Shown here: one piece after another, positions 1 to 51,951 of the stretch | Layout of the letters: each line of letters starts with the position of its first letter | Numbering within the stretch: the stretch's first letter is position 1 | Assembly (NCBI GenBank): GCA_021852275.1 | Contig: JAJZNX010000138.1 | Coordinates: 1-51,951, forward strand | Reading direction: 5' to 3' | From: Planctomycetota bacterium | GTDB lineage: Bacteria; Planctomycetota; Phycisphaerae; WQYP01 | Length of the DNA stretch: 51,951 nucleotides | Translations under genes and position numbers: made by a program | The notes under the pieces: model-generated | The model's input: the letters and a program-made list of their open reading frames with translations, nothing else | What the model was told of the DNA's origin: nothing | Database searches by the model: none

Positions 1-2
1 GC

Positions 3-3000
3 GATGTTTTTTCAACCGCCACGGTAAATAGCAGTGGTGGCAGCGTGGGTGGATTGGTGGGATTTAGTGTGGGTACAATTACCAACGCATATACCACCGG
101 TAACGTTACTGGCACCGGGGGCGCCAATGGGGGAATCGTTGGGCGAAACGGCAATGGATTGAATACTCCGACGCTAAGCAATGTATATGCAACGGGCGTT
201 GTCACCGGAACCAGCGGTTCATATGATGGCGGTGTAATTGGCTGGAATGACGGCGGCACGCTCACCGATGGTTATTGGGATAAAACCACCTCCGGAGCCG
301 CAGTTGGCATTGGCGCTGGCACCACTACGGGCGCGGTGGGTTTAACCACGGCCCAGTTATCTGCAGCGCTGCCCACGGGTTTTTCCAGCAGTGTGTGGGG
401 CAATGTGAACAATCAAACTACACCGTATCTGCTCACCTTTGGCACAGTGCAGCAACAGGTGTATGTAGGATCAGACACGTTTTTGTCCACGTTGATTTTC
501 ACACCGGCGCAGTTGCAGGCGGTGAATAGCGACCTGGCCGGCCATTATGCCCTGGCCAACGATATTGATCTGTCCTCCATCAGCAATTTTACGCCGATTG
601 GGGAAAGCACCGTATTCACCGGAACATTTAATGGGTTGGGCCATACCATCAGCAACCTGACCATCAATTCATCGGCGCTGACTTATGCGGGCTTATTTGG
701 TCAAACCAGCAGTGGCAGTACGATTGCCAATGTGGGGCTGGTGGGTGGCTCAGTAACGGACACAGCCAACACCAGAGACGTCGGCGATCTGATGGGATGG
801 AACCGTGGCACCGTCACCAATGTTTACACCACCGGCAATGTCAGCGGTAACGCTATTAGCAGCAGCGGCAGTTGCAATGCCGGTGGACTGGTGGGAGTCA
901 ACAACGGCACCATTATCGACGCCTACGCCACCGGCAATGTCAGCGGCAGCCGTGGCACTAGCAGCAGCAGCTACAGCTATGTCGGTGGCCTGGTGGGGTA
1001 CAACGGCGGCACCATCACCAATGCCTACGCCACCGGCAGCGTTAATGGCAGCGGTGGCTTAGAATCCCTAACCGGCGGTCTGGTGGGTTACAACAACGGC
1101 CCCATCATCGATGCTTATGCCACCGGCAGTGTCAGCGGCGGCAGCGGCAGTTATGTCGGCGGTCTGGTGGGTTACAACGGCGGCACCATCACCGATGCTT
1201 ATGCCACCTGCAGCGTTAGCGCCAGCAGCGGCAGTGGCAGTTTTGTCGGCGGCCTGGTGGGGTACAACAACGGCGGCACAATCACCGATGGTTATTGGGA
1301 TAAAACCACCTCCGGAGCCGCAGTTGGCATTGGCGCTGGCACCACTACGGGCGCGGCGGGTTTGACCACGGCCCAGTTATCTGCAGCGCTGCCATCTGGT
1401 TTTTCCAGCAGTGTGTGGGGCAATGTCAGCAATCAAACTACACCGTACCTGCTCACCTTTGGCACAGTACAGCAGCAGGTGTATGTAGGATCAGACACGT
1501 TTTTGTCCACGTTGATTTTCACACCGGCACAATTGCAGGCTGTGAATAGCGGCCTGGCCGGCCATTATGCCCTGGCCAACGATCTGAATTTATCCTCCAT
1601 CAGTAATTTCGCACCGCTTGGCGAAAGCACTGCATTTAGCGGAACCTTTAACGGGTTGGGAAACACCATCAGCAATCTCACAGAGAATAACTCTGATGCT
1701 AATGCCGGCCTGTTTGGCCAGGTTGGTAGCGGGGGTGTTGTTGAAAATGTGGGGTTGGTGGGTGGCTCGGTAACGGTTGCCACCGGCATCTGCAACGCCG
1801 GCGAGCTGGTGGGCCATGCTGACGGTGGGATGATCGCGGACTGCTATGCCACAGGAAATGTGTCTGGCGGAGGCGTTTCTTTGGGGGGTGGCCTGGTGGG
1901 ACAGGCCAATAATATGACTATCACAAACTGTTACGCCACTGGCAGCGTTTCCGCCAATGGTGTTGATCCTTATGCAGGCGGGTTGGTGGGATACACCAAT
2001 GGCGGGAGCATCAGCAATTGCTACGCCACCGGCAACGTTTCGGATGGTGCCGCCTTCGTCGGCGGTCTGGTGGGTTACAACGGCGGCACCATCACCGATG
2101 CTTACGCCACCGGCAGCGTCAGTGGCAGCATTGATGTCGGCGGCCTGGTGGGGTACAACGGCGGCACCGTCACGGATGGTTATTACGATAGCAGCACCTT
2201 TAGCGGCTCGGGTGTGGGTGGCGGCAGCGGTTCCGCCACGGGTTTGACATCCAGCGCGATGATGCAGCAAAGCAGTTTTGGCGGTTTTGATTTTACAACG
2301 CCGGTATGGGTGATCTATAACGGTCATACCTCGCCATTGCTTAACGCTTTCCTCACGCCACTAACCATTACCGCAGGTGGCGTTAGCCAGACCTACGATG
2401 GGGCCAGCTCCACCGCGGCGCTCAACAGTCCGACATATTCAGTCTCCGGGGCCGCAACGTCTGGAAATCTGTTTGGTTTGTCTACCCCTTATGCCGGGGA
2501 TATTAACGTCGGTGCTTTTGCGCCGCAACTATGGTCCGATCAACAGGGGTATAAAATTACGTTGGTTGGTGGAGTATTGACAATAAACCCCGCTCCATTA
2601 ACGGTATCCGGCACCAGCGTGGTCAACCGCACGTACAATGGTACTACCAGCATCAATCTTACCGGAGCTACCCTGGCGGGCACAATTTATAACTCGGATG
2701 TGGTAACACTGGCCAATGACAGTACGGGCACCCTGGCCAGTGCCAATGCCGGACTGGAGGATGTAACCACAACCATGACGCTTTCCGGTGCGGCGGCGGC
2801 CAATTACACTCTGACCCAGCCCACGGGCCTGACAGCGGACATTACCCAGGCCCCATTAACGGTAATCGGCACCAGCGTGGTCAACCGCACGTACAATGGT
2901 ACTACCAGCATCAATCTTACCGGAGCCACACTCTCGGGAACGATTTATAACTCGGATGTGGTAACACTGGCCAATGACAGCACCGGCACCCTGGCCAGTG

Positions 3001-3977
3001 CCAATGCCGGGACAGAGGGTGTAACCACGGCCATGACGCTTTCCGGTGCGGCGGCGGGCAATTACACTCTGACCCAGCCCACGGGGCTGACAGCGAATAT
3101 TACCCAAGCTCCATTAACGGTAATCGGCACCAGCGTGGTCAACCGCACGTACAACGGCACCACCGGCATCAGCCTTACTGGAGCCACACTCTCGGGGACG
3201 ATTTATGGCTCGGATGTGGTAACACTGGCCAATGACAGTACGGGCACCCTGGCCAGTGCCAATGCCGGGACAGAGGATGTAACCACGGCCATGACTCTTT
3301 CCGGTGCTGCGGCGGGCAATTACACTCTGACTCAACCCACGGGCCTGACGGCGGATATCGCGCAGGCCACGCTTACACAAACCGCTCAACCGACCACTAT
3401 TACCTTTGGATCGCCTATACTTTTGCTTTCCGGGAGCATCACCGGGTTTGTCGGAGCAGATACCCAGGCCAACTCCACCACCGGCACACTGGAATTTACG
3501 ACTGTTGCTACTAATTCCAGTCCTGTCGGCAGTTATGCCATTGACGGTTCCGGTTTGACGCCGGACGGCAATTATCGAATCGTTCAGGCCCCTTCCAATG
3601 CCACCGCCCTAACGATCAGTCGCAGCCAGGCACCGCTGAACACCAACGTGATCGGATACTGGTTTACCCCGTATTATTCTTCTGTTATGGACAATACAGA
3701 GGAATCGCAGAATCAGAATAAAGTTCCCGCCATGTCGGACCAGGTTCTTAGCAACCCTATAGCCATCCGTTCATTTGGCAATCGCGTGTTTATCTATGAA
3801 AAGGTCGAAGGCCACCTGATGCTCATTGATTCGATTCTCTTGACCAACCACCACAACAGTAAATCTCAAGGAACTACAACCTCCATCACCAGGGATGAAG
3901 TAGTCAAGTTGCTGGCTGGCGGCGGCAGTAGAAATCTGCAATTAAAGCCGCGAATTGTTTCTCCCCATGGACATTAA
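3..3977 (+). CDS. Giant GLUG/MBG/YDG-repeat secreted protein (5' end outside window)
   Basis: This is the C-terminal 1324 codons of a large repetitive surface or secreted protein. The frame is open to the left edge, so the true start and signal peptide lie outside the window. The N-terminal two thirds are GLUG-type repeats (GGLVGYNGGTITDAYATGSVSG and variants), broken by two near-identical blocks containing a DGYWDKTTSG motif. At about nt 2365-2590 there is an MBG-like domain, followed by three tandem 86-residue YDG-type repeats (nt 2595-3368) and another MBG-like segment. The last ~110 residues are non-repetitive. GLUG, MBG and YDG modules are known from adhesins and filamentous-haemagglutinin-like proteins. 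The next gene is a TpsB-type exporter 42 bp downstream, so this is probably its two-partner-secretion substrate. The N-terminal TPS domain needed to prove that is not in the window. Family assignment is firm; the ligand is unknown. Confidence 0.85.
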   Translation, partial: DVFSTATVNSSGGSVGGLVGFSVGTITNAYTTGNVTGTGGANGGIVGRNGNGLNTPTLSNVYATGVVTGTSGSYDGGVIGWNDGGTLTDGYWDKTTSGAAVGIGAGTTTGAVGLTTAQLSAALPTGFSSSVWGNVNNQTTPYLLTFGTVQQQVYVGSDTFLSTLIFTPAQLQAVNSDLAGHYALANDIDLSSISNFTPIGESTVFTGTFNGLGHTISNLTINSSALTYAGLFGQTSSGSTIANVGLVGGSVTDTANTRDVGDLMGWNRGTVTNVYTTGNVSGNAISSSGSCNAGGLVGVNNGTIIDAYATGNVSGSRGTSSSSYSYVGGLVGYNGGTITNAYATGSVNGSGGLESLTGGLVGYNNGPIIDAYATGSVSGGSGSYVGGLVGYNGGTITDAYATCSVSASSGSGSFVGGLVGYNNGGTITDGYWDKTTSGAAVGIGAGTTTGAAGLTTAQLSAALPSGFSSSVWGNVSNQTTPYLLTFGTVQQQVYVGSDTFLSTLIFTPAQLQAVNSGLAGHYALANDLNLSSISNFAPLGESTAFSGTFNGLGNTISNLTENNSDANAGLFGQVGSGGVVENVGLVGGSVTVATGICNAGELVGHADGGMIADCYATGNVSGGGVSLGGGLVGQANNMTITNCYATGSVSANGVDPYAGGLVGYTNGGSISNCYATGNVSDGAAFVGGLVGYNGGTITDAYATGSVSGSIDVGGLVGYNGGTVTDGYYDSSTFSGSGVGGGSGSATGLTSSAMMQQSSFGGFDFTTPVWVIYNGHTSPLLNAFLTPLTITAGGVSQTYDGASSTAALNSPTYSVSGAATSGNLFGLSTPYAGDINVGAFAPQLWSDQQGYKITLVGGVLTINPAPLTVSGTSVVNRTYNGTTSINLTGATLAGTIYNSDVVTLANDSTGTLASANAGLEDVTTTMTLSGAAAANYTLTQPTGLTADITQAPLTVIGTSVVNRTYNGTTSINLTGATLSGTIYNSDVVTLANDSTGTLASANAGTEGVTTAMTLSGAAAGNYTLTQPTGLTANITQAPLTVIGTSVVNRTYNGTTGISLTGATLSGTIYGSDVVTLANDSTGTLASANAGTEDVTTAMTLSGAAAGNYTLTQPTGLTADIAQATLTQTAQPTTITFGSPILLLSGSITGFVGADTQANSTTGTLEFTTVATNSSPVGSYAIDGSGLTPDGNYRIVQAPSNATALTISRSQAPLNTNVIGYWFTPYYSSVMDNTEESQNQNKVPAMSDQVLSNPIAIRSFGNRVFIYEKVEGHLMLIDSILLTNHHNSKSQGTTTSITRDEVVKLLAGGGSRNLQLKPRIVSPHGH
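251..660 (+). repeat. Intragenic direct repeat, copy 1
   Basis: About 410 bp repeated at 1271-1680 with an exact offset of 1020 bp (340 codons), so the duplication is in frame. Both copies encode the DGYWDKTTSG block, a hydrophobic linker and the start of the next GLUG array. The copies differ by scattered substitutions that increase toward the 3' end. Confidence 0.85.
1271..1680 (+). repeat. Intragenic direct repeat, copy 2
   Basis: Second copy of the 251-660 block, 1020 bp downstream. Recombination between the copies would delete or add 340 residues without changing the reading frame. Confidence 0.85.
2595..3368 (+). repeat. Three tandem 258-bp YDG repeats
   Basis: Repeat units begin at 2595, 2853 and 3111, each starting with CCATTAACGGTA. 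The period is exactly 258 bp (86 residues). Each unit encodes TSVVNRTYNGTT near its start and a GAAAxNYTLTQPTGLTA motif near its end. Units 2 and 3 are the most alike, which suggests a recent duplication. Confidence 0.9.
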
Positions 3978-4019
3978 ATACTGAATTTCACCTGTGTACT
4001 TCTATCCAAGGAATAAAAT

Positions 4020-5780
4020 ATGCAGCAAAATATCCGCCGATGGTCCCTATCCCTGTGCGTCATCATTATCGGCACCGTGTTTACTGATCAGACGGTTCAT
4101 GCCCAGGCCTATCGGCGTATCGCACCCCAAAAGCCGGGGCCAGTTGCGCCAGGAAAAATTTTAACGCCGGCAACCCAGCAGCCTTCCGCCACCACCCAGT
4201 CGAATAAAGTGATTCTGCAAAAACTCCGTGGCCTGGTGTTTATAGATAATATCAAGGCCCTGGTCCGTACCGGCTACACCGGTGCGTTATCAGCCAACGG
4301 AATTGTGATGAAAAATCTGCCGCTGCTGAATCGCCCCCGGTTTATCAGCCAATTGACCCCAAGTATCGGCAAACCATTGACACTTTCCGACATTCAAAAC
4401 CTATCCAGGCTGGTAACGCAATGGTACATCCGCCACGGTCGTCCCCTGATGCAGGTAACGGTTCCCCCGCAGAATATCAGCTCCGGCATCGTTCAGGTGG
4501 TAGTAACCGTCTACAAAGTGGGGCGGGTGAATGTGACGGGCAACAAGTGGTTTTCCAGCCAACTGCTGCGGTTTGAAAGCGGCATTCAGACAGGTAAGCC
4601 CATTACGCTAAATTCCCTGCAGTCAGATTTGAACTGGCTCAACAGCAATCCATTCCGGCGGGTCAATGCGGTGTTCAGCCCCGGAGCCCAGGCTGGCGAG
4701 ACGGATGTGAACTTGCAAACACGCGATCAATTTCCCCTGCGGGTTTATAGCGGCTATGACAACGAGGGTGTGCCAAGCCTGGGCCGCAGCGAATACAACG
4801 TCGGTTTTAATTGGGGTAACGCCTTTGGATTGGACCAGCAGTTATCCTATCAGTTTACCCGCAGTTTCAGCGGCAACTATACGGCCCATTCGGTAGATTG
4901 GACTATTCCGCTGCCCTGGCGGGACCGGGTGATGATCTTTGGGTCTTATGAGCAGGAAAAGGTGGGTCTTAACTCGGCGTTTTCGTCTCTGGGTGAAAGC
5001 GGGCAGGCCAGCATTCGGTACCTGCATCCATTGCCGGCACCGAATTGGCTTAGCCAGTCTGTGGGTGTAGGTTACGATTTTAAGACCAGCAACAACAACC
5101 TGGAATTTGGCGGCACACAGGTGAGCAATGCCCAGAACAGCTTAAATCAGATGCTGTTTATTTATAATGCCGTGGAGACTGATCGCTTTGGCAGCACCGC
5201 TCTGAACAACCAGTTGGTGGCCAGTTTTGGGGCCTTTACCGGGATGAACAATTCCAATCCACCGCCCAATGAAGCGGGTTTGGCCTATCCGGCCAATTAC
5301 CTCTACGATCAGGTGGAACTCAAACGCATCACACGGTTGCCATGGGGGCTTTCTTCGGTAACCAGATTTGCAGGCCAAATTGCGGACCATAACCTGCCGG
5401 ACAGCGAACAATTGGATGCCGGCGGGGTAGGCAGTGTACGTGGTTACAATCCGGAGACTGCGTTAGGCAGTGAAGGGGAACTTATCAGTGAAGAAATTCT
5501 TAGCCCGGCGTTTGATCCGGCAGGTTTTTTACATCCCCCGGCACAGTGGCATTCAGCGGCCCAGTTAGGGGTATTTATTGATTATGCGGATGTGTATCAG
5601 GTGCAAAGGAGTGCCAGCGCCGGTGGGCGGGCTGATTTGGCCAGTGCCGGCGTAGAGATTACCTATAATCTAAGAAACAATCTTTCCATCGATATGGATT
5701 ATGGCCAGCAACTGCGTCGCGCCCCTGGTGCTACCAACAAAGGTGGAGAGTTTGATATTGCGGTGGTGGTGGGATTTTAG
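4020..5780 (+). CDS. TpsB/ShlB-FhaC-type outer-membrane exporter
   Basis: A 586-residue Omp85-superfamily pore of two-partner secretion, expected to export the upstream repetitive protein across the outer membrane. It has an N-terminal signal peptide (about residues 1-29, cleavage near VHAQA) and a proline-rich linker. A ShlB-type POTRA region follows (about 65-165), then a second POTRA with the VGRVNVTGNKWF strand (about 170-235). The rest is a 16-strand-type beta barrel. The VRGY motif of the L6 loop is present in GGVGSVRGYNPETA, and the protein ends in phenylalanine within a terminal beta strand, the usual Bam recognition signal. AAGGA at 4008-4012 lies 7 bases before the ATG. The start is 42 bp after the substrate gene and probably cotranscribed. 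Confidence 0.9.
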   Translation: MQQNIRRWSLSLCVIIIGTVFTDQTVHAQAYRRIAPQKPGPVAPGKILTPATQQPSATTQSNKVILQKLRGLVFIDNIKALVRTGYTGALSANGIVMKNLPLLNRPRFISQLTPSIGKPLTLSDIQNLSRLVTQWYIRHGRPLMQVTVPPQNISSGIVQVVVTVYKVGRVNVTGNKWFSSQLLRFESGIQTGKPITLNSLQSDLNWLNSNPFRRVNAVFSPGAQAGETDVNLQTRDQFPLRVYSGYDNEGVPSLGRSEYNVGFNWGNAFGLDQQLSYQFTRSFSGNYTAHSVDWTIPLPWRDRVMIFGSYEQEKVGLNSAFSSLGESGQASIRYLHPLPAPNWLSQSVGVGYDFKTSNNNLEFGGTQVSNAQNSLNQMLFIYNAVETDRFGSTALNNQLVASFGAFTGMNNSNPPPNEAGLAYPANYLYDQVELKRITRLPWGLSSVTRFAGQIADHNLPDSEQLDAGGVGSVRGYNPETALGSEGELISEEILSPAFDPAGFLHPPAQWHSAAQLGVFIDYADVYQVQRSASAGGRADLASAGVEITYNLRNNLSIDMDYGQQLRRAPGATNKGGEFDIAVVVGF

Positions 5781-6313
5781 GGCGGGCTTTCTGCAACTGC
5801 AGCGGTCTTTGTTGCGCTTCGCCTCTATGGCGCTGCCGTTACCGAGATCCAAGCCGCAAGATTTGTCGCTGGTAGCCATCGCCGTGGGTTGGATCATTGC
5901 AGGGGTGGTTAAATTTAAGTATAAGGGGCCGCGCACAAATAACTTCACACTTTCCGGCTGGTTCTTTTGGCCGCTGGCTTCCAGCCCGCCTTGGCAGCCA
6001 AGATGGCCACACCCCCATCAAGTAACGTCGATCCAGCAAGACCATCCTATGCCTGCAGGATGGCCTTGCACCGAGTGCCAGAAATTATGGCCGCACCAGT
6101 TGGATAAAGCGTAACCGTTCACGGCCATACTAACACACCAACCGCTGACTGCTGTCCGCTTTTTCCCTCGCGCTTTGTCTCCTTCAACAATACGTATCTC
6201 CCGATTCCCTACTCCCGTCTGCGGGCTTTGGCTCGCGTTGTGGTGCAGGTTTCCAGCCTGCACGGCCGCCACTTCGTGAACGGTTACGTTTCAGTTACAG
6301 GATGGCAATTTTG
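5781..6313. other. Convergent intergenic region with REP-like hairpins
   Basis: A 533-bp gap between the convergent exporter and TolC genes, with no convincing gene. It holds several short hairpins: CTTGGC-A-GCCAAG at 5990-6002, CCATCCT/AGGATGG at 6042-6063, and GTGCAGG-TTTCCAG-CCTGCAC at 6243-6263. A related element, CTGGCTTCCAGCC, lies near 5974-5986. None is followed by a T-run, so these look like dispersed palindromic repeats rather than standard terminators. Confidence 0.5.
6243..6263. repeat. REP-like hairpin
   Basis: A perfect 7-bp stem (GTGCAGG / CCTGCAC) with a 7-base TTTCCAG loop. It shares the GGYTTCCAGCC core with a second copy about 270 bp upstream in the same intergenic region. 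Confidence 0.5.
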
Positions 6314-8137
6314 CTACTGTGTTGTATGCAGGTAACCATCGGGCCAACGGTGCAGCCACGCCGGACCGATGGAACGGGTGGGAATGGCTCCTGGAGCCTG
6401 AATATGGCATCGTTCCAGCAGCGAACCTTCCTGCAGATACAGGGTATCGAGTGCATCCAGATAGGCCACCACAGCCTGGGCTTGGGCGAGCTGCGCGGAA
6501 AGCAGGTTTGACTGGGCCTGGGAAACTTGCAGAGAGGTGCTTTCTCCAACACGAAATTCGCCTTCGGTGGCGGTAAGGGTTTCCTGCTGGGCGCGGGTGG
6601 TGGCCGCGGTGGCGGTGATCTGGCGTCGGTCGGTGACGGCCTGAATGTAGGCGGTGCGCACACTGAGTTCCACGCTGCGGACGGTATTGGCGAAGGCCGC
6701 TTCTTCCTGGTCCCGGCTCAGTACCGCGCTTTGATAATTGGCTGTTGGCGTACGGTTGAACAACGGATAGTTGAAAGATAGACCTCCGACCAGTTGATAA
6801 TCATCACCGTTGAGATTAGCGGCGGCGGGACCGAAGGATTCGGCGTAGCCGGTTTTACCCATGGTGATAAAAGCATTGAGAACGGGCAAAAGGCCGTTGC
6901 GAGTTTGTATGACGGCCAAATCTCCCTGTTGAATTTGCAGACGCGTCTGATTGAGAATAGGGCTTAACCGTAGAGCAAGGCTGGTATGTGCAGCCAGCGG
7001 GGCTTGTGGTCCGCCGGAAATATACGGAGGCGTGGTAAGCACAATATGATGTTTCCAAAATGGTTTGCCGGACGGCACCAGTAGACTCAGCAGGTTGAGT
7101 CGGGCGATTTTTTGTGCGCCCAAGGCGCTGACCAGTTGCTCGCGGGTGACTGCGGTTTGGGCGATGGATGCGGACAACTGCGATGGGGCAGTACGTCCGA
7201 CACGGATGAGTTCGCGGGTTTGCTGTTCCTGTTGCCGGGCGACGGATAAAGCCTGCTCAAGGATTTGCACATTTTGGCGAGCGAGCACCGCCTGCCAGTA
7301 GGCCTGTACAATGTCATCGGTAATGGTAAGAGCTTCGCCGCGCAGTTGGTAATCTGAGATTCTCTTGCCGAGTTGAGCTTCGTGGATAGTGGCCAGGTTG
7401 GCCTGTAAATTTCCGCCTTGCAATAGAGCTTGGGTAACGGTGAGAGAAAAACCGGTGTTGGTGGCCTGGCCGCCGCTGGTTTCACTGTCGCTAAGGTTGG
7501 CATTGATGCCGGCCTTGACGGAGGTTCCTGTGGGCAGGTTTTCCGACACGCCAAGATTGGCGGTGCCGGAATCGGTGGTGGTACTGCCGCCAGCCGCCCG
7601 GTTATAGCCGCCGCTGGATGTTACGTAACCACCACTGCTGGGGACGCGGTTTTTGGAGGCCTGAACGCCGGCGGAAACCGTCGGATCGAACGCTCCGCGG
7701 TCGGCAATGATCTGCTGCTGTGCTATGGCTGGGGCATAGCGTTGTACCAGCAGCGATGGATTGTTCCGCAGGCCGATCACCAGGGCATCGGCCAACGAAA
7801 GATGGTGAAGATGCGAAGTGGAGATGGTGACGGCGGGTTTAGTGCCGGCTGGCAGGGCGGATGCCAGGTGATCGGAGGCTGTGCCAGTGGCGAGATCCTG
7901 CTGGTGAGCCAGAGCCGCGGCCTGATAGTTTTCGTATCCACCGGAATCAATGCTGCTGCATGCGGATATACCGGCCACTGCACCAAGCAAGGCACAGGCA
8001 CGCAGTGTCGTAGAAATGGAATGTGCAAGGTGCACGTGTTTTTCAGGTTTGGCAAGAGATGGCGGCTGATTGCGACATGGTGCAGCAGAGCGGGTAAAAT
8101 ATGTGGAACCTTGGGACGATGTTATCGGATCATTCAT
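6314..8137 (-). CDS. TolC-family outer-membrane efflux lipoprotein
   Basis: A 607-residue outer-membrane factor forming the exit duct of the tripartite pump encoded upstream. It has the TolC/OEP pattern of two repeated long-helix domains with LADALVIGLRNNPSLLVQR at the first and an alanine/glutamine-rich coiled-coil region near the C-terminus. A hydrophobic stretch ends in a lipobox (GISAC, Cys60), suggesting a lipid anchor. That is unusually far from the N-terminus, so the true start may be later. I chose the ATG at 8137 over an upstream TTG because it overlaps the permease stop as ATGAATGA, indicating translational coupling. It is the last gene of a four-gene minus-strand operon. The substrate is not evident. 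Confidence 0.87.
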   Translation of the reverse strand: MNDPITSSQGSTYFTRSAAPCRNQPPSLAKPEKHVHLAHSISTTLRACALLGAVAGISACSSIDSGGYENYQAAALAHQQDLATGTASDHLASALPAGTKPAVTISTSHLHHLSLADALVIGLRNNPSLLVQRYAPAIAQQQIIADRGAFDPTVSAGVQASKNRVPSSGGYVTSSGGYNRAAGGSTTTDSGTANLGVSENLPTGTSVKAGINANLSDSETSGGQATNTGFSLTVTQALLQGGNLQANLATIHEAQLGKRISDYQLRGEALTITDDIVQAYWQAVLARQNVQILEQALSVARQQEQQTRELIRVGRTAPSQLSASIAQTAVTREQLVSALGAQKIARLNLLSLLVPSGKPFWKHHIVLTTPPYISGGPQAPLAAHTSLALRLSPILNQTRLQIQQGDLAVIQTRNGLLPVLNAFITMGKTGYAESFGPAAANLNGDDYQLVGGLSFNYPLFNRTPTANYQSAVLSRDQEEAAFANTVRSVELSVRTAYIQAVTDRRQITATAATTRAQQETLTATEGEFRVGESTSLQVSQAQSNLLSAQLAQAQAVVAYLDALDTLYLQEGSLLERCHIQAPGAIPTRSIGPAWLHRWPDGYLHTTQ

Positions 8138-9335
8138 ATCGTAAAGCCTCAATGGGATTCAGCGCCGCAGCCCGGCGGGCGGGATAATAACCAAAGAAAA
8201 TGCCTATCGCCGCGGAGATGGACAAAGCTAGAAACACCATGGACGGTTCTACGTGGCCGGAAAAACTGCGGAACTTAACATAGTGTGCGGCAACGATTCC
8301 CACGCCCACGCCCATCAGGCCGCCGAGCAGGCTGATAATCATGGATTCGATGAGAAATTGGCGGAGAATATCGCGACGGCGGGCCCCAATGGCTTTGCGA
8401 ATGCCGATTTCCCGGGTGCGTTCGGTGACGGTAACCAGCATGATGTTCATAATGCCGATGCCTCCTACAAGGAGAGATATTCCGGCCACAGATCCTAAAA
8501 ACATCGTAAAGGCGCCGCCGATGCGGTTGGCCATTTTCAGTACCTGTATCTGGTTGGCAATCCAGAAATCATCTTCATCGCCATAAATCAAGGCGTGGTT
8601 GATCCGCAGAATTTTCTGGCAGGCTGCCTGTACGCTGGTAAGGTTGGCGGCGTGGTCAACCTGCAGGTCGATATGGTTGAGTGCCACCAGCCGACCCATC
8701 AGATCGGTCATCGCCGTTGTATAGGGCAAGAGCACCTGATTGTCCGGATCAAACCAACCGTGGCGGCCCTTGGGTACCAGCACGCCTACCACCTTAAATC
8801 GCACGGTAGATACCGTAATGGTGCGGCCGATGGGATCCTGTGCGCCAAAAAGCCTTTCCGCAGTTTCCGGGCCAATCACCGCGACCGAGGCTATATCCTG
8901 GCAATCGTAATCGGTGAACATGGTGCCGCTTTGGACCTTAAAATCATGGATTTTGATATAAGTAGGAGCGCAGCCGATAATATTACAGGTGGTAAAATTG
9001 CCGCCCCATTTTACGGGCTGCCATGCCGTAACCACCGGCGATACCATTGTGACATGTGGAATTTTCATAATGGACTGGGCGTCGCTGATGCTCAGTGGCA
9101 CCGCGGCACCATTGAGCACCGGGGCAATTTTCGGATTATGTGGAAAAATCGTGATGGTATTTTTGCCCATCCGGGAAACCCATCCAAGAATCTGCCTTTT
9201 GGCTCCATTGCCCAGGGCCAGCATGGCAATGACCGCAGCCACGCCAATAATCATACCCAGCATGGTCAAAACGGCACGCAATTTGTTGGCCAGCATGCTC
9301 CGCAGAGCAATTTTAATGGTGGTCCAGATTAACAT
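8130..9335 (-). CDS. MacB-like ABC transporter permease (FtsX family)
   Basis: A 401-residue inner-membrane subunit of a MacB-type transporter with the ATPase on a separate gene. The layout is classic: one N-terminal membrane helix (about 17-40, LTMLGMIIGVAAVIAML), a large periplasmic MacB_PCD domain (about 45-250), and three C-terminal helices in the FtsX domain. The conserved VTERTREIGIRKAIGARRRDIL coupling segment follows the second helix. The protein ends NPIEALRYE, as is typical of the family. The start is the ATG at 9335, with GGGAAG about 8 bases upstream. An in-frame TTG lies 15 bp earlier. It is mechanotransmission-type rather than a channel, working with the ATPase, fusion protein and TolC in the same operon. 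Confidence 0.92.
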   Translation of the reverse strand: MLIWTTIKIALRSMLANKLRAVLTMLGMIIGVAAVIAMLALGNGAKRQILGWVSRMGKNTITIFPHNPKIAPVLNGAAVPLSISDAQSIMKIPHVTMVSPVVTAWQPVKWGGNFTTCNIIGCAPTYIKIHDFKVQSGTMFTDYDCQDIASVAVIGPETAERLFGAQDPIGRTITVSTVRFKVVGVLVPKGRHGWFDPDNQVLLPYTTAMTDLMGRLVALNHIDLQVDHAANLTSVQAACQKILRINHALIYGDEDDFWIANQIQVLKMANRIGGAFTMFLGSVAGISLLVGGIGIMNIMLVTVTERTREIGIRKAIGARRRDILRQFLIESMIISLLGGLMGVGVGIVAAHYVKFRSFSGHVEPSMVFLALSISAAIGIFFGYYPARRAAALNPIEALRYE

Positions 9336-9372
9336 TTTGTTGCTTCCCAAGAGGGTGTGGCCTGTTTTTCGG

Positions 9373-10686
9373 TTAATGGTGCCCCGGGGTCCACATGCTG
9401 GAAAGATCGCCCAAATGCAACACCACTTTTTGGCCCGCTTTCAATCCTGCAACCACCTGCCAATCCGTATCGTTACGTTGGCCAAGCGTAACGCCTTTAC
9501 TAACTTCCTTGCCGTCCGGTGTTACCACGGTAACGGTATCTTCATGATGTTGAATGACCACCGCTTGCAGTGGAATGTAAAGCACGTTGGGCAACTTATC
9601 GGCGAAGATGGTGACATTGGCGGTCATGCCGGGCTTGAGCATTTCCTTCTTTTTACCCAGCACTTCAATTTTAGCCTGAAAGGTGACAATGTTACTGGTG
9701 GAGGTACTGCCGGAGGTTTGATCCTGAATCGATTCCGGAGCCATAAGGACCACACGGCCGGGAAAGACTATGCCTGGTGCACCGGCGGCGGTAATTTGCG
9801 ACACATCGCCGATTTTGACGTGATTGATATCGCTTTCATTGATGGTGGCATTAATGTAGATGTGCGAGGTATCCACCAGAGTCATCACGGTAGTGCCGCC
9901 GCCGACATTGGTGGTTGCCGATGCAATCACCTGCCCCTGCTGAACATCCACGTTGGCCACAGCGCCGTTGATGGGGGCGGTGACGGTACAATAACCCAGA
10001 TTGGTCTGGGCATTTTTAAGGTTGGCGTGCTGGATTAGAACCGCAACGCGATCCAGGTGAACGTTTAGTTTCTGCAGCTTGACCTGCAGGGCCTGAGTTT
10101 TGAGCTGCATCATCTGCACCTCGGATAGCCGCAGGGACTGCTGATCACGCACCAGGGTGGTTTCGTCATTGTCATAGGTTTGCTGGGGGGCGAGCTTTTC
10201 CTGCAGCAGGGTTGCGTCGCGCTGCACATTTAACTGGTCGTTTTTTACCTGGGCTTGGGCGGAAAGCAAATTAGCCTCATCGGTCTGCCGGGTGGTGATC
10301 AGATTTTCCTTGGCAATCTGGTAATTCACCTGAGCAGATTGCAACGTCAACTCCGCCTGCTGCAGATTCTGCTGGGCGATGGCCAAGGCTTGTTCTTCCA
10401 GGGTGGGGTCTACCTGCAGAACGACTTCACCTTTTTTAACGGTGTCACCAATCTGAAAGGGCAGAGAGGTAATTTCACCACCGGCCTGACATTTGATGTC
10501 CACCGTCCGGTTGGCCTGCACATTGCCCGTGGCATACACATGCACACTTAGTGTGCCACGTTTGACGATGGCTGTATGGAGGGGTACGAGCTTGTGGGCG
10601 CTGGCAGCGGCCATGTGATATTTGTAGGCTCCATATGCTGCACCAATCAGAATTATGATGATCAGAATAATCCAGAATTTTTTCAT
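9373..10686 (-). CDS. MacA/HlyD-type periplasmic membrane fusion protein
   Basis: A 437-residue adaptor that links the inner-membrane MacB-like complex to TolC. It has one N-terminal membrane anchor (about 4-22, WIILIIIILIGAAYGAY), then a split lipoyl domain (GEVVLQVDP before, TVTAPINGAVANVDVQQGQVI after). An alpha-helical hairpin rich in Q, L and A spans about 100-220, and beta-barrel and membrane-proximal domains follow (KPGMTANVTIFADKLPNVLYIP). The central hairpin is long enough to reach TolC. It lies between the ATPase and the permease, 37 bp before the permease start. The RND-type efflux proteins share this fold, but the FtsX permease next door identifies the system as MacAB-like. Confidence 0.92.
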   Translation of the reverse strand: MKKFWIILIIIILIGAAYGAYKYHMAAASAHKLVPLHTAIVKRGTLSVHVYATGNVQANRTVDIKCQAGGEITSLPFQIGDTVKKGEVVLQVDPTLEEQALAIAQQNLQQAELTLQSAQVNYQIAKENLITTRQTDEANLLSAQAQVKNDQLNVQRDATLLQEKLAPQQTYDNDETTLVRDQQSLRLSEVQMMQLKTQALQVKLQKLNVHLDRVAVLIQHANLKNAQTNLGYCTVTAPINGAVANVDVQQGQVIASATTNVGGGTTVMTLVDTSHIYINATINESDINHVKIGDVSQITAAGAPGIVFPGRVVLMAPESIQDQTSGSTSTSNIVTFQAKIEVLGKKKEMLKPGMTANVTIFADKLPNVLYIPLQAVVIQHHEDTVTVVTPDGKEVSKGVTLGQRNDTDWQVVAGLKAGQKVVLHLGDLSSMWTPGHH

Positions 10687-10728
10687 AAATAATTAACTGG
10701 CCGAAGATGACACCGGAAACTTCCGGAT

Positions 10729-11460
10729 TTACGCTGCGGCCGTTGTCTCCTTCGTGGTGGATGTCTGATGGTGCGGAGCATGTTGGACTTCCGCGACAAT
10801 GCGGCCATCGCGCAATTGCACCTCCCGTCTACAATGTCGGGCGACTTCATGATCGTGGGTGACAATAATAATAGTGCTGCCCGCCTGGTTAAGCCGGTGA
10901 AACAAATCCAGAATATCGTGCCCCACGTGGGAATCAAGATTGCCGGTAGGTTCATCGGCCAGAATAATGGCAGGATCGGTTACCAGTGCCCGTGCTATGG
11001 CCACACGTTGGCGCTGGCCGCCGGAAAGCTGATTAGGTTCATGGTGAGTGCGGTCCGCCAAGCCTACCGTGGTAAGGGCGGCGCGGGCCTGGGCTTTGGC
11101 ATCGTGGCGACTGGCATAGAGCAGAGGCAATTCGACATTTTCGAGGGCGGAAAGCCGCGGCAGTAAATTAAAATTCTGAAAGACAAAGCCGATACGCCGG
11201 TTGCGTATAGCTGCGAGTTGATCTCCGGCGAGCTTGGAAACATCTTCACCGGCAAGCCTGTAGGAACCGGAGTCTGCCGTGTCCAAACAACCCAAGATAT
11301 TCATGAGCGTGGATTTGCCGCTGCCGGACGGTCCGGTAATGGCCAGCATTTCCCCGCGTGAAATAACCAGATTTACCGCATCCAATGCCAACACATCGGC
11401 ATCACCGATGCGATATCGCTTGGTAAGGTTGGTTATTTCCAGAAGGTTTTGTGGGTCCAT
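10729..11460 (-). CDS. MacB/LolD-type ABC transporter ATPase
   Basis: A 243-residue nucleotide-binding subunit that drives the adjacent FtsX-type permease. Walker A is GPSGSGKST, the Q-loop is in [22 protein letters not shown], the signature is [15 protein letters not shown], Walker B is [12 protein letters not shown], and the switch histidine is in [10 protein letters not shown]. The [15 protein letters not shown] and DEPTGNLD forms are typical of the LolD/MacB class. The start is uncertain. I chose the ATG at 11460 ([16 protein letters not shown]), which matches normal family N-termini. An ATG at 11514 would add 18 basic residues, and neither has a strong ribosome binding site. It is the first gene of the efflux operon. 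Confidence 0.9.
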
Positions 11461-11631
11461 GCCGTATACCGTTTGCCGCTGCCGCTTTTCTCTACAACGT
11501 TGGTCCTCCACCATTATTGCAGTATAGGCACAGTGCAAATAATTAGCGACAGGATGGCGCCATATACGGCAATGGGCTATCAGCGGAGAATTTGCGGCAG
11601 AACGGTCGGTGGCGGGCGGAATATCTGTAAA

Positions 11632-11662
11632 TTGGTGCGGAGCACATAAAAATCGTTATCAT
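11632..11662 (+). promoter_or_regulatory. Candidate promoter of waaA (leaderless)
   Basis: TTGGTG at 11632-11637 and TATCAT at 11657-11662, with a 19-bp spacer. The predicted start site is within about 2 bases of the ATG at 11671, so the transcript would be nearly leaderless. Confidence 0.35.
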
Positions 11663-11670
11663 GTGCGTCC

Positions 11671-12996
11671 ATGACGCTGCTGCTGGACATCTGTTATTTT
11701 TTTTGTTTGCTGCTCTCGCTGCCTGTGCTGATATACAAAAGCTGGCGAACCGGCAAATATCGCACGGACTGGTGGGCGCGCCTGGGCCGAGTTTCACCAG
11801 ACCAGTTGCAGTGGCTGAAGGCTGCGCCGCGTGAAGGGCGTATTATGCTGCATTGCGTGAGTGTGGGCGAATTGCTTTCCACCCGCCTGCTGGTGGAAGA
11901 ATTGTGCCGGCAACGACCAGATCAACGCATCATCATTACCACTACTACGGATACCGGTACTGCGCGGGCAAGGGCTATGTATGGCGGCGGTCCCTTGGCC
12001 GAACAGGTTTGTACGTTGCGTTATCCCCTGGATTTTTCCTGGGCGGTGCGCCGCTTTTTAAACGCGGTGCAGCCCTCCATAGTGGTACTGGTGGAACTGG
12101 AAACTTGGCCGAATTTTATCCGCGTTGCCCGCCAGCGCAACATTCCTGTCCGTATCATCAATGGTCGTCTGACCGAAAGATCCTTCCGGCGTTATCGGCT
12201 GATTCGCCCGCTTATTGCGGGCATGTTTCGTTCCATTGAGAAATTTGGCGTGCAGACAGCGGCTATTGCCGCCCGATTTACGGCCTTAGGAGCCGTGCCG
12301 GATCGTATTGAGGTATTGCCGACCATGAAATTTGATACCGCGGACATGGTGGATCAGGTGCCGGGAGCGGATGTGTTAGCAAAGGCGGTGGGCCTTGGAC
12401 CGCAATTGCCTGTGCTGGTGGGAGGATCCACCGGGCCGGGGGAACAAGATGTGCTCATTGCGGCCTATCGGGCATTGCAGCAGGAGTTTGCCGATTTGCG
12501 TCTGGCGATAGCCCCACGCAAGCCGGAAACTATACCGCAGGTACTTTTATCGCTGCAACGTTCTGGATTGGAAGCAGTGCGGCGGTCGGAGAGACCTGAC
12601 GGCGGCGCGGCACCTTTGCTGCGGGCGGATCAAGTGTTGGTATTGGACACTCTGGGTGAACTCAAAAAGCTTTATAGTCTGGCCATGGGGGTATTTTCCG
12701 GGCGGTCGCTGATTCCGCTGGGTGGCAGCGACATGATTGAAGTAGCGGCTTTGGCCAAACCCTGCTGCTTCGGGCCGCATACGTATAATTTTACCGATGT
12801 GGTGGAATTGCTGTTGCATGAAGGTGGCGCCGTGGTGGTGCATGATGCCGGGGAGTTGCAAAGGCAGGTAAAAACCTGGCTGGAAGACGGGGCGGCGGCA
12901 CGGGCCATGGGATTGAAGGCGCGGCAGTGTATTGTGGCCCGTCGTGGTTCATCGCAGCGTTATGCCCAGGAATTGACGCGCTGTTACGGCTGCTGA
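11671..12996 (+). CDS. waaA: 3-deoxy-D-manno-octulosonic acid transferase
   Basis: A 441-residue KDO transferase of GT-B fold (GT30) that adds KDO from CMP-KDO to lipid A precursor at the cytoplasmic face of the inner membrane. An N-terminal membrane anchor (about 4-22) is followed by the glycosyltransferase_N domain with the family motif HCVSVGELLSTRLLVEEL, the TTTTDTGTARARAMYG stretch and LVELETWPNFI. The second half contains VGGSTGPGEQDVLIAAY, IAPRKPET and GRSLIPLGGSDMIEVAALAKPCCFGPHTYNF, the donor-site region. Presence of this gene implies an LPS-like outer membrane. It is transcribed divergently from the efflux operon, and no ribosome binding site is obvious. Confidence 0.93.
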   Translation: MTLLLDICYFFCLLLSLPVLIYKSWRTGKYRTDWWARLGRVSPDQLQWLKAAPREGRIMLHCVSVGELLSTRLLVEELCRQRPDQRIIITTTTDTGTARARAMYGGGPLAEQVCTLRYPLDFSWAVRRFLNAVQPSIVVLVELETWPNFIRVARQRNIPVRIINGRLTERSFRRYRLIRPLIAGMFRSIEKFGVQTAAIAARFTALGAVPDRIEVLPTMKFDTADMVDQVPGADVLAKAVGLGPQLPVLVGGSTGPGEQDVLIAAYRALQQEFADLRLAIAPRKPETIPQVLLSLQRSGLEAVRRSERPDGGAAPLLRADQVLVLDTLGELKKLYSLAMGVFSGRSLIPLGGSDMIEVAALAKPCCFGPHTYNFTDVVELLLHEGGAVVVHDAGELQRQVKTWLEDGAAARAMGLKARQCIVARRGSSQRYAQELTRCYGC

Positions 12997-13257
12997 AGAA
13001 GAGACCTGCAGGCTTTTCATCGGTCATCAGCTCCAGTTGGAATTGTCTGATGTGGGCATTGCGGTCCCGGTGAGTTGGGGCGACCATGCGTGGTTTGGTG
13101 GAATGGTCGCTGAACGATGATTGAGGACCAATCGTCGTTTTCGGCTCTTGGATTTGAGCCGTATTGTATCCACGGGCCGGATATGCGAAAATTCAGGGAT
13201 GGTGAAACCGGGTCGGTCTTGATGGTGCCGGCGGTAGAACCTTGATCGGAGGTGCTC

Positions 13258-13872
13258 ATGCCACGATGTCCAGGTTGTTTTGCCCTGATGACGTATGTGA
13301 AGGAAGGGCCGATGGTCGTTCGAAAAACATGCCCCAGTTGCTTTGGGGTTTGGATAGAACGCATACAGTTTCTGCGGCTGGCTCGCAGCCAACCGGGGGT
13401 GGCAATGGAGGGTGCCGCGGGTCAGACAAATTCCGCAGCTTCGCCGAATGTCGGCCAGGCCGCCGATTTACGAGATCTTGTGGAGGTCGTGGTGGAATCG
13501 GACACCAAGAAACCATTAGACTGTCCCGATTGCCACGCCACCATGGAAATTCAGCGGCTGCATCCGCTGATTCCCGTGAACATTCAGAGTTGTCGGTCGT
13601 GTGCCAGCGATTGGCTGGATGTGGGCAAATTGGAACTGATCAACCGTCTGTATTGGGAACTGCTTAACAGCAGCGATCCCAAAATCGTGAACATACGCGA
13701 GAAATATGCATTGGCCAGCCTGGGGCTGGAACAGCTTAGAGAACGTGATGAAGCTTCTATGCAAAACATGGGTCGCTTCGGCCAGTTGCTGGATGCAAGT
13801 CTGGGCTTGCCTGAAGGTAGCGGGGGGTTATGGTCACTGGAAGGTCTTGTGACGGCGTTGGCTAGTCGCTGA
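13258..13872 (+). CDS. Zinc-ribbon (TFIIB-like) protein of unknown function
   Basis: A 204-residue cytoplasmic protein with two zinc-finger modules of the zf-TFIIB type. The first is CPGC at residues 4-7 with CPSC about 22 residues later (TCPSCFGVWIE). The second is CPDC followed by CRSC (SCRSCASDWLDVGKLE). The tryptophan-aspartate after the second pair of cysteines is characteristic of the family. The C-terminal ~70 residues are helical without a recognised domain. GGAGG at 13248-13252 lies 5 bases before the ATG at 13258, which fixes the start over an upstream GTG. The next gene, a TPR protein, begins about 100 bp downstream in the same direction. Confidence 0.75.
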   Translation: MPRCPGCFALMTYVKEGPMVVRKTCPSCFGVWIERIQFLRLARSQPGVAMEGAAGQTNSAASPNVGQAADLRDLVEVVVESDTKKPLDCPDCHATMEIQRLHPLIPVNIQSCRSCASDWLDVGKLELINRLYWELLNSSDPKIVNIREKYALASLGLEQLRERDEASMQNMGRFGQLLDASLGLPEGSGGLWSLEGLVTALASR

Positions 13873-13976
13873 CACGGTGATTCGGTGCCGCATCAGACAC
13901 TGGGCTGTTGAATGATTTGGATTTATCCCATGCTTTTGTTAACATGAATGAAGTGCGTCCCGGGAGTTGTGATACT

Positions 13977-15326
13977 ATGAGCGAATGGCAAGAAGCTGAA
14001 CAGCGGGTCCAACGGGCGCACGAGCTTTACGAAAAAGGTCGCTGGGAAGAAGCCTTGACTGAACTGCGGGCGGCCATTGACATAAACCCCAACAACAGTG
14101 CGTGGTATTTTAACCTGGGTTTGACGCTGGACATGATGGAGCGTGTTGAGGAAGCCGTAGCCGCATACAACAAAGCCCTGGAAATAGACCCGCAAGACGT
14201 GGAAATTCTCAACTCGGCGGGAGCTGATTGCATCAGACTGGCGCGCTATCCGCAAGCCATAGCCCATTTTGAACGCATCGAAAAACTGGACCCATCTTTT
14301 GAAGCGGCCTATTGCCCGCGAATCCTGGCGTACAGCGAACTGGGCGACCATCAACGAGCGGAGGAAATATTTTATCTGGCCCGGCAATATAAGGAAAAAT
14401 GCCCAGCCTGTTTTTATAACATGGGGGCATCGCTTCTGGCTCGGGGCCGGTATGACCGGGCACTCTGGTGTTGGCAGCAGGTTTTGGATGCGGAACCGGA
14501 TTACCCGCAGGTGCACGCGCGTATGGCCGACGCCCATTGGGCCAAAGGGCAGTTGCAGGAAGCCCGCCGGCATTTGCTGGAGGAATTGCGATCGGATCCG
14601 GGCAATGTGGATACCTTGCTGGATCTGGGTGAATTGTTGCTGGAAATAGGTCCGCCGGAGGCGGCTGCGGAAAAGTTCCGGCAGGTACTGGACTTGGAGC
14701 CGGAAGAATGTACCGCTCATTTTCATCTCGGGGCGCTGGCCCAGTCTGACGGTGATTACCCGCTGGCGCTGGAGCGTTTTCGCTTTGTGTTAAGGCACGA
14801 TCCAAAATTCGTCGGTGCGCACGTAAAAATGGCGCGTATACACTGGCAGCTTAAAAACCGTACTGAATCGCTCTATCACGCCAATTGCGAATTGGCGCAA
14901 AGCGAGTATGACGAGGCCACCCTGATGGATCTGGGGGCTTTGTTCATGGATATGCAGGTGTATGACGGCGCGGAAACCACGTTTCGTCGCGTGCTGGGTG
15001 TGGACAGTCAACACGTGGATGCCTGCCATGGATTAGCGGTGGCCATGCTGTTTTCGGGGCGCGTGGACGAAGGTATTGCGCAGTGTCGGGCTACGCTTCG
15101 CCTGCAACCCAAGTACATGCTGGCCATGTCCAATCTGGCGTTAGCTTATGCCCAGCGGGGAGACTTGGCGCGGGCTGGTTATTGGCTCAGCGAAGCGCTG
15201 GATATCGCCCCGGAGGATCCACAGTTGCGCCATTTGTCCAAACGGCTCAAGGTGCTAAGTGTATGGCATTTTGTGCGGCGATTGTCGGCACCGGTGCGTC
15301 GCTGGCTGGGTTGGGGTCGGCGATAA
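13977..15326 (+). CDS. Tetratricopeptide-repeat protein
   Basis: A 449-residue soluble protein made almost entirely of TPR units (about eleven), for example AWYFNLGLTLDMMERVEEAVAAYNKALEIDP. No signal peptide or membrane segment is present, and it ends in a basic helix (VRRLSAPVRRWLGWGRR). TPR proteins are scaffolds; the partner is not evident. A pair of cysteines in KCPACFYNMG is unusual for a TPR loop. The start is uncertain: the ATG at 13977 (MSEWQEAEQRV) agrees with the first repeat, whereas an ATG at 13944 or TTG at 13908 would add non-repeat residues. The gene end is 8 bp from the end of the convergent membrane-protein gene. Confidence 0.8.
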   Translation: MSEWQEAEQRVQRAHELYEKGRWEEALTELRAAIDINPNNSAWYFNLGLTLDMMERVEEAVAAYNKALEIDPQDVEILNSAGADCIRLARYPQAIAHFERIEKLDPSFEAAYCPRILAYSELGDHQRAEEIFYLARQYKEKCPACFYNMGASLLARGRYDRALWCWQQVLDAEPDYPQVHARMADAHWAKGQLQEARRHLLEELRSDPGNVDTLLDLGELLLEIGPPEAAAEKFRQVLDLEPEECTAHFHLGALAQSDGDYPLALERFRFVLRHDPKFVGAHVKMARIHWQLKNRTESLYHANCELAQSEYDEATLMDLGALFMDMQVYDGAETTFRRVLGVDSQHVDACHGLAVAMLFSGRVDEGIAQCRATLRLQPKYMLAMSNLALAYAQRGDLARAGYWLSEALDIAPEDPQLRHLSKRLKVLSVWHFVRRLSAPVRRWLGWGRR

Positions 15327-15333
15327 ATTGGAA

Positions 15334-16311
15334 TTACCGCTGTCCAGGGGAGGAACGGGTAAGGTGGCGGCTGGCCAGAAATCCGGCCCATAAACCCAAT
15401 GGCAGGGGGGCCAGCCACCAGATCATGGCATAAAAATCGCCGGAATGACCGGGGGATGGCATGAGGGAAGAATAGCGGATATATTCCAACAGCCCGCGTA
15501 CGACCACCAGTGGAATCATCACTGCCGTACCGATACGCATGGCCACGCGCAGGGGCATGGCCAACTGTTGATTCAAAATCATCACGCCCGGTGCAATAAG
15601 CACCGTCATAATGAGAGACCACCCCAGAAATTTCACCACATTTAACCCGAAAAGAAGCAGACTCATGGCCAGGATCAGCGCGGGCCGCAAATAATTGAGC
15701 AGTATTTTGAGACTTTTTGAATTAACGGTTACATCCGGCAGTTTATTTATCGGTACGTGCCGCATGGCGTTATTACCGGAGGCCAGGAGAAAATAACGCT
15801 GCACCCGGCTCAGCGGCAGGGTTTGTCTGGCGGAAAGCACTTTGGTGTAGAGGTTATGTTTGGTTACCAGAAGGCCCATGGGCTGGTGCAAATCAGCCGG
15901 AGTTTTGTGGCCCGTCAGATCTACCCGCAATTCGTAGTCCGGCTGATTCAGACGAAGGATTTTTTTACCTGACGCTGGAAGTATCGTCAGCGTTCCGTGG
16001 CTCAGCAGCATCGGCCTGAAATAGAGATCGTATTGTCCCACCGCGGCTTCTTCCACGTCAACAAGCTTGCCGGCAAAGTGCACCGCCAGGGGTATGGACA
16101 TTACCAGAATGATAAAAAGCAGTGGCCACAAAACGTAGCGGTAGGGAAATAAAGCCGATTCCGCCCATTGTTCAGGTCGCAGCAACAACAGTCCCAACCG
16201 CTTAAAAAATCGCGGTGGTTTGGGCCGCGGTGGCTCTGCAGGACTGCCGCCCTGCATGGAGCCGGGATTGGGGGTGGCGGGCGGCATGGGCTTATCGGGA
16301 AACTTGGACAT
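15334..16311 (-). CDS. DUF1189-like integral membrane protein
   Basis: A 325-residue membrane protein. A proline-rich cytoplasmic N-terminus (about 1-55) leads to one membrane helix (about 59-80). An extracytoplasmic domain of about 120 residues (LYFRPMLLSHGTLTILP and following) comes next, and then four or five clustered helices from about 205 to 315. This topology, and the FKRLGLLLLRPEQWAESALFPYRYVLWPLL beginning, resemble the DUF1189 family, but the match is by pattern only. It lies downstream of the EF-P gene on the same strand, with a 74-bp gap. The function is unknown. Confidence 0.6.
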   Translation of the reverse strand: MSKFPDKPMPPATPNPGSMQGGSPAEPPRPKPPRFFKRLGLLLLRPEQWAESALFPYRYVLWPLLFIILVMSIPLAVHFAGKLVDVEEAAVGQYDLYFRPMLLSHGTLTILPASGKKILRLNQPDYELRVDLTGHKTPADLHQPMGLLVTKHNLYTKVLSARQTLPLSRVQRYFLLASGNNAMRHVPINKLPDVTVNSKSLKILLNYLRPALILAMSLLLFGLNVVKFLGWSLIMTVLIAPGVMILNQQLAMPLRVAMRIGTAVMIPLVVVRGLLEYIRYSSLMPSPGHSGDFYAMIWWLAPLPLGLWAGFLASRHLTRSSPGQR

Positions 16312-16385
16312 GGTTTCACCAGGGAATTCAAATATGGCGCAAGATCAGTGCGGCTGACGCAGAACGCTGCGGATAGAACCGGTGG

Positions 16386-16952
16386 CTAATCATTGACCCG
16401 GCCCAGGTATTCACCGGTGCGGGTATCCACCCGGACAATGGTCCCCTTGGTAATAAAGTCCGGCAGATTGATGACCAAGCCGGTTTCCAAGGTCGCATCT
16501 TTGCCGACATTACTGACTGTAGCCCCTTTAATACTGGGCGGACAATCTTTTACTTCCAATTCAACGGTGTTGGGCAGTTCCACGGAAAACGGTTTTCCCT
16601 GGTACATGGTTATTTGCACCTGGGTGTTGGGTTTGAGATACTGCACGGCATCGCCGACCACATCCCCGGAAAGTTCCAACTGTTCAAAGTCGGTCATGTC
16701 CATGAAGTGGTGTGTGTTGCCATCAGAATAAAGATACTCCACCGCTTTTTGTTCAAGAAAGGCCTGTTCCAGAGTATCGTCCACGCGAAAACGCTGTTCA
16801 ATAATGCTGCCGGTCTGCGTATCCTTTAGCTTGACCTGCATGAAGGATCGCCAATTACCCTTAGACACTTTGGCAAAGTCATGCACGACGTAAAGTTTGT
16901 TATTGTATTCCACCGCAATACCGCGGCGAAGATCAATTGCGCGAATGCCCAT
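16386..16952 (-). CDS. efp: Elongation factor P
   Basis: A 188-residue EF-P, which enters the ribosomal E site and relieves stalling at polyproline. The three-domain layout is intact: a KOW-like N-domain (DLRRGIAVEYNNKLYVVHDFAKVSKG), an OB domain (EYLYSDGNTHHFMDMTDFEQLEL), and a C-terminal OB domain (CPPSIKGATVSNVGKDATLETGLVINLPDFITKGTIVRVDTRTGEYLGR). The tip of domain I reads KVSKGNWRSF, so a lysine (Lys31) is present near the position modified in E. coli, but the loop is longer and differs from the usual PGKGQA. No epmA or epmB is in the window. The ATG at 16952 is chosen because upstream in-frame codons precede the family's normal N-terminus. Confidence 0.92.
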   Translation of the reverse strand: MGIRAIDLRRGIAVEYNNKLYVVHDFAKVSKGNWRSFMQVKLKDTQTGSIIEQRFRVDDTLEQAFLEQKAVEYLYSDGNTHHFMDMTDFEQLELSGDVVGDAVQYLKPNTQVQITMYQGKPFSVELPNTVELEVKDCPPSIKGATVSNVGKDATLETGLVINLPDFITKGTIVRVDTRTGEYLGRVND

Positions 16953-17108
16953 GAAAACCTCAACTATACCAAGCGGATAAACCGGGCTACCAAAAACCAA
17001 TTTTCAGCTACCCACCGCCGCGCATCCCGCTGCTATGCGACACGGATTTCAGGCCGTCGCCAATCCGGCCGGCGTTTGCCGCGGGCCCGGCGTGTCGAAG
17101 CCTTCAAC

Positions 17109-17181
17109 TGCCCTCATGGGGATTCGAACCCCAGTTACAGGCGTGAAAAGCCCGTGTCCTAGGCCTCTAGACGATGAGGGC
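17109..17181 (-). tRNA. tRNA-Glu (anticodon UUC)
   Basis: A 73-base cloverleaf. The acceptor stem is GCCCTCA / TGAGGGC with discriminator A. The anticodon stem-loop is CGGGC-TTTTCAC-GCCTG with anticodon TTC, and the T-arm is TGGGG-TTCGAAT-CCCCA. CCA is not encoded. It lies about 160 bp upstream of efp on the same strand. Confidence 0.95.
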
Positions 17182-17194
17182 AACAGGGCCAAGA

Positions 17195-17223
17195 AGTATA
17201 AACAAAGTTTGGGGTTTCGACAA
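17195..17223 (-). promoter_or_regulatory. Promoter of tRNA-Glu
   Basis: On the minus strand, TTGTCG (17223-17218) and TATACT (17200-17195) are separated by 17 bp. The predicted start is about 7 bases upstream of the mature tRNA 5' end. efp may be read from the same transcript. Confidence 0.65.
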
Positions 17224-17430
17224 ATGCCCGCCCGGCGATGGGGCCGGTGCTCAACGTGGTTGCGGCCCAGTGGGGTTCGTGGCAGGGGTTCCCTGGCCCG
17301 CAGCGCTGCCTCGCTTATCGCTCGAAAACGATTTTGGCGCGGACTTGGGCTGGAATCGGGTTGCGGCTGTTCATCGGCAGCCACATTTAGTCCGTCGGTA
17401 GAAAAAAAATCCAAGTCGGAAAAGATCGTG

Positions 17431-19536
17431 CTAACCGATATTGGCCAGAGCGACGGCATCGCCAAAGTCGCGGGTGATTATTTGCCGGATCATGGCGTGT
17501 TCAGGAAGAATCAGGTGGGGATCGGCCGTGACTAAGGCCATGGCATCCGCTCGTGCCATGGCCAGGAGTTTGGCATCATAAAGCAATTCGGCAAATCGCA
17601 GGTCGGTACGGCCGCTTTGGCGGGTGCCGACAATTTCGCCCATACCGCGGATTTTGAGATCTTCCTCGGCGATATCAAATCCATCGGGGTATTTGCACAA
17701 AGCCGCCATGCGGGCTTTGGCCGTATCGGTGGATGCCTGCGCCAGCAGCAAACACGATGAGGCCGCAGTGCCGCGACCTACCCGTCCGCGTAATTGATGG
17801 AGTTGAGAAAGACCAAACTGCTGGGCATGTTCAATGACCATGACGCAGGCGTTGGGCACATCCACTCCGACTTCAATGACAGTGGTGGCCACCAGCACGT
17901 CGATCTGGTGCCGACGGAAAGCTTCCATAACCTGTTGACGCTCTTCTCTGGGCATCCGGCCATGGACCAGGCCGATGCGGAAATCTTTGAGCATCCCGGT
18001 GGCAAGCTCATCGCGGCACTGGATGGCGTTGGCCAATTCACGAGCATTTTCGTCAATGGCCGGTAGCACGATATACGCCTGGCGACCCGCCTTAAGCTGG
18101 CCGGCCACGAATTGGTACGCCTTCTCGCGCTCATTTTCGGGAACCAGCCGGGTACCAATGGGCTGGCGCCCGGGCGGCAACGCATCGATCACGGAAATAT
18201 CCAGATCGCCGAACATAGTCATGGCCAAGGTTCGTGGAATAGGAGTGGCGGTCATTACCAGGGTATGGACTCCAGGATGTTTCGAGCGAATAATCGCCCT
18301 TTGCCGCACGCCGAATTTATGCTGTTCATCCACCACCAGCACTCGCAAATGCTTGAACTGAACCGCATCGCTGAGCAGGGCATGGGTGGCGACGGCAATA
18401 CCAATGGAACCGTCCTGAATGCCGCGGATGGTGGATTCCCGCTCGGCCGGCGGCTGTCCACCGGTCAGCAGGGCCATCTTCACGCGGCTGGAGGAAAGAT
18501 AACTCTGTAAAGTGTCGAAATGCTGCTCCGCGAGAATTTCAGTGGGAGCCATAAACGCGGCCTGCCCTCCGGAGGCTACGGCAAACAGCATTGCAAATAA
18601 AGCGATGATGGTTTTGCCGCTGCCGACATCGCCCTGAAGCAGACGATTCATGGGGCGAGTCTGGGCCAGGTCATGCTGAATTTCGGCCACAACGCGGTCT
18701 TGGGCTCCAGTAAGCTGAAAACTCAATAATGCCCGGATACGTGCTTCTACTGTTTTGTCAACTCGAAGTGCGGCGGCGGCCTGATGGGTGTGGTGATGAT
18801 AGCGGCGAACGGCGATGGCTGTCTGCTGGATAAAAAATTCATGGTAGGCCAGGCTGCGGCGGGCCTGATACGCCTGGTTCAGCGACAGGGGGCGATGAAT
18901 AGCCGCGAAAGCGCCCTGTCGTGTCAGCAGTGTTCGCTGGTGCAATTGAGCGGGGCTGAACCATTCCGTCACTTGGCCGAGAAGCTCATTCATATTAGCT
19001 TGGATGATGCGGGCGAGAACGACGCTGGAAAGTTCCTTGTTCGCGGGGTACACAGGTTCCAGCGCCGCGGCTGGCCCGGGCGGGGCCGTCGGGCCGATGA
19101 GTTGATATTGTGGCTGCACCATCTGGTAGCGGCCTTTGTAGAGCTGAATTTTCCCGGTAGCTCGCAGGCGCGTGCCAGGCTGAATTTTCTCTTCCATGTT
19201 CCATCGGTTAAACCACACCAGAATACATCGACCGGAGTTATCATCCAGCAGAGCCTCAAAACGCCGTGGTCGTCGCGGAAAGCTGCGGGTTTGCAGAATA
19301 TCGCCTTCCACCGCGGCATTCTCCAGGGGTTGAATCTGAGCAATGGTTCGCTGGCCATGAAATTCCACGTAATCGCGCGGGAAATATTCCAACAGGTCCG
19401 CACAGGTGCAAACGCCTAAATCGCGAAGCTGCCAGGCTCGCCGCGGCCCGACTCCGTGGGCCAGTTCAATGGGGCTTTCTAAACTGATGGCCGGCGGTGT
19501 GTTGATATCAGGTAGGGCCGGCTGGCTGGAATCCAT
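17431..19536 (-). CDS. recG: ATP-dependent DNA helicase RecG
   Basis: A 701-residue superfamily 2 helicase that reverses stalled replication forks and branch-migrates Holliday junctions. The N-terminal wedge/OB domain begins with the HhH-like ELAHGVGPRRAWQLRDLGVCTCADLLEYFPRDY. Motif I is LLQGDVGSGKTIIAL, motif II is the RecG-type DEQH in VVDEQHKFGVRQR, and motif III is MTATPIPRTLAMTMFGDLDISVID. Motifs V and VI are TTVIEVGVDVPNA and QLHQLRGRVGRG, followed by the RecG C-terminal segment with LKIRGMGEIVGTRQSG. Length is normal. The ATG at 19536 has GGAG 6 bases upstream; an ATG 12 bp earlier is less well placed. It is about 45 bp downstream of pcm on the same strand. Confidence 0.96.
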   Translation of the reverse strand: MDSSQPALPDINTPPAISLESPIELAHGVGPRRAWQLRDLGVCTCADLLEYFPRDYVEFHGQRTIAQIQPLENAAVEGDILQTRSFPRRPRRFEALLDDNSGRCILVWFNRWNMEEKIQPGTRLRATGKIQLYKGRYQMVQPQYQLIGPTAPPGPAAALEPVYPANKELSSVVLARIIQANMNELLGQVTEWFSPAQLHQRTLLTRQGAFAAIHRPLSLNQAYQARRSLAYHEFFIQQTAIAVRRYHHHTHQAAAALRVDKTVEARIRALLSFQLTGAQDRVVAEIQHDLAQTRPMNRLLQGDVGSGKTIIALFAMLFAVASGGQAAFMAPTEILAEQHFDTLQSYLSSSRVKMALLTGGQPPAERESTIRGIQDGSIGIAVATHALLSDAVQFKHLRVLVVDEQHKFGVRQRAIIRSKHPGVHTLVMTATPIPRTLAMTMFGDLDISVIDALPPGRQPIGTRLVPENEREKAYQFVAGQLKAGRQAYIVLPAIDENARELANAIQCRDELATGMLKDFRIGLVHGRMPREERQQVMEAFRRHQIDVLVATTVIEVGVDVPNACVMVIEHAQQFGLSQLHQLRGRVGRGTAASSCLLLAQASTDTAKARMAALCKYPDGFDIAEEDLKIRGMGEIVGTRQSGRTDLRFAELLYDAKLLAMARADAMALVTADPHLILPEHAMIRQIITRDFGDAVALANIG

Positions 19537-19580
19537 GGGTATCTCCATGCAGTGCCGGTGACCGGCGCTGACTTAAAGTT

Positions 19581-20321
19581 CTAATGCGGTCGATTGAGTG
19601 CGGGCCAACCTTGTTGGCCGACCAACGGCACAAAGCGGCAGGCAATGACTTCGCGGCGGGAGAAACCATTGCTGGTGTGCTCCAGAACCATGAGTGTCTG
19701 CTGTGATTCATCTCCAATGGGAATTACCAATTTGCCGCCGATGACCAACTGCTTCAGCAGTGCCACGGGATAATCCGGAGCACCGGCGGTTACCAGTATC
19801 CGCTGAAAACGAAGTTCGCCGGGCCAGCCCATGGATCCGTCGCCGATGCGATAATGAATGTTGGTTTGGCCCAATTGCCGCAAGCGTCGTTGTGCTGCCA
19901 CGCTCAGGCTTGCCAGTCGCTCCACGGTGAAAACCTCATGAGCCAGCCGGGCGAGAATGGCGGTTTGATATCCAGTGCCGGTACCAATTTCCAACACCTG
20001 ATGATCACGGTGAATATCCAGACGCTCGGTCATCAGTGCGACCATGTAAGGCTGGCTGATGGTTTGGCCTCCACCCACTTCCAGAGCACTGTCCGCATAA
20101 GCCTGTGCGTGCAACGCGGCATCAACAAAATAATGTCGCGGCACGCCGGCCATGGCCCGCACGACCCGGGCGGATTTAACCCCGCGGGCAATAACCTGCT
20201 GTCGCAGCATTTGATGCCGCATGCGGCGGTCCTGGGGCGTATCAGCATACGTGACCGGAGTTGGCGCTACCTCGGTGACAGCATCCGGAAAAATTGGCCC
20301 GTGTGCAGGTTGGTCCTTCAT
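19581..20321 (-). CDS. pcm: Protein-L-isoaspartate O-methyltransferase
   Basis: A 246-residue SAM-dependent enzyme that methylates isoaspartyl residues in damaged proteins so that they can be repaired. Motifs are MAGVPRHYFVDAALHAQAYAD, the substrate-contact segment GGGQTISQPYMVALMTERL, SAM motif I as VLEIGTGTGYQTAILARL, motif II around TVERLASLS, and ILVTAGAPDYPVALLKQL. The last strand is GGKLVIPIGDESQQTLMVLE. There is an N-terminal extension of about 30 residues before the family core. A TATAAT box on the same strand sits 6 bases before the ATG, so the mRNA is probably leaderless, and recG follows. Confidence 0.95.
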   Translation of the reverse strand: MKDQPAHGPIFPDAVTEVAPTPVTYADTPQDRRMRHQMLRQQVIARGVKSARVVRAMAGVPRHYFVDAALHAQAYADSALEVGGGQTISQPYMVALMTERLDIHRDHQVLEIGTGTGYQTAILARLAHEVFTVERLASLSVAAQRRLRQLGQTNIHYRIGDGSMGWPGELRFQRILVTAGAPDYPVALLKQLVIGGKLVIPIGDESQQTLMVLEHTSNGFSRREVIACRFVPLVGQQGWPALNRPH

Positions 20322-20324
20322 GGG

Positions 20325-20336
20325 GGTATTATAATG
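20325..20336. promoter_or_regulatory. 12-bp box and -10 element of pcm
   Basis: GGTATTATAATG, repeated exactly at 20411-20422. Read on the minus strand it provides TATAAT (20333-20328), which is 6 bases before the pcm ATG. That puts the expected transcript start at the A of ATG. No good -35 is visible. Confidence 0.5.
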
Positions 20337-20410
20337 GGTTTTGGCAGATTAGGCTGGCTTAATCGGCTCAATACGATGCTCCCGGTGCCGCTGGCGACAC
20401 CAAGCCGGTT

Positions 20411-20422
20411 GGTATTATAATG
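20411..20422 (+). promoter_or_regulatory. 12-bp box and -10 element of bioA
   Basis: Exact second copy of GGTATTATAATG. On the plus strand TATAAT lies at 20416-20421, with a weak TGGCGA -35 about 18 bp upstream. The predicted start is about 3 bases before the bioA ATG, so this mRNA is also nearly leaderless. Confidence 0.5.
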
Positions 20423-20430
20423 AATTAGCC

Positions 20431-21849
20431 ATGGACCATAAAAATCTGACCGACGAGCAGCTCATTGACTGGGACCGGAGGTTTGTCTGGCATCCCTTTA
20501 CGCCCATGAAATCCTGGATGGAGAAGACCGATCCGGTCATTATTGTCCGTGGGCAAGATGAATTTCTGTTTGACAGCCGCGGACGTCGTTATATCGACGG
20601 TGTTTCGTCACTATGGTGCAATGTACATGGTCATGGCATAAAAAAACTTGATGATGCCGTACGAACTCAGTTGAATGCCGTTGCCCACAGCACACTTTTA
20701 GGCCTTTGTAACGTTCCGAGTATTGTGCTGGCCAAACGGCTTGTGGACATCGCCCCCCCCGGCCTGACGCGTGTTTTTTATTCTGACGATGGCAGCACAG
20801 CAGTGGAAGTGGCCTGCAAAATGGCGTTTCAGTATTGGAGAAATGCAGGTCAGCCGGAGCGCACCCGTTTCATCGCCTTTCATGACGCCTATCATGGAGA
20901 CACTCTTGGTGCGGTTTCCCTGGGGGGAATTCCCACGTTTCATCAGGTGTATCAGCCTCTTTGTTTCCCGGTGGACCGTGTGGACTCGCCGCGGATTGCG
21001 GACTTCGCCGGTCTTAATGCTGCGGTCCAGGAGACACCCCCAGCTCAGAAAACTTTGGATCCCGCATGGTTACCGCAGATGGAATCACTGCTGGCGGCCT
21101 ACCCCGGCCAATACGTGGGCATTGTGGTGGAGCCGGTGATACAGGGTGCAGGTGGGATGGTCATGCATCCACCGGGCACGTTAAAACGTCTGCGGGAGTT
21201 TGCGGACGCGCACGATCTTCTGCTGATCTGCGATGAAGTATTAACGGGTTTTGGCCGGACGGGACGGATGTTTGCCTGCGAGCACGAAAACATCACTCCA
21301 GATCTGATGTGTCTTTCCAAGGGGTTGACTGCCGGTTACATGCCGCTCGGTGCCACGCTGGCGACGGATCGCATATTTGCGTCCTTTTACGCGGATCCGA
21401 AATTAGGAAAAACCTTTTACCATGGGCATACCTTCACGGGTCATCCGTTAGCTTGTGCGGTGGCTATTGCATCGCTGGATTTGTTTGCGGAGAACCGGCT
21501 GCTGGAACATGTGGCGACACTCGCTCCGGTTTTGTGGGAGCAACTCAAAGTGCTGGGTGATCATCGGCAGGTAGTGGATGTGCGTCAGACTGGTTTGGTT
21601 GCGGCCATTGATATTGTGCGGGATCGCCGTACCAGAGAGCGCTTTCCACCGCACTGGCGCGTCGGAGGTGCCTTATGTGCGGCCATGCGCCGTCGCGGCG
21701 TGCTGCTTCGTCCATTGGCGGATACCCTGGTCCTGATGCCCCCCCTGGCCATCGGCGTTGAATCGCTTGTTCATCTGGCCAGGGCAGTTGTAGAATCTGT
21801 ACAACTGGTGGAAGAGGTAATCCGGCATTGCGAGGAAAATATAATTTGA
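20431..21849 (+). CDS. bioA: Adenosylmethionine-8-amino-7-oxononanoate aminotransferase
   Basis: A 472-residue class III PLP aminotransferase that converts KAPA to DAPA in biotin synthesis. Diagnostic features are WHPFTPMKSW near the N-terminus, the substrate-site VSSLWCNVHGH, and FYSDDGSTAVEVACKMAFQYW. HDAYHGDTLGAVSLGG, ICDEVLTGFGRTG and the PLP lysine (Lys297) in CLSKGLTAGYMPLGATL follow. The CEHE segment and GHTFTGHPLACAVA also match BioA. The insertion around residues 195-215 is slightly longer than in E. coli BioA. It overlaps bioD by 4 bases (TTGA), so the two are translationally coupled. bioB and bioF are not in the window. Confidence 0.95.
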   Translation: MDHKNLTDEQLIDWDRRFVWHPFTPMKSWMEKTDPVIIVRGQDEFLFDSRGRRYIDGVSSLWCNVHGHGIKKLDDAVRTQLNAVAHSTLLGLCNVPSIVLAKRLVDIAPPGLTRVFYSDDGSTAVEVACKMAFQYWRNAGQPERTRFIAFHDAYHGDTLGAVSLGGIPTFHQVYQPLCFPVDRVDSPRIADFAGLNAAVQETPPAQKTLDPAWLPQMESLLAAYPGQYVGIVVEPVIQGAGGMVMHPPGTLKRLREFADAHDLLLICDEVLTGFGRTGRMFACEHENITPDLMCLSKGLTAGYMPLGATLATDRIFASFYADPKLGKTFYHGHTFTGHPLACAVAIASLDLFAENRLLEHVATLAPVLWEQLKVLGDHRQVVDVRQTGLVAAIDIVRDRRTRERFPPHWRVGGALCAAMRRRGVLLRPLADTLVLMPPLAIGVESLVHLARAVVESVQLVEEVIRHCEENII

Positions 21850-22682
21850 AAATTCGCTTACGTTCTCCAAAAGCGCTTACGCCATGGGAACTACTGAAGG
21901 CTTACAATCGACCTGGGCTTTTCATTACAGCCACCAATACAGACATCGGAAAAACGACGGTTACATCGACCTTGGCGGCGGCGTTAACGCGGCTGGGTAT
22001 TAGGGTGGGGGTGTGCAAGCCGGTGGCCTCAGGTTGCCCGAAAAGAGGTGATCGCGGGGTGTTTGGGCGGCTGGTGGATGAGGATATGTTATCGCCGGAT
22101 GGAGAATGTATAGGCCGGGGGGCCGGGTTGGATGTGGCTGATGACGCCCTGATGGCTCGCATCAGTCCGATTCGGCTGGCTGCCCCCATTTCCCCGCATG
22201 CCGCTGCACGGCTTGAAGGACGGCGTCTGGACTGGAAACGGGTAGCCCGCGCCCTGGATTACTGGCAAAATCAGTGCGATTTTCTGCTGGTGGAAGGTGC
22301 CGGCGGCTGGCTGACGCCGTTGGCTGAAAAGCCGATATGCACTGTGGCCGATCTGGCCGCCATTTTAGCTTTGCCATGCCTGGTGGTGGGTGGGCCGCGT
22401 CTGGGTACCATCAACCATACGTGGCTGACCGTGAATGCGATTGTGCAGCGCCATCTAACTGTGGCCGGGGTGGTATTCAATGCCGTACCCCAGCCGCCCG
22501 ATGTTGCAGCTATCACCGCGATTGAAGATTTTCCACGGCTGACCGGCGTACCCGTTGTGGCGACCCTTCCAAAGGTTAAATGGAACGCCAGGCGACCAAT
22601 GTCCAGTGAACTGGTCGACTTAGTAATGCCATTGGCCGAAAGCCTGTGGAAACAATTCGGCAAGCCCGGACAAAATGGTTAA
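21846..22682 (+). CDS. bioD: Dethiobiotin synthetase
   Basis: A 278-residue ATP-dependent carboxylase that closes the ureido ring of dethiobiotin from DAPA and CO2. The P-loop is FITATNTDIGKTTVTSTLAAAL, followed by VGVCKPVASG with the catalytic lysine. The second conserved block is LLVEGAGGWLTPLAEKPICTVADLA, followed by LVVGGPRLGTINHTWLT. A leader of about 30 residues precedes the P-loop domain. The start chosen is TTG at 21846, because it overlaps the bioA stop and has GAGGA about 10 bases upstream. An in-frame TTG at 21828 would lie inside bioA without a binding site. The insertion GDRGVFGRLVDEDMLSPDGE is longer than usual. Confidence 0.92.
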   Translation: MKIRLRSPKALTPWELLKAYNRPGLFITATNTDIGKTTVTSTLAAALTRLGIRVGVCKPVASGCPKRGDRGVFGRLVDEDMLSPDGECIGRGAGLDVADDALMARISPIRLAAPISPHAAARLEGRRLDWKRVARALDYWQNQCDFLLVEGAGGWLTPLAEKPICTVADLAAILALPCLVVGGPRLGTINHTWLTVNAIVQRHLTVAGVVFNAVPQPPDVAAITAIEDFPRLTGVPVVATLPKVKWNARRPMSSELVDLVMPLAESLWKQFGKPGQNG

Positions 22683-22801
22683 ACTATCATCAGGTTGGAG
22701 GTGGCTTGGGGCGGCGTGGATGTATAATTTCCATGAAACCCGGATCAATGGATTGGAATTGAATATCGGTGGTGGCCGCCACCGGATCCAAAGGAGGCTA
22801 T

Positions 22802-24724
22802 ATGCCGCAGTTCGCAAATCGCATGTTCAAACTTGGACTATCTAGCTTGGCGGTTGTCACACTGCTTGCGACGGGAGTATCGCTGGGTGGGTGTTCCAAC
22901 GGGCGATCAGGCAAAACACCGCCCGTAGCCCAGCAAGATCTTTTGCCGCGGCCTGCACTGTATCCGGCCTTACATGGCACAATTAAATCCTTCGCGGCGG
23001 TGGCTTCCGCCAACCCGGTGCTGGTGCGCGGCTACGGCATTGTGGCGGGGTTGCCCAATACCGGCAGCGGCGAGATGCCGCCGGAAATTCGCAACATGAT
23101 GATGAATCGGCTGCTCAAAAACAATATCGGCTTTCTGTCGCATGGCACCGCCCAGTACGATCCGTCCAAGATTCTGCGTTCGCGCCAGATTGCCGCGGTA
23201 TTTGTGGAGGGTGTAATTCCGCCGCTGGCGATGCGTGGAACCACGTTTGATCTGAAAGTAATCGCCATGCCCAATACGCAGACCACAAGCCTGGCCAATG
23301 GCTTGCTTTGGACCACGCCGCTGCGCGTGCACGTGGGCCTTAATAATATGAGCCGGGTGCTGGCGCGTGGCCGCGGCCCGGTGTTTTGCGATCCGCTGCA
23401 CGCTTCAGCTTCCAGGTTGGTCAAAGCAGGAACGATTTTGCGCACAGGGCGGGTGATGGCGGGTGGCATTGTCTCCATCAAAATTCCGGTGATTCTGGAA
23501 CTTTACACGCCGTCCTATCGAATTTCTTATTTGATTCAACAGATCGTCAATCAGCGTTATGGGGGCAATCCTCCGGTGGCGGCTGCTGAAAATGACCGCA
23601 TCGTGCAGTTGCGGGTGCCGCGGCGTTATCAGCATAATCCGGCGGAGTTTGTGGACATGGTAATGCATCTGTACCTGGAACAAAATATTCCGGGTTTTAC
23701 TCAGGTGCAGGCCAAACGTCTGCTCAAGGCACTTTCGGATCCCACAGCTCCGTTTAATCAGATTAGTATGGCGCTGGCACAACTGGGGCGCACGGTTTTG
23801 CCGGATATTGAGCCGTATTATAACTCGCCTGATCCGCGTGTGGCGTTTTACGCCGCGCGAGCGGGTACGATCATCGGCGATGAAGATGCAGTTACCGTGC
23901 TTAAAAAGATTGTCACCGAGGGCCACGGACCGTACCTGATGGATGCGGTGAAAACTCTGGAACACAGCCACGATGCCGTGCGGGCATCACTGGCTTTTCA
24001 ACACCTGCTGCAGTCTCCGGATCCGCGCACACGATTGTTGGGCTATAAAGCTTTGCTCAAGATTCATTCGTCGGAGATTTACTCGCAAGTGGTGGGGGCG
24101 AAGTTCATGCTGGATATTCTACCCTCATCAGGCCCCACCTTAATTTATGCCACCCGTACCGGCTATCCGCGCGTGGCGATCATCGGCCGCGTACCTGAAT
24201 TGATACCCGGATCGCTGTACGTCAGCCAGGGCAATGCTATTACCGTCAATTATCCGCTGCCGATCGTACCCAAAAAGGTCCAGGCAATTTCCTCTCAAAA
24301 ACATCTGCAATCGGCCACGCTGCCGGTGCAGTTGTATTATCGTGATCCGTTGAGCCATCAAATGGTACAGATGTCCTGTGATCCAGAGCTGCCGGATGTG
24401 ATTACGGCGTTGGCGCAGGCGCCCAATCCATTTTCTCCCACGTACAATCCGCGAGCACCTTACATCGCCGCTTCCTATCAACGTATTGTGGCGATGCTTT
24501 TTACACTGTGCAACAATAAAAATATCATCGCCACCTTTATGATGCAGCAGAAGTCTCCGCCGTCCATGGCCCTGTACGCCTCGCTGAACCAGCCGCGCCC
24601 CAGCGGTCATACCTTGGGTGTTTACCGTCATGGCAACGGCTGGACCGCTACACCGACCACGCAGCCAAACCATGGCGTCTCGCCGTTTAGTTCAACGTTA
24701 CCGGGCGAAAAACCGGGAAATTAA
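22802..24724 (+). CDS. FlgI-like lipoprotein
   Basis: A 640-residue predicted lipoprotein. A signal sequence ends in the lipobox LGGC (Cys31). Residues about 65-290 resemble the flagellar P-ring protein FlgI: VRGYGIVAGLPNTGSGEMPPEIRNMM matches the FlgI N-terminal pattern, and there are LRSRQIAAVFVEGVIPPLAMRGTTFDLKV and LLWTTPLRV. The middle (about 335-450) looks like HEAT-type helical repeats, and the C-terminal ~200 residues are unassigned. AAAGGAGG at 22790-22797 fixes the ATG at 22802. No other flagellar gene is near, so a role in motility cannot be assumed. The stop shares a TTAA palindrome with the convergent PDZ gene. Confidence 0.8.
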   Translation: MPQFANRMFKLGLSSLAVVTLLATGVSLGGCSNGRSGKTPPVAQQDLLPRPALYPALHGTIKSFAAVASANPVLVRGYGIVAGLPNTGSGEMPPEIRNMMMNRLLKNNIGFLSHGTAQYDPSKILRSRQIAAVFVEGVIPPLAMRGTTFDLKVIAMPNTQTTSLANGLLWTTPLRVHVGLNNMSRVLARGRGPVFCDPLHASASRLVKAGTILRTGRVMAGGIVSIKIPVILELYTPSYRISYLIQQIVNQRYGGNPPVAAAENDRIVQLRVPRRYQHNPAEFVDMVMHLYLEQNIPGFTQVQAKRLLKALSDPTAPFNQISMALAQLGRTVLPDIEPYYNSPDPRVAFYAARAGTIIGDEDAVTVLKKIVTEGHGPYLMDAVKTLEHSHDAVRASLAFQHLLQSPDPRTRLLGYKALLKIHSSEIYSQVVGAKFMLDILPSSGPTLIYATRTGYPRVAIIGRVPELIPGSLYVSQGNAITVNYPLPIVPKKVQAISSQKHLQSATLPVQLYYRDPLSHQMVQMSCDPELPDVITALAQAPNPFSPTYNPRAPYIAASYQRIVAMLFTLCNNKNIIATFMMQQKSPPSMALYASLNQPRPSGHTLGVYRHGNGWTATPTTQPNHGVSPFSSTLPGEKPGN

Positions 24725-26172
24725 GGCCGCGGGGACCGCGGATGAAAGCTAGGCGGTGGCCGTAGAGTAACGAGGACCGTGATGATTCGTCCTTGTCGAG
24801 CCAGGCGGATGGAGACATGCTCGGGATCGGCGTGAATTTTTTTTGCAATCCGGTTGAAGTCGGATAATCCGATGCCGTCGATGCCAAAGATGATGTCACC
24901 GGGGCGAATTCCTGCCTGTTGAGCAGGAGAATGGGGATATACGCCAAGGACTTGAATGGCGCGTTGATGTCCAAGCCGGGGAACCTTTCGCCTTAAGGGA
25001 GAATTGCCGGGCACCATGGTATAGCGGATGCCAAATCGGACCTGTTCGATCTGACCATATTCAATAAAATTGCGAATGTAGGATTTCTTGCCAGCTACGC
25101 CGAGCGCCTTTCTCCAGGTAGTAACCCCCGCCAGTTTTCCGCTTGGCGTAAATATGAAAGCTGGATGTGGAGCGGTTCGCAGCAAAGCCATGAGTGGGGC
25201 ATGAGTTGTGCGGCGGCTTGCAAACCCCGGTCCATGAATGGGCATCAGCCAGCGTACCGCCGGTTGGTCCGCGGCCACGGCCAGCAGCAGTGTCGGTCGC
25301 TGCGGCAATTGTCGCACCATACGCACTGGAAGCAGTTTGGCGGTAGGGGGCAACTGCAGCACGCTCATATTGAGAAAATAATTGGTTGCGTATACGTGGG
25401 CGACTGCAGCTTTGCCATTCGGTAAAATCGCGCGGACTGTGGCGGTGGTGCCCGGTGAAGCCAGAGCTTCCAGCACCAGAATGCGACGTGGCTTGCCCGT
25501 GGCCAGGCCATAAACGGTCTGATTGCGGTGCTGCTCCATTTCCCGCAGACGCATCAAAATGCCATGTAAAATGGGCCAGGGCAGGTCGGTCCGACCGGGT
25601 CCGTGCCGAAACAAAAAGTGCCGCAGAAGAAAGATTTCCACGTGCGGGTCATCGGCGAGTTTATCCAGTTCTTGTCGCTGCTGTGGCGTTAGATGCATGG
25701 GGGTATGATGATGGTAAGGTTTTTCGTGCAGCGGCTCAATAAGCACGGTTGGAACGGAACGGCGGCCCGGGTGAAAATTCCGGCCATGAATTTTCAAGTG
25801 GTGGTGTTGAACCCAGCGAAGCTTCCATTGATCAAATTTTGTTCGCATATTGGGCGGGAGGAGCGCATCAGGATCTCGACTTGGTTTGATAATAACCAAT
25901 GACTGGCGAATGCGATTGTAAAGAGACTGTGTTTCTTGCTCCATTTCCCGTAAAACCAGGCGGGAGTTCCTGTCGCCACCGATTTGTTCCGCGGTGGATG
26001 ATGGAGTCTTGCCTGCGGCTGCCTTTATCGGCTGTACCAACCACAAGTTCACCACGGATGTCAGAACCAGACTTAACGCCATGGTCACGACCTGGATCCT
26101 GGTCTGCAAAGCCCGGCCGGCTGTTTCTGGTCGGCCAGTGCTCCCGGTGCGAAATCGAAAAATCACATTCAT
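24721..26172 (-). CDS. Envelope PDZ-domain protein (degenerate HtrA-like)
   Basis: A 483-residue protein with an N-terminal hydrophobic segment (about 28-50), suggesting export or anchoring. The middle (about 215-365) reads like a trypsin-like fold (LVLEALASPGTTATVRAILPNGKAAVAHVYATNY, PAFIFTPSGKLAGVTTW), but I cannot find the HtrA GNSGGP serine motif. The C-terminus (about 385-470) is a clear PDZ domain: RAIQVLGVYPHSPAQQAGIRPGDIIFGIDGIGLSDFNRIAKKI. It is therefore probably a non-proteolytic scaffold or chaperone. It sits about 110 bp downstream of an ECF sigma / anti-sigma pair on the same strand and may belong to its transcription unit. Confidence 0.75.
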   Translation of the reverse strand: MNVIFRFRTGSTGRPETAGRALQTRIQVVTMALSLVLTSVVNLWLVQPIKAAAGKTPSSTAEQIGGDRNSRLVLREMEQETQSLYNRIRQSLVIIKPSRDPDALLPPNMRTKFDQWKLRWVQHHHLKIHGRNFHPGRRSVPTVLIEPLHEKPYHHHTPMHLTPQQRQELDKLADDPHVEIFLLRHFLFRHGPGRTDLPWPILHGILMRLREMEQHRNQTVYGLATGKPRRILVLEALASPGTTATVRAILPNGKAAVAHVYATNYFLNMSVLQLPPTAKLLPVRMVRQLPQRPTLLLAVAADQPAVRWLMPIHGPGFASRRTTHAPLMALLRTAPHPAFIFTPSGKLAGVTTWRKALGVAGKKSYIRNFIEYGQIEQVRFGIRYTMVPGNSPLRRKVPRLGHQRAIQVLGVYPHSPAQQAGIRPGDIIFGIDGIGLSDFNRIAKKIHADPEHVSIRLARQGRIITVLVTLRPPPSFHPRSPRP

Positions 26173-26280
26173 CCAATATCCATCCGATGCTCATCCAACC
26201 TGTGCCGGAGTATCCAAATCTGGTTCCAACTACAAACAAGCGGCCGCAGTTCAGTGAACGCATCGTCAAATCGACACCGC

Positions 26281-26826
26281 TTAGAATACACCTTGGGGCT
26301 GCAAGGCTGCAATCTGCTGAGTTCCGTTTTGTGTCGTGGCGGCATGATCGGTCACAAAACTCCGGGCAAACTTCTGAGCCGCGGCATAGTCCGTAAAAGT
26401 TTGACTGACGGATTCACCGCTTGGCATTTCAATGCGGACAACATACTGGGTGGACCGGCTGGCATTGGAGGCGGAGGAGGCCCGGCCAGCCACATAACCG
26501 CCCACGCCAATAAGCAGGCAAGCTGCCGCCAGGGCCAGTCGCCGCAACTGACGGAGCGTGCCTGATGAGGCAAAAGAAACTTTCAACGGTGCATACGTCT
26601 GATCATGCAGTTGGGCCAGGCAATCAGCGGCCATTTGATGGGCTTCTCGGTCTGCAGGGATGTAACTTTCCCAGACTTGCCGGCGCAAAGATTGCTCCTG
26701 TTGCAACTGATGAACCAATGCCGCCAGCGCCGGGTCTCTTGCGATTTGCGCTTCCACTTGCGCCCGCGCTTGGGCGGACAATTCACCGTCCAGATACTCG
26801 TGCAGAGTTTCGAGATTCACTGACAT
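26281..26826 (-). CDS. Anti-sigma factor (membrane-anchored)
   Basis: A 181-residue protein. The N-terminal cytoplasmic domain begins MSVNLETLHEYLDGELSAQARAQVEAQIARDP, the pattern of zinc-finger-family anti-sigma factors, but without the HxxxCxxC zinc site. One membrane helix (about 95-115, LALAAACLLIGVGGYVAG) is followed by a periplasmic part of about 65 residues. It is expected to hold the sigma factor encoded 82 bp upstream. AAGGTGG lies upstream of the ATG at 26826. The order sigma then anti-sigma on one strand is standard for autoregulated ECF operons. Confidence 0.8.
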   Translation of the reverse strand: MSVNLETLHEYLDGELSAQARAQVEAQIARDPALAALVHQLQQEQSLRRQVWESYIPADREAHQMAADCLAQLHDQTYAPLKVSFASSGTLRQLRRLALAAACLLIGVGGYVAGRASSASNASRSTQYVVRIEMPSGESVSQTFTDYAAAQKFARSFVTDHAATTQNGTQQIAALQPQGVF

Positions 26827-26907
26827 ATGACACCACCTTACCGGCACCAAGGCCATTTCTAAAACACAATTGCCGGAACCATCCGGTCCATTGGGCTGAC
26901 ACTACCC

Positions 26908-27441
26908 TTAACCACCACCGTCCGCGTGGATCTTCGACACACGATTGCGAGCCCGATGCAGCCATGTTTTCACCTGCGACTCGGTGGCCTGCATCAGGCG
27001 GGCAATTTCCCGGTAGGCCATTCCCTGCTGTTCCCGCAAAACCAGTGCCTGTCGCCAGGCGTCGGGCAGCGATTCGATGGCCTTGCGCAACGATGCAGCC
27101 GTTTCACCCATCGTTACCTCCGCGGATGGATCGGCATCTTCACCCAGCGTTTCCAGCAGCACGGCATCGGCATCCAGCGACTGGCCCACCCTGCGCCGCC
27201 GGCAACTGATCACATTCCGCGCGACTGCCTTGGCCATCAGCGACCAGCCACCATCCGACCAGTCGTAGCCATCACGATGGCGAAAGAGATTCAGAAGAGC
27301 CTCCTGAACCAAGTCTTCAGGCTGCTTGCCATCGCGCATCGGTACGCCAAGCATAGCCCGGGCCAATGCCAGAAGTCGCCCAAAGTTGGCGTTTACAGCG
27401 GCTTCAAATTGCCTATCGGCCATCGTCTGGGCTGCCATCAT
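26908..27441 (-). CDS. ECF RNA polymerase sigma factor
   Basis: A 177-residue sigma-70 family, group 4 factor. Region 2 is visible as FGRLLALARAMLGV with EDLVQEALLNLFRHRDGYDW and the WSLMAKAVARNVISCRRRR segment. Region 4 is LPDAWRQALVLREQQGMAYREIARLMQATESQVKTWLHRARNRV, a complete helix-turn-helix. No C-terminal extension is present. The start is uncertain among closely spaced ATGs at 27441, 27438 and 27423. An 8-bp inverted repeat with a 29-bp spacer lies immediately upstream (27472-27516). The anti-sigma gene follows. Confidence 0.88.
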   Translation of the reverse strand: MMAAQTMADRQFEAAVNANFGRLLALARAMLGVPMRDGKQPEDLVQEALLNLFRHRDGYDWSDGGWSLMAKAVARNVISCRRRRVGQSLDADAVLLETLGEDADPSAEVTMGETAASLRKAIESLPDAWRQALVLREQQGMAYREIARLMQATESQVKTWLHRARNRVSKIHADGGG

Positions 27442-27821
27442 GCGTCCCGGCTTCAAGAGTTACCACGTACCACAGGGGTTTTGGTTGCAAAATCCACGTT
27501 ATTTGAGTACCCCTGTAGAGTCATCAGCCAGACATTATATCGGCCTTGAATGCCTTGGACATCCTTGGCGATACTTAGCCTGATTTTACGCATGAACGCC
27601 TCGGCTGGAAAGGGCCGATTGGGCCATGCGCAAGACACATTATCCGCATTTGTTACACGGCCAGAAGTTAGCTCCAAGAAAAGATTTCACCCACCCACAT
27701 CGTATTAACGAATTTTTTTGCCAACGTAACCGAATTCTGGTTATCGGAGCTAGTAATAGAATGGACTGGCGAGTTTTATTCGCCTTAGACCTGTAACCCT
27801 GCCGAAAGTTATAGGTGTGGT
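27442..27821. other. Divergent intergenic region
   Basis: Between the ECF sigma gene (minus) and the WecA/MraY-like gene (plus), 27442-27946 carries no convincing gene. It contains the inverted repeat at 27472-27516, an AT-rich stretch around 27700-27780, and the promoter at 27822-27850. Confidence 0.5.
27472..27516. repeat. Inverted repeat upstream of ECF sigma gene
   Basis: ACAGGGGT (27472-27479) and ACCCCTGT (27509-27516) form a perfect 8-bp inverted repeat with 29 bp between the arms, about 30 bp before the sigma-factor start. It could be an operator or an mRNA leader hairpin. Confidence 0.45.
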
Positions 27822-27850
27822 TTGGTCCAACGCGTGAATTGGGCTATACT
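27822..27850 (+). promoter_or_regulatory. Sigma-70-type promoter of the WecA/MraY-like gene
   Basis: TTGGTC at 27822-27827 and TATACT at 27845-27850 with a 17-bp spacer. The predicted start near 27857 leaves an untranslated leader of about 90 bases, which contains a 16-bp perfect palindrome. Confidence 0.65.
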
Positions 27851-27915
27851 TAACTATGTCCCCCGGCCATGGGGGATGAGAGTCGAGGTTGGCGGAGCCG
27901 GCCGTAAAAAAGGAA

Positions 27916-27931
27916 CCGATAAGCTTATCGG
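27916..27931. repeat. Perfect 16-bp palindrome in mRNA leader
   Basis: CCGATAAGCTTATCGG, exactly self-complementary, 15 bp before the ATG of the WecA/MraY-like gene and about 60 bp after its predicted transcript start. It could bind a dimeric regulator, or form a hairpin that limits ribosome access. Confidence 0.5.
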
Positions 27932-27946
27932 ATCAGTGCGGGTTAT

Positions 27947-29290
27947 ATGCTCACTGCCAATCCAGGTCTTGCTCCGGCGGCTGTTTCCGGGTTTATGTAT
28001 GGTTGTCAGATCTTGCAGCCATACATGCCGATCTTCTTTGTGTCTTTTCTGGTTACGTTGGTGCTTACTCCACTGATGCGGCATTTGGCCCTGAAGCATG
28101 GAGTGGTGGATGAACCGGACTTCAGCAGAAAAATCCATGCTCATCCGGTGGCCTACCTGGGCGGAGTAGCCACATTCCTGGGATGGCTGGCGGGTGTGGT
28201 GGTTTCGCTGCTTATTGTGCTGCCCAAAAGGTCTGGTGGCGGTTCGATGGTATCGGTGCAGATGCCGCCGGGGGTAATTTTAGGGGCAGGGGCGGTGGTC
28301 CTTTTCGGCTTGCTCGACGATGTTTATAGTTTACCACCGCGTTTCAAGATTTTTGGTCAATTTCTGGGTGGAATGGCCTTTTTTTTCCTGGCTATTGATG
28401 CACACGGGTTTTTGGGCGTGCGACTGGACATGGCCAAAATGTTTATTTATCCGCTGGAGCGATATGGATGGCTTCCAGTGCTGCAACTGCATCATCCCAT
28501 GGCTTTTGCCACGTTTGCCACGATGTTTAGTGCCATAGTAGTGGTGTTTATTATTGTTGCGGCCTGCAATGCCACGAATCTGCTTGATGGCCTTGATGGA
28601 CTGTGCAGCGGCGTCACCGGCATCATGGCCATGGGTTATCTCATCCTGGCGGTTTTTCTATCCACGCAGAATTTGGTAGCTCCCGGCATTGCCTCCGTGG
28701 ATCCTACTCGTATTGCCTTGAGTTTGGCGCTGCTGGGATCGGTCTTGGGCTTTCTGCCGTTTAATTTCAATCCAGCCACTATTTTCATGGGTGATACCGG
28801 CAGTATGTTTCTGGGCTTCAACTGCGGCACCATGATTATTCTTTTTGCTAATGATGGCATCTTCCGCTGGTTTCTGGGGGCATTGGTGATTTTCGGCTTG
28901 CCCATGCTGGATACGTTTCTGGCCATCATCCGTCGAAAGATTAACGGTCGTCCTGTATTTTCGCCGGATTCCGGCCACTTTCACCATTTCCTGATCAAAC
29001 GTGGGTTGTCCGTGCGCCAGGCGGTGCTGGTCAGCTACGCTCTTACCGCGGTGTTCGTGAGCTTTGCTCTGGTGATTGTGATTATTCCCACCGGTTTGGC
29101 TCTGGGCATTTATCTTGTGCTGTTTGGCTGGCTGGTAGTGGCGGCGTTCAAGATGGGCATGATTTTCCAGGAAGGGTTGCCACCACGCAAAAAGCCGGTT
29201 GCACCTTCTATCAGTGCTGCAGCCGCGCCGCCGGCTACGCCTGCCGGCCCGCAGGCCCTCACCTTCACGGCGGAAAAGCGGCTGAATTGA
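27947..29290 (+). CDS. WecA/TagO-type UDP-sugar:undecaprenyl-phosphate sugar-1-P transferase
   Basis: A 447-residue polytopic membrane enzyme of the MraY/WecA (GT4) family, which starts a polysaccharide on undecaprenyl phosphate. About ten membrane helices are visible. Motifs include KIHAHPVAYLGGVATFLGW, the Asp-Asp pair in FGLLDDVYSLPPRFKIFGQ, and NATNLLDGLDGLCSGVTGIMA. FNFNPATIFMGDTGSMFLGF and GHFHHFLIKRGLS (the cytoplasmic His motif) follow. The HFHH form and the order of motifs favour WecA/TagO over MraY. The C-terminus is a proline/alanine-rich tail. The window also contains ugd and a WbpP-like epimerase, which could feed the same polysaccharide. Substrate specificity cannot be read from the sequence. 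Confidence 0.9.
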   Translation: MLTANPGLAPAAVSGFMYGCQILQPYMPIFFVSFLVTLVLTPLMRHLALKHGVVDEPDFSRKIHAHPVAYLGGVATFLGWLAGVVVSLLIVLPKRSGGGSMVSVQMPPGVILGAGAVVLFGLLDDVYSLPPRFKIFGQFLGGMAFFFLAIDAHGFLGVRLDMAKMFIYPLERYGWLPVLQLHHPMAFATFATMFSAIVVVFIIVAACNATNLLDGLDGLCSGVTGIMAMGYLILAVFLSTQNLVAPGIASVDPTRIALSLALLGSVLGFLPFNFNPATIFMGDTGSMFLGFNCGTMIILFANDGIFRWFLGALVIFGLPMLDTFLAIIRRKINGRPVFSPDSGHFHHFLIKRGLSVRQAVLVSYALTAVFVSFALVIVIIPTGLALGIYLVLFGWLVVAAFKMGMIFQEGLPPRKKPVAPSISAAAAPPATPAGPQALTFTAEKRLN

Positions 29291-29311
29291 CCACCTGCAC
29301 TGTGCCGGGTC

Positions 29312-30064
29312 TTATGGTGCTCCCGCCTTGTCTTGCGACCGGACCAACCCCAGTTGATCCATCGTTGTATGATGCAGCCAGACTTTGGACCAGTTTGTGT
29401 TGATAGCGGCTAAATCAAGAATAAACAGCACAGATAACGCTACGTGTAAGCGTGAGTGAGGCCATTGGGTCGCGCTGAGTTTATCCATATTTACAGATTC
29501 CCCGGCACGGGCCAGTTCCAGCAGTAATAGAGCTGCGGTCCCGGCATCCGCCTTTTGGACATATCGGTACACCTGCCATTGCAGCCATACGCGCACCAGC
29601 AGACTGGCCCAAATGCTGGGCAGGCGGATCAACCAGTGCGGTGGCACATCATCATTCATCAGGTCCGTTCCCAGCGGGATGTAATAGATCGGTGTTGTTG
29701 TTCCCGGGGGACAATATTCTTCAGGCGGTTTTTTTTGGTTACTTTGATAGTAATAGATTCGGATGGCTTTTTCCCGCTTCCACGCTAAAAGAAACAGTCC
29801 GACGTAAATTACCACAAATACAAGAAATATGGCCAGGCCCCAGTGTTCCGCAGCCACATCCTGGCTCAGCATCACCCAAATCGCAATATAAAACATCATG
29901 GTCAAGGCCAACAGTCCCAACAGCACCGGGGTAAGTACCATGCCAATGACCCCACCCGCAGCCTGTAGCAGAATAAGTCCACGCTGCCTGCGCAAGGCTT
30001 TGTGTATCAGTGCCATGCAGGTCACATAATCAATGGATCGGGCGGGATGGCTGGGAGTGTTCAT
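29312..30064 (-). CDS. Membrane protein of unknown function
   Basis: A 250-residue protein I do not recognise. Two strong adjacent membrane helices lie at about 30-68 and 78-97 (GVIGMVLTPVLLGLLALTMMFYIAIWVML and GLAIFLVFVVIYVGLFLLAW). A basic, tyrosine-rich segment (KAIRIYYYQSNQKKPPEEYCPPG) and a mostly helical C-terminal half follow. The ATG at 30064 is the only good start. It is convergent with the WecA/MraY-like gene, with a 21-bp gap between the stops. Confidence 0.6.
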   Translation of the reverse strand: MNTPSHPARSIDYVTCMALIHKALRRQRGLILLQAAGGVIGMVLTPVLLGLLALTMMFYIAIWVMLSQDVAAEHWGLAIFLVFVVIYVGLFLLAWKREKAIRIYYYQSNQKKPPEEYCPPGTTTPIYYIPLGTDLMNDDVPPHWLIRLPSIWASLLVRVWLQWQVYRYVQKADAGTAALLLLELARAGESVNMDKLSATQWPHSRLHVALSVLFILDLAAINTNWSKVWLHHTTMDQLGLVRSQDKAGAP

Positions 30065-30302
30065 TGCAATGAGTATAACGTAATCCGGGAAATCATGACG
30101 TAGCGGCTGTCGAACAGGGACAAGGGGAAAAAATTTTGCGGACGCGCTTAGTTGTTGGCCGCCAGCCGAATCCGCTGTTGAGCTCTCATAAGTATGTACT
30201 TTATATCGTCTGGCTTACTTTACCAGGCTTAAATGGTGACACCTCTAACCGGCCAACAGGTGACAATTCGACTTCGGTACAACATGGAACTTGATGCGCA
30301 TG

Positions 30303-30331
30303 TTGACCTGCTGATGGGTATGGGGTAAATT
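30303..30331 (+). promoter_or_regulatory. Promoter of tRNA-Ala
   Basis: TTGACC at 30303-30308 and TAAATT at 30326-30331 with a 17-bp spacer, placing the start about 13 bases before the mature tRNA. Apart from this I see nothing in 30065-30350. Confidence 0.6.
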
Positions 30332-30350
30332 AACAACCGCGGAATCGCAT

Positions 30351-30423
30351 GGGGGCATAGCTCAGTTGGGAGAGCGTCTCGATGGCATCGAGAAGGTCAG
30401 GGGTTCGAGTCCCCTTGCCTCCA
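30351..30423 (+). tRNA. tRNA-Ala (anticodon GGC)
   Basis: A 73-base cloverleaf. The acceptor stem is GGGGGCA / TGCCTCC (one G-U pair) with discriminator A. The anticodon arm is TCTCG-ATGGCAT-CGAGA with anticodon GGC, and the T-arm contains GGTTCGAGTCC. CCA is not encoded. prmC begins 62 bp downstream on the same strand. Confidence 0.95.
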
Positions 30424-30485
30424 TTGTTCCGCTGGGGCTGACCGGCACGCTGTGGTTGGGTTTGCGGGCAGTTTAAGACAAATCT

Positions 30486-31379
30486 ATGGTCATGCAATCA
30501 AAGACGATCTGGTCGATCGGCACACTGTTGCAGTGGACGAGTGATTTTTTTGCCGGGCATCAGATCGACGAGCCTCGGCTTTCGGCGGAACTGCTGCTTT
30601 CGCATGTCTTGAACTGCAGTCGCATGGAACTATACACACACTTTGAAAAAGTGCCCGGGCCGGCAGAAATTCAAAAATTCCGCGAACTGGTTAAAAAACG
30701 CCGGGAGCATACGCCCGTGGCTTATCTCATCGGAAAGAACTGGTTCTTTTCGATGGAGTTTGCGGTGTCGCCGGATGTATTGATTCCTCGGCCAGATACT
30801 GAGACGTTGGTGGAAACCGCCATTCGTTTCGTGCGGCTGGCGACTACCTGGGAAAAGCCGGAAATTCTGGACTTGGGCGTGGGCAGCGGCTGCATATCTA
30901 TTGCTCTGGCCAAACATCTGGTGGAAGCACAAATTGTGGCAACGGATATAAGCGACACAGCGCTGGCCGTGGCCGAGGCCAATGCTCGTAACGCCGGCGT
31001 ATTGGACCGGGTGCGATTGGAGCGTGGCGATTTGTATGAGGCGTTGGGCAGGATGCTGGTTCGGCCCAGGTTTCATCTGATTGTGTCCAATCCGCCGTAT
31101 ATTCCAACCGGCCGAATTGCAGCACTGATGCCGGAAGTAAAGGATCATGAACCACGACTGGCTCTGGATGGCGGTGAAACCGGCCTGACGTTTTACCATC
31201 GCATTGTGGCCGGCGCGCCGGAATACCTGCTGCCAACGGGCATGTTGCTGGTGGAGACCGGTTTTGATCAGGCGGCGAGCGTGAGTGCACTGCTAAGTGC
31301 ATCGGGTAAATTTTCAGAGCCGCGGATTATTCGCGATGCCGCCGGACACCAGCGTTGCGTGATGGCGACATTGCTATAA
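30486..31379 (+). CDS. prmC: Peptide chain release factor N5-glutamine methyltransferase
   Basis: A 297-residue SAM-dependent enzyme that methylates the GGQ glutamine of release factors RF1 and RF2. The N-terminal helical domain (about 1-80) precedes PVAYLIGKNWFFSMEFAVSPDVLIPRPDTETLVE, a signature of this family. The SAM motif is ILDLGVGSGCISIALAK, and the catalytic NPPY motif is at residues 202-205 (IVSNPPYIP). EPRLALDGGETGLTFYHRI and GMLLVETGFDQ follow. Length is normal. prfA, a frequent neighbour, is not present here. Confidence 0.95.
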   Translation: MVMQSKTIWSIGTLLQWTSDFFAGHQIDEPRLSAELLLSHVLNCSRMELYTHFEKVPGPAEIQKFRELVKKRREHTPVAYLIGKNWFFSMEFAVSPDVLIPRPDTETLVETAIRFVRLATTWEKPEILDLGVGSGCISIALAKHLVEAQIVATDISDTALAVAEANARNAGVLDRVRLERGDLYEALGRMLVRPRFHLIVSNPPYIPTGRIAALMPEVKDHEPRLALDGGETGLTFYHRIVAGAPEYLLPTGMLLVETGFDQAASVSALLSASGKFSEPRIIRDAAGHQRCVMATLL

Positions 31380-31476
31380 CCACGATTAAGTGCCGGAGCT
31401 GCCAAGACTCGTCGCCCACGTCGAAATTCCCCGGAAATCCAATATTCAACTTCACCCCACAATGGCAAAAATTGCG

Positions 31477-31944
31477 TTACGTAGCGGTGGCCAATGCGGC
31501 CAGCACCTCTTGGTGATGTTGATCCACCTTGACCTTCGCGAAGATGCGATGAATTACCCCCATGGAGTCGATGACGAAAGTGGTTCTTTCAATGCCCATA
31601 TACTTTTTGCCGTACATGGACTTTTCTTTCCACACGCCATATTTTTCAGCCAGGGTATGGTTGGTATCGGACAGCAGGACAAAGGGCAGCTTGAATTTGG
31701 TTTGAAATTTTTTATGGCTTTCCAGATCATCAGGACTTACACCGAGCACTATGGCCTTGTTCTTTTGAAAATCTTGGATGGAATCGCGGAAATTGCAGGC
31801 TTCTACGGTACAGCCGGGTGTATCGTCCTTGGGATAAAAATAGAGAACAACTTTTTTCCCTTTGAGGCTGGTGAGTGAAATCTTGCCACCATCGGTGGAT
31901 GGCAGGCTGAAATCCGGAGCGAGTGATCCTTCGGAGATTGGCAT
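31477..31944 (-). CDS. bcp: Thioredoxin-dependent thiol peroxidase (Bcp/PrxQ)
   Basis: A 155-residue cytoplasmic peroxiredoxin that reduces hydrogen peroxide and organic hydroperoxides. The peroxidatic cysteine is Cys45 in PKDDTPGCTVEACNFRD, with the resolving cysteine Cys50 five residues later, the classic PrxQ arrangement. APDFSLPSTDGGKISLTSLKGKKVVLYFYP and AEKYGVWKEKSMYGKKYMGIERTTFVID match the family throughout. A strong AGAGGAG binding site lies 5 bases before the ATG. Confidence 0.95.
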   Translation of the reverse strand: MPISEGSLAPDFSLPSTDGGKISLTSLKGKKVVLYFYPKDDTPGCTVEACNFRDSIQDFQKNKAIVLGVSPDDLESHKKFQTKFKLPFVLLSDTNHTLAEKYGVWKEKSMYGKKYMGIERTTFVIDSMGVIHRIFAKVKVDQHHQEVLAALATAT

Positions 31945-32207
31945 GGTAACTCCTCTTGATATACATGATTAAGCTGCCGCAGTGTGCATCGGTCCACATG
32001 CGAATGATGAGAATAATCCAATAAACCCTGCAAGGCAAATGGGGGCCAATTTCCTGGACGCAAGAGCGTGGCAATTTGTTCCAGTTGCATATTGAATTCA
32101 CCGTGATCGCGGCCGGTTGGTCAGGCAATGGAATTCACTTGAGTGCGGACAAAGTAGGGCGACGCAGATGCTTTCAGGGCGGTTGGGACAAATTTTCCGG
32201 ATTTTGC

Positions 32208-32618
32208 TTAGGAACCATGGCGGTCTGGCGCGGTGGAGCCGGGGCCACGATAGACACAATGGCTGGTACAGGTTTCGTGCACGAGCACTTCACACAGCAA
32301 GGGTAGTTCCGGGGCCAGGCGCTGCCAAATCCACCGGGCCAGATTTTCGCTGGTGGGGTTGTCCAGGCCGGGAATTTCATTGAGATAATGGTGATCAAGT
32401 TCGGCCACCAGCGGGGCAAAAGCGGCTTTTAAGTCGCCGAAATCCTGAAGCCAGCCGGTCTGTGGATTGACCGGTCCGCGGATAGTTACCTGGACGCGAA
32501 AAGAATGTCCATGCAGCCGAAAGCATTTGTGATCGGCGGGTGCCTGTGGCAGACGATGCGCTGCTTCGAAACGAAACTCCTTGGTGAGATCCACAGTAAA
32601 AGTAGCATCATCAGGCAT
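32208..32618 (-). CDS. queD: 6-carboxytetrahydropterin synthase (QueD / PTPS family)
   Basis: A 136-residue enzyme of the 6-pyruvoyl-tetrahydropterin synthase fold, most likely QueD, which makes the queuosine/7-deazaguanine precursor from dihydroneopterin triphosphate. Zinc ligands are His21 (FEAAHRL), His36 and His38 (RLHGHSF), and the catalytic cysteine is Cys32 (HKCFRLHG). Further motifs are [35 protein letters not shown] and the C-terminal [15 protein letters not shown]. The ATG at 32618 is used because the upstream in-frame start is a TTG. It follows a TPR gene by about 40 bp on the same strand. No other queuosine gene is in the window. Confidence 0.88.
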
Positions 32619-32657
32619 AGATGGCAATCTCAATTCGAGCGCGAGTTACGTGACGTG

Positions 32658-34070
32658 TTAACGGCTTTCTTTAGCACGCAGGTCCGCGAGGCGTTGACGG
32701 GCATCGCGGAAAGTAATATCCCATTGAGTGATGCGGCTATAGATTTTTTCGGCCTCGGCGATATTTCCGCTGGCTTCCTGTGACCGGGCTAGCCAGTAAT
32801 GCATGTCTTTGCTTTTGGTGTCGCCGGTGTCTGCGAGTTCATAGCTTTCGACAGCTCTGCCAAATGTTTCGACAGCCTCGCGTTTCATGCCCTGTTCCAG
32901 AAAGCAGCGGCCGAGTAGATATAAAGCGTCCGCGCGATGACGAGGATGATTCTGGGCCAACTGCAGAGCCTGGAGAGCTTCATCGAGGCGGCGCGCACGA
33001 TAGAGACGATAGCCGTACTCGTAAAGAATGCCCATATCCGTCGGAAACTGTTTAACGCGCTGGGCAAATTCTTCAATTTCGAAATCGAGCCGCGCCTTTT
33101 CCTGTTCCTGCAGGTCATTTTGCAGAGCCGTATCGTCGGGATGCGCTTTAACGGCAGCGGCAAGAACGCGGATATCCCGACGAAACTGTTTCATCCGGAT
33201 GTCGCCGATGATCATTTTATAGCGATACACCTTGGTCTTTTCATAGGCATTGTGCAGAACATCAATCGCCGTGGCTTCATAATCCGGCGAGTCAAGATCA
33301 ATCAAAGATTTCACGTATTTACTTATAACTTGATGTTCCAATGGATCCTTTTCGTAGTTGGCCTTGGCTTCGCTCATCACTTTAAGCTTGAATTCCTCCG
33401 ATTTGTTCAGATTATCCTGCTGAATAAGCTCCTGGGTCTGCTCCTTGTCCTTGAGGGACTCTTTGAAGTCGCCGGCATTTTCATATTGCCCTTTCTGGAG
33501 CGTTTCCCGGGCTGCAAGTTCCTTAACGCGGTTGGCGAGGTCCCCATCGTTGGGCAGCATCTGCAGGGCTAGTTGGACGGCTTCCGCGGCCGCCTGAAAA
33601 GATCCGATTCCCTCATATAAGTCCGCAAGTTCCAGGTAATAACGGGGATGCGGTGCTTTTTGGGTGCGATTGGCGTGCAGCATGACTGGGCCAAACCAGT
33701 GGATGATTTCCTTGTAGTCGGCGGCATACGCGTGCTTGAGCAGTGCGCTCATTTGAGAAATATTGCCCGGGTCTTTGGCCAAAAACCATTCCGCATTGAG
33801 CATTTGTTCTTTAGGCGTTTTGCCTTTGAAGCGGGGTTTAGCACCCAGAAATCCAGATGCCGGCTTTCCACCTTTGACCTTTCTGCGTAAAGAAATATCG
33901 CGCAGGGCTTCATGCTCCGGAATGTTCAACGGTTCGCGGAAAAGACCTTCAATGTACATATCGATAGCATAGTCATAGTTGCCGGTGTCTGCGACAGTTT
34001 TAGCCCGGTCAAAATAGGCTTTGCCTTTGCCAGGCCCTTCCATCGATGCGGGTGTTGCCTCTAAAGCCAT
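32658..34070 (-). CDS. Large tetratricopeptide-repeat protein
   Basis: A 470-residue soluble protein with TPR-like repeats. They are clearest at about 20-60 (AYFDRAKTVADTGNYDYAIDMYIEGLFREP), about 130-200, and 345-470, ending in KIYSRITQWDITFRDARQRLADLRAKE. The centre (about 190-260) is a highly charged coiled-coil-like stretch (KEQTQELIQQDNLNKSEEFKLKVMSEAKANYEKDP). No signal peptide is present. The function is unknown. The ATG at 34070 (MALEATPASMEG) is preferred to an upstream GTG. It precedes queD by 40 bp, but no functional link is evident. Confidence 0.75.
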   Translation of the reverse strand: MALEATPASMEGPGKGKAYFDRAKTVADTGNYDYAIDMYIEGLFREPLNIPEHEALRDISLRRKVKGGKPASGFLGAKPRFKGKTPKEQMLNAEWFLAKDPGNISQMSALLKHAYAADYKEIIHWFGPVMLHANRTQKAPHPRYYLELADLYEGIGSFQAAAEAVQLALQMLPNDGDLANRVKELAARETLQKGQYENAGDFKESLKDKEQTQELIQQDNLNKSEEFKLKVMSEAKANYEKDPLEHQVISKYVKSLIDLDSPDYEATAIDVLHNAYEKTKVYRYKMIIGDIRMKQFRRDIRVLAAAVKAHPDDTALQNDLQEQEKARLDFEIEEFAQRVKQFPTDMGILYEYGYRLYRARRLDEALQALQLAQNHPRHRADALYLLGRCFLEQGMKREAVETFGRAVESYELADTGDTKSKDMHYWLARSQEASGNIAEAEKIYSRITQWDITFRDARQRLADLRAKESR

Positions 34071-34304
34071 GGTATGGGTACTCTTTTCGTTAAAACGGCA
34101 CCGAAACACTATGCCAGATGGGCTACTGCCGTCTGGATTTGTTGTAGAACGGGCCTGCCAATATCACAACCAAGCGCTAAATGTTGTCCTCGACGGCCAT
34201 TCGGAACAGCGCTGCACATTTGACGCTACCAAATGTATCGCGTATGTCAAGCGTCCATTGGTTGACTGAATAATTGTTCCGGCATTTTAGTTGAAACTCC
34301 GAAG

Positions 34305-34313
34305 TGTTACAAT
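34305..34313 (+). promoter_or_regulatory. Candidate extended -10 promoter of the acetyltransferase gene
   Basis: TG-T-TACAAT at 34305-34313, an extended -10 element without a clear -35, about 75 bp before the ATG at 34388. Nothing else is evident in 34071-34387. Confidence 0.4.
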
Positions 34314-34387
34314 AACCTTCGCGGTGAACGATTGAAAGACGCAAAAACAGTTGCCAGAATTTTGCGTCCATTTTTTCAGCAGCGGCT

Positions 34388-35368
34388 ATGGTACCTGTGA
34401 TAAAACAAATGAAGGTCGTTCGACCGGAATCGCCGGAATTAATTCAGCGCGGTCTGCAATGCCTGCTGGGGGGGCCGGCGGCGGCCAATGGAGCGGCGGT
34501 GTCTCCGCTGCTGCAGCGGCGAATTGAAGCATTCCGCCATTATGGTCAACTTCAGCATGTGGATTTGCATCGGCTGGTTTTAACGGTTTCGGAGGATGCT
34601 ATTCTTGGCGCGTGCCTCTGGGTAGCTAACCCGGGGAAGGTGGCATCGTTGTATATCACAGATCCGCGTGAATATCCGCAGGCCATTGCGGCGCTGCCCC
34701 TGTGTATCGAAGGTGCTGCCCGTGACGCGGGTGCGGCAGGCCTGTGTCTGGTGCAGGCCATTGTGGAAGAGCAGGATCATCTTTCGGCCCAGGCTTATCG
34801 GAATGGAGGCTGTGAGTACCTGGCAACATTGCTCTACCTCGAGAGATCCGATCCGTGGTTGTCGCCGCGTCCTGTATTTCCGTCGGGTGTGAGTCTGGAA
34901 ACATATTCCGCAGAAAACCATGCGCAATTTTGCCGGGCAATTGAAGAGAGTTATGTGGGAGCCTTGGATTGCCCACGTTTAACCGGCCTGCGTTCCCTGG
35001 AAGATGTGGTGCGCGGGCACAAGGCGGTGGGACGCTTTCGTGAGAATTTGTGGTTTTTACTGGTATGTGATCGAAAGCCCGTCGGTGTGTTGCTCCTGGC
35101 GGAGGTAGAAGCCCGGGAGGCACTGGAACTGGTATACTTGGGATTGGCACGGGAAATGCGGGGCCGCGGTCTGGGTACGGCGCTGATGCAACTGGCCCTG
35201 CGGCAACTTGCCGCATATTCACTGCGTGTGTGCACTGTGGCGGTGGACGCCAAAAACACTCCCGCCATGGCCTTGTACCGCAAGATGCGTTTTCGTTCCA
35301 AAGATTCGCGAGTTGTTTATATCAAAGCGCTGCATCCAGCGGTCGCAGCGGCCCAGCCTGGTTCATGA
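34388..35368 (+). CDS. GNAT-family N-acetyltransferase
   Basis: A 326-residue protein with a C-terminal GNAT acetyltransferase domain. The acetyl-CoA-binding motif A is VYLGLAREMRGRGLGTALMQLALRQLA (RGRGLG pyrophosphate loop), and motif B is VAVDAKNTPAMALYRKMRFRSKDSRVVYIK. The N-terminal half (about 20-170) looks like a degenerate second GNAT domain, giving the double-domain layout seen in MshD-like enzymes, but the substrate cannot be inferred. Its stop codon lies against that of the convergent thrS gene, with 35363-35368 shared. Confidence 0.85.
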   Translation: MVPVIKQMKVVRPESPELIQRGLQCLLGGPAAANGAAVSPLLQRRIEAFRHYGQLQHVDLHRLVLTVSEDAILGACLWVANPGKVASLYITDPREYPQAIAALPLCIEGAARDAGAAGLCLVQAIVEEQDHLSAQAYRNGGCEYLATLLYLERSDPWLSPRPVFPSGVSLETYSAENHAQFCRAIEESYVGALDCPRLTGLRSLEDVVRGHKAVGRFRENLWFLLVCDRKPVGVLLLAEVEAREALELVYLGLAREMRGRGLGTALMQLALRQLAAYSLRVCTVAVDAKNTPAMALYRKMRFRSKDSRVVYIKALHPAVAAAQPGS

Positions 35369-37348
35369 CAGCACCCGCTGGCGTATTTCCTGGCCCAGAC
35401 GCGTGAGGAAGTCATCCAGGGGCACGCTGCCCAGGTCCTCGTCTTTTCGCGTGCGCACGGCAACTGAACTGGTTTGTTCTTCGCGGGCACCTACCACAAG
35501 GAGGTAGGGAATTTTCTGTTCGCGGGCGCGGCGGATTTTGGCTCCGATTTTGTCATGATCGATGTCAAGTTCGCAGCGGATTCCTGCCGCACGCAGCCGA
35601 CTATGGACTTGGCTCGCGTACGCGACGAATTTTTCGCTGATAGAAAGCACCATGGCCTGCACCGGGCTTAGCCACAATGGAAAAGCCCCGGCAAAGTGTT
35701 CGATTAAGATGCCGGTGAAACGCTCCATCGACCCGAAAGGTGCGCGGTGGATCATCACCGGCTGATGGCGGTTGTTATCGCTGCCGATGTATTCGAGTTT
35801 GAAGCGCTCGGGTAGTACGTAATCAAGCTGCACTGTACCAAGCTGCCAACTGCGACCGATGACATCCTTAACCAGAAAATCGAGCTTGGGTCCGTAAAAT
35901 GCAGCTTCACCCGGAGCTTCCTGGGATGAAATACCCACCTCTTGTACCACCCTGCGCAGGGTATCTTCGGCACGCTGCCACAAAGCTGGATCGCCGGCAT
36001 ATTTGTCGGAGCCGGGGCTGCGCAGGGATACGCGGCAATGATAATTGTCAAAGCCCAACGTCTTAAAAGTCAGCAACACCATTTCCACGGTGGAACGCAG
36101 CTCCGCCTCGACTTGCTCGGGTGTGCAGAAAATATGGGCATCATCCTGGGTAAAACCGCGCACGCGGGTAAGCCCGGAAAGTTCGCCGGATTGCTCAAAT
36201 CGGTAGACGGTGCCAAATTCGGCCAGACGTATGGGTAAATCGCGGTAGCTATGGGGTTCAGCGGCATAAATCTGAATATGATGTGGACAATTCATGGGCT
36301 TGAGCAGATATTCACTTTCATCGCCGCTGTCGCGTTCTTTCATTTTAATGGTGGGAAACTGCGAATCTTTGTAATAAGGATAATGGCCGCTGGTTTTGTA
36401 AAGGTTGATATTGCCGATGTGCGGGGAGTAGACGGCACTGTAGCCGCGCTTATCAAGTTCCTGCCGCATGAAGGATTCCAGCTCCTGGCGTACGATTCCA
36501 CCCTTGGGCATCCACAAGATCAAACCGCTGCCGACCAGGGGTGAAATGGTGAAAAGCCCCAGGCTTTTGCCGATGGTTCGGTGGTCGCGTTTTTTCGCCT
36601 CTTCCAGACGGGTTAAATGCTCCTGTAACTCTGCAGGAGTGAAAAAGGCCAGCCCATAGACCCGCTGCAATTGTTGCTTGGAGGCATCTCCATGCCAATA
36701 GGCTCCGGCGACGCTGGTTACTTTCACTGCCCCTATGCGGCCGGTTGATGGCAGATGTGGACCACGGCAGAGATCTTCCCAATTCTTGCCGGGAGTGCCG
36801 GTGGCGTAAAAGCTTAATGGAACGCTGGCATCATAGTTTAAGGCTCGCCGGGCATTATCCAGTTTGTAGGGATTGTTTTCAGATTCAAGTTTTTTCAGGG
36901 CTTGGGCGGACGCAAGTTCATACCGCGTAAAGGGACGATTTTCAGCGATAATTTTTGCCATTTCCTCTTCAATACGTGGAAAATCATTCTCCCGAATCGG
37001 TTCGGCAAGTTCCATATCGTAATAGAAACCTTCGTCTACGGGGGGGCCGTAGGCGAGTTTAACATCTGGAAACAGGCGGGTGATGGCTTCCGCCATGACA
37101 TGGGCGGTCGAATGGCGCAGCAGATACATGGCATGCGGATCCGAGGTTTTAGCGGTGACAATAGCTAGATTGCAATCGCGCGTAATGGGCGTGGTGAGAT
37201 CGCAAAGGGTGCCGTCGAGTATCGCTCCAATGGCATCGCGTGCCAGCCTTGGCCCGATGGATTGAGCCACCTCCGCGGGGGTAATGACCGGTGTATCAAA
37301 TTGTTTTTGTGCGCCATTGGGCAATGTAAGGGTGATCATAAAATTCAT
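35363..37348 (-). CDS. thrS: Threonine--tRNA ligase
   Basis: A 661-residue class II aminoacyl-tRNA synthetase. It has an N-terminal TGS domain (MITLTLPNGAQKQFDTPVITPAEVAQSIG), an editing domain with HSTAHVMAEAITRLFPDVKLAYGPPVDEGFYYD, and the catalytic core. Motif 2 is YRFEQSGELSGLTRVRGFTQDDAHIFC, the zinc cysteine is in KPMNCPHHIQIY, and motif 3 is near HRAPFGSMERFTGILIEHFAG. The anticodon-binding domain ends the protein (AMVLSISEKFVAYASQVHSRLRAAGIRCELD). The ATG at 37348 is used; another at 37339 is equally possible. A 30-residue upstream extension does not fit the family. No T-box leader is seen. Confidence 0.96.
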   Translation of the reverse strand: MNFMITLTLPNGAQKQFDTPVITPAEVAQSIGPRLARDAIGAILDGTLCDLTTPITRDCNLAIVTAKTSDPHAMYLLRHSTAHVMAEAITRLFPDVKLAYGPPVDEGFYYDMELAEPIRENDFPRIEEEMAKIIAENRPFTRYELASAQALKKLESENNPYKLDNARRALNYDASVPLSFYATGTPGKNWEDLCRGPHLPSTGRIGAVKVTSVAGAYWHGDASKQQLQRVYGLAFFTPAELQEHLTRLEEAKKRDHRTIGKSLGLFTISPLVGSGLILWMPKGGIVRQELESFMRQELDKRGYSAVYSPHIGNINLYKTSGHYPYYKDSQFPTIKMKERDSGDESEYLLKPMNCPHHIQIYAAEPHSYRDLPIRLAEFGTVYRFEQSGELSGLTRVRGFTQDDAHIFCTPEQVEAELRSTVEMVLLTFKTLGFDNYHCRVSLRSPGSDKYAGDPALWQRAEDTLRRVVQEVGISSQEAPGEAAFYGPKLDFLVKDVIGRSWQLGTVQLDYVLPERFKLEYIGSDNNRHQPVMIHRAPFGSMERFTGILIEHFAGAFPLWLSPVQAMVLSISEKFVAYASQVHSRLRAAGIRCELDIDHDKIGAKIRRAREQKIPYLLVVGAREEQTSSVAVRTRKDEDLGSVPLDDFLTRLGQEIRQRVLS

Positions 37349-37470
37349 TCCAGTACTGGGGAAAGCTCGCCAGGGCCAGTTCGAGGGCATGTTATCGGTG
37401 AGGGGCAGACATTTCAAGACGGAAGGGTTGGCGTACACCGTTCATCTATGGGCGCAACTTGTTGCAGGAA

Positions 37471-37500
37471 CGACTGCGGCGTGCGTGGCGGCCGCAGTCG
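37471..37500 (-). terminator. Strong hairpin after the epimerase gene
   Basis: A perfect 10-bp GC-rich stem (CGACTGCGGC / GCCGCAGTCG) with a 10-base loop, 17 bp beyond the epimerase stop. No T-run follows, so it may be a Rho-dependent or processing hairpin, or part of the thrS leader. Confidence 0.4.
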
Positions 37501-37517
37501 CCTCAACGGGAAATCCG

Positions 37518-38489
37518 CTAGGCGGCTTGGCTGGCAAACCACCGGACTGTCTGTTCCAGGCCTTGCGGAAACCATACTGCCGGTTCGTAGCCGAGTAGAG
37601 TGTGCGCCAAGGTGATGTCTGCCAGGGAATCACGCACATCACCAGGTCGAGCCGGCAGGTAATGTCGCTGGACTTTTTTTTGGAGAAGCCCTTCCATCTT
37701 TTCGAGCATGGCGTTGAGGCTGATATTTTCACCGCAGGCTATATTGGCTACTTCTCCGGCTAGATTTCTGGTGGCAATGCCGGCTAACATATTGGCGTGC
37801 ACGACATTGGCCACGTGGCAAAAATCGCGCGTTTGTTCCCCATCGCCGTAGATCGTGGGTGGATCATTTCGCAAAATGGCGGTTATAAATGCAGGTATTA
37901 CAGCGGCATACTGGCTTTTGGGATTTTGCCGCGGGCCGAAAACATTGAAGTAACGCAGGGATATGGTGGAAAGACCATACACCTGCGAATAGATGCGAGC
38001 GTAATATTCCCCGGTAAGTTTGCCCACGGCATAAGGACTTTTCGGGGCCGGGAGCATGGTTTCAATTTTGGGTAGCGTGGGGCTGTCGCCGTAGGCGGCG
38101 CTGCTGGCGGAATAGACGAAGCGTCGAGCGCCGGCCTGCCGTGCGGCCTGGAGCATGTTCAGAGTACCTGTAATATTGACCTGGTTGTACTTGACGGGGG
38201 CATCCACCGAACCAGGGACGCTGCCCAATGCAGCCAGATGAAAAACGATGGCCCGGTCAGCGGCGGCATGGTTGCAATCGGATGGATTGGTGATATCGCC
38301 TTCAATAAGGGTGATTGCAGGCAGGATTTCCTGCAGATTGGAGCGAAACCCGGCGCTAAAGTTATCCAGCACGGCGACTTTGGCTTGAGCCTCCAACAGT
38401 CCACGGACGAGATGTGAACCAATAAAGCCCGCCCCGCCCGTAACTAAAACCGGTAAATTTTTATAGGCAGTAAAATCACCACTGGCCAT
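37518..38489 (-). CDS. UDP-N-acetylglucosamine 4-epimerase-like SDR (WbpP/TviC type)
   Basis: A 323-residue extended SDR enzyme acting on a nucleotide sugar. The Rossmann motif is VLVTGGAGFIGSHLVRGLL, the acidic NAD site is VLDNFSAGFRSNL, and the catalytic pair is in SPYAVGKLTGEYYARIY (Tyr-x-x-x-Lys) with SASSAAYGDSP before it. ALGSVPGSVDAP, RYFNVFGPRQNP, YAAVIPAFITAILRNDPPTIYGDGEQTRDFCHVANVV and the C-terminal region follow WbpP closely, favouring UDP-GlcNAc/GalNAc epimerisation over GalE activity. The ATG at 38489 has AAGGA 8 bases upstream. It follows ugd by 36 bp, so the two probably supply sugars for surface polysaccharide. Confidence 0.85.
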   Translation of the reverse strand: MASGDFTAYKNLPVLVTGGAGFIGSHLVRGLLEAQAKVAVLDNFSAGFRSNLQEILPAITLIEGDITNPSDCNHAAADRAIVFHLAALGSVPGSVDAPVKYNQVNITGTLNMLQAARQAGARRFVYSASSAAYGDSPTLPKIETMLPAPKSPYAVGKLTGEYYARIYSQVYGLSTISLRYFNVFGPRQNPKSQYAAVIPAFITAILRNDPPTIYGDGEQTRDFCHVANVVHANMLAGIATRNLAGEVANIACGENISLNAMLEKMEGLLQKKVQRHYLPARPGDVRDSLADITLAHTLLGYEPAVWFPQGLEQTVRWFASQAA

Positions 38490-38525
38490 GAACATGATCC
38501 TTAAAATACAAGATGATACTCCGTT

Positions 38526-39875
38526 TCAGCCGGCGCTGATAACGCCCACGCTGCCTTGCCGCCCTTGGCCCGGCTTTATTTCAGGCCGGCCGATGGCGTA
38601 ATAGTGCAGCCCGGCAGCGGCCACCCGCCCGCTGGCCAGGCAGTTGCGACCGTCAAATATGTGCAAGCCGCGCATCCACTGTTTGACACTGTGCCAGTCT
38701 ACGGTGACAAATTCCGGCCAGTCGGTAATCAGGGCCACGGCATCGGCTTCACGTGTGCATTGTTCAAGGTTATCGCACCAGCGGACAGTGTCTTTGAGAA
38801 CCGCGCGGCTGTTGGGCATGGCCTGCGGATCGTAGACGCTGATGGTGGCATGGCCAGCGAGCAGTGCGCGGATGATTTCAAAGGCGGGGGCTTCACGTAC
38901 ATCATCGGTATCCGCCTTAAAGGCCAGACCCCACACTGCAATATGCGGATTTTTAACATTGCCCAGCACATGCAGAATTCTTCGGGAAAAGGCTACTTTT
39001 TGTCGCTGGTTGGCCTTTTCAATTCCCTCCAGCAGATACGGCTCAAGTGAAAGACGACGCATCTGATGGACCAGAGCGGAGACATCTTTAGGAAAACAGG
39101 AACCACCATAACCAACGCCAGCCTTCAGGAATGCAGGTCCGATGCGTTTATCGGAACCAATGCCCATACGGACCGACTCAATGTCCGCTCCGACGGCGGT
39201 AGCCAGTTGGGATAGTTCATTGATGAAACTGATGCGCATGGCGAGCATGGCGTTAGCGGCAAATTTGGTCAGCTCCGCGCTTTGCCTTCCCATGGAAAAG
39301 ATGCTGTATCCACGGTCGATAAGGGGTTGATAAATTTCTCGCAGGACAGAGAGCCCCTGGTTGGAACCGGCTCCGAAAATAATGCGGTCCGGCTGCATAA
39401 AGTCCTGAATGGCTGTGCCTTCACGCAGAAATTCCGGATTGTTAGCTACTTCCATGGGATAAGCGGCGGATTTTACCAGCGATTCGACCTGGTCTCCGGT
39501 GCCAGGCGGCACCGTGCTTTTAATGACGAGCGTTTTCGGGCCGTTGGCGGCCGCAGCTACGGCTTTGGCCGCGGCAAAGAGCATGGTCATATCGTAGCCG
39601 CCTCCCGGGGCAGGTGGCGTGCCGACGGCAATAAATATGGTTTCGGAAGCAGCGACAGCAGCCGCAGTATCCGTGGTGAAAGAGAGGCGGCCAATTTTTA
39701 CTTCCGCCTGTATCAGTTCTGAGAGTCCTGGTTCATAGATGGGTACCTTGCCTTGGCGCAGGCTTTCCACGCGGGCTTTGTCCACGTCTACGGCGATAAT
39801 GCGATGACCGAGCGCGGACAAACATGTGCCGGATACCAGACCGACATAACCACAGCCAATAACTGTTATATTCAT
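38526..39875 (-). CDS. ugd: UDP-glucose 6-dehydrogenase
   Basis: A 449-residue NAD-dependent enzyme oxidising UDP-glucose (or a related UDP-hexose) to the uronic acid. The N-terminal NAD domain begins MNITVIGCGYVGLVSGTCLSALGH. VPIYEPGLSELI, the VGTPP loop, KSTVPPGTGDQVE and NNPEFLREGTAIQDFMQPDRI are all present. The catalytic cysteine is in GVGYGGSCFPKDVSALVHQM, and the C-terminal domain has WGLAFKADTDDVREAPAFEII. The last ~30 residues are a glycine-rich tail that is not usual. Given the WbpP-like epimerase downstream, a UDP-HexNAc dehydrogenase activity is possible but less likely from the motifs. Confidence 0.93.
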   Translation of the reverse strand: MNITVIGCGYVGLVSGTCLSALGHRIIAVDVDKARVESLRQGKVPIYEPGLSELIQAEVKIGRLSFTTDTAAAVAASETIFIAVGTPPAPGGGYDMTMLFAAAKAVAAAANGPKTLVIKSTVPPGTGDQVESLVKSAAYPMEVANNPEFLREGTAIQDFMQPDRIIFGAGSNQGLSVLREIYQPLIDRGYSIFSMGRQSAELTKFAANAMLAMRISFINELSQLATAVGADIESVRMGIGSDKRIGPAFLKAGVGYGGSCFPKDVSALVHQMRRLSLEPYLLEGIEKANQRQKVAFSRRILHVLGNVKNPHIAVWGLAFKADTDDVREAPAFEIIRALLAGHATISVYDPQAMPNSRAVLKDTVRWCDNLEQCTREADAVALITDWPEFVTVDWHSVKQWMRGLHIFDGRNCLASGRVAAAGLHYYAIGRPEIKPGQGRQGSVGVISAG

Positions 39876-40207
39876 AATTTGAACCCCATTTTAATAAGAT
39901 CAAGCGTCACTACCGCTTGGCCTTTACTCACGTTGATGGTAAAAAATTCACTGTCGCGTATGTCCGCTAACGCGGTAACTTGTATATATTCGGTTATTGG
40001 TCATGTTGCGGTTGAATACATTATCCACACAAATCCCGGCGGCCAAGCCGGAAGGAATGGGATTATAAGCCAGAAGGCGGCTTTAGTCGCGTGTGATGGT
40101 GAAACCCCAACGTGAGCCGGTATAATTCGCCGGTTCGTTGGACGGAAGGGAATGCTGGGCGGCGTGGTGCTCCTGATGGGTGGGGGCCGGGGCATGAGGA
40201 TTTAACG
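39876..40207. other. Divergent intergenic region
   Basis: A 332-bp gap between ugd (minus) and plsY (plus). It must hold promoters for both, but no convincing -35/-10 pair stands out. AT-rich patches lie around 39940 and 39984-39994. Confidence 0.4.
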
Positions 40208-40888
40208 ATGTCATCTGGTCACATGATTTTGTTGGTCATTATTAGCCCCATTGCCGCCTACCTGTTGGGCGCTATTCCTTTTGGCCTGTTGTTGGGACTG
40301 GGCAAAGGTGTGGATATCCGCAAACACGGCAGCGGAAACATTGGTGCGACCAACGCCGGGCGGGTACTGGGATTGAAATATTTCTTTTACGCCTTTGCTC
40401 TGGATTTTCTAAAGGGTCTTTTGCCGGTGTTGGGCAGCGATCTATTGACCCAGCGGTGGCATGCGTCCATGTATCTTCCGCTGTTGACAGCCGGTGCCGC
40501 AGTTTGTGGACATGTGTTTCCTATTTATCTGCATTTTCGCGGAGGCAAAGGCGTGGCAACGAGTTTCGGGGCGGTGTTGGGCATTTGGCCGGTCTTTACG
40601 CTCGCCGGCGTCGTGGCAGGGTTGGTTTTTCTGCTGGTGTTTTTGGCTTGGCGCATCATCTCGGTGGCGTCCTTGGCGGCTACCGTGGTGTTTATGTTCA
40701 TGGTGCCATTTTTTGGGCGGATTGTCCCTGAGTTCTCGCATCTCCTTGGAATGACTCCCTGGCCCCAACTTTGGCCCCTGCTGGCGGCAAGTTGGCTTTT
40801 GGGCCTTATCCTGGTAGTAAAACATCGCAGTAATATCCGGCGGCTTGTAGCGGGTACGGAACCGCGCGCCGTCAAGGCGACGAAATAG
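40208..40888 (+). CDS. plsY: Acyl-phosphate glycerol-3-phosphate acyltransferase
   Basis: A 226-residue integral membrane enzyme that transfers an acyl group from acyl-phosphate to glycerol-3-phosphate, the first step of phospholipid synthesis. It has several membrane helices and the three PlsY motifs: motif 1 AYLLGAIPFGLLLG, motif 2 DIRKHGSGNIGATNAGRVLG, and motif 3 HVFPIYLHFRGGKGVATSFGAVLGI. The C-terminus ends VVKHRSNIRRLVAGTEPR, the usual HxxNIxRL pattern. GAGGA at 40196-40200 lies 7 bases before the ATG at 40208, which excludes an upstream in-frame ATG at 40112. plsX is not adjacent. Confidence 0.95.
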   Translation: MSSGHMILLVIISPIAAYLLGAIPFGLLLGLGKGVDIRKHGSGNIGATNAGRVLGLKYFFYAFALDFLKGLLPVLGSDLLTQRWHASMYLPLLTAGAAVCGHVFPIYLHFRGGKGVATSFGAVLGIWPVFTLAGVVAGLVFLLVFLAWRIISVASLAATVVFMFMVPFFGRIVPEFSHLLGMTPWPQLWPLLAASWLLGLILVVKHRSNIRRLVAGTEPRAVKATK

Positions 40889-41107
40889 CCACTGGCATCT
40901 CCGACCGCTTGGCACTGATGAGCCGCCATCAATGCTCTTGAATGCTCTTGGCCGCGAGTCGTCCTTGTTTAGCTGGATGCGGGACCTATCGCGCCGCAAC
41001 CGTTGGTGGCAAGCTGCGCAGGCCCACACCTGTCATCGCCCTGGCAATGAAAGGTGTGGGCTTCGTTGAATAGCTCATGCTGCTTTGCCGCAAGGCCAGC
41101 GCCACTG

Positions 41108-41593
41108 CTAAACGGCAGGCAAACCCTGCACACGCCGCCAGGTGGAGAGTTGTCCGGCATGGTAACCCTCATGCCAGGTGCCATACATAAATATGGTATG
41201 GCCGATGGTGGGAAATCGCTCTCTTCGGGCAGGATCGGGATGAGGCTTGTCTAAATCCGCAGCGGTCAGTTTTGGCAACTGTTCCAAAATCTGCTTTCGC
41301 ACCTGAGCCATGTGCTCCAAGTACCAGGCCTTGGTTTTGTATTTGCTCCGGTCAGCCACGGGTGTGCTGCCACCCGCATAAATTTCCTTCCAATTGGCTT
41401 CCAGTTCTGGTGCTTTGCCGCCGATTAAAGTCAGAAAATTACAATCGACCATATATAAATGTCCCAAGACCCAAGCTGGATGATTGGTTTTCGGTGCCGG
41501 CTGCAAAACTAACTGGGCGTCCGTTAAATCGGCCACCAGCTTAAGTGTGGCGGAACGGGTCAGGTTGAGGGTGCCGATAAAGGCTTGGATCAT
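41108..41593 (-). CDS. DinB-superfamily protein
   Basis: A 161-residue four-helix-bundle protein of the DinB/YfiT family. The three metal-binding histidines are plausibly in WVLGHLYMVD (first) and GTWHEGYHAGQLSTWRR (second and third), the normal spacing for the family. Members include thiol S-transferases and many uncharacterised proteins; specificity cannot be inferred. A strong AAGGAG lies 7 bases before the ATG. It is 90 bp downstream of the E1-like gene on the same strand, so it could be the last member of that operon, though nothing in its sequence ties it to sulfur transfer. Confidence 0.85.
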   Translation of the reverse strand: MIQAFIGTLNLTRSATLKLVADLTDAQLVLQPAPKTNHPAWVLGHLYMVDCNFLTLIGGKAPELEANWKEIYAGGSTPVADRSKYKTKAWYLEHMAQVRKQILEQLPKLTAADLDKPHPDPARRERFPTIGHTIFMYGTWHEGYHAGQLSTWRRVQGLPAV

Positions 41594-41681
41594 GGAACTA
41601 CTCCTTAAAAAAGTAAAACAACTTAATTAATACCAGTCTGGCTATTTTGCTGGAACTGCCTGTTTTGGCCCAGCGCCGCCT

Positions 41682-42776
41682 TCAGGCACCTACATATTTA
41701 GCATAAACGGCTCGACCAATCGCAACATCGCTAGTCCCTTTTATAATAGCACGTCCGTCGGCAAAAACAGTTAAATCAAAATTCCGTGTCCGTTCGCCCT
41801 GGCCTTCACGGATGGAACACTTCAGCATGAACTTGTTGAACGTGGGGTTGCCCACAGTTCGCAAGCCACGGGAAATTTGCTCAAAATCGACTTTTCCCAC
41901 GGCCGGGTTATTGACCTGTACAGCGTTACGGCCACAGAGGGAGATTGTGGAACTGCTGAAGTCTCCGGTCAAGAATTCATATTTTTGATGCTTGCACACC
42001 GGGCAATCGGCAATTTCCCGGGCCTTGGAAATATTCAACTGCTGATAGCGGTTGTCCCACAGATCAAAACTGAACAAGGCTTTGCTTACTGCATCCATAT
42101 TGCCGGTCAGCATTTTGATGGCCTCCATGGCTTGCCAACTGGCCACCACATTAACCGTGGGGCCAAGTACCCCGGCGGTATCGCAGGTGGGGTTCATGCC
42201 CGGCGGCGGAGCACTTTCAAAGATGCAGCGCAAGCATGGCGTAATGCCGGGACGAACCACCATGGCCAAACCCATGGCACTGATGCACGCACCATAAATC
42301 CACGGAATGTTGAGCTTGGCTGAAACATCGTTGATTAAAAAGCGTGTTTCAAAATTATCTGTGCCGTCCAGCAGCAAATCCTGTCCTTGGGCAAACTGGA
42401 CGATATTTTTGAAATTAATATCGGAAACCACCGCATCCACCTGCACGGTGGAATTAATTTTGGCGATTTTTCGTTTGGCTGCTTCCGCTTTGGGCAATTG
42501 CTCGGCAATATCTGTTTCATCAAAGAGTACCTGCCGCTGCAAATTATTGATTTCAATAAAATCCCGATCGGCAATGGTCAAATGACCCACACCAGCCCGG
42601 GCTAATGTGTTAGCAAGCACGGTACCTAAGGCCCCACAGCCCACCATAAAAACGCGGGCTTGTTTGAGTTTTCTCTGCCCTTCCACGCCGATGGGTGCCC
42701 AAAGCATCTGCCGGTTGTAGCGGGCCAGCGTTGGATCGGCTTGTTCAAGTTGTTCAGCAAGTTCAGATAGCGCCAT
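41682..42776 (-). CDS. MoeB/ThiF/HcyF-type E1-like adenylyltransferase
   Basis: A 364-residue E1-like enzyme expected to adenylate the C-terminal Gly-Gly of the small sulfur carrier encoded in the same operon. The nucleotide site is MVGCGALGTVLANTLARAGVGHLTIADRDFIE with the NNLQRQVLF motif. LLDGTDNFETRFLINDVS follows, and zinc is bound by CLRC and CPVC. A candidate catalytic cysteine is in NPTCDTAGVLGPTVNVVASWQAMEAIKMLTG. A C-terminal domain of about 75 residues (from VNNPAVGKVDFEQ to YAKYVGA) replaces the rhodanese domain of MoeZ-type proteins. It starts 8 bp after the NIL-domain gene. The SAM riboswitch upstream of the operon points to homocysteine synthesis rather than molybdopterin or thiamin. 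Confidence 0.85.
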   Translation of the reverse strand: MALSELAEQLEQADPTLARYNRQMLWAPIGVEGQRKLKQARVFMVGCGALGTVLANTLARAGVGHLTIADRDFIEINNLQRQVLFDETDIAEQLPKAEAAKRKIAKINSTVQVDAVVSDINFKNIVQFAQGQDLLLDGTDNFETRFLINDVSAKLNIPWIYGACISAMGLAMVVRPGITPCLRCIFESAPPPGMNPTCDTAGVLGPTVNVVASWQAMEAIKMLTGNMDAVSKALFSFDLWDNRYQQLNISKAREIADCPVCKHQKYEFLTGDFSSSTISLCGRNAVQVNNPAVGKVDFEQISRGLRTVGNPTFNKFMLKCSIREGQGERTRNFDLTVFADGRAIIKGTSDVAIGRAVYAKYVGA

Positions 42777-42784
42777 ATTTCAGT

Positions 42785-43048
42785 TTATCCTTCGACTACA
42801 CTTTTTTCAATGGGTTCTACGGTTACGCCCTGTTCCTGTAAAAAGGCCATGGCTGCCTGCACCTGCGGCTGCGGGCCTTCCAGAAGCACGGCCATGATGC
42901 CGATTTCCGCAGTCACGCTGGCCTGGCGGATATCAAAACTCACATCTGGAAATTTGCGGGCCATGCGCCAGAGTGCAGGCGTTTCCACCATGCGGCGGGA
43001 GCCAAAGGTAAGCCAAACTCTTTTCTTTATTGTTTCACCAGTCGTCAT
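42785..43048 (-). CDS. NIL-domain protein
   Basis: An 87-residue protein that is essentially one NIL domain (KRVWLTFGSRRMVETPALWRMARKFPDVSFDIRQASVTAEIGIMAVLLEGPQPQVQAAMAFLQEQGVTVEPIE). This is an ACT-like fold found at the C-terminus of the methionine transporter ATPase MetN and fused to ferredoxin in some methionine-synthesis proteins. The ATG at 43048 follows the sulfur-carrier stop by 2 bases and has GGGAGG 6 bases upstream. In MetN the domain senses methionine, so here it may sense methionine or bind the carrier. The precise role is inferred. Confidence 0.85.
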   Translation of the reverse strand: MTTGETIKKRVWLTFGSRRMVETPALWRMARKFPDVSFDIRQASVTAEIGIMAVLLEGPQPQVQAAMAFLQEQGVTVEPIEKSVVEG

Positions 43049-43050
43049 CT

Positions 43051-43326
43051 TCAACCTCCCGCAATTGCAGGTACCACACTGACATCATCACCAGGTTTGA
43101 TTTTGGTGTGTAAATTATCCAGAAAGCGGATATCCTCTTCGTTGACATAAATGTTCACGAATCGGTTGAGTTCGCCGGGCTGCTTGAAAAGGCGTTTTTC
43201 CATGCCTTCAAACTTGGCGCACAGCGCCAAAAGCAGCTCGTTCACATCGCTGCCATCTACTTCCACAGATTCCGCGCCACTGGTGATTTGACGCAAAGGG
43301 GTGGGAATTCTGATTTTTACTGCCAT
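43051..43326 (-). CDS. ThiS/MoaD-type sulfur carrier protein
   Basis: A 91-residue ubiquitin-like protein ending in the diglycine needed for thiocarboxylation (VSVVPAIAGG). The beta-grasp pattern is complete: VKIRIPTPLRQITSGAESVEVDG, VNELLLALCAKFEGMEKRLF, VNIYVNEEDIRFL and IKPGDDVSVVPAIAGG. The length and the RPxxL-free loop resemble CysO/HcyS-like carriers rather than the shorter ThiS. AGGAGA lies 8 bases before the ATG. It is the second gene of the riboswitch-controlled operon, 42 bp after the threonine-synthase-like gene. Confidence 0.9.
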   Translation of the reverse strand: MAVKIRIPTPLRQITSGAESVEVDGSDVNELLLALCAKFEGMEKRLFKQPGELNRFVNIYVNEEDIRFLDNLHTKIKPGDDVSVVPAIAGG

Positions 43327-43368
43327 ACGTATAATCTCCTGTTACAGGTATTCTCAGAGTGCCGGGTT

Positions 43369-44640
43369 TCAGGTCGTCAGCGGCTCTAATTCACGCGTGC
43401 CGCCGGTATTGTCCAATTCTGCAATAAAAGCATCAAATGCTTCAAGTTTTGGAGGAATAGACGTGGGCATGGCCAATTGATCTGCGACCACTTCGGTGGT
43501 CTTCAGGCCGTTGCCCGTAATGCACACACAAATACTTTCGTCGCGCGGAATGCGGCCGGATTCAATGAGTTTAATAGTCGCGGCCAGCGTGGTCCCGCCG
43601 GCGGGTTCGGTCCATATTCCTTCTGCTCTGGCCAGCAGCTTGATGGCATCAATAATTTCCGGGTCGGTGGCATCCATGGCCCAGCCGCCGCTTTGTCGTA
43701 CCGCCTGCACTACGTAAAATCCATCCGCGGGGTTGCCGATGGCAATACTCTTGGCGATGGTTTTAGGTTTCTGTGGCTTAATTAAATCTCGTCCGGCGCG
43801 TATGGCCTCCACCACCGGATTACAGCCCGCGGCCTGCGCAGAATAAATTTTAGGGGCGGTATTTTCGACCAGGCCCAGGTCAATAAGTTCCTGATAAGCC
43901 TTATGAATTTTGGGTAAAATTGTACCGCCCGCAGTGGGGCACACCGTGTGTTGGGGAAATTTCCATCCCAGTTGTTCGGCAATTTCATAACCGAAAGTTT
44001 TAGCCCCTTCCGTGTAAAACGGGCGCAAGTTCACATTCACAATGGCCCATTTGTATTTGTCGGCAATTTCGGAGCACAGACGGTTCACATCATCATAATT
44101 ACCCTGAATCCGGACCATGGTTGGGCCGAAAATAAGCGAGCCTAACACTTTGCCCTGTTCCAGATCATGGGGAATCATCACAAATGCTTTCATCCCTGCC
44201 ACCGCGGCATGGGCCGCCACACTGTTGGCAAGGTTGCCCGTGCTGGCACAACCGACGGTGTGATAGCCGAGTTCAAGTGCTTTGGTAATGGCGACGGATA
44301 CGACGCGCTCTTTGTAGCTCCAGGTGGGGTAGTTGGCGGAATCGTCCTTGATGTAAAGCTCACGGACGTTCAGAATTTTTTCCAGATGATGCGCCCGCCG
44401 CAAAGGCGTATAGCCGGAATAAAGCCCGGCCCGCGGCTCGCCGTTAATCGGCAACAGATCGCGATAGCGCCACAAGCTGCGCGGTCCGCGTTCAATGGAT
44501 TCCCGTGTAACTTTGCCCTTCATCCGCGTGTAATCATATTGCACTTCCAGCGGCCCGAAACAGACTTCGCAGACGTGCACACCTTTTTGCGGATATTCTT
44601 TGCCACATTCGCGGCACCGAAGACCAATGATATAAGCCAT
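43369..44640 (-). CDS. Threonine-synthase-like PLP enzyme (candidate homocysteine synthase)
   Basis: A 423-residue fold-type II PLP enzyme. It begins with a zinc ribbon (Cys9, Cys12, Cys24, Cys27), as in many threonine synthases. The PLP lysine is Lys110 in NYPTWSYKERVVSVAI; classic ThrC has SFKDR here. The phosphate-binding loop is GCASTGNLANSVAAHAA, and ITGNGLKTTE is near the C-terminus. By homology it uses O-phosphohomoserine and would normally make threonine. It is the first gene of an operon with a thiocarboxylate carrier, a NIL protein and an E1-like enzyme, all behind a SAM riboswitch. Homocysteine formation from O-phosphohomoserine and carrier-bound sulfide is therefore a reasonable alternative. 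The ATG at 44640 has GGAG 7 bases upstream. Confidence 0.88.
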   Translation of the reverse strand: MAYIIGLRCRECGKEYPQKGVHVCEVCFGPLEVQYDYTRMKGKVTRESIERGPRSLWRYRDLLPINGEPRAGLYSGYTPLRRAHHLEKILNVRELYIKDDSANYPTWSYKERVVSVAITKALELGYHTVGCASTGNLANSVAAHAAVAGMKAFVMIPHDLEQGKVLGSLIFGPTMVRIQGNYDDVNRLCSEIADKYKWAIVNVNLRPFYTEGAKTFGYEIAEQLGWKFPQHTVCPTAGGTILPKIHKAYQELIDLGLVENTAPKIYSAQAAGCNPVVEAIRAGRDLIKPQKPKTIAKSIAIGNPADGFYVVQAVRQSGGWAMDATDPEIIDAIKLLARAEGIWTEPAGGTTLAATIKLIESGRIPRDESICVCITGNGLKTTEVVADQLAMPTSIPPKLEAFDAFIAELDNTGGTRELEPLTT

Positions 44641-44735
44641 GAAAAAACTCCAACCAAGGCCCGGGGCAAGGCAGTCCCCTGGCATCCATCGGCCCGATTA
44701 TCCGGCGGACTTTTTGCCGGTGCAAAAACGAATAC

Positions 44736-44794
44736 GGCCTCTTATCGGGAATGGCCACCGCATGTGTTTGGATGCCGATTCCTGATAAGAGGCC
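44736..44794 (-). promoter_or_regulatory. Leader hairpin, candidate expression platform
   Basis: GGCCTCTTATC (44736-44746) and GATAAGAGGCC (44784-44794) form a perfect 11-bp stem that extends with one mismatch through GGAAT. On the minus strand it comes after the SAM aptamer. Its CUUAUC/GAUAAG segments are the same as those of aptamer helix P1, so alternative pairing is possible. A UUUUU run lies 7 bases after the stem. Confidence 0.55.
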
Positions 44795-44849
44795 GCTTTC
44801 AACTTGCCGCGGATATTTTTAATGGTTTTTAATCCGGTGTAAAGCTGCT

Positions 44850-45000
44850 TCACTTATCTATCCCCAGATTCGCCCCGGTTTTCACCGAATGCGAGCGGGA
44901 GGGAATTAGCACCCGCTTCCGGCGGCTTGTACATTCGCCGCCCGGATGGGTTGCTGTGCCTTCGACGGGCCCGTCCCTCAGGCACTCTTGATAAGATCCG
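44850..45000 (-). promoter_or_regulatory. SAM-I (S-box) riboswitch
   Basis: On the minus strand, P1 is CUUAUC (44995-44990) with GAUAAG (44858-44853). AAGAG follows, then P2 GUGCC/GGCAC enclosing GAGGGACGGGCCCGUCGAAG, then the conserved AGCAACC. A strong P3 hairpin (CCGGGCGGC / GCCGCCGG) leads to the invariant GGUGCUAAUUCC at 44913-44902, and P4 carries CGGU-GAAA-ACCG. These are the core elements of the SAM-I family in the right order and spacing. The aptamer ends about 210 bases before the threonine-synthase-like ATG. It should reduce expression of the four-gene operon when SAM is plentiful. Confidence 0.93.
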
Positions 45001-45107
45001 TATTCACTTGTCAGCACAACATGTTAGCAGTAACGGGTGGGCAAAGTCAAGCAGAGCCGTGGAAAATGCAGGCTGCACGGAAGACGCTTTAATCTTTTTT
45101 CATCTCG

Positions 45108-45116
45108 TGTTACTAT
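45108..45116 (+). promoter_or_regulatory. Extended -10 promoter of the ACT-domain gene (leaderless)
   Basis: TG-T-TACTAT at 45108-45116. The predicted start is 7 bases after the box, exactly the A of the ATG at 45123, so the mRNA is probably leaderless. No ribosome binding site is present, which is consistent. Confidence 0.5.
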
Positions 45117-45122
45117 TTTTGC

Positions 45123-45602
45123 ATGGCTACCCTGCATGAAAAACCTATGACCGCGCGTGGACGCGATACACCTTGTGTGCGACAGGTCTCGGTGTTTGTT
45201 GAAAACCGCGTAGGAATGTTGGCTACACTGGTAGGCATCTTTGAAGATACAGATATCCAGGTGCATGCTTTGACGGTCCTGCAAGGCTTTGATTGCGCTA
45301 TTGTCCGTTTTGTTTTTAACGATACTGATACAGCATCGCGCATTTTACGAGAATCTAATTACCACTATTCCGTTTGCGAACTGGTAGCGGTGGAAATGCC
45401 GGCCACCCATTCCGGTAATGGGCTTGGCAGTATAGGCAAAGCACTGCTTAGTGCGGAAATCGACATTCATTATGTTTATGGACTGATATCCACCCCTCAT
45501 GGGCGAGCGGCCGTCGTTATTCATGTGGATAATCCGGAATCCGCCAGCCGGGTACTGGAGGAAAAGAATTTTGTGTTGTTGGATGAAACTGATTTGCGGT
45601 AG
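45123..45602 (+). CDS. Tandem ACT-domain protein
   Basis: A 159-residue protein of two ACT domains: VRQVSVFVENRVGMLATLVGIFEDTDIQVHALTVLQGFDCAIVRFVF and a second from about residue 85 (LVAVEMPATHSGNGLGSIGKALLSAEIDIHYVYGLIS). ACT domains bind amino acids and regulate their synthesis. No catalytic domain is attached, so this is a stand-alone sensor or regulatory subunit, similar in outline to small subunits of acetolactate synthase. It is divergent from the riboswitch-controlled operon with about 120 bp between the aptamer and its start; whether the two are linked is unknown. Confidence 0.82.
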   Translation: MATLHEKPMTARGRDTPCVRQVSVFVENRVGMLATLVGIFEDTDIQVHALTVLQGFDCAIVRFVFNDTDTASRILRESNYHYSVCELVAVEMPATHSGNGLGSIGKALLSAEIDIHYVYGLISTPHGRAAVVIHVDNPESASRVLEEKNFVLLDETDLR

Positions 45603-45666
45603 GGTCTGGACCGGGCACCCTCATCAACAGATATTCAACCAATCAGGCGGAGTCAAGGCCATTCTT

Positions 45667-46776
45667 TTAGCGCCGGCGTGGCGGCAGAATTTCTATAATA
45701 AAGCGTTCGGCTTGAGTGGGCATGACGGTGCCTTTCGTCATATTCCGTTGGCGTAAAGCTTCGTGTTCCTGCCGGGCCTGTTTTTGCATGGCAATGTTGG
45801 TGGCCGGTGGCTCACCTTTTTTCGCCACTTGTTCATTGGCGAGGTGGTATCCCAAAGCGGCAGTTGCTTTTTCTTGATTTTGTGCTCGCTGGCTTTGTGC
45901 CGGAGCCAGCACCTGCACCACTGTAAATTGGGAGCGTAGTGATTGGACCTGCGTCGGCTGAAGAATCAAAAGCAAGTCCCCAGCGGGTATGGCGTGAATC
46001 GCGTGTTGTCTGCCGGCCAGGGCTTGCGGTGACGGGATGGTCTGAGTGGTTGGAATAGGGGCTTGCCGTGGCAAGGGCAACTGTTGGGCTGCGGCGGCCA
46101 TCCTGGAATGATGAACCGCTTGGCCTTGGAAGGTGGTCTGAAGCCGCCTGTTTTGCCGGGCAAACTTTGCCAGCAGAGCACCAAGTTGGCGGTTCTGGGC
46201 GGAATTTTTGACGGCGATGATCAACGTCCAAGGTGCAGAGGTACCACCCCGGGGCCGTCTTGCCAATGCCCCGGGTCTTACTGGTGCTCCAGCGACAGAC
46301 GCCGCCAAGACTGGTGCACTCCTAATCACTGCCACTTGGTTGACATGGGAGGATGGCAAAATTGGAGAATGTGACGGCAAGCCTTCGCTGCTTGTGGAGG
46401 AAATAGCCAGCATGTGGGATCCGGACCTGATGCTGGGAGACGCCGGCCAGATGATTCTGAAACTTATGGCACTGACCAGCAGCAATGCTGCCACCGCCAT
46501 GGCTCCATAGCGAATTCTGGCCCAGGCGTCCTGCTGACGGCGTTGGCGTTGTATCCACTTCAGAAGGGCTTGCTTCGATTGCCACGCCTGAGGCATGGCG
46601 ACATGCGGAGACTCCTGAAGTTGCAGGCGATCAGCCATCATTCCCAGAACCTGCACCCGCAGGACCGGATCGCTTTGCAGCCGTTTTTCCAATGTCTGCC
46701 GCTGTTGCTCCGAGGCCCGGTTTTCCACGTAGGCGAGCAGCGCTTCTTCCATATCCGTCAGCATCGGTTCGGTCAT
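45667..46776 (-). CDS. Anti-sigma factor with long periplasmic domain
   Basis: A 369-residue protein. The N-terminal ~50 residues (MEEALLAYVENRASEQQRQTLEKRLQSDP) match anti-sigma domains without a visible zinc site. One membrane helix lies at about 92-110 (YGAMAVAALLLVSAISFRIIW). The remaining 260 residues are predicted periplasmic, low-complexity, and rich in Pro, Gln, Ala and Arg. The start overlaps the sigma stop (ATGA), so the pair is translationally coupled. The long periplasmic region could receive an envelope signal. The family call rests on context and the N-terminal pattern. Confidence 0.75.
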   Translation of the reverse strand: MTEPMLTDMEEALLAYVENRASEQQRQTLEKRLQSDPVLRVQVLGMMADRLQLQESPHVAMPQAWQSKQALLKWIQRQRRQQDAWARIRYGAMAVAALLLVSAISFRIIWPASPSIRSGSHMLAISSTSSEGLPSHSPILPSSHVNQVAVIRSAPVLAASVAGAPVRPGALARRPRGGTSAPWTLIIAVKNSAQNRQLGALLAKFARQNRRLQTTFQGQAVHHSRMAAAAQQLPLPRQAPIPTTQTIPSPQALAGRQHAIHAIPAGDLLLILQPTQVQSLRSQFTVVQVLAPAQSQRAQNQEKATAALGYHLANEQVAKKGEPPATNIAMQKQARQEHEALRQRNMTKGTVMPTQAERFIIEILPPRRR

Positions 46777-47489
46777 TTTTTACCTGCCTTGGATGTGGCA
46801 TTTACCACCATGCCCATGCCAGTTACTGCCGATGATTTCGGAGATTCTTCCAGCAGGCTTCTAAGTGCCTGGCGAGCCCGAAACAGCCGCGACTTAACGG
46901 TACCGACCGGTAAATCAGTGATTTTTGCAATTTGATCATAACCACATTCCTCCACATCCCGCAGCACCAAAAGTGTTCTAAATTCCACCGGCATACCGGC
47001 CATGGCCGTCATCACGCGCTGGTGATCCAGCTTTATTTCCACCTGGCCGGCCGGATCGCTGTCGGGACCGGTGCACGGCTCGGGCATCATGGTAGTCGTG
47101 TTGTCGCCGGTGTCGCCTTGGGCCAGTGATATCGTTCGGCGCAGCTTCCCTTTGCGGTAATGGCTTAGAGCCTGGTTGGTGGTGATGCGAAAAACCCAGG
47201 TATACAGCGATGACTGGCCGGAAAATTGATCCATATGCTGTAGCATCTGCATGAGCGCCTCTTGCGTAATATCCGCAGCATCATCTTGGTTAGCTACAAT
47301 CCTTAACACCGCGTTGAATAGTCGATCCTGATAGCAGTTCAGGAACCTTTCCATTGCGGATGGCTCACCGGCGCGCAACGCTCGGATAAACTCGGGGGAA
47401 TCGAGATCGCCAGTCACCTGACTACTGGAGGTTGGACTGTCCAACGCTGCTTCCTTAGACGCATGAACCAGTGGGTGGGTTCCACTCAC
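46773..47489 (-). CDS. ECF RNA polymerase sigma factor
   Basis: A 238-residue sigma-70 family member of RpoE-like type. Region 2 is FLNCYQDRLFNAVLRIVANQDDAADITQEALMQMLQHMDQFSGQSSLYTWVFRITTNQALSHYRKGKLRR, and region 4 is MPVEFRTLLVLRDVEECGYDQIAKITDLPVGTVKSRLFRARQALRSLL. An N-terminal extension of about 30 residues and a linker of about 30 residues (DTGDNTTTMMPEPCTGPDSDPAGQ) are slightly long. The only start that fits is GTG at 47489, directly after a TGA, with no clear binding site. The anti-sigma gene overlaps its end. Confidence 0.9.
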   Translation of the reverse strand: MSGTHPLVHASKEAALDSPTSSSQVTGDLDSPEFIRALRAGEPSAMERFLNCYQDRLFNAVLRIVANQDDAADITQEALMQMLQHMDQFSGQSSLYTWVFRITTNQALSHYRKGKLRRTISLAQGDTGDNTTTMMPEPCTGPDSDPAGQVEIKLDHQRVMTAMAGMPVEFRTLLVLRDVEECGYDQIAKITDLPVGTVKSRLFRARQALRSLLEESPKSSAVTGMGMVVNATSKAGKK

Positions 47490-47761
47490 TTAAAAATCTC
47501 AGCAGGCCACTGAGCCTGGGCCACATTTTATCCGTTGCCGCCGATGGCTCAAACCAACGTTCATTAATGCGTAGCCTGGAACCTGTCAAATCGAGTTCCA
47601 TGCTGCGAGTTGCACCTGCCGGGACATTTGAGCGTAGCTGAAAAGAGGCTTAACCCGCGGGAGGGGCTGGGGCAATGGTCGGCAACACCTGGTTTTGCCC
47701 TGGCCGACTTTTTCCTTTTTGTGGCGAGTCGGTTATCATTGTTTATGTACGCTTCGACCAC

Positions 47762-47858
47762 GGTCGGGCCCGATGCACGGGTCAACTGTGAAACTGGTCA
47801 GGTCCGGAAGGAAGCAGCCATAAGCATGCTTTGGTCCGGTGCCGTCGGTAGCCCGACC
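47762..47858 (+). ncRNA. ffs: Small bacterial signal recognition particle RNA (4.5S type)
   Basis: About 97 bases. The terminal helix is GGTCGGGC (47762-47769) with GCCCGACC (47851-47858). The apical domain contains the nearly invariant Ffh-binding sequence GGTCAGGTCCGGAAGGAAGC, with the GGAA tetraloop and AGCAGCC symmetric loop side. There is no Alu domain, so it is the short form. A possible promoter (TTGTGG at 47719, TTATGT at 47743) lies just upstream. The 3' end is 22 bp from the stop of a convergent hydrolase gene. Confidence 0.95.
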
Positions 47859-47880
47859 TTGGACGGAGCGTACCTTCTGG

Positions 47881-48768
47881 TTATGGCTCGCTTGTGGCGG
47901 TGATCCACGGTGCAATGTGGAATCGCATAAATTTCGGACTCGTCGAAGTGCCATGATTGCCCCACCAGTCGCACCGATGACCAAACTCGGGATTCCACTT
48001 GATCTGGGTCAGTTTTTTATAAAGTCGTGCATCTTCCTTAAGCTGTTGCGGTATGACAAAACCAGAATGGCCGCAGGACACACAAAATTTACGGTCCGCA
48101 GTACCAAATACACGGGTTCCAAGATTTAAAATTACAAAGTCACGTTGGGAATAGGTATTCAGAATGCCCTTACGGGTGCGGCGGAGCACTCCGCGCAGAT
48201 CATAATTATTGGAAGCGGCTCCGGCTAATATCACCAACCCATCGATGGGCCTGTCCTGGGGAAGTTCCTCTATCGCAAACAGGGCTGGTCCGACGCCGCC
48301 ACTGTTGGCAACCAGATGAATGGGCGACTTTGGGAAGCGGTTTTGATGGTTTAAAATAGTCTCTGCCAGCTCCGTTCCCTTGATTCGGTTGCGCCGCACG
48401 TCAAGCAAATTGGGAAAATACCCTTCTGGAAACGCTCGCCCCCAGTAAAAAACTTGAATGGATCCCTGTACATTTCCAGCAGCTAAACCGTCATGCATAT
48501 CCTGAACATACGGGCCGGAAGCTTCGATGCCAGGAAGAATGATGGTCAACCCGCGAGCGAGTTCCCTCTCTGAATGGCTGGGCTGATCCATGATGGGTTG
48601 ACCCATGGCTCGCTTGACCATCATCGCGGTAAATCTCACATGGTGGTGTCCCATGACGGCGGCCCGCCGCACAAATGGTGGTACGGGCGATCGCATTTTG
48701 GCGGTCGCGGTTGCAACCTTGACAACGGCACCCCGGGGCGGTGCATCCCAGTTATTGCGGTTGAACAT
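47881..48768 (-). CDS. Alpha/beta-hydrolase-like protein
   Basis: A 295-residue protein with an alpha/beta-hydrolase core: GLTIILPGIEASGPYVQDMHDGL, then FYWGRAFPEGYFPNLLDVRRNRIKG, then the nucleophile elbow in IHLVANSGGVGPALFAIEEL and DGLVILAGAASNNYDL. The elbow reads ANSGG, so the first glycine of GxSxG is replaced by alanine. The final His may be in HRCDWWGNHGTS. A CVSCGHSGF segment is unusual. The N-terminal ~70 residues are basic and poorly conserved-looking. The ATG at 48768 has AGAGG 7 bases upstream. Substrate unknown; an esterase or lipase is likely. Confidence 0.75.
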   Translation of the reverse strand: MFNRNNWDAPPRGAVVKVATATAKMRSPVPPFVRRAAVMGHHHVRFTAMMVKRAMGQPIMDQPSHSERELARGLTIILPGIEASGPYVQDMHDGLAAGNVQGSIQVFYWGRAFPEGYFPNLLDVRRNRIKGTELAETILNHQNRFPKSPIHLVANSGGVGPALFAIEELPQDRPIDGLVILAGAASNNYDLRGVLRRTRKGILNTYSQRDFVILNLGTRVFGTADRKFCVSCGHSGFVIPQQLKEDARLYKKLTQIKWNPEFGHRCDWWGNHGTSTSPKFMRFHIAPWITATSEP

Positions 48769-48795
48769 GGTCAAACCTCTTCATTGCTATCAAAT

Positions 48796-48810
48796 GCCGT
48801 AAATTACGGC
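48796..48810. repeat. 15-bp palindrome downstream of hydrolase promoter
   Basis: GCCGTAA-A-TTACGGC, a perfect 7-bp inverted repeat with a 1-base centre, spanning roughly +3 to +17 of the predicted hydrolase transcript. This is a typical position for a repressor site. Confidence 0.5.
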
Positions 48811-48819
48811 CTCATAAGC

Positions 48820-48825
48820 ATTATA
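48820..48825 (-). promoter_or_regulatory. -10 element of the hydrolase gene
   Basis: TATAAT on the minus strand, with TTGGTC about 15 bp upstream. The predicted start near 48813 gives a leader of about 45 bases. Confidence 0.5.
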
Positions 48826-48937
48826 CAAAGCTTTTGTTAAGACCAACCGAGGATGAAATCTTTATCGGCATGGTCCCGCAGCTTCAATCATGCGGTCATG
48901 ACGAAATAACGCGGCAGCGGCAGGGCTAAGGGACCGC

Positions 48938-49086
48938 GCAAAAATAAATTCGTGTTTTACGGCGCAGAAATTTTGGCCGCCAGCGAGGCGTGAGTGAGGC
49001 GCATACCCCGGCAGTGGGTCTGAAACGAGCGAACAACGAAGCTGGAGGCCAAAAGGGCCAGCCGAAAAGTGCGAAGTTATTTTTGC
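48938..49086. repeat. 149-bp imperfect inverted repeat
   Basis: The left arm 48938-48984 and right arm 49041-49086 pair over about 46 positions. Perfect blocks are GCAAAAATAA, TTCG, CGGC, TTTTGGCC and CCAGC. Three mismatches become G-U pairs in a plus-strand RNA. The 56-base loop is GC-rich. I cannot assign it to a known RNA family or an element with a transposase. The surrounding 48841-49303 has no convincing gene. Confidence 0.65.
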
Positions 49087-49359
49087 CCGGTTCCTAACCA
49101 ATGGGTAGTCGCCATCAGGTAAGGCCCTCATTCTGGGGGGAATTGCGGGGGGCACACGCTTCGGGCAGTCATAAGGAATCCCTCAGATAGGTAATCCGAG
49201 TCTGATGCATGTGGCCATCACCGTCAGAAGGATGCCTATTGCCAACGCAAACACTGCGAAAAAATTGTGCGGAAGTACGTTCGAGGTGTAAACGATATGC
49301 TGTATGTATATGATCATGCAACCATGTCATTCTGGTATCCCTGCATGTCAATTTAGCGG

Positions 49360-49365
49360 TATAAT
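49360..49365 (+). promoter_or_regulatory. Candidate -10 of the AlbA-ParA operon
   Basis: TATAAT at 49360-49365 without a clear -35, giving a leader of about 70 bases. A second possible promoter (TTGACT at 49395, GAATAT at 49418, 17-bp spacer) would start just before the ribosome binding site. Confidence 0.4.
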
Positions 49366-49441
49366 GTTTGTCTCCGTCCCACAGGCCGTATTGCTTGACT
49401 TCTGCGTGTGGGGTGCGGAATATACACGCGGAGACTTAACA

Positions 49442-50623
49442 ATGGCGGATATTTTAGAAGAACTGCTCAAGGATACTGAATCGTTTCGGGTTGAGCGGAC
49501 TACGTCACTTACGGATACCGATAAATTCTGCCGGGCGATCTGCGCCTTCGCCAATGACATGCCTGGGGCCGGGCAGCCAGGCTACCTTTTTGTGGGTGTA
49601 GACAGGGAAGGAGTTCCCACAGGCGCCAGAATCGATGAAAAGCTCCTGGAAAGTTTGGCGAGCCATCGCAACAACGGCCAAATACTTCCCGTGCCGGACA
49701 TGCACGTTTTCAAATTATCTGTGGATGGCCAGGATATTGCAGTGGTGAAGGTTCAACCATCATATATGCCGCCGGTGCGATATAAACAGACTGTCTACAT
49801 TCGCACTGGGCCGACGGAGAGCATAGCGACGGAAGAGCAGGAACGGCGTTTGGGAGAGCGTCGGGTGGATAAGGCCAAAACTTGGGACATGCGAGCTTGC
49901 TCAGAGGCTACGTTGGAGGACTTGGAACTGGGGCTTTTCAAGGTGACCTACCTTCCGGCAGCCGTGTCCAGGGAAGTGTTGGAAGAAAATGGACGGGAAA
50001 TATCCGAGCAGCTTGATTCTCTCCGCTTTTATCACAAGAAGCAAGGAGTTCCGACCAACGCGGCAGTGTTGGTGTTTGGTAAGGACCCGTTGTCTTTTTT
50101 TCCCGGGGCCTACGTGCAATATGTGCGTTATGACGGTCTTACTCAAGCGGCATCGGTAAAAAGTGAACGAAGATTTGCTGGAGATATGATCAGTGTTATG
50201 CGTGATCTGGACAGTTTGGCCAAGGAGGTTGCAAATTTCCGGCCCGTGTGTCGCCCCGATCTGACGGACGAATCAGTTGCCGACTACCCCGACCGGGCTT
50301 TGCATGAGCTGTTCATCAATGCGTTAATTCATCGCAATTATGATGGGTCTACAACGCCGGTGTCCATCAATCACTACTCCGACCGTATTGAGATACAGAA
50401 TCCAGGGTCGCTGTATGGAGACCTGAGCCGGGATCAATTTCCCGCCGGCACGGCTTACCGTAATCCCGTGCTGGCTGAGGCGGCCCGAATTCTTGGTTTC
50501 GCTAACCGTTTTGGCCGTGGTATCGCGTTGGCTCAGGAATTGCTTGACCGCAATTCGAGTCCTCCGCTAAAGTACGTGATTGGAGATAATCATCTGGCGA
50601 TGATCGTCGGGAGGCATCCATGA
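49442..50623 (+). CDS. AlbA_2 / Schlafen-type ATP-binding protein
   Basis: A 393-residue protein. The N-terminal AlbA_2 domain (about 1-125) contains ESFRVERTTSLTDTDKFCRAICAFANDMPGAGQPGYLFVGVDREG and YIRTGPTESIATEEQERRLGERR. The C-terminal part (about 275-390) is the ATPase domain often paired with it: ALHELFINALIHRNYDGSTTPVSINHYSDRIEIQNPGSLYG and RNPVLAEAARILGFANRFGRGIALAQELL. Such proteins are often annotated as transcriptional regulators, and some sit in defence loci. The ATG at 49442 has GGAG 8 bases upstream; an upstream extension to 49304 is not family-like. The stop overlaps the ParA-like start as ATGA. Codon use looks less biased than in neighbouring genes. Confidence 0.85.
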   Translation: MADILEELLKDTESFRVERTTSLTDTDKFCRAICAFANDMPGAGQPGYLFVGVDREGVPTGARIDEKLLESLASHRNNGQILPVPDMHVFKLSVDGQDIAVVKVQPSYMPPVRYKQTVYIRTGPTESIATEEQERRLGERRVDKAKTWDMRACSEATLEDLELGLFKVTYLPAAVSREVLEENGREISEQLDSLRFYHKKQGVPTNAAVLVFGKDPLSFFPGAYVQYVRYDGLTQAASVKSERRFAGDMISVMRDLDSLAKEVANFRPVCRPDLTDESVADYPDRALHELFINALIHRNYDGSTTPVSINHYSDRIEIQNPGSLYGDLSRDQFPAGTAYRNPVLAEAARILGFANRFGRGIALAQELLDRNSSPPLKYVIGDNHLAMIVGRHP

Positions 50624-51645
50624 AAACAATCGCCTTTTTCAACAACAAGGGTGGCGTGGGCAAGACGTCGATGGTTTATCACCTCTCATGGATGTTCCAC
50701 GATTTAGGGCGGCGGGTGTTGGCGGTCGACTTAGATCCGCAATCCAACCTCACCAGCATTTTTCTCGAAGATTCAGACTTAGAATCGCTCTGGCCGGAAG
50801 GAAGACATCCGGATACGATCCTTGGTGCGGTGGACCCTCTCATCGAAAGCCTTGGTGATATTCAGGCTGTCGAGCCGATTAACATCTTGTCTGGAATTTC
50901 CCTTATAGCCGGCGATCTGGGGCTAAGCGCCTTTGAGGACCGCCTGTCTGACGCGTGGGGCAAGTGCCTTGACGATAAACCCGCGATTGCCGGCGATGGT
51001 TTTCGGGTGACGACTGCGTTTCATCGGGTAATGAAGCTAGCAGCCGAGAAGTGCGGCGGGGAGATCGTGCTGATTGATGTTGGCCCCAACATAGGGGCGA
51101 TGAATCGGGCGGCATTGGTGGCTGCCGATTTTGTGGTCATTCCGCTTGGGGCCGACTTGTTCTCGCTGCAGGGCCTGCGCAACTTGGGACCTACACTGCG
51201 CGATTGGCGCAAAGGATGGCAGACTCGTTTGCACAGTTCCCGGATACCAAAGGATATATCGCTGCCATCGGGTGATATGCAACCGATCGGTTATGTACTA
51301 CTCAACCCCTCCGTGCGCGAAAATCGACCGGTAAAGTCCTATCTGAAATGGGCTAATAGAATCCCAGATACGTATGCCAGGGAAGTTCTGGCCCAGCCGG
51401 CGCAGGCCCAGTTTACTGCGGATGATCCGAATCAACTTACCATGCTCAAGCACTTCAAAAGCCTTATGCCAATGGCTCAAGATGCCCGCAAACCCATGTT
51501 TCACCTCACAGCATCGGATGGAGCCATCGGCGGACACGCCGGTGCGGTGCAGGACTGTAGGAAACAGTTTGAGGTCTTGGCAAATAAAATATTCGAGAAA
51601 ATTTACGCTACGGAACATGTAGACTCACGGGATAATTCACGGTAG
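50620..51645 (+). CDS. ParA/MinD-family ATPase
   Basis: A 341-residue deviant Walker A ATPase. The N-terminus is MKTIAFFNNKGGVGKTSMVYHLSWMF (signature lysine Lys10, P-loop lysine Lys15), then VLAVDLDPQSNLTSIFLE (Walker A'). EIVLIDVGPNIGAMNRAALVAADFVVIPLGADLFSLQGLRNL carries the Walker B-like motif, where VGP replaces the more common CPP/SPP. An insertion of about 60 residues lies between the first two motifs. No ParB gene or parS-like repeat is visible. It is translationally coupled to the AlbA_2 ATPase, so the two probably work together. Confidence 0.88.
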   Translation: MKTIAFFNNKGGVGKTSMVYHLSWMFHDLGRRVLAVDLDPQSNLTSIFLEDSDLESLWPEGRHPDTILGAVDPLIESLGDIQAVEPINILSGISLIAGDLGLSAFEDRLSDAWGKCLDDKPAIAGDGFRVTTAFHRVMKLAAEKCGGEIVLIDVGPNIGAMNRAALVAADFVVIPLGADLFSLQGLRNLGPTLRDWRKGWQTRLHSSRIPKDISLPSGDMQPIGYVLLNPSVRENRPVKSYLKWANRIPDTYAREVLAQPAQAQFTADDPNQLTMLKHFKSLMPMAQDARKPMFHLTASDGAIGGHAGAVQDCRKQFEVLANKIFEKIYATEHVDSRDNSR

Positions 51646-51951
51646 CTCCGGGGCCAGCCAGCGTTTCGTTTTTGATGATGGGTTCGCTTCCTCTTGCACC
51701 AATGGCCTGCGCCACTCGCGGTTGGGACGTCGCGATCTTAGGTCCAAGGTCAATCATGACGTTATCGTCGGATGAAACTGATGAAACCAGATTTCCAGCA
51801 TCAGCAGGGCAAAGAGGCGATGGGTATGATCCCGGTGTCGTGCAAGATGTTGATTTACAAGTTGTTCCACGCCGGCCGACGATAAATAATTGCGACAAAA
51901 CCCCGCTGAATTCCGCAGCCGGTCGAGCGATTCTAAGTCTGAATCTTCGAG
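51646..51951. other. Unassigned region at the right edge
   Basis: About 306 bp with no gene I can support. A plus-strand frame is open from about 51640 to the edge of the window, with an ATG at 51756 preceded by AAGG. It could be the start of a gene, but its translation has no recognisable pattern. A minus-strand frame at 51608-51898 is equally open and overlaps the parA end, so both may be chance. Confidence 0.35.

Follow-up and report, generated by a model that had tools for sequence, protein, structure and literature searches.

Which product is made by a threonine synthase-like enzyme that is encoded next to a ThiS/MoaD-type sulfur carrier, behind a SAM riboswitch? The question is raised by a locus in the window (the whole stretch of 51,951 nucleotides of planctomycete DNA analyzed here), for which the first-pass annotation had proposed a route from O-phosphohomoserine and carrier thiocarboxylate to homocysteine. 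The proposal is supported as a predicted activity, and the route is not new, since it has a precedent that the annotation had overlooked. The passages of PMC12172450 dealing with Streptomyces albulus MetM describe a ThrC-like enzyme converting O-phospho-L-homoserine to homocysteine, accompanied by the carrier gene metO and preceded by a SAM riboswitch; they cite Hasebe et al. 2024 (doi 10.1128/aem.01247-24) as the primary report on MetM/MetO. Judging from sequence comparisons, the locus very probably constitutes a SAM-repressed homocysteine operon of the MetM/MetO type, apparently replacing MetX/MetA and MetB/MetY in the lineage. A literature search for MetM work among open-licence papers found PMC12172450 alone; the word MetM is absent from PMC13257386.

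Riboswitch and expression platform

The SAM-I (S-box) aptamer proposed for the leader was confirmed at 44851..44997 of the minus strand: the RF00162 covariance model matches at 44997-44851 over its full length (cmscan; model 1-108, 64.4 bits, E 9.2e-13, gathering score 44.4 bits), the only such match in the window's own genome (G000). SAM-I also precedes the MetM gene in 17 of the 19 loci L003-L021, in Nonomuraea (L062), and in 15 of 20 further loci (L025 and L064 being apparently one contig). Among 27 named loci, it lies ahead of MetM or an E1-MetM unit in nine (L069 apparently represents the same genome as L034).

The earlier description of the leader was correct for the aptamer but overlooked the putative expression platform downstream (44724..44800, minus strand). 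Between the aptamer and the PLP enzyme gene, a long terminator-like hairpin (44800-44730) is followed by a U run (44728-44724); the fold of 44805-44705 reaches -45.2 kcal/mol (z -6.85), and none of 200 shuffled sequences was as low. The 5' arm of the hairpin contains CTTATC (44789-44784), complementary to the 3' strand of P1, GATAAG (44858-44853); pairing of the two can form a possible antiterminator that competes with P1. In a crude scan, a hairpin with a T run and CTTATC in its 5' arm was present in 15 of 20 family loci, with no match in L003, L013, L014, L015, and L017. A simple consensus terminator scan with a loop limit of 8 nt did not list the hairpin. We infer that the hairpin terminates transcription. 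When SAM is scarce, the P1 3' strand would pair with the hairpin 5' arm, no terminator would form, and the genes would be transcribed; when SAM is plentiful, P1 would be held and transcription would stop.

Genes of the operon

Downstream lie the four tightly packed minus-strand genes already recognized, whose families are borne out by Pfam and NCBIfam matches; a fifth gene of the unit had escaped notice. The first encodes a predicted MetM-type homocysteine synthase of 423 aa (43369..44640; PF00291, 220 bits), for which the start was placed at the ATG at 44640, preceded by GGAG (the listed open reading frame begins at 44685). It is followed by a MetO-type ThiS/MoaD carrier of 91 aa with the free C-terminus PAIAGG (43051..43326; PF02597, 54 bits), an 87-aa NIL-domain protein (42785..43048; PF09383, 43.3 bits, cutoff 24), and a MoeB/ThiF-type E1 of 364 aa, the proposed MetO adenylyltransferase (41682..42776; PF00899, 250 bits). 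The top NCBIfam model of the E1 is PRK12475 of the MoeB/ThiF family (364.6 bits, under its 510-bit cutoff). By open reading frame coordinates, the gaps are 42 nt (PLP enzyme to carrier), 2 nt (carrier to NIL), and 8 nt (NIL to E1).

The fifth gene, on the same strand and 88 nt beyond the E1 gene, encodes a DinB-family (DinB_2) protein (41108..41593; PF12867, 70 bits) that also matches the mycothiol-S-transferase family PF04978 (30 bits); it is possibly a thiol S-transferase. A DinB-family gene lies directly downstream of the E1 gene, on the same strand, in all eight family loci read (L173-L180), and homologs are found 3' of E1 in L065 and L069 as well.

The arrangement of a ThrC-like enzyme and a carrier under a SAM riboswitch resembles the Streptomyces MetM/MetO system as outlined in PMC12172450. 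The gene order in the Nonomuraea locus is SAM-I, MetM-like, and MetO-like, and the window proteins are 50% and 41% (over 91 aa) identical to these two, respectively. In contrast to MetM/MetO, the window unit adds the E1, NIL, and DinB-family genes, whereas the 11.2-kb Nonomuraea locus contains no E1 or NIL match.

MetM-type enzyme versus threonine synthase

The PLP enzyme is threonine synthase-like, of fold type II, with an N-terminal Cys4 ribbon. It scores above the TIGR00260 threonine synthase cutoff (264.5 vs 167.1 bits) and just under that of PRK08197 (296.4 vs 303), which raises the alternative that it acts as an additional threonine synthase, or makes both threonine and homocysteine, with the carrier genes serving another pathway. 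A Microcystis MetM homolog, 51.6% identical, is indeed reported in the pertinent part of PMC12172450 to have threonine synthase and deaminase activity.

Several lines of evidence make this alternative improbable. A canonical ThrC is encoded elsewhere in the genome (at G000:C32, plus another piece at C64), and despite passing TIGR00260 the window enzyme is, on the evidence, very probably not the genome's threonine synthase; a role as its only or second one was rejected because of the separate ThrC. A separate ThrC-type match occurs in 26 of the 27 MetM-bearing relatives, with none listed for G025. The ThrC residues Ser155, Asn157, and Arg160 (Thermus thermophilus numbering), of which Ser155 and Arg160 have a phosphate role, are kept in 18 of 18 canonical ThrC rows; in the window enzyme, all three are substituted (N204, R206, and Y209), and the MetM-clade rows carry Asn (132/133), Arg (133/133), and Tyr (133/133) at these positions. 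The SAM-I aptamer in the leader, the linked carrier gene, and the lack of MetB/Y/X genes likewise point to sulfur metabolism.

In a quick tree, 133 rows with MetM-like profile scores, together with eight cyanobacteria, Aquificae, and Nonomuraea sequences, form a MetM clade that includes the window enzyme and is set apart by a branch with SH-aLRT 100; the genome's own ThrC lies outside this clade; the tree contains no Streptomyces MetM sequence, the link running through Nonomuraea (on a long branch) and the cyanobacteria. The window enzyme is 55% identical to its counterpart in Dolichospermum (L139). In plasmid searches, Nonomuraea gave the sole MetM-clade match among the best 30 of 102 and the best 25 of 71.

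Distribution and missing homocysteine genes

The comparison set comprised 61 relatives, 27 with MetM and 34 without. A strong match to PF01053 (the MetB/C/Y/Z family; E 1e-20 or better) is present in one of the 27 vs 31 of the 34 (Fisher p 7e-13, uncorrected for kinship and based on few independent contrasts), and MetX or MetA in 1/27 vs 24/34; 26 of the 27 lack strong PF01053, MetX, and MetA. For MetX, E 1e-20 was used because the 500-bit cutoff of TIGR01392 was reached in none of the 61 genomes and none of 14 controls. In the window's family of 28, G012, which lacks MetM, holds the family's only strong PF01053 match and only MetA, on one contig; in G011 (93% complete), both MetM and a strong PF01053 match are missing.

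The own genome, a metagenome-assembled genome (MAG) of 82% completeness, contains no match to MetX, MetA, or DUF39 (PF01837) and no full-length PF01053 protein, the best match being partial (33.2 bits, profile 58-179 of 381). Its weak partial matches exceed the Pfam 27-bit cutoff and are read as other PLP enzymes. The complete conventional pathway, considered by the first-pass annotation as a counterargument, is thus not found in this MAG.

The co-occurrence anticipated by that annotation holds among the relatives but only partly beyond them. In a sample across the phylum, PF01053 proteins (E 1e-50 or better) accompany MetM in 34 of 49 genomes; the family is absent from 15/49 with MetM vs 15/245 without, a weaker association than in the class. 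Among named MetM genomes, PF01053 is co-present in 19 of 50. As PF01053 includes lyases, such co-presence is weak counter-evidence; yet the exclusion is not strict. Ten Nitrospirota loci combine MetM, MetO, and NIL with a canonical ThrC, which places both O-phosphohomoserine users side by side. Three Aquificae MAGs in the sample that lack the usual enzymes carry MetM.

The Wolinella HcyS/HcyF-MetY route, in which carrier thiocarboxylate likewise feeds homocysteine synthesis, uses a PF01053 enzyme; it was rejected here, as the own genome has no strong match to that family. CysM, which makes cysteine with the carrier CysO, likewise belongs to the fold type II PLP enzymes and is supplied by a ThiS/MoaD-type Gly-Gly carrier, and cysteate synthase, a ThrC relative, uses O-phosphoserine, which might suggest a carrier-dependent cysteine synthase acting on O-phosphoserine. 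This is very unlikely: at E 1e-60 or better, TIGR01136 identifies cysteine synthases in 58 of the 61 relatives, with two such enzymes in the own genome, and these fill that role; the window enzyme belongs to the ThrC family rather than the CysM clade and scores 68 bits against the 325-bit cutoff of the cysteate synthase model; SAM-I control suggests methionine, and the missing genes are homocysteine genes.

Carrier and NIL protein

The carrier is the only match to its profile (A3) in the own genome at E 0.001, and a carrier is present in 17 of 18 MetM genomes tested, including 11 of 12 without one seen beside MetM. Some relatives encode a carrier-NIL fusion in which Gly-Gly is internal. Among named loci, a JAB gene is found in the locus for 8/33 carriers with residues after Gly-Gly or a NIL fusion vs 1/28 with free Gly-Gly (Fisher p 0.03, suggestive only), and for 2/7 unclassed carriers.

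The NIL gene had been recognized in the operon, but its likely role was overlooked. The NIL profile (A4) matches the C2 domain of Escherichia coli MetN (PDB ID: 3dhx, E 2.2e-8). At the column of the methionine-binding Asn295 of MetN, 65 of 68 NIL proteins carry Asn (41) or Asp (24, including the window protein) and three carry Ser. They differ from MetN C2 in being stand-alone or MetO-fused rather than attached to an ABC ATPase, and in an Arg at position +2 in 68/68, where E. coli MetN has Ile. Tentatively, and with more doubt than confidence, we suggest that NIL is a methionine-sensing subunit, which would exert a second, protein-level feedback on MetM/MetO beneath the riboswitch by means of the fold and ligand position of MetN import shutoff; in the carrier fusions, sensing may be linked to the supply of sulfur when the Gly-Gly tail is released from the precursor. 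As a corollary offered with the same reserve, this enzyme clade may fill the missing homocysteine step of Aquifex; Aquifex aeolicus was named as an open gap by Price et al. 2018 in the section of PMC5764234 concerned. A literature search of open-licence papers turned up no recognizable NIL partner of MetM.

A NIL domain also takes part in the DUF39 + NIL/ferredoxin + COG2122 route of homocysteine synthesis, in which, as stated in that section of PMC5764234, homoserine is bypassed, whereas O-phosphohomoserine is the proposed substrate here; a "protein thiocarboxylate pathway" is cited there as reference 34. The DUF39 route was rejected, PF01837 being found in 0/61 relatives but in 3/14 control genomes. 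That the enzyme uses free sulfide or a NIL-linked relay, with the carrier secondary, is highly improbable: NIL adjoins MetO in the window, and Desulfovibrio homocysteine synthesis with DUF39 needs NIL/ferredoxin proteins (same part of PMC5764234), but beyond its NIL domain the 87-aa protein matches nothing else in Pfam above cutoff, DUF39 is missing, and NIL lies near MetM in just 40 of 80 named loci, less regularly than the carrier.

Proposed pathway and implications

In the preferred MetM/MetO-type reading, the E1 would adenylate the Gly-Gly tail of the carrier, and a cellular persulfide donor would convert it to the thiocarboxylate, as expected from the protein families. The MetM-type enzyme would form a PLP-vinylglycine intermediate from O-phosphohomoserine, as in threonine synthase; carrier sulfur would then be added at C-gamma, and the product would be homocysteine rather than threonine, as in Streptomyces MetM. 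Homocysteine would be methylated to methionine by MetH, whose gene was found in the own genome, and the NIL protein would probably sense methionine and adjust the complex.

The MetM/MetO route, described in Streptomyces, would thus also operate in planctomycetes and, judging by the named loci, in many further phyla, offering an explanation for methionine synthesis in lineages without MetB/MetY/MetX, including the three Aquificae MAGs. Some genes annotated as threonine synthase may in fact encode homocysteine synthases, and a short residue signature would separate the two; the stand-alone or carrier-fused NIL domain is a candidate new partner, potentially a methionine sensor.

Operon organization and its riboswitch

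The minus-strand unit comprises a threonine-synthase-like PLP enzyme of the MetM type (44640-43369), a ThiS/MoaD sulfur carrier of the MetO type ending in PAIAGG (43326-43051), a NIL protein (43048-42785), a MoeB/ThiF-type E1 (42776-41682), and, 88 nt behind the latter, a DinB-family protein (41593-41108). The first-pass annotation had recognized the first four genes, all of which are borne out, and had missed the fifth. A DinB-family gene lies directly behind E1 in all eight family loci read (L173-L180), and homologues come after E1 in loci L065 and L069 as well. With its conserved His residues (NHPAW..GHL and WHE.YH.GQ), the product appears to resemble thiol S-transferases. On the same strand and within 2 kb of the MetM-type gene, 26 loci (L003-L028), several of them cut by contig or locus ends, encode the carrier in 21 cases, NIL in 19, and E1 in 18.

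The Rfam scan detected a full-length SAM-I aptamer (RF00162; 44997-44851, minus strand, 64.4 bits), the single copy in the genome, which bears out the SAM-riboswitch leader noted earlier. Between the aptamer and the first gene lies a long hairpin (44800-44730) with a U run (the stretch 44805-44705 folds at -45.2 kcal/mol, z -6.85). The CTTATC of P1 recurs in the 5' arm of this hairpin, which could therefore pair with the P1 3' strand GATAAG; judged from the sequence, the leader is arranged like an OFF switch acting on transcription. In a crude scan of 20 family loci, the hairpin with CTTATC is present in 15 and was not found in L003, L013, L014, L015, and L017. The aptamer precedes the MetM-type gene in 17 of 19 loci (L003-L021), in Nonomuraea, and in 15 of 20 further loci; it is present in 9 of 27 named loci, among which it stands ahead of an E1-MetM unit in L067 and L071. 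These samples overlap slightly (L025 and L064 appear to be the same contig, and L034 and L069 to come from the same genome).

An ACT-domain-pair protein (PF19571; 45123-45602, plus strand) is encoded divergently from the operon and adjoins the riboswitch promoter region. It is found beside the operon in L002-L006, from the same genus, and was not found within the 1.5-kb flanks of the other loci compared. The window also contains a small bacterial SRP RNA (47762-47861, plus strand; 74.9 bits in the Rfam scan).

Identity of the enzyme and precedent for the route

By sequence, the enzyme is a relative of threonine synthase (TIGR00260, 264.5 bits), and its best PDB match is ThrC from T. thermophilus (1uim, E 7e-56). 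A quick maximum-likelihood tree computed from 165 proteins separates, by a branch with SH-aLRT 100, 133 MetM-like rows (at least 480 bits in a MetM profile built for this analysis) from the canonical ThrC of the window's own genome; the 133 rows include the window enzyme, the Nonomuraea protein, Aquificae, and eight cyanobacteria. The tree has flagged long branches, Nonomuraea being one of them. Compared with 18 canonical ThrC rows, the MetM-like rows replace FKDRGM by FKDRVV, and S155-x-N157-x-x-R160 of T. thermophilus ThrC by N204-x-R206-x-x-Y209 (window numbering). In ThrC structures, Ser155 and Arg160 contact the substrate phosphate. One relative (G019, 91% complete) lists two MetM-type copies (G019:C91:17839-19065 and G019:C30:958-2196; 83% and 81% identity to the window enzyme).

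In Nonomuraea gerenzanensis (L062), a SAM-I aptamer (4822-4963) is followed by a MetM-like gene and a MetO-like gene, whose products show 50% identity to the window enzyme and 41% identity to the window carrier, respectively, the latter ending in PAVAGG. Thiocarboxylated MetO is, reportedly from the 2024 work of Hasebe et al., the sulfur donor. According to excerpts of PMC12172450, MetM is the Streptomyces homocysteine synthase identified by Hasebe et al. 2024, converts O-phospho-L-homoserine to homocysteine, is preceded by a SAM riboswitch in S. albulus, and has cyanobacterial homologues. The route proposed earlier for this operon, from O-phosphohomoserine and carrier thiocarboxylate to homocysteine, is supported by comparative evidence and by the published MetM precedent. 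The MetM data in the excerpts and the Nonomuraea gene order give the inferred chemistry a precedent, and it is not categorically new. Within a limited literature check, several other aspects seem new: the five genes together in planctomycetes, the connection with NIL, the carrier-NIL fusions, the way the switch is laid out, the residue signature, and how far the usual genes are replaced.

The same excerpts compare a Microcystis carrier gene with metO and describe the Microcystis protein as acting mainly as a threonine synthase and also as a deaminase (PMC12172450), which speaks against a simple reading of the MetM clade. A need for the operon as a threonine synthase is argued against by the separate ThrC-type match listed for 26 of 27 MetM-bearing relatives, the exception being G025. 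Cysteine synthesis, likewise, should not depend on it: 58 of the 61 relatives encode cysteine synthases of the TIGR01136 type (E 1e-60), and the window's own genome has two. The homocysteine route would also have an outlet: the window's genome has a MetH-type S-methyltransferase within a 1217-aa frame, so homocysteine has a consumer.

Apparent replacement of the usual homocysteine genes

The MetM-type gene, counted at 72% identity or more and with copies truncated at contig ends included, occurs in 27 of 61 relatives. Strong matches to the MetB/MetC/MetY/MetZ family (PF01053, E 1e-20 or better) are found in 1 of 27 relatives with MetM (G041, also the only one with MetX; none has MetA) versus 31 of 34 without; MetX or MetA is encoded by 24 of those 34. 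When only genomes of 90% completeness or more are counted, the proportions for strong PF01053 are 1/18 and 26/27. Fisher p values for these comparisons are 7e-13 and 5e-8, ignoring kinship and with few independent contrasts. Weaker PF01053 matches (E 0.001) in all 61 genomes, 59 of them above the 27-bit Pfam cutoff, are taken as other PLP enzymes; the match in the window's genome is partial (33.2 bits). Neither MetM nor strong PF01053 is present in G011 (93% complete), G022 (76%), and G027 (67%), and DUF39 was not found in any of the 61 relatives. The clearest contrast is G012, the sole member of the window's family of 28 with strong PF01053 and MetA, encoded side by side on one contig (G012:C203:3576-5833), and without MetM, which points to a natural swap of pathways.

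Across the phylum sample, MetM-clade genes (at least 49% identity) occur in 49 of 294 genomes; PF01053 at E 1e-50 is missing in 15 of these 49 versus 15 of the remaining 245 (p 7e-6), a trend and not an exclusion. Among 50 named MetM genomes, hand-picked from the 80 named loci, 31 lack PF01053 (E 1e-20), three Aquificae among them.

Partner genes and carrier fusions

The 80 named loci contain the carrier in 66 cases, NIL in 40, E1 in 25, canonical ThrC in 10, JAB in 10, and a phosphoglycerate-mutase-like gene in 5. As only 40 and 25 loci encode them, NIL and E1 appear frequent yet dispensable, which would fit a regulator in the one case and, in the other, an activity that could also come from housekeeping MoeB/MoeZ. 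The ten ThrC-bearing loci (L091, L092, L095, L098, L100, L101, L103, L119, L126, and L128) are all from Nitrospirota and combine MetM, MetO, NIL, and ThrC. The phosphoglycerate-mutase-like genes lie near ThrC in L092, L100, L101, and L119, with a cut match further off in L098; their products are candidate homoserine kinases only, a role called uncertain in the part of PMC7311316 consulted.

The NIL profile finds a match in the C2 domain of MetN (3dhx, E 2.2e-8). Among 68 NIL sequences, the column of MetN Asn295 holds Asn in 41, Asp in 24 (all from the window's class or named Phycisphaer- loci), and Ser in 3, and an Arg two residues further is invariant. According to excerpts of PMC12357092, the N295A substitution in MetNI abolishes L-methionine binding at the C2 domain and raises the Ki for L-methionine 28-fold. 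On these grounds, we propose that NIL may sense methionine.

Nine frames (L051, L052, L053, L056, L057, L080, L081, L083, and L085), from Planctomycetota genomes and from Omnitrophota, Deltaproteobacteria, and Syntrophaceae MAGs, fuse the carrier to NIL with an internal Gly-Gly (AIAGG or AVAGG). In the AlphaFold model of L083 (mean pLDDT 87.1, pTM 0.52), IAGGA (88-92) falls below pLDDT 50 between two well-predicted domains. For the Gly-Gly tail to be exposed, the fused carriers would have to be cleaved, and a Prok-JAB gene is present at the same locus for three of four fused carriers in the named loci (Pfam confirms JAB in L092 and L085). The window carrier, judging by its Gly-Gly end, should need no cutting.

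Aquificae

MetM-clade genes also occur in three Aquificae MAGs without PF01053: L117 (Hydrogenobacter), L120 (called Aquifex aeolicus), and L131 (Aquificaceae). The carrier was found in the Aquificae genomes G378 and G387 and was not found in the 1.3-Mb MAG G380. Price et al. 2018, in the excerpts consulted (PMC5764234), name Aquifex aeolicus among organisms without a known homocysteine route, and the MetM-clade genes of Aquificae are a candidate answer to this gap.

Follow-up and report, generated by a model that had tools for sequence, protein, structure and literature searches.

A predicted two-gene module of a Schlafen-type AlbA_2 protein and an orphan ParA-like ATPase, probably from a little-described family of bacterial self-defence systems

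What does a ParA-like ATPase do when its neighbour encodes an AlbA_2 protein instead of ParB? The question is raised by the right end of the window, the 51,951-nt stretch of Planctomycetota DNA analysed here, which is the entire contig of an 82%-complete MAG. There, on the forward strand, a gene for a 393-aa protein combining an AlbA_2 (Schlafen-type) domain with a GHKL-like HATPase_c_4 domain (49442-50623) is followed by one for a 341-aa orphan ParA/Soj-like ATPase (50620-51645). Pfam, conservation, AlphaFold and Foldseek make the first protein a predicted RNase effector, and Pfam (AAA_31), a profile match, Foldseek and AlphaFold make the second a predicted sensor or regulator of an antitoxin-like kind. 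The first ORF has an earlier in-frame ATG at 49304, and its homologues start near 49442. An earlier note on this DNA had described two overlapping genes for two ATPases, in a segment unlike its surroundings, as a possible uncharacterised defence or regulation system. Its statement that the ParA-like protein has no ParB partner agrees with the ORFs of the window, among which no ParB gene is apparent beside this one.

When we scanned GTDB with the C-terminal half of the ParA-like protein as query, we found at least 550 relatives. The best 80 of these come from Planctomycetota, Myxococcota, Cyanobacteriota, Acidobacteriota, Pseudomonadota, Chloroflexota, Actinomycetota, Poribacteria and others, and directly upstream of nearly all of these best 80 lies a gene for an AlbA_2-HATPase protein, whole or reduced to a remnant. 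The ATGA stop/start overlap reported by the earlier note, the expected arrangement for translational coupling, is confirmed at 50620-50623 on the forward strand; since it is exactly 4 nt in 59 of the 69 full-length AlbA-ParA pairs across phyla, it is not a product of chance. The AlbA and ParA distances are correlated (Mantel r 0.72), with none of 2000 permutations giving a value as high. In a survey of 298 genomes of the class, where each protein was searched separately and ParA hits with other partner types were excluded, 21 genomes have both genes, 4 have ParA without AlbA, 5 have AlbA without ParA and 268 have neither (Fisher p 9e-24), and wherever both are present (21/21) they are adjacent. 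AlbA and ParA co-evolve and form a real two-gene module; far from being rare, as the earlier note had allowed, their co-occurrence in other genomes is almost constant.

The module does not always survive whole. At four loci an intact ParA gene stands behind only the last 36-57 AlbA codons (L018:9352-9492, L023:9326-9463, L052:7438-7545 and L080:7411-7581), and the ribosome-binding site of ParA may lie in this retained 3′ piece. These loci had been found through ParA, whereas queries with both genes gave single survivors of both kinds, as in the class counts above, and the idea that AlbA is lost first because of a presumed toxicity was dropped on that ground. That either gene is at times solo or decayed speaks against a strict dependence between them. 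Natural AlbA-ParA fusions, to which ORFs of more than 600 aa at L085 and L105 might have corresponded, were ruled out, the two domains lying in different frames. At L105 a second AlbA_2-HATPase_c_4 gene (5472-6578) lies directly downstream of the AlbA-ParA pair. Frameshifts in the genome G001 and in some GTDB copies could be assembly errors and were kept out of the evidence.

At the site of the window the pair has come and gone among close relatives. Comparison by blastn with syntenic loci (L267, L268) showed that positions 48918-51752 are missing from the congeners G004 and G002. G004 has 76 bp in their place, between flanks that are 96% and 93% identical, with asparagine synthase as the far-side gene; G002 has 71 bp, with flanks 91% and 86% identical. 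In G003 a decayed copy retains AlbA residues about 120-341, with most of ParA gone. Absence from close relatives, which the earlier note had put forward as a check, is thus borne out. Elsewhere, members of the family carry the pair at differing loci and no constant neighbouring operon was found among them; with ParA hits in about 9% of the 298 class genomes searched, the pair is patchy and not universally conserved at one locus. A second, diverged pair lies on another contig of the same host (ParA 50%, AlbA 38% identical). Transfer between phyla is suggested by the tree of ParA sequences, which places the window copy with Sorangium (Myxococcota) and the other copy of the host with those of G004 and of G552, a genome from the class to which Sphaerotilus belongs.

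The segment differs from its surroundings in gene content and in its presence or absence among relatives, as the earlier note had supposed, but not in GC: the value for the pair (0.530) is within the range of 2.2-kb windows (0.544 ± 0.017), and atypical GC was discarded as a sign of transfer. The inverted repeat reported beside the pair (48929-48963 and 49061-49095, 80% complementary) is real, but occurs far beyond the pair, as part of a dispersed repeat of about 171 bp with imperfect 35-bp inverted ends. At least 40 copies of this repeat, 97-100% identical, are present in the MAG (161-171 first-look candidates), and the copy at 48927-49097 was for this reason placed outside the module. Diverged copies of this repeat (74-93%) occur in four congeners, few or partial ones in G009, G011 and G014, and a comparison with Rfam gave no match; it is MITE/REPIN-like and apparently recently active.

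The product of the first gene matches SLFN_AlbA_2 (PF04326; 55.7 bits, cutoff 25.3) and HATPase_c_4 (PF13749; 48.0 bits, cutoff 26) in Pfam. The SLFN_AlbA_2 domain spans residues 13-126 (49478-49819, forward strand), in which C34, N38 and D39 are invariant, as are E13 and E18, with the E-x4-E arrangement present in 69/69 homologues. In Schlafen13 the catalytic triad is E205/E210/D248, and alanine mutants of E205 and E210 are inactive (PMC5862951); the spacing of E13 and E18 is that of E205 and E210. The third carboxylate is less certain and, not being strictly conserved, speaks against a Schlafen RNase: an acid occurs at positions 54-56 in 63 of the 69 homologues, and D39 is invariant, both as sequence positions only. 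The AlphaFold model has a mean pLDDT of 90 and a pTM of 0.66, which makes the placement of the domains less sure. Its best Foldseek match is 3lmm (DIP2311), with weaker matches to histidine-kinase CA domains and to human SLFN14, SLFN11 and SLFN12 and the tRNase domain of SAMD9 (E about 4e-4 to 5e-3 for the SLFN and SAMD9 structures). The protein also matches the PADLOC models for a pAgo fusion and an Ago-associated SIR2, in agreement with the Schlafen-pAgo and SIR2-Schlafen links on record (PMC6299218). Taken from sequence and model, these similarities lead us to infer a Schlafen-type endoribonuclease, with tRNA or another RNA as its predicted target.

The second domain of this protein, the GHKL-like HATPase_c_4 (residues 306-386; 50357-50599, forward strand), has the invariant residues R340, N341, G358 and G360, and just N-terminal to it N293, H297, R298 and Y300 are invariant as well. 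However, the Glu of the GHKL N-box is replaced by Gln in 51 of the 69 family members, which makes ATP hydrolysis doubtful, and a role in nucleotide sensing or dimerisation appears more likely. The description of the pair as two ATPases consequently stands for the ParA-like protein and is questionable for its partner.

Proteins that combine AlbA_2 with HATPase_c_4 usually carry annotations as regulators that bind DNA or are related to RecG, and such descriptions count against an RNase effector. They also give rise to another explanation, in which AlbA_2 would be a DNA-binding regulator of transcription or the nucleoid, positioned or switched by the ParA-like ATPase without any killing; McdA and BcsQ, which appear among the Foldseek neighbours of the ParA-like model, are ParA relatives that position cargo. 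A regulator of this sort would sit poorly with a pair that is patchy, transferable and often decayed, that has no constant adjoining operon to regulate, and whose ParA family also has SIR2, HEPN and RelA/SpoT partners (see below), which are not transcription regulators. We consider this explanation to have only a slim chance of being correct.

The ParA-like protein matches AAA_31/CbiA in Pfam. Its deviant Walker A motif, KGGVGKT (50647-50667, forward strand), is 93-99% conserved per position among 87 homologues, and a VDLDPQ box is present and conserved throughout the family. The VGP that the earlier note had remarked on after Walker B proved to be a hallmark of the family: in the stretch D153-V-G-P-N157 at the end of Walker B (51076-51090, forward strand), G155 is conserved in 97%, P156 in 100% and N157 in 93% of the same homologues. 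A profile comparison matches the protein over its full length to 3pg5 (DIP2308; E 6e-68), which is also the top Foldseek match of the AlphaFold model (E 2e-16). This model has a pLDDT of 94 and a pTM of 0.92; the alignment used for structure prediction was built without phage and plasmid rows. Of the features of a ParA partition system, the fold and the deviant Walker A are thus present and ParB is absent beside the gene in the window, the conserved partner of window-type ParA being AlbA_2 in its place.

More distant relatives within this ParA family have other partners. There, the ParA gene is followed by a gene, mostly overlapping or abutting it, for SIR2_2 at eight loci (L030, a Salmonella plasmid, and L117, L118, L149, L203, L204, L206 and L207), for HEPN_RiboL-PSP at eight (L031, phage Pf1; L208, the Pf-like phage WX-TY; L115, L119, L145, L182, L193 and L196) and for RelA_SpoT at two (L146:1498-3226 and L191:801-2595); Pfam confirmed 10/10 partners scanned (4 SIR2_2, 4 HEPN_RiboL-PSP and 2 RelA_SpoT) and the rest were assigned by sequence similarity. 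In Pf1 (AY324828.1) the RiboL-PSP HEPN ORF (L031:5019-5546) overlaps the end of the ParA-like ORF317 and is missing from the deposited annotation; the arrangement in WX-TY is the same. The RelA/SpoT pair could possibly be a small alarmone synthetase-type toxin under ParA control. Some members lack a partner: ParA stands beside a repressor in the P22-like phage ST160 and in an E. coli prophage, and singly near an antirepressor in a Helicobacter prophage. The neighbours of the ParA-like gene in ST160 (L028:4515-6068) include a CI-like repressor and a DUF3024 protein, the latter a match to PDC-S43, a PADLOC candidate.

The partner types fall into clades on the ParA tree, with supports of 100/100 for SIR2, 98/93 for HEPN and 98/92 for AlbA (one solo row lying inside the last), while the RelA pair is weakly placed and long-branched. 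Rows of the family group together, save for one long-branch ArsA-like row, at a support below 95; a common ancestry of all types that excludes partition ParAs is compatible with the tree, though less than firmly supported. Several types may share a genome, as in G232, with AlbA and SIR2 pairs, and in G303 (Poribacteria), with AlbA, HEPN and RelA pairs. This bears on the idea that the pair is a remnant of partition, in which the ATPase would be the ParA of an integrated plasmid or element and AlbA_2 an unusual DNA-binding partner replacing ParB. The ParA fold and the intact Walker motifs are as such an origin would predict, but ParB is lacking, no replication, mobilisation or phage genes were seen adjoining the pair within the window, the partner type switches to enzymes without DNA-binding roles, and some genomes hold several copies; we find a partition remnant highly improbable.

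The earlier note had proposed scoring the enrichment of the pair near known defence genes. At a threshold of 1e-10, genes within 2.5 kb of the GTDB pairs matched 116 PADLOC families against 39 at 4.5 kb or more, the distal set being smaller (39,080 residues versus 49,491); within the class the count was 84 families within 6 kb against 16 in arbitrary regions, mostly of the same genomes. The comparison counts heavily overlapping models or families and not proteins, and the excess of defence-model families near the pairs over control genes is suggestive only. Named models near the pairs include DISARM, a BREX-type helicase, Hma, type IIG RM and Dpd. The PADLOC 2.0.0 catalogue (2023) holds no system matching the pair; its matches are partial ones, namely those of AlbA given above and that of the ParA P-loop to PDC-M28B. 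A further point against a defence role is that IMG/VR viral contigs gave only 4 matches.

The same observations must be weighed against a selfish toxin-antitoxin module, which would have the same biochemistry, with the ParA-like protein as antitoxin, and would be kept because its loss kills. Two overlapping genes, the occurrence of some family members on plasmids, and gain and decay at one site would all suit addiction, and a HEPN-ParA/Soj dyad has already been postulated as a toxin-antitoxin system (PMC3710099). However, single-gene remnants of either kind persist, although with an active toxin the loss of the antitoxin alone should kill. The majority of window-type pairs were found on chromosomal or MAG contigs, and many defence models are matched by neighbouring genes. 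We regard addiction as the function of the pair as rather unlikely.

The reading we prefer, and hold to be somewhat more probable than its negation, is that the pair is a mobile two-gene module of abortive-infection or toxin-antitoxin-like type, in which the ParA-like ATPase controls the predicted RNase effector, and it is probably one of a family of suicide systems for bacterial self-defence on which little has been written. The first gene would supply the effector, a Schlafen-type (AlbA_2) endoribonuclease fused to a GHKL-like regulatory domain, and the second a shared sensor or controller, a ParA/Soj-like ATPase working without ParB. As an ATP-dependent and probably DNA-associated dimer, the ParA-like protein would bind the effector and keep it inactive. 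A change in the nucleotide or DNA state of the ParA-like protein, brought about by infection or damage (phage replication, for instance, or a takeover of the DNA), would release or activate the AlbA_2 RNase, which would cut tRNA or another RNA and stop growth before the phage could spread. The control could take the form of restraint or of activation, and RNA cleavage, direct binding, the assignment of sensing to the ParA-like protein, the trigger and the protection against phage are all predictions of this scheme. A role in defence or self-poisoning is strengthened by the SIR2, HEPN and RelA/SpoT partners of the same ParA family. The suggestion of a defence or regulation module is therefore upheld as a prediction, the pair being neither rare in other genomes nor fixed at one locus.

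CBASS and STAND sensors are wired to interchangeable effectors and offer an analogue for a ParA sensor. A broader and more tentative possibility, to which we give a little less than an even chance, is that bacteria and phages have wired one family of orphan ParA proteins, as a general infection sensor or controller, to suicide effectors of at least four unrelated kinds (Schlafen RNase, SIR2, HEPN RNase and a RelA/SpoT-type nucleotidyl transferase), the pair in the window being one widespread form of it.

How far such systems were already known depends on the partner. In 2013, Anantharaman et al. predicted that a HEPN protein of the MAE_18760 family and a ParA/Soj-like ATPase form a toxin-antitoxin dyad with the ATPase as antitoxin; the part of that paper considered here notes HEPN-Schlafen fusions and contains no Schlafen-ParA pair (PMC3710099). 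The window pair resembles this dyad in its two genes, a ParA/Soj-like ATPase and a predicted RNase, and has the two-gene operon with a predicted toxin-type enzyme that marks such dyads, but the HEPN partner is absent, its place being taken by an upstream AlbA_2/Schlafen and GHKL protein, and the ATPase belongs to a separate ParA clade. The RiboL-PSP HEPN partners that other members of the ParA family have are a point of likeness to the 2013 dyad, and may correspond to its MAE_18760 family. No description of Schlafen-ParA, SIR2-ParA or RelA-ParA pairs was found in the literature outside preprints and most subscription papers. The term uncharacterised, used by the earlier note, has to be qualified, since the HEPN-ParA version had been predicted.

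Other systems show partial likeness. Schlafen RNases with a minimal histidine kinase were linked to BREX in a 2026 paper, which also refers to a preprint on bacterial Schlafens acting against phages (PMC12839542); those proteins have an added wHTH and are located in BREX or BREX-related loci, whereas in the AlbA_2 protein of the window (about 395 aa) no wHTH was detected, and its gene is closely coupled to the one for the ParA-like protein. The SIR2 and ParA-like pairs on plasmids, for example of Salmonella Infantis, Vibrio ponticus and Spirosoma, share the ParA family and the overlapping operon, but their SIR2_2 effector lies downstream of ParA and their ParA forms a separate clade. The best fold matches of both window proteins are structural-genomics structures from C. 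diphtheriae, DIP2311 (3lmm), which is longer (583 aa versus 393 aa), and DIP2308 (3pg5); the locus tags, three apart, suggest a related locus in which the two genes may be neighbours. We know of no functional characterisation of either protein. A further lead, alike by description only, is STM14_3218 of Gifsy-1, an orphan ParA-like protein without ParB in the prophage immunity region, shorter than the ParA-like protein of the window (280 aa versus 341 aa); when the three genes STM14_3218-3220 are deleted, the RNA-repair regulator RtcR is activated far less during SOS and Gifsy titres are 2- to 4-fold higher (PMC9879122).

ParA-like ATPases are normally taken as partition or positioning proteins, and orphan copies, whether found in prophages, on plasmids or on chromosomes, receive the label 'ParA family' and are then ignored. 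If the family does control toxic effectors, many genes that are now misannotated, among them genes of classical phages such as Pf1 and relatives of P22, would become a testable immune family, and the bacterial Schlafen RNases, kin of human antiviral SLFN proteins and SAMD9, would have a dedicated regulator.
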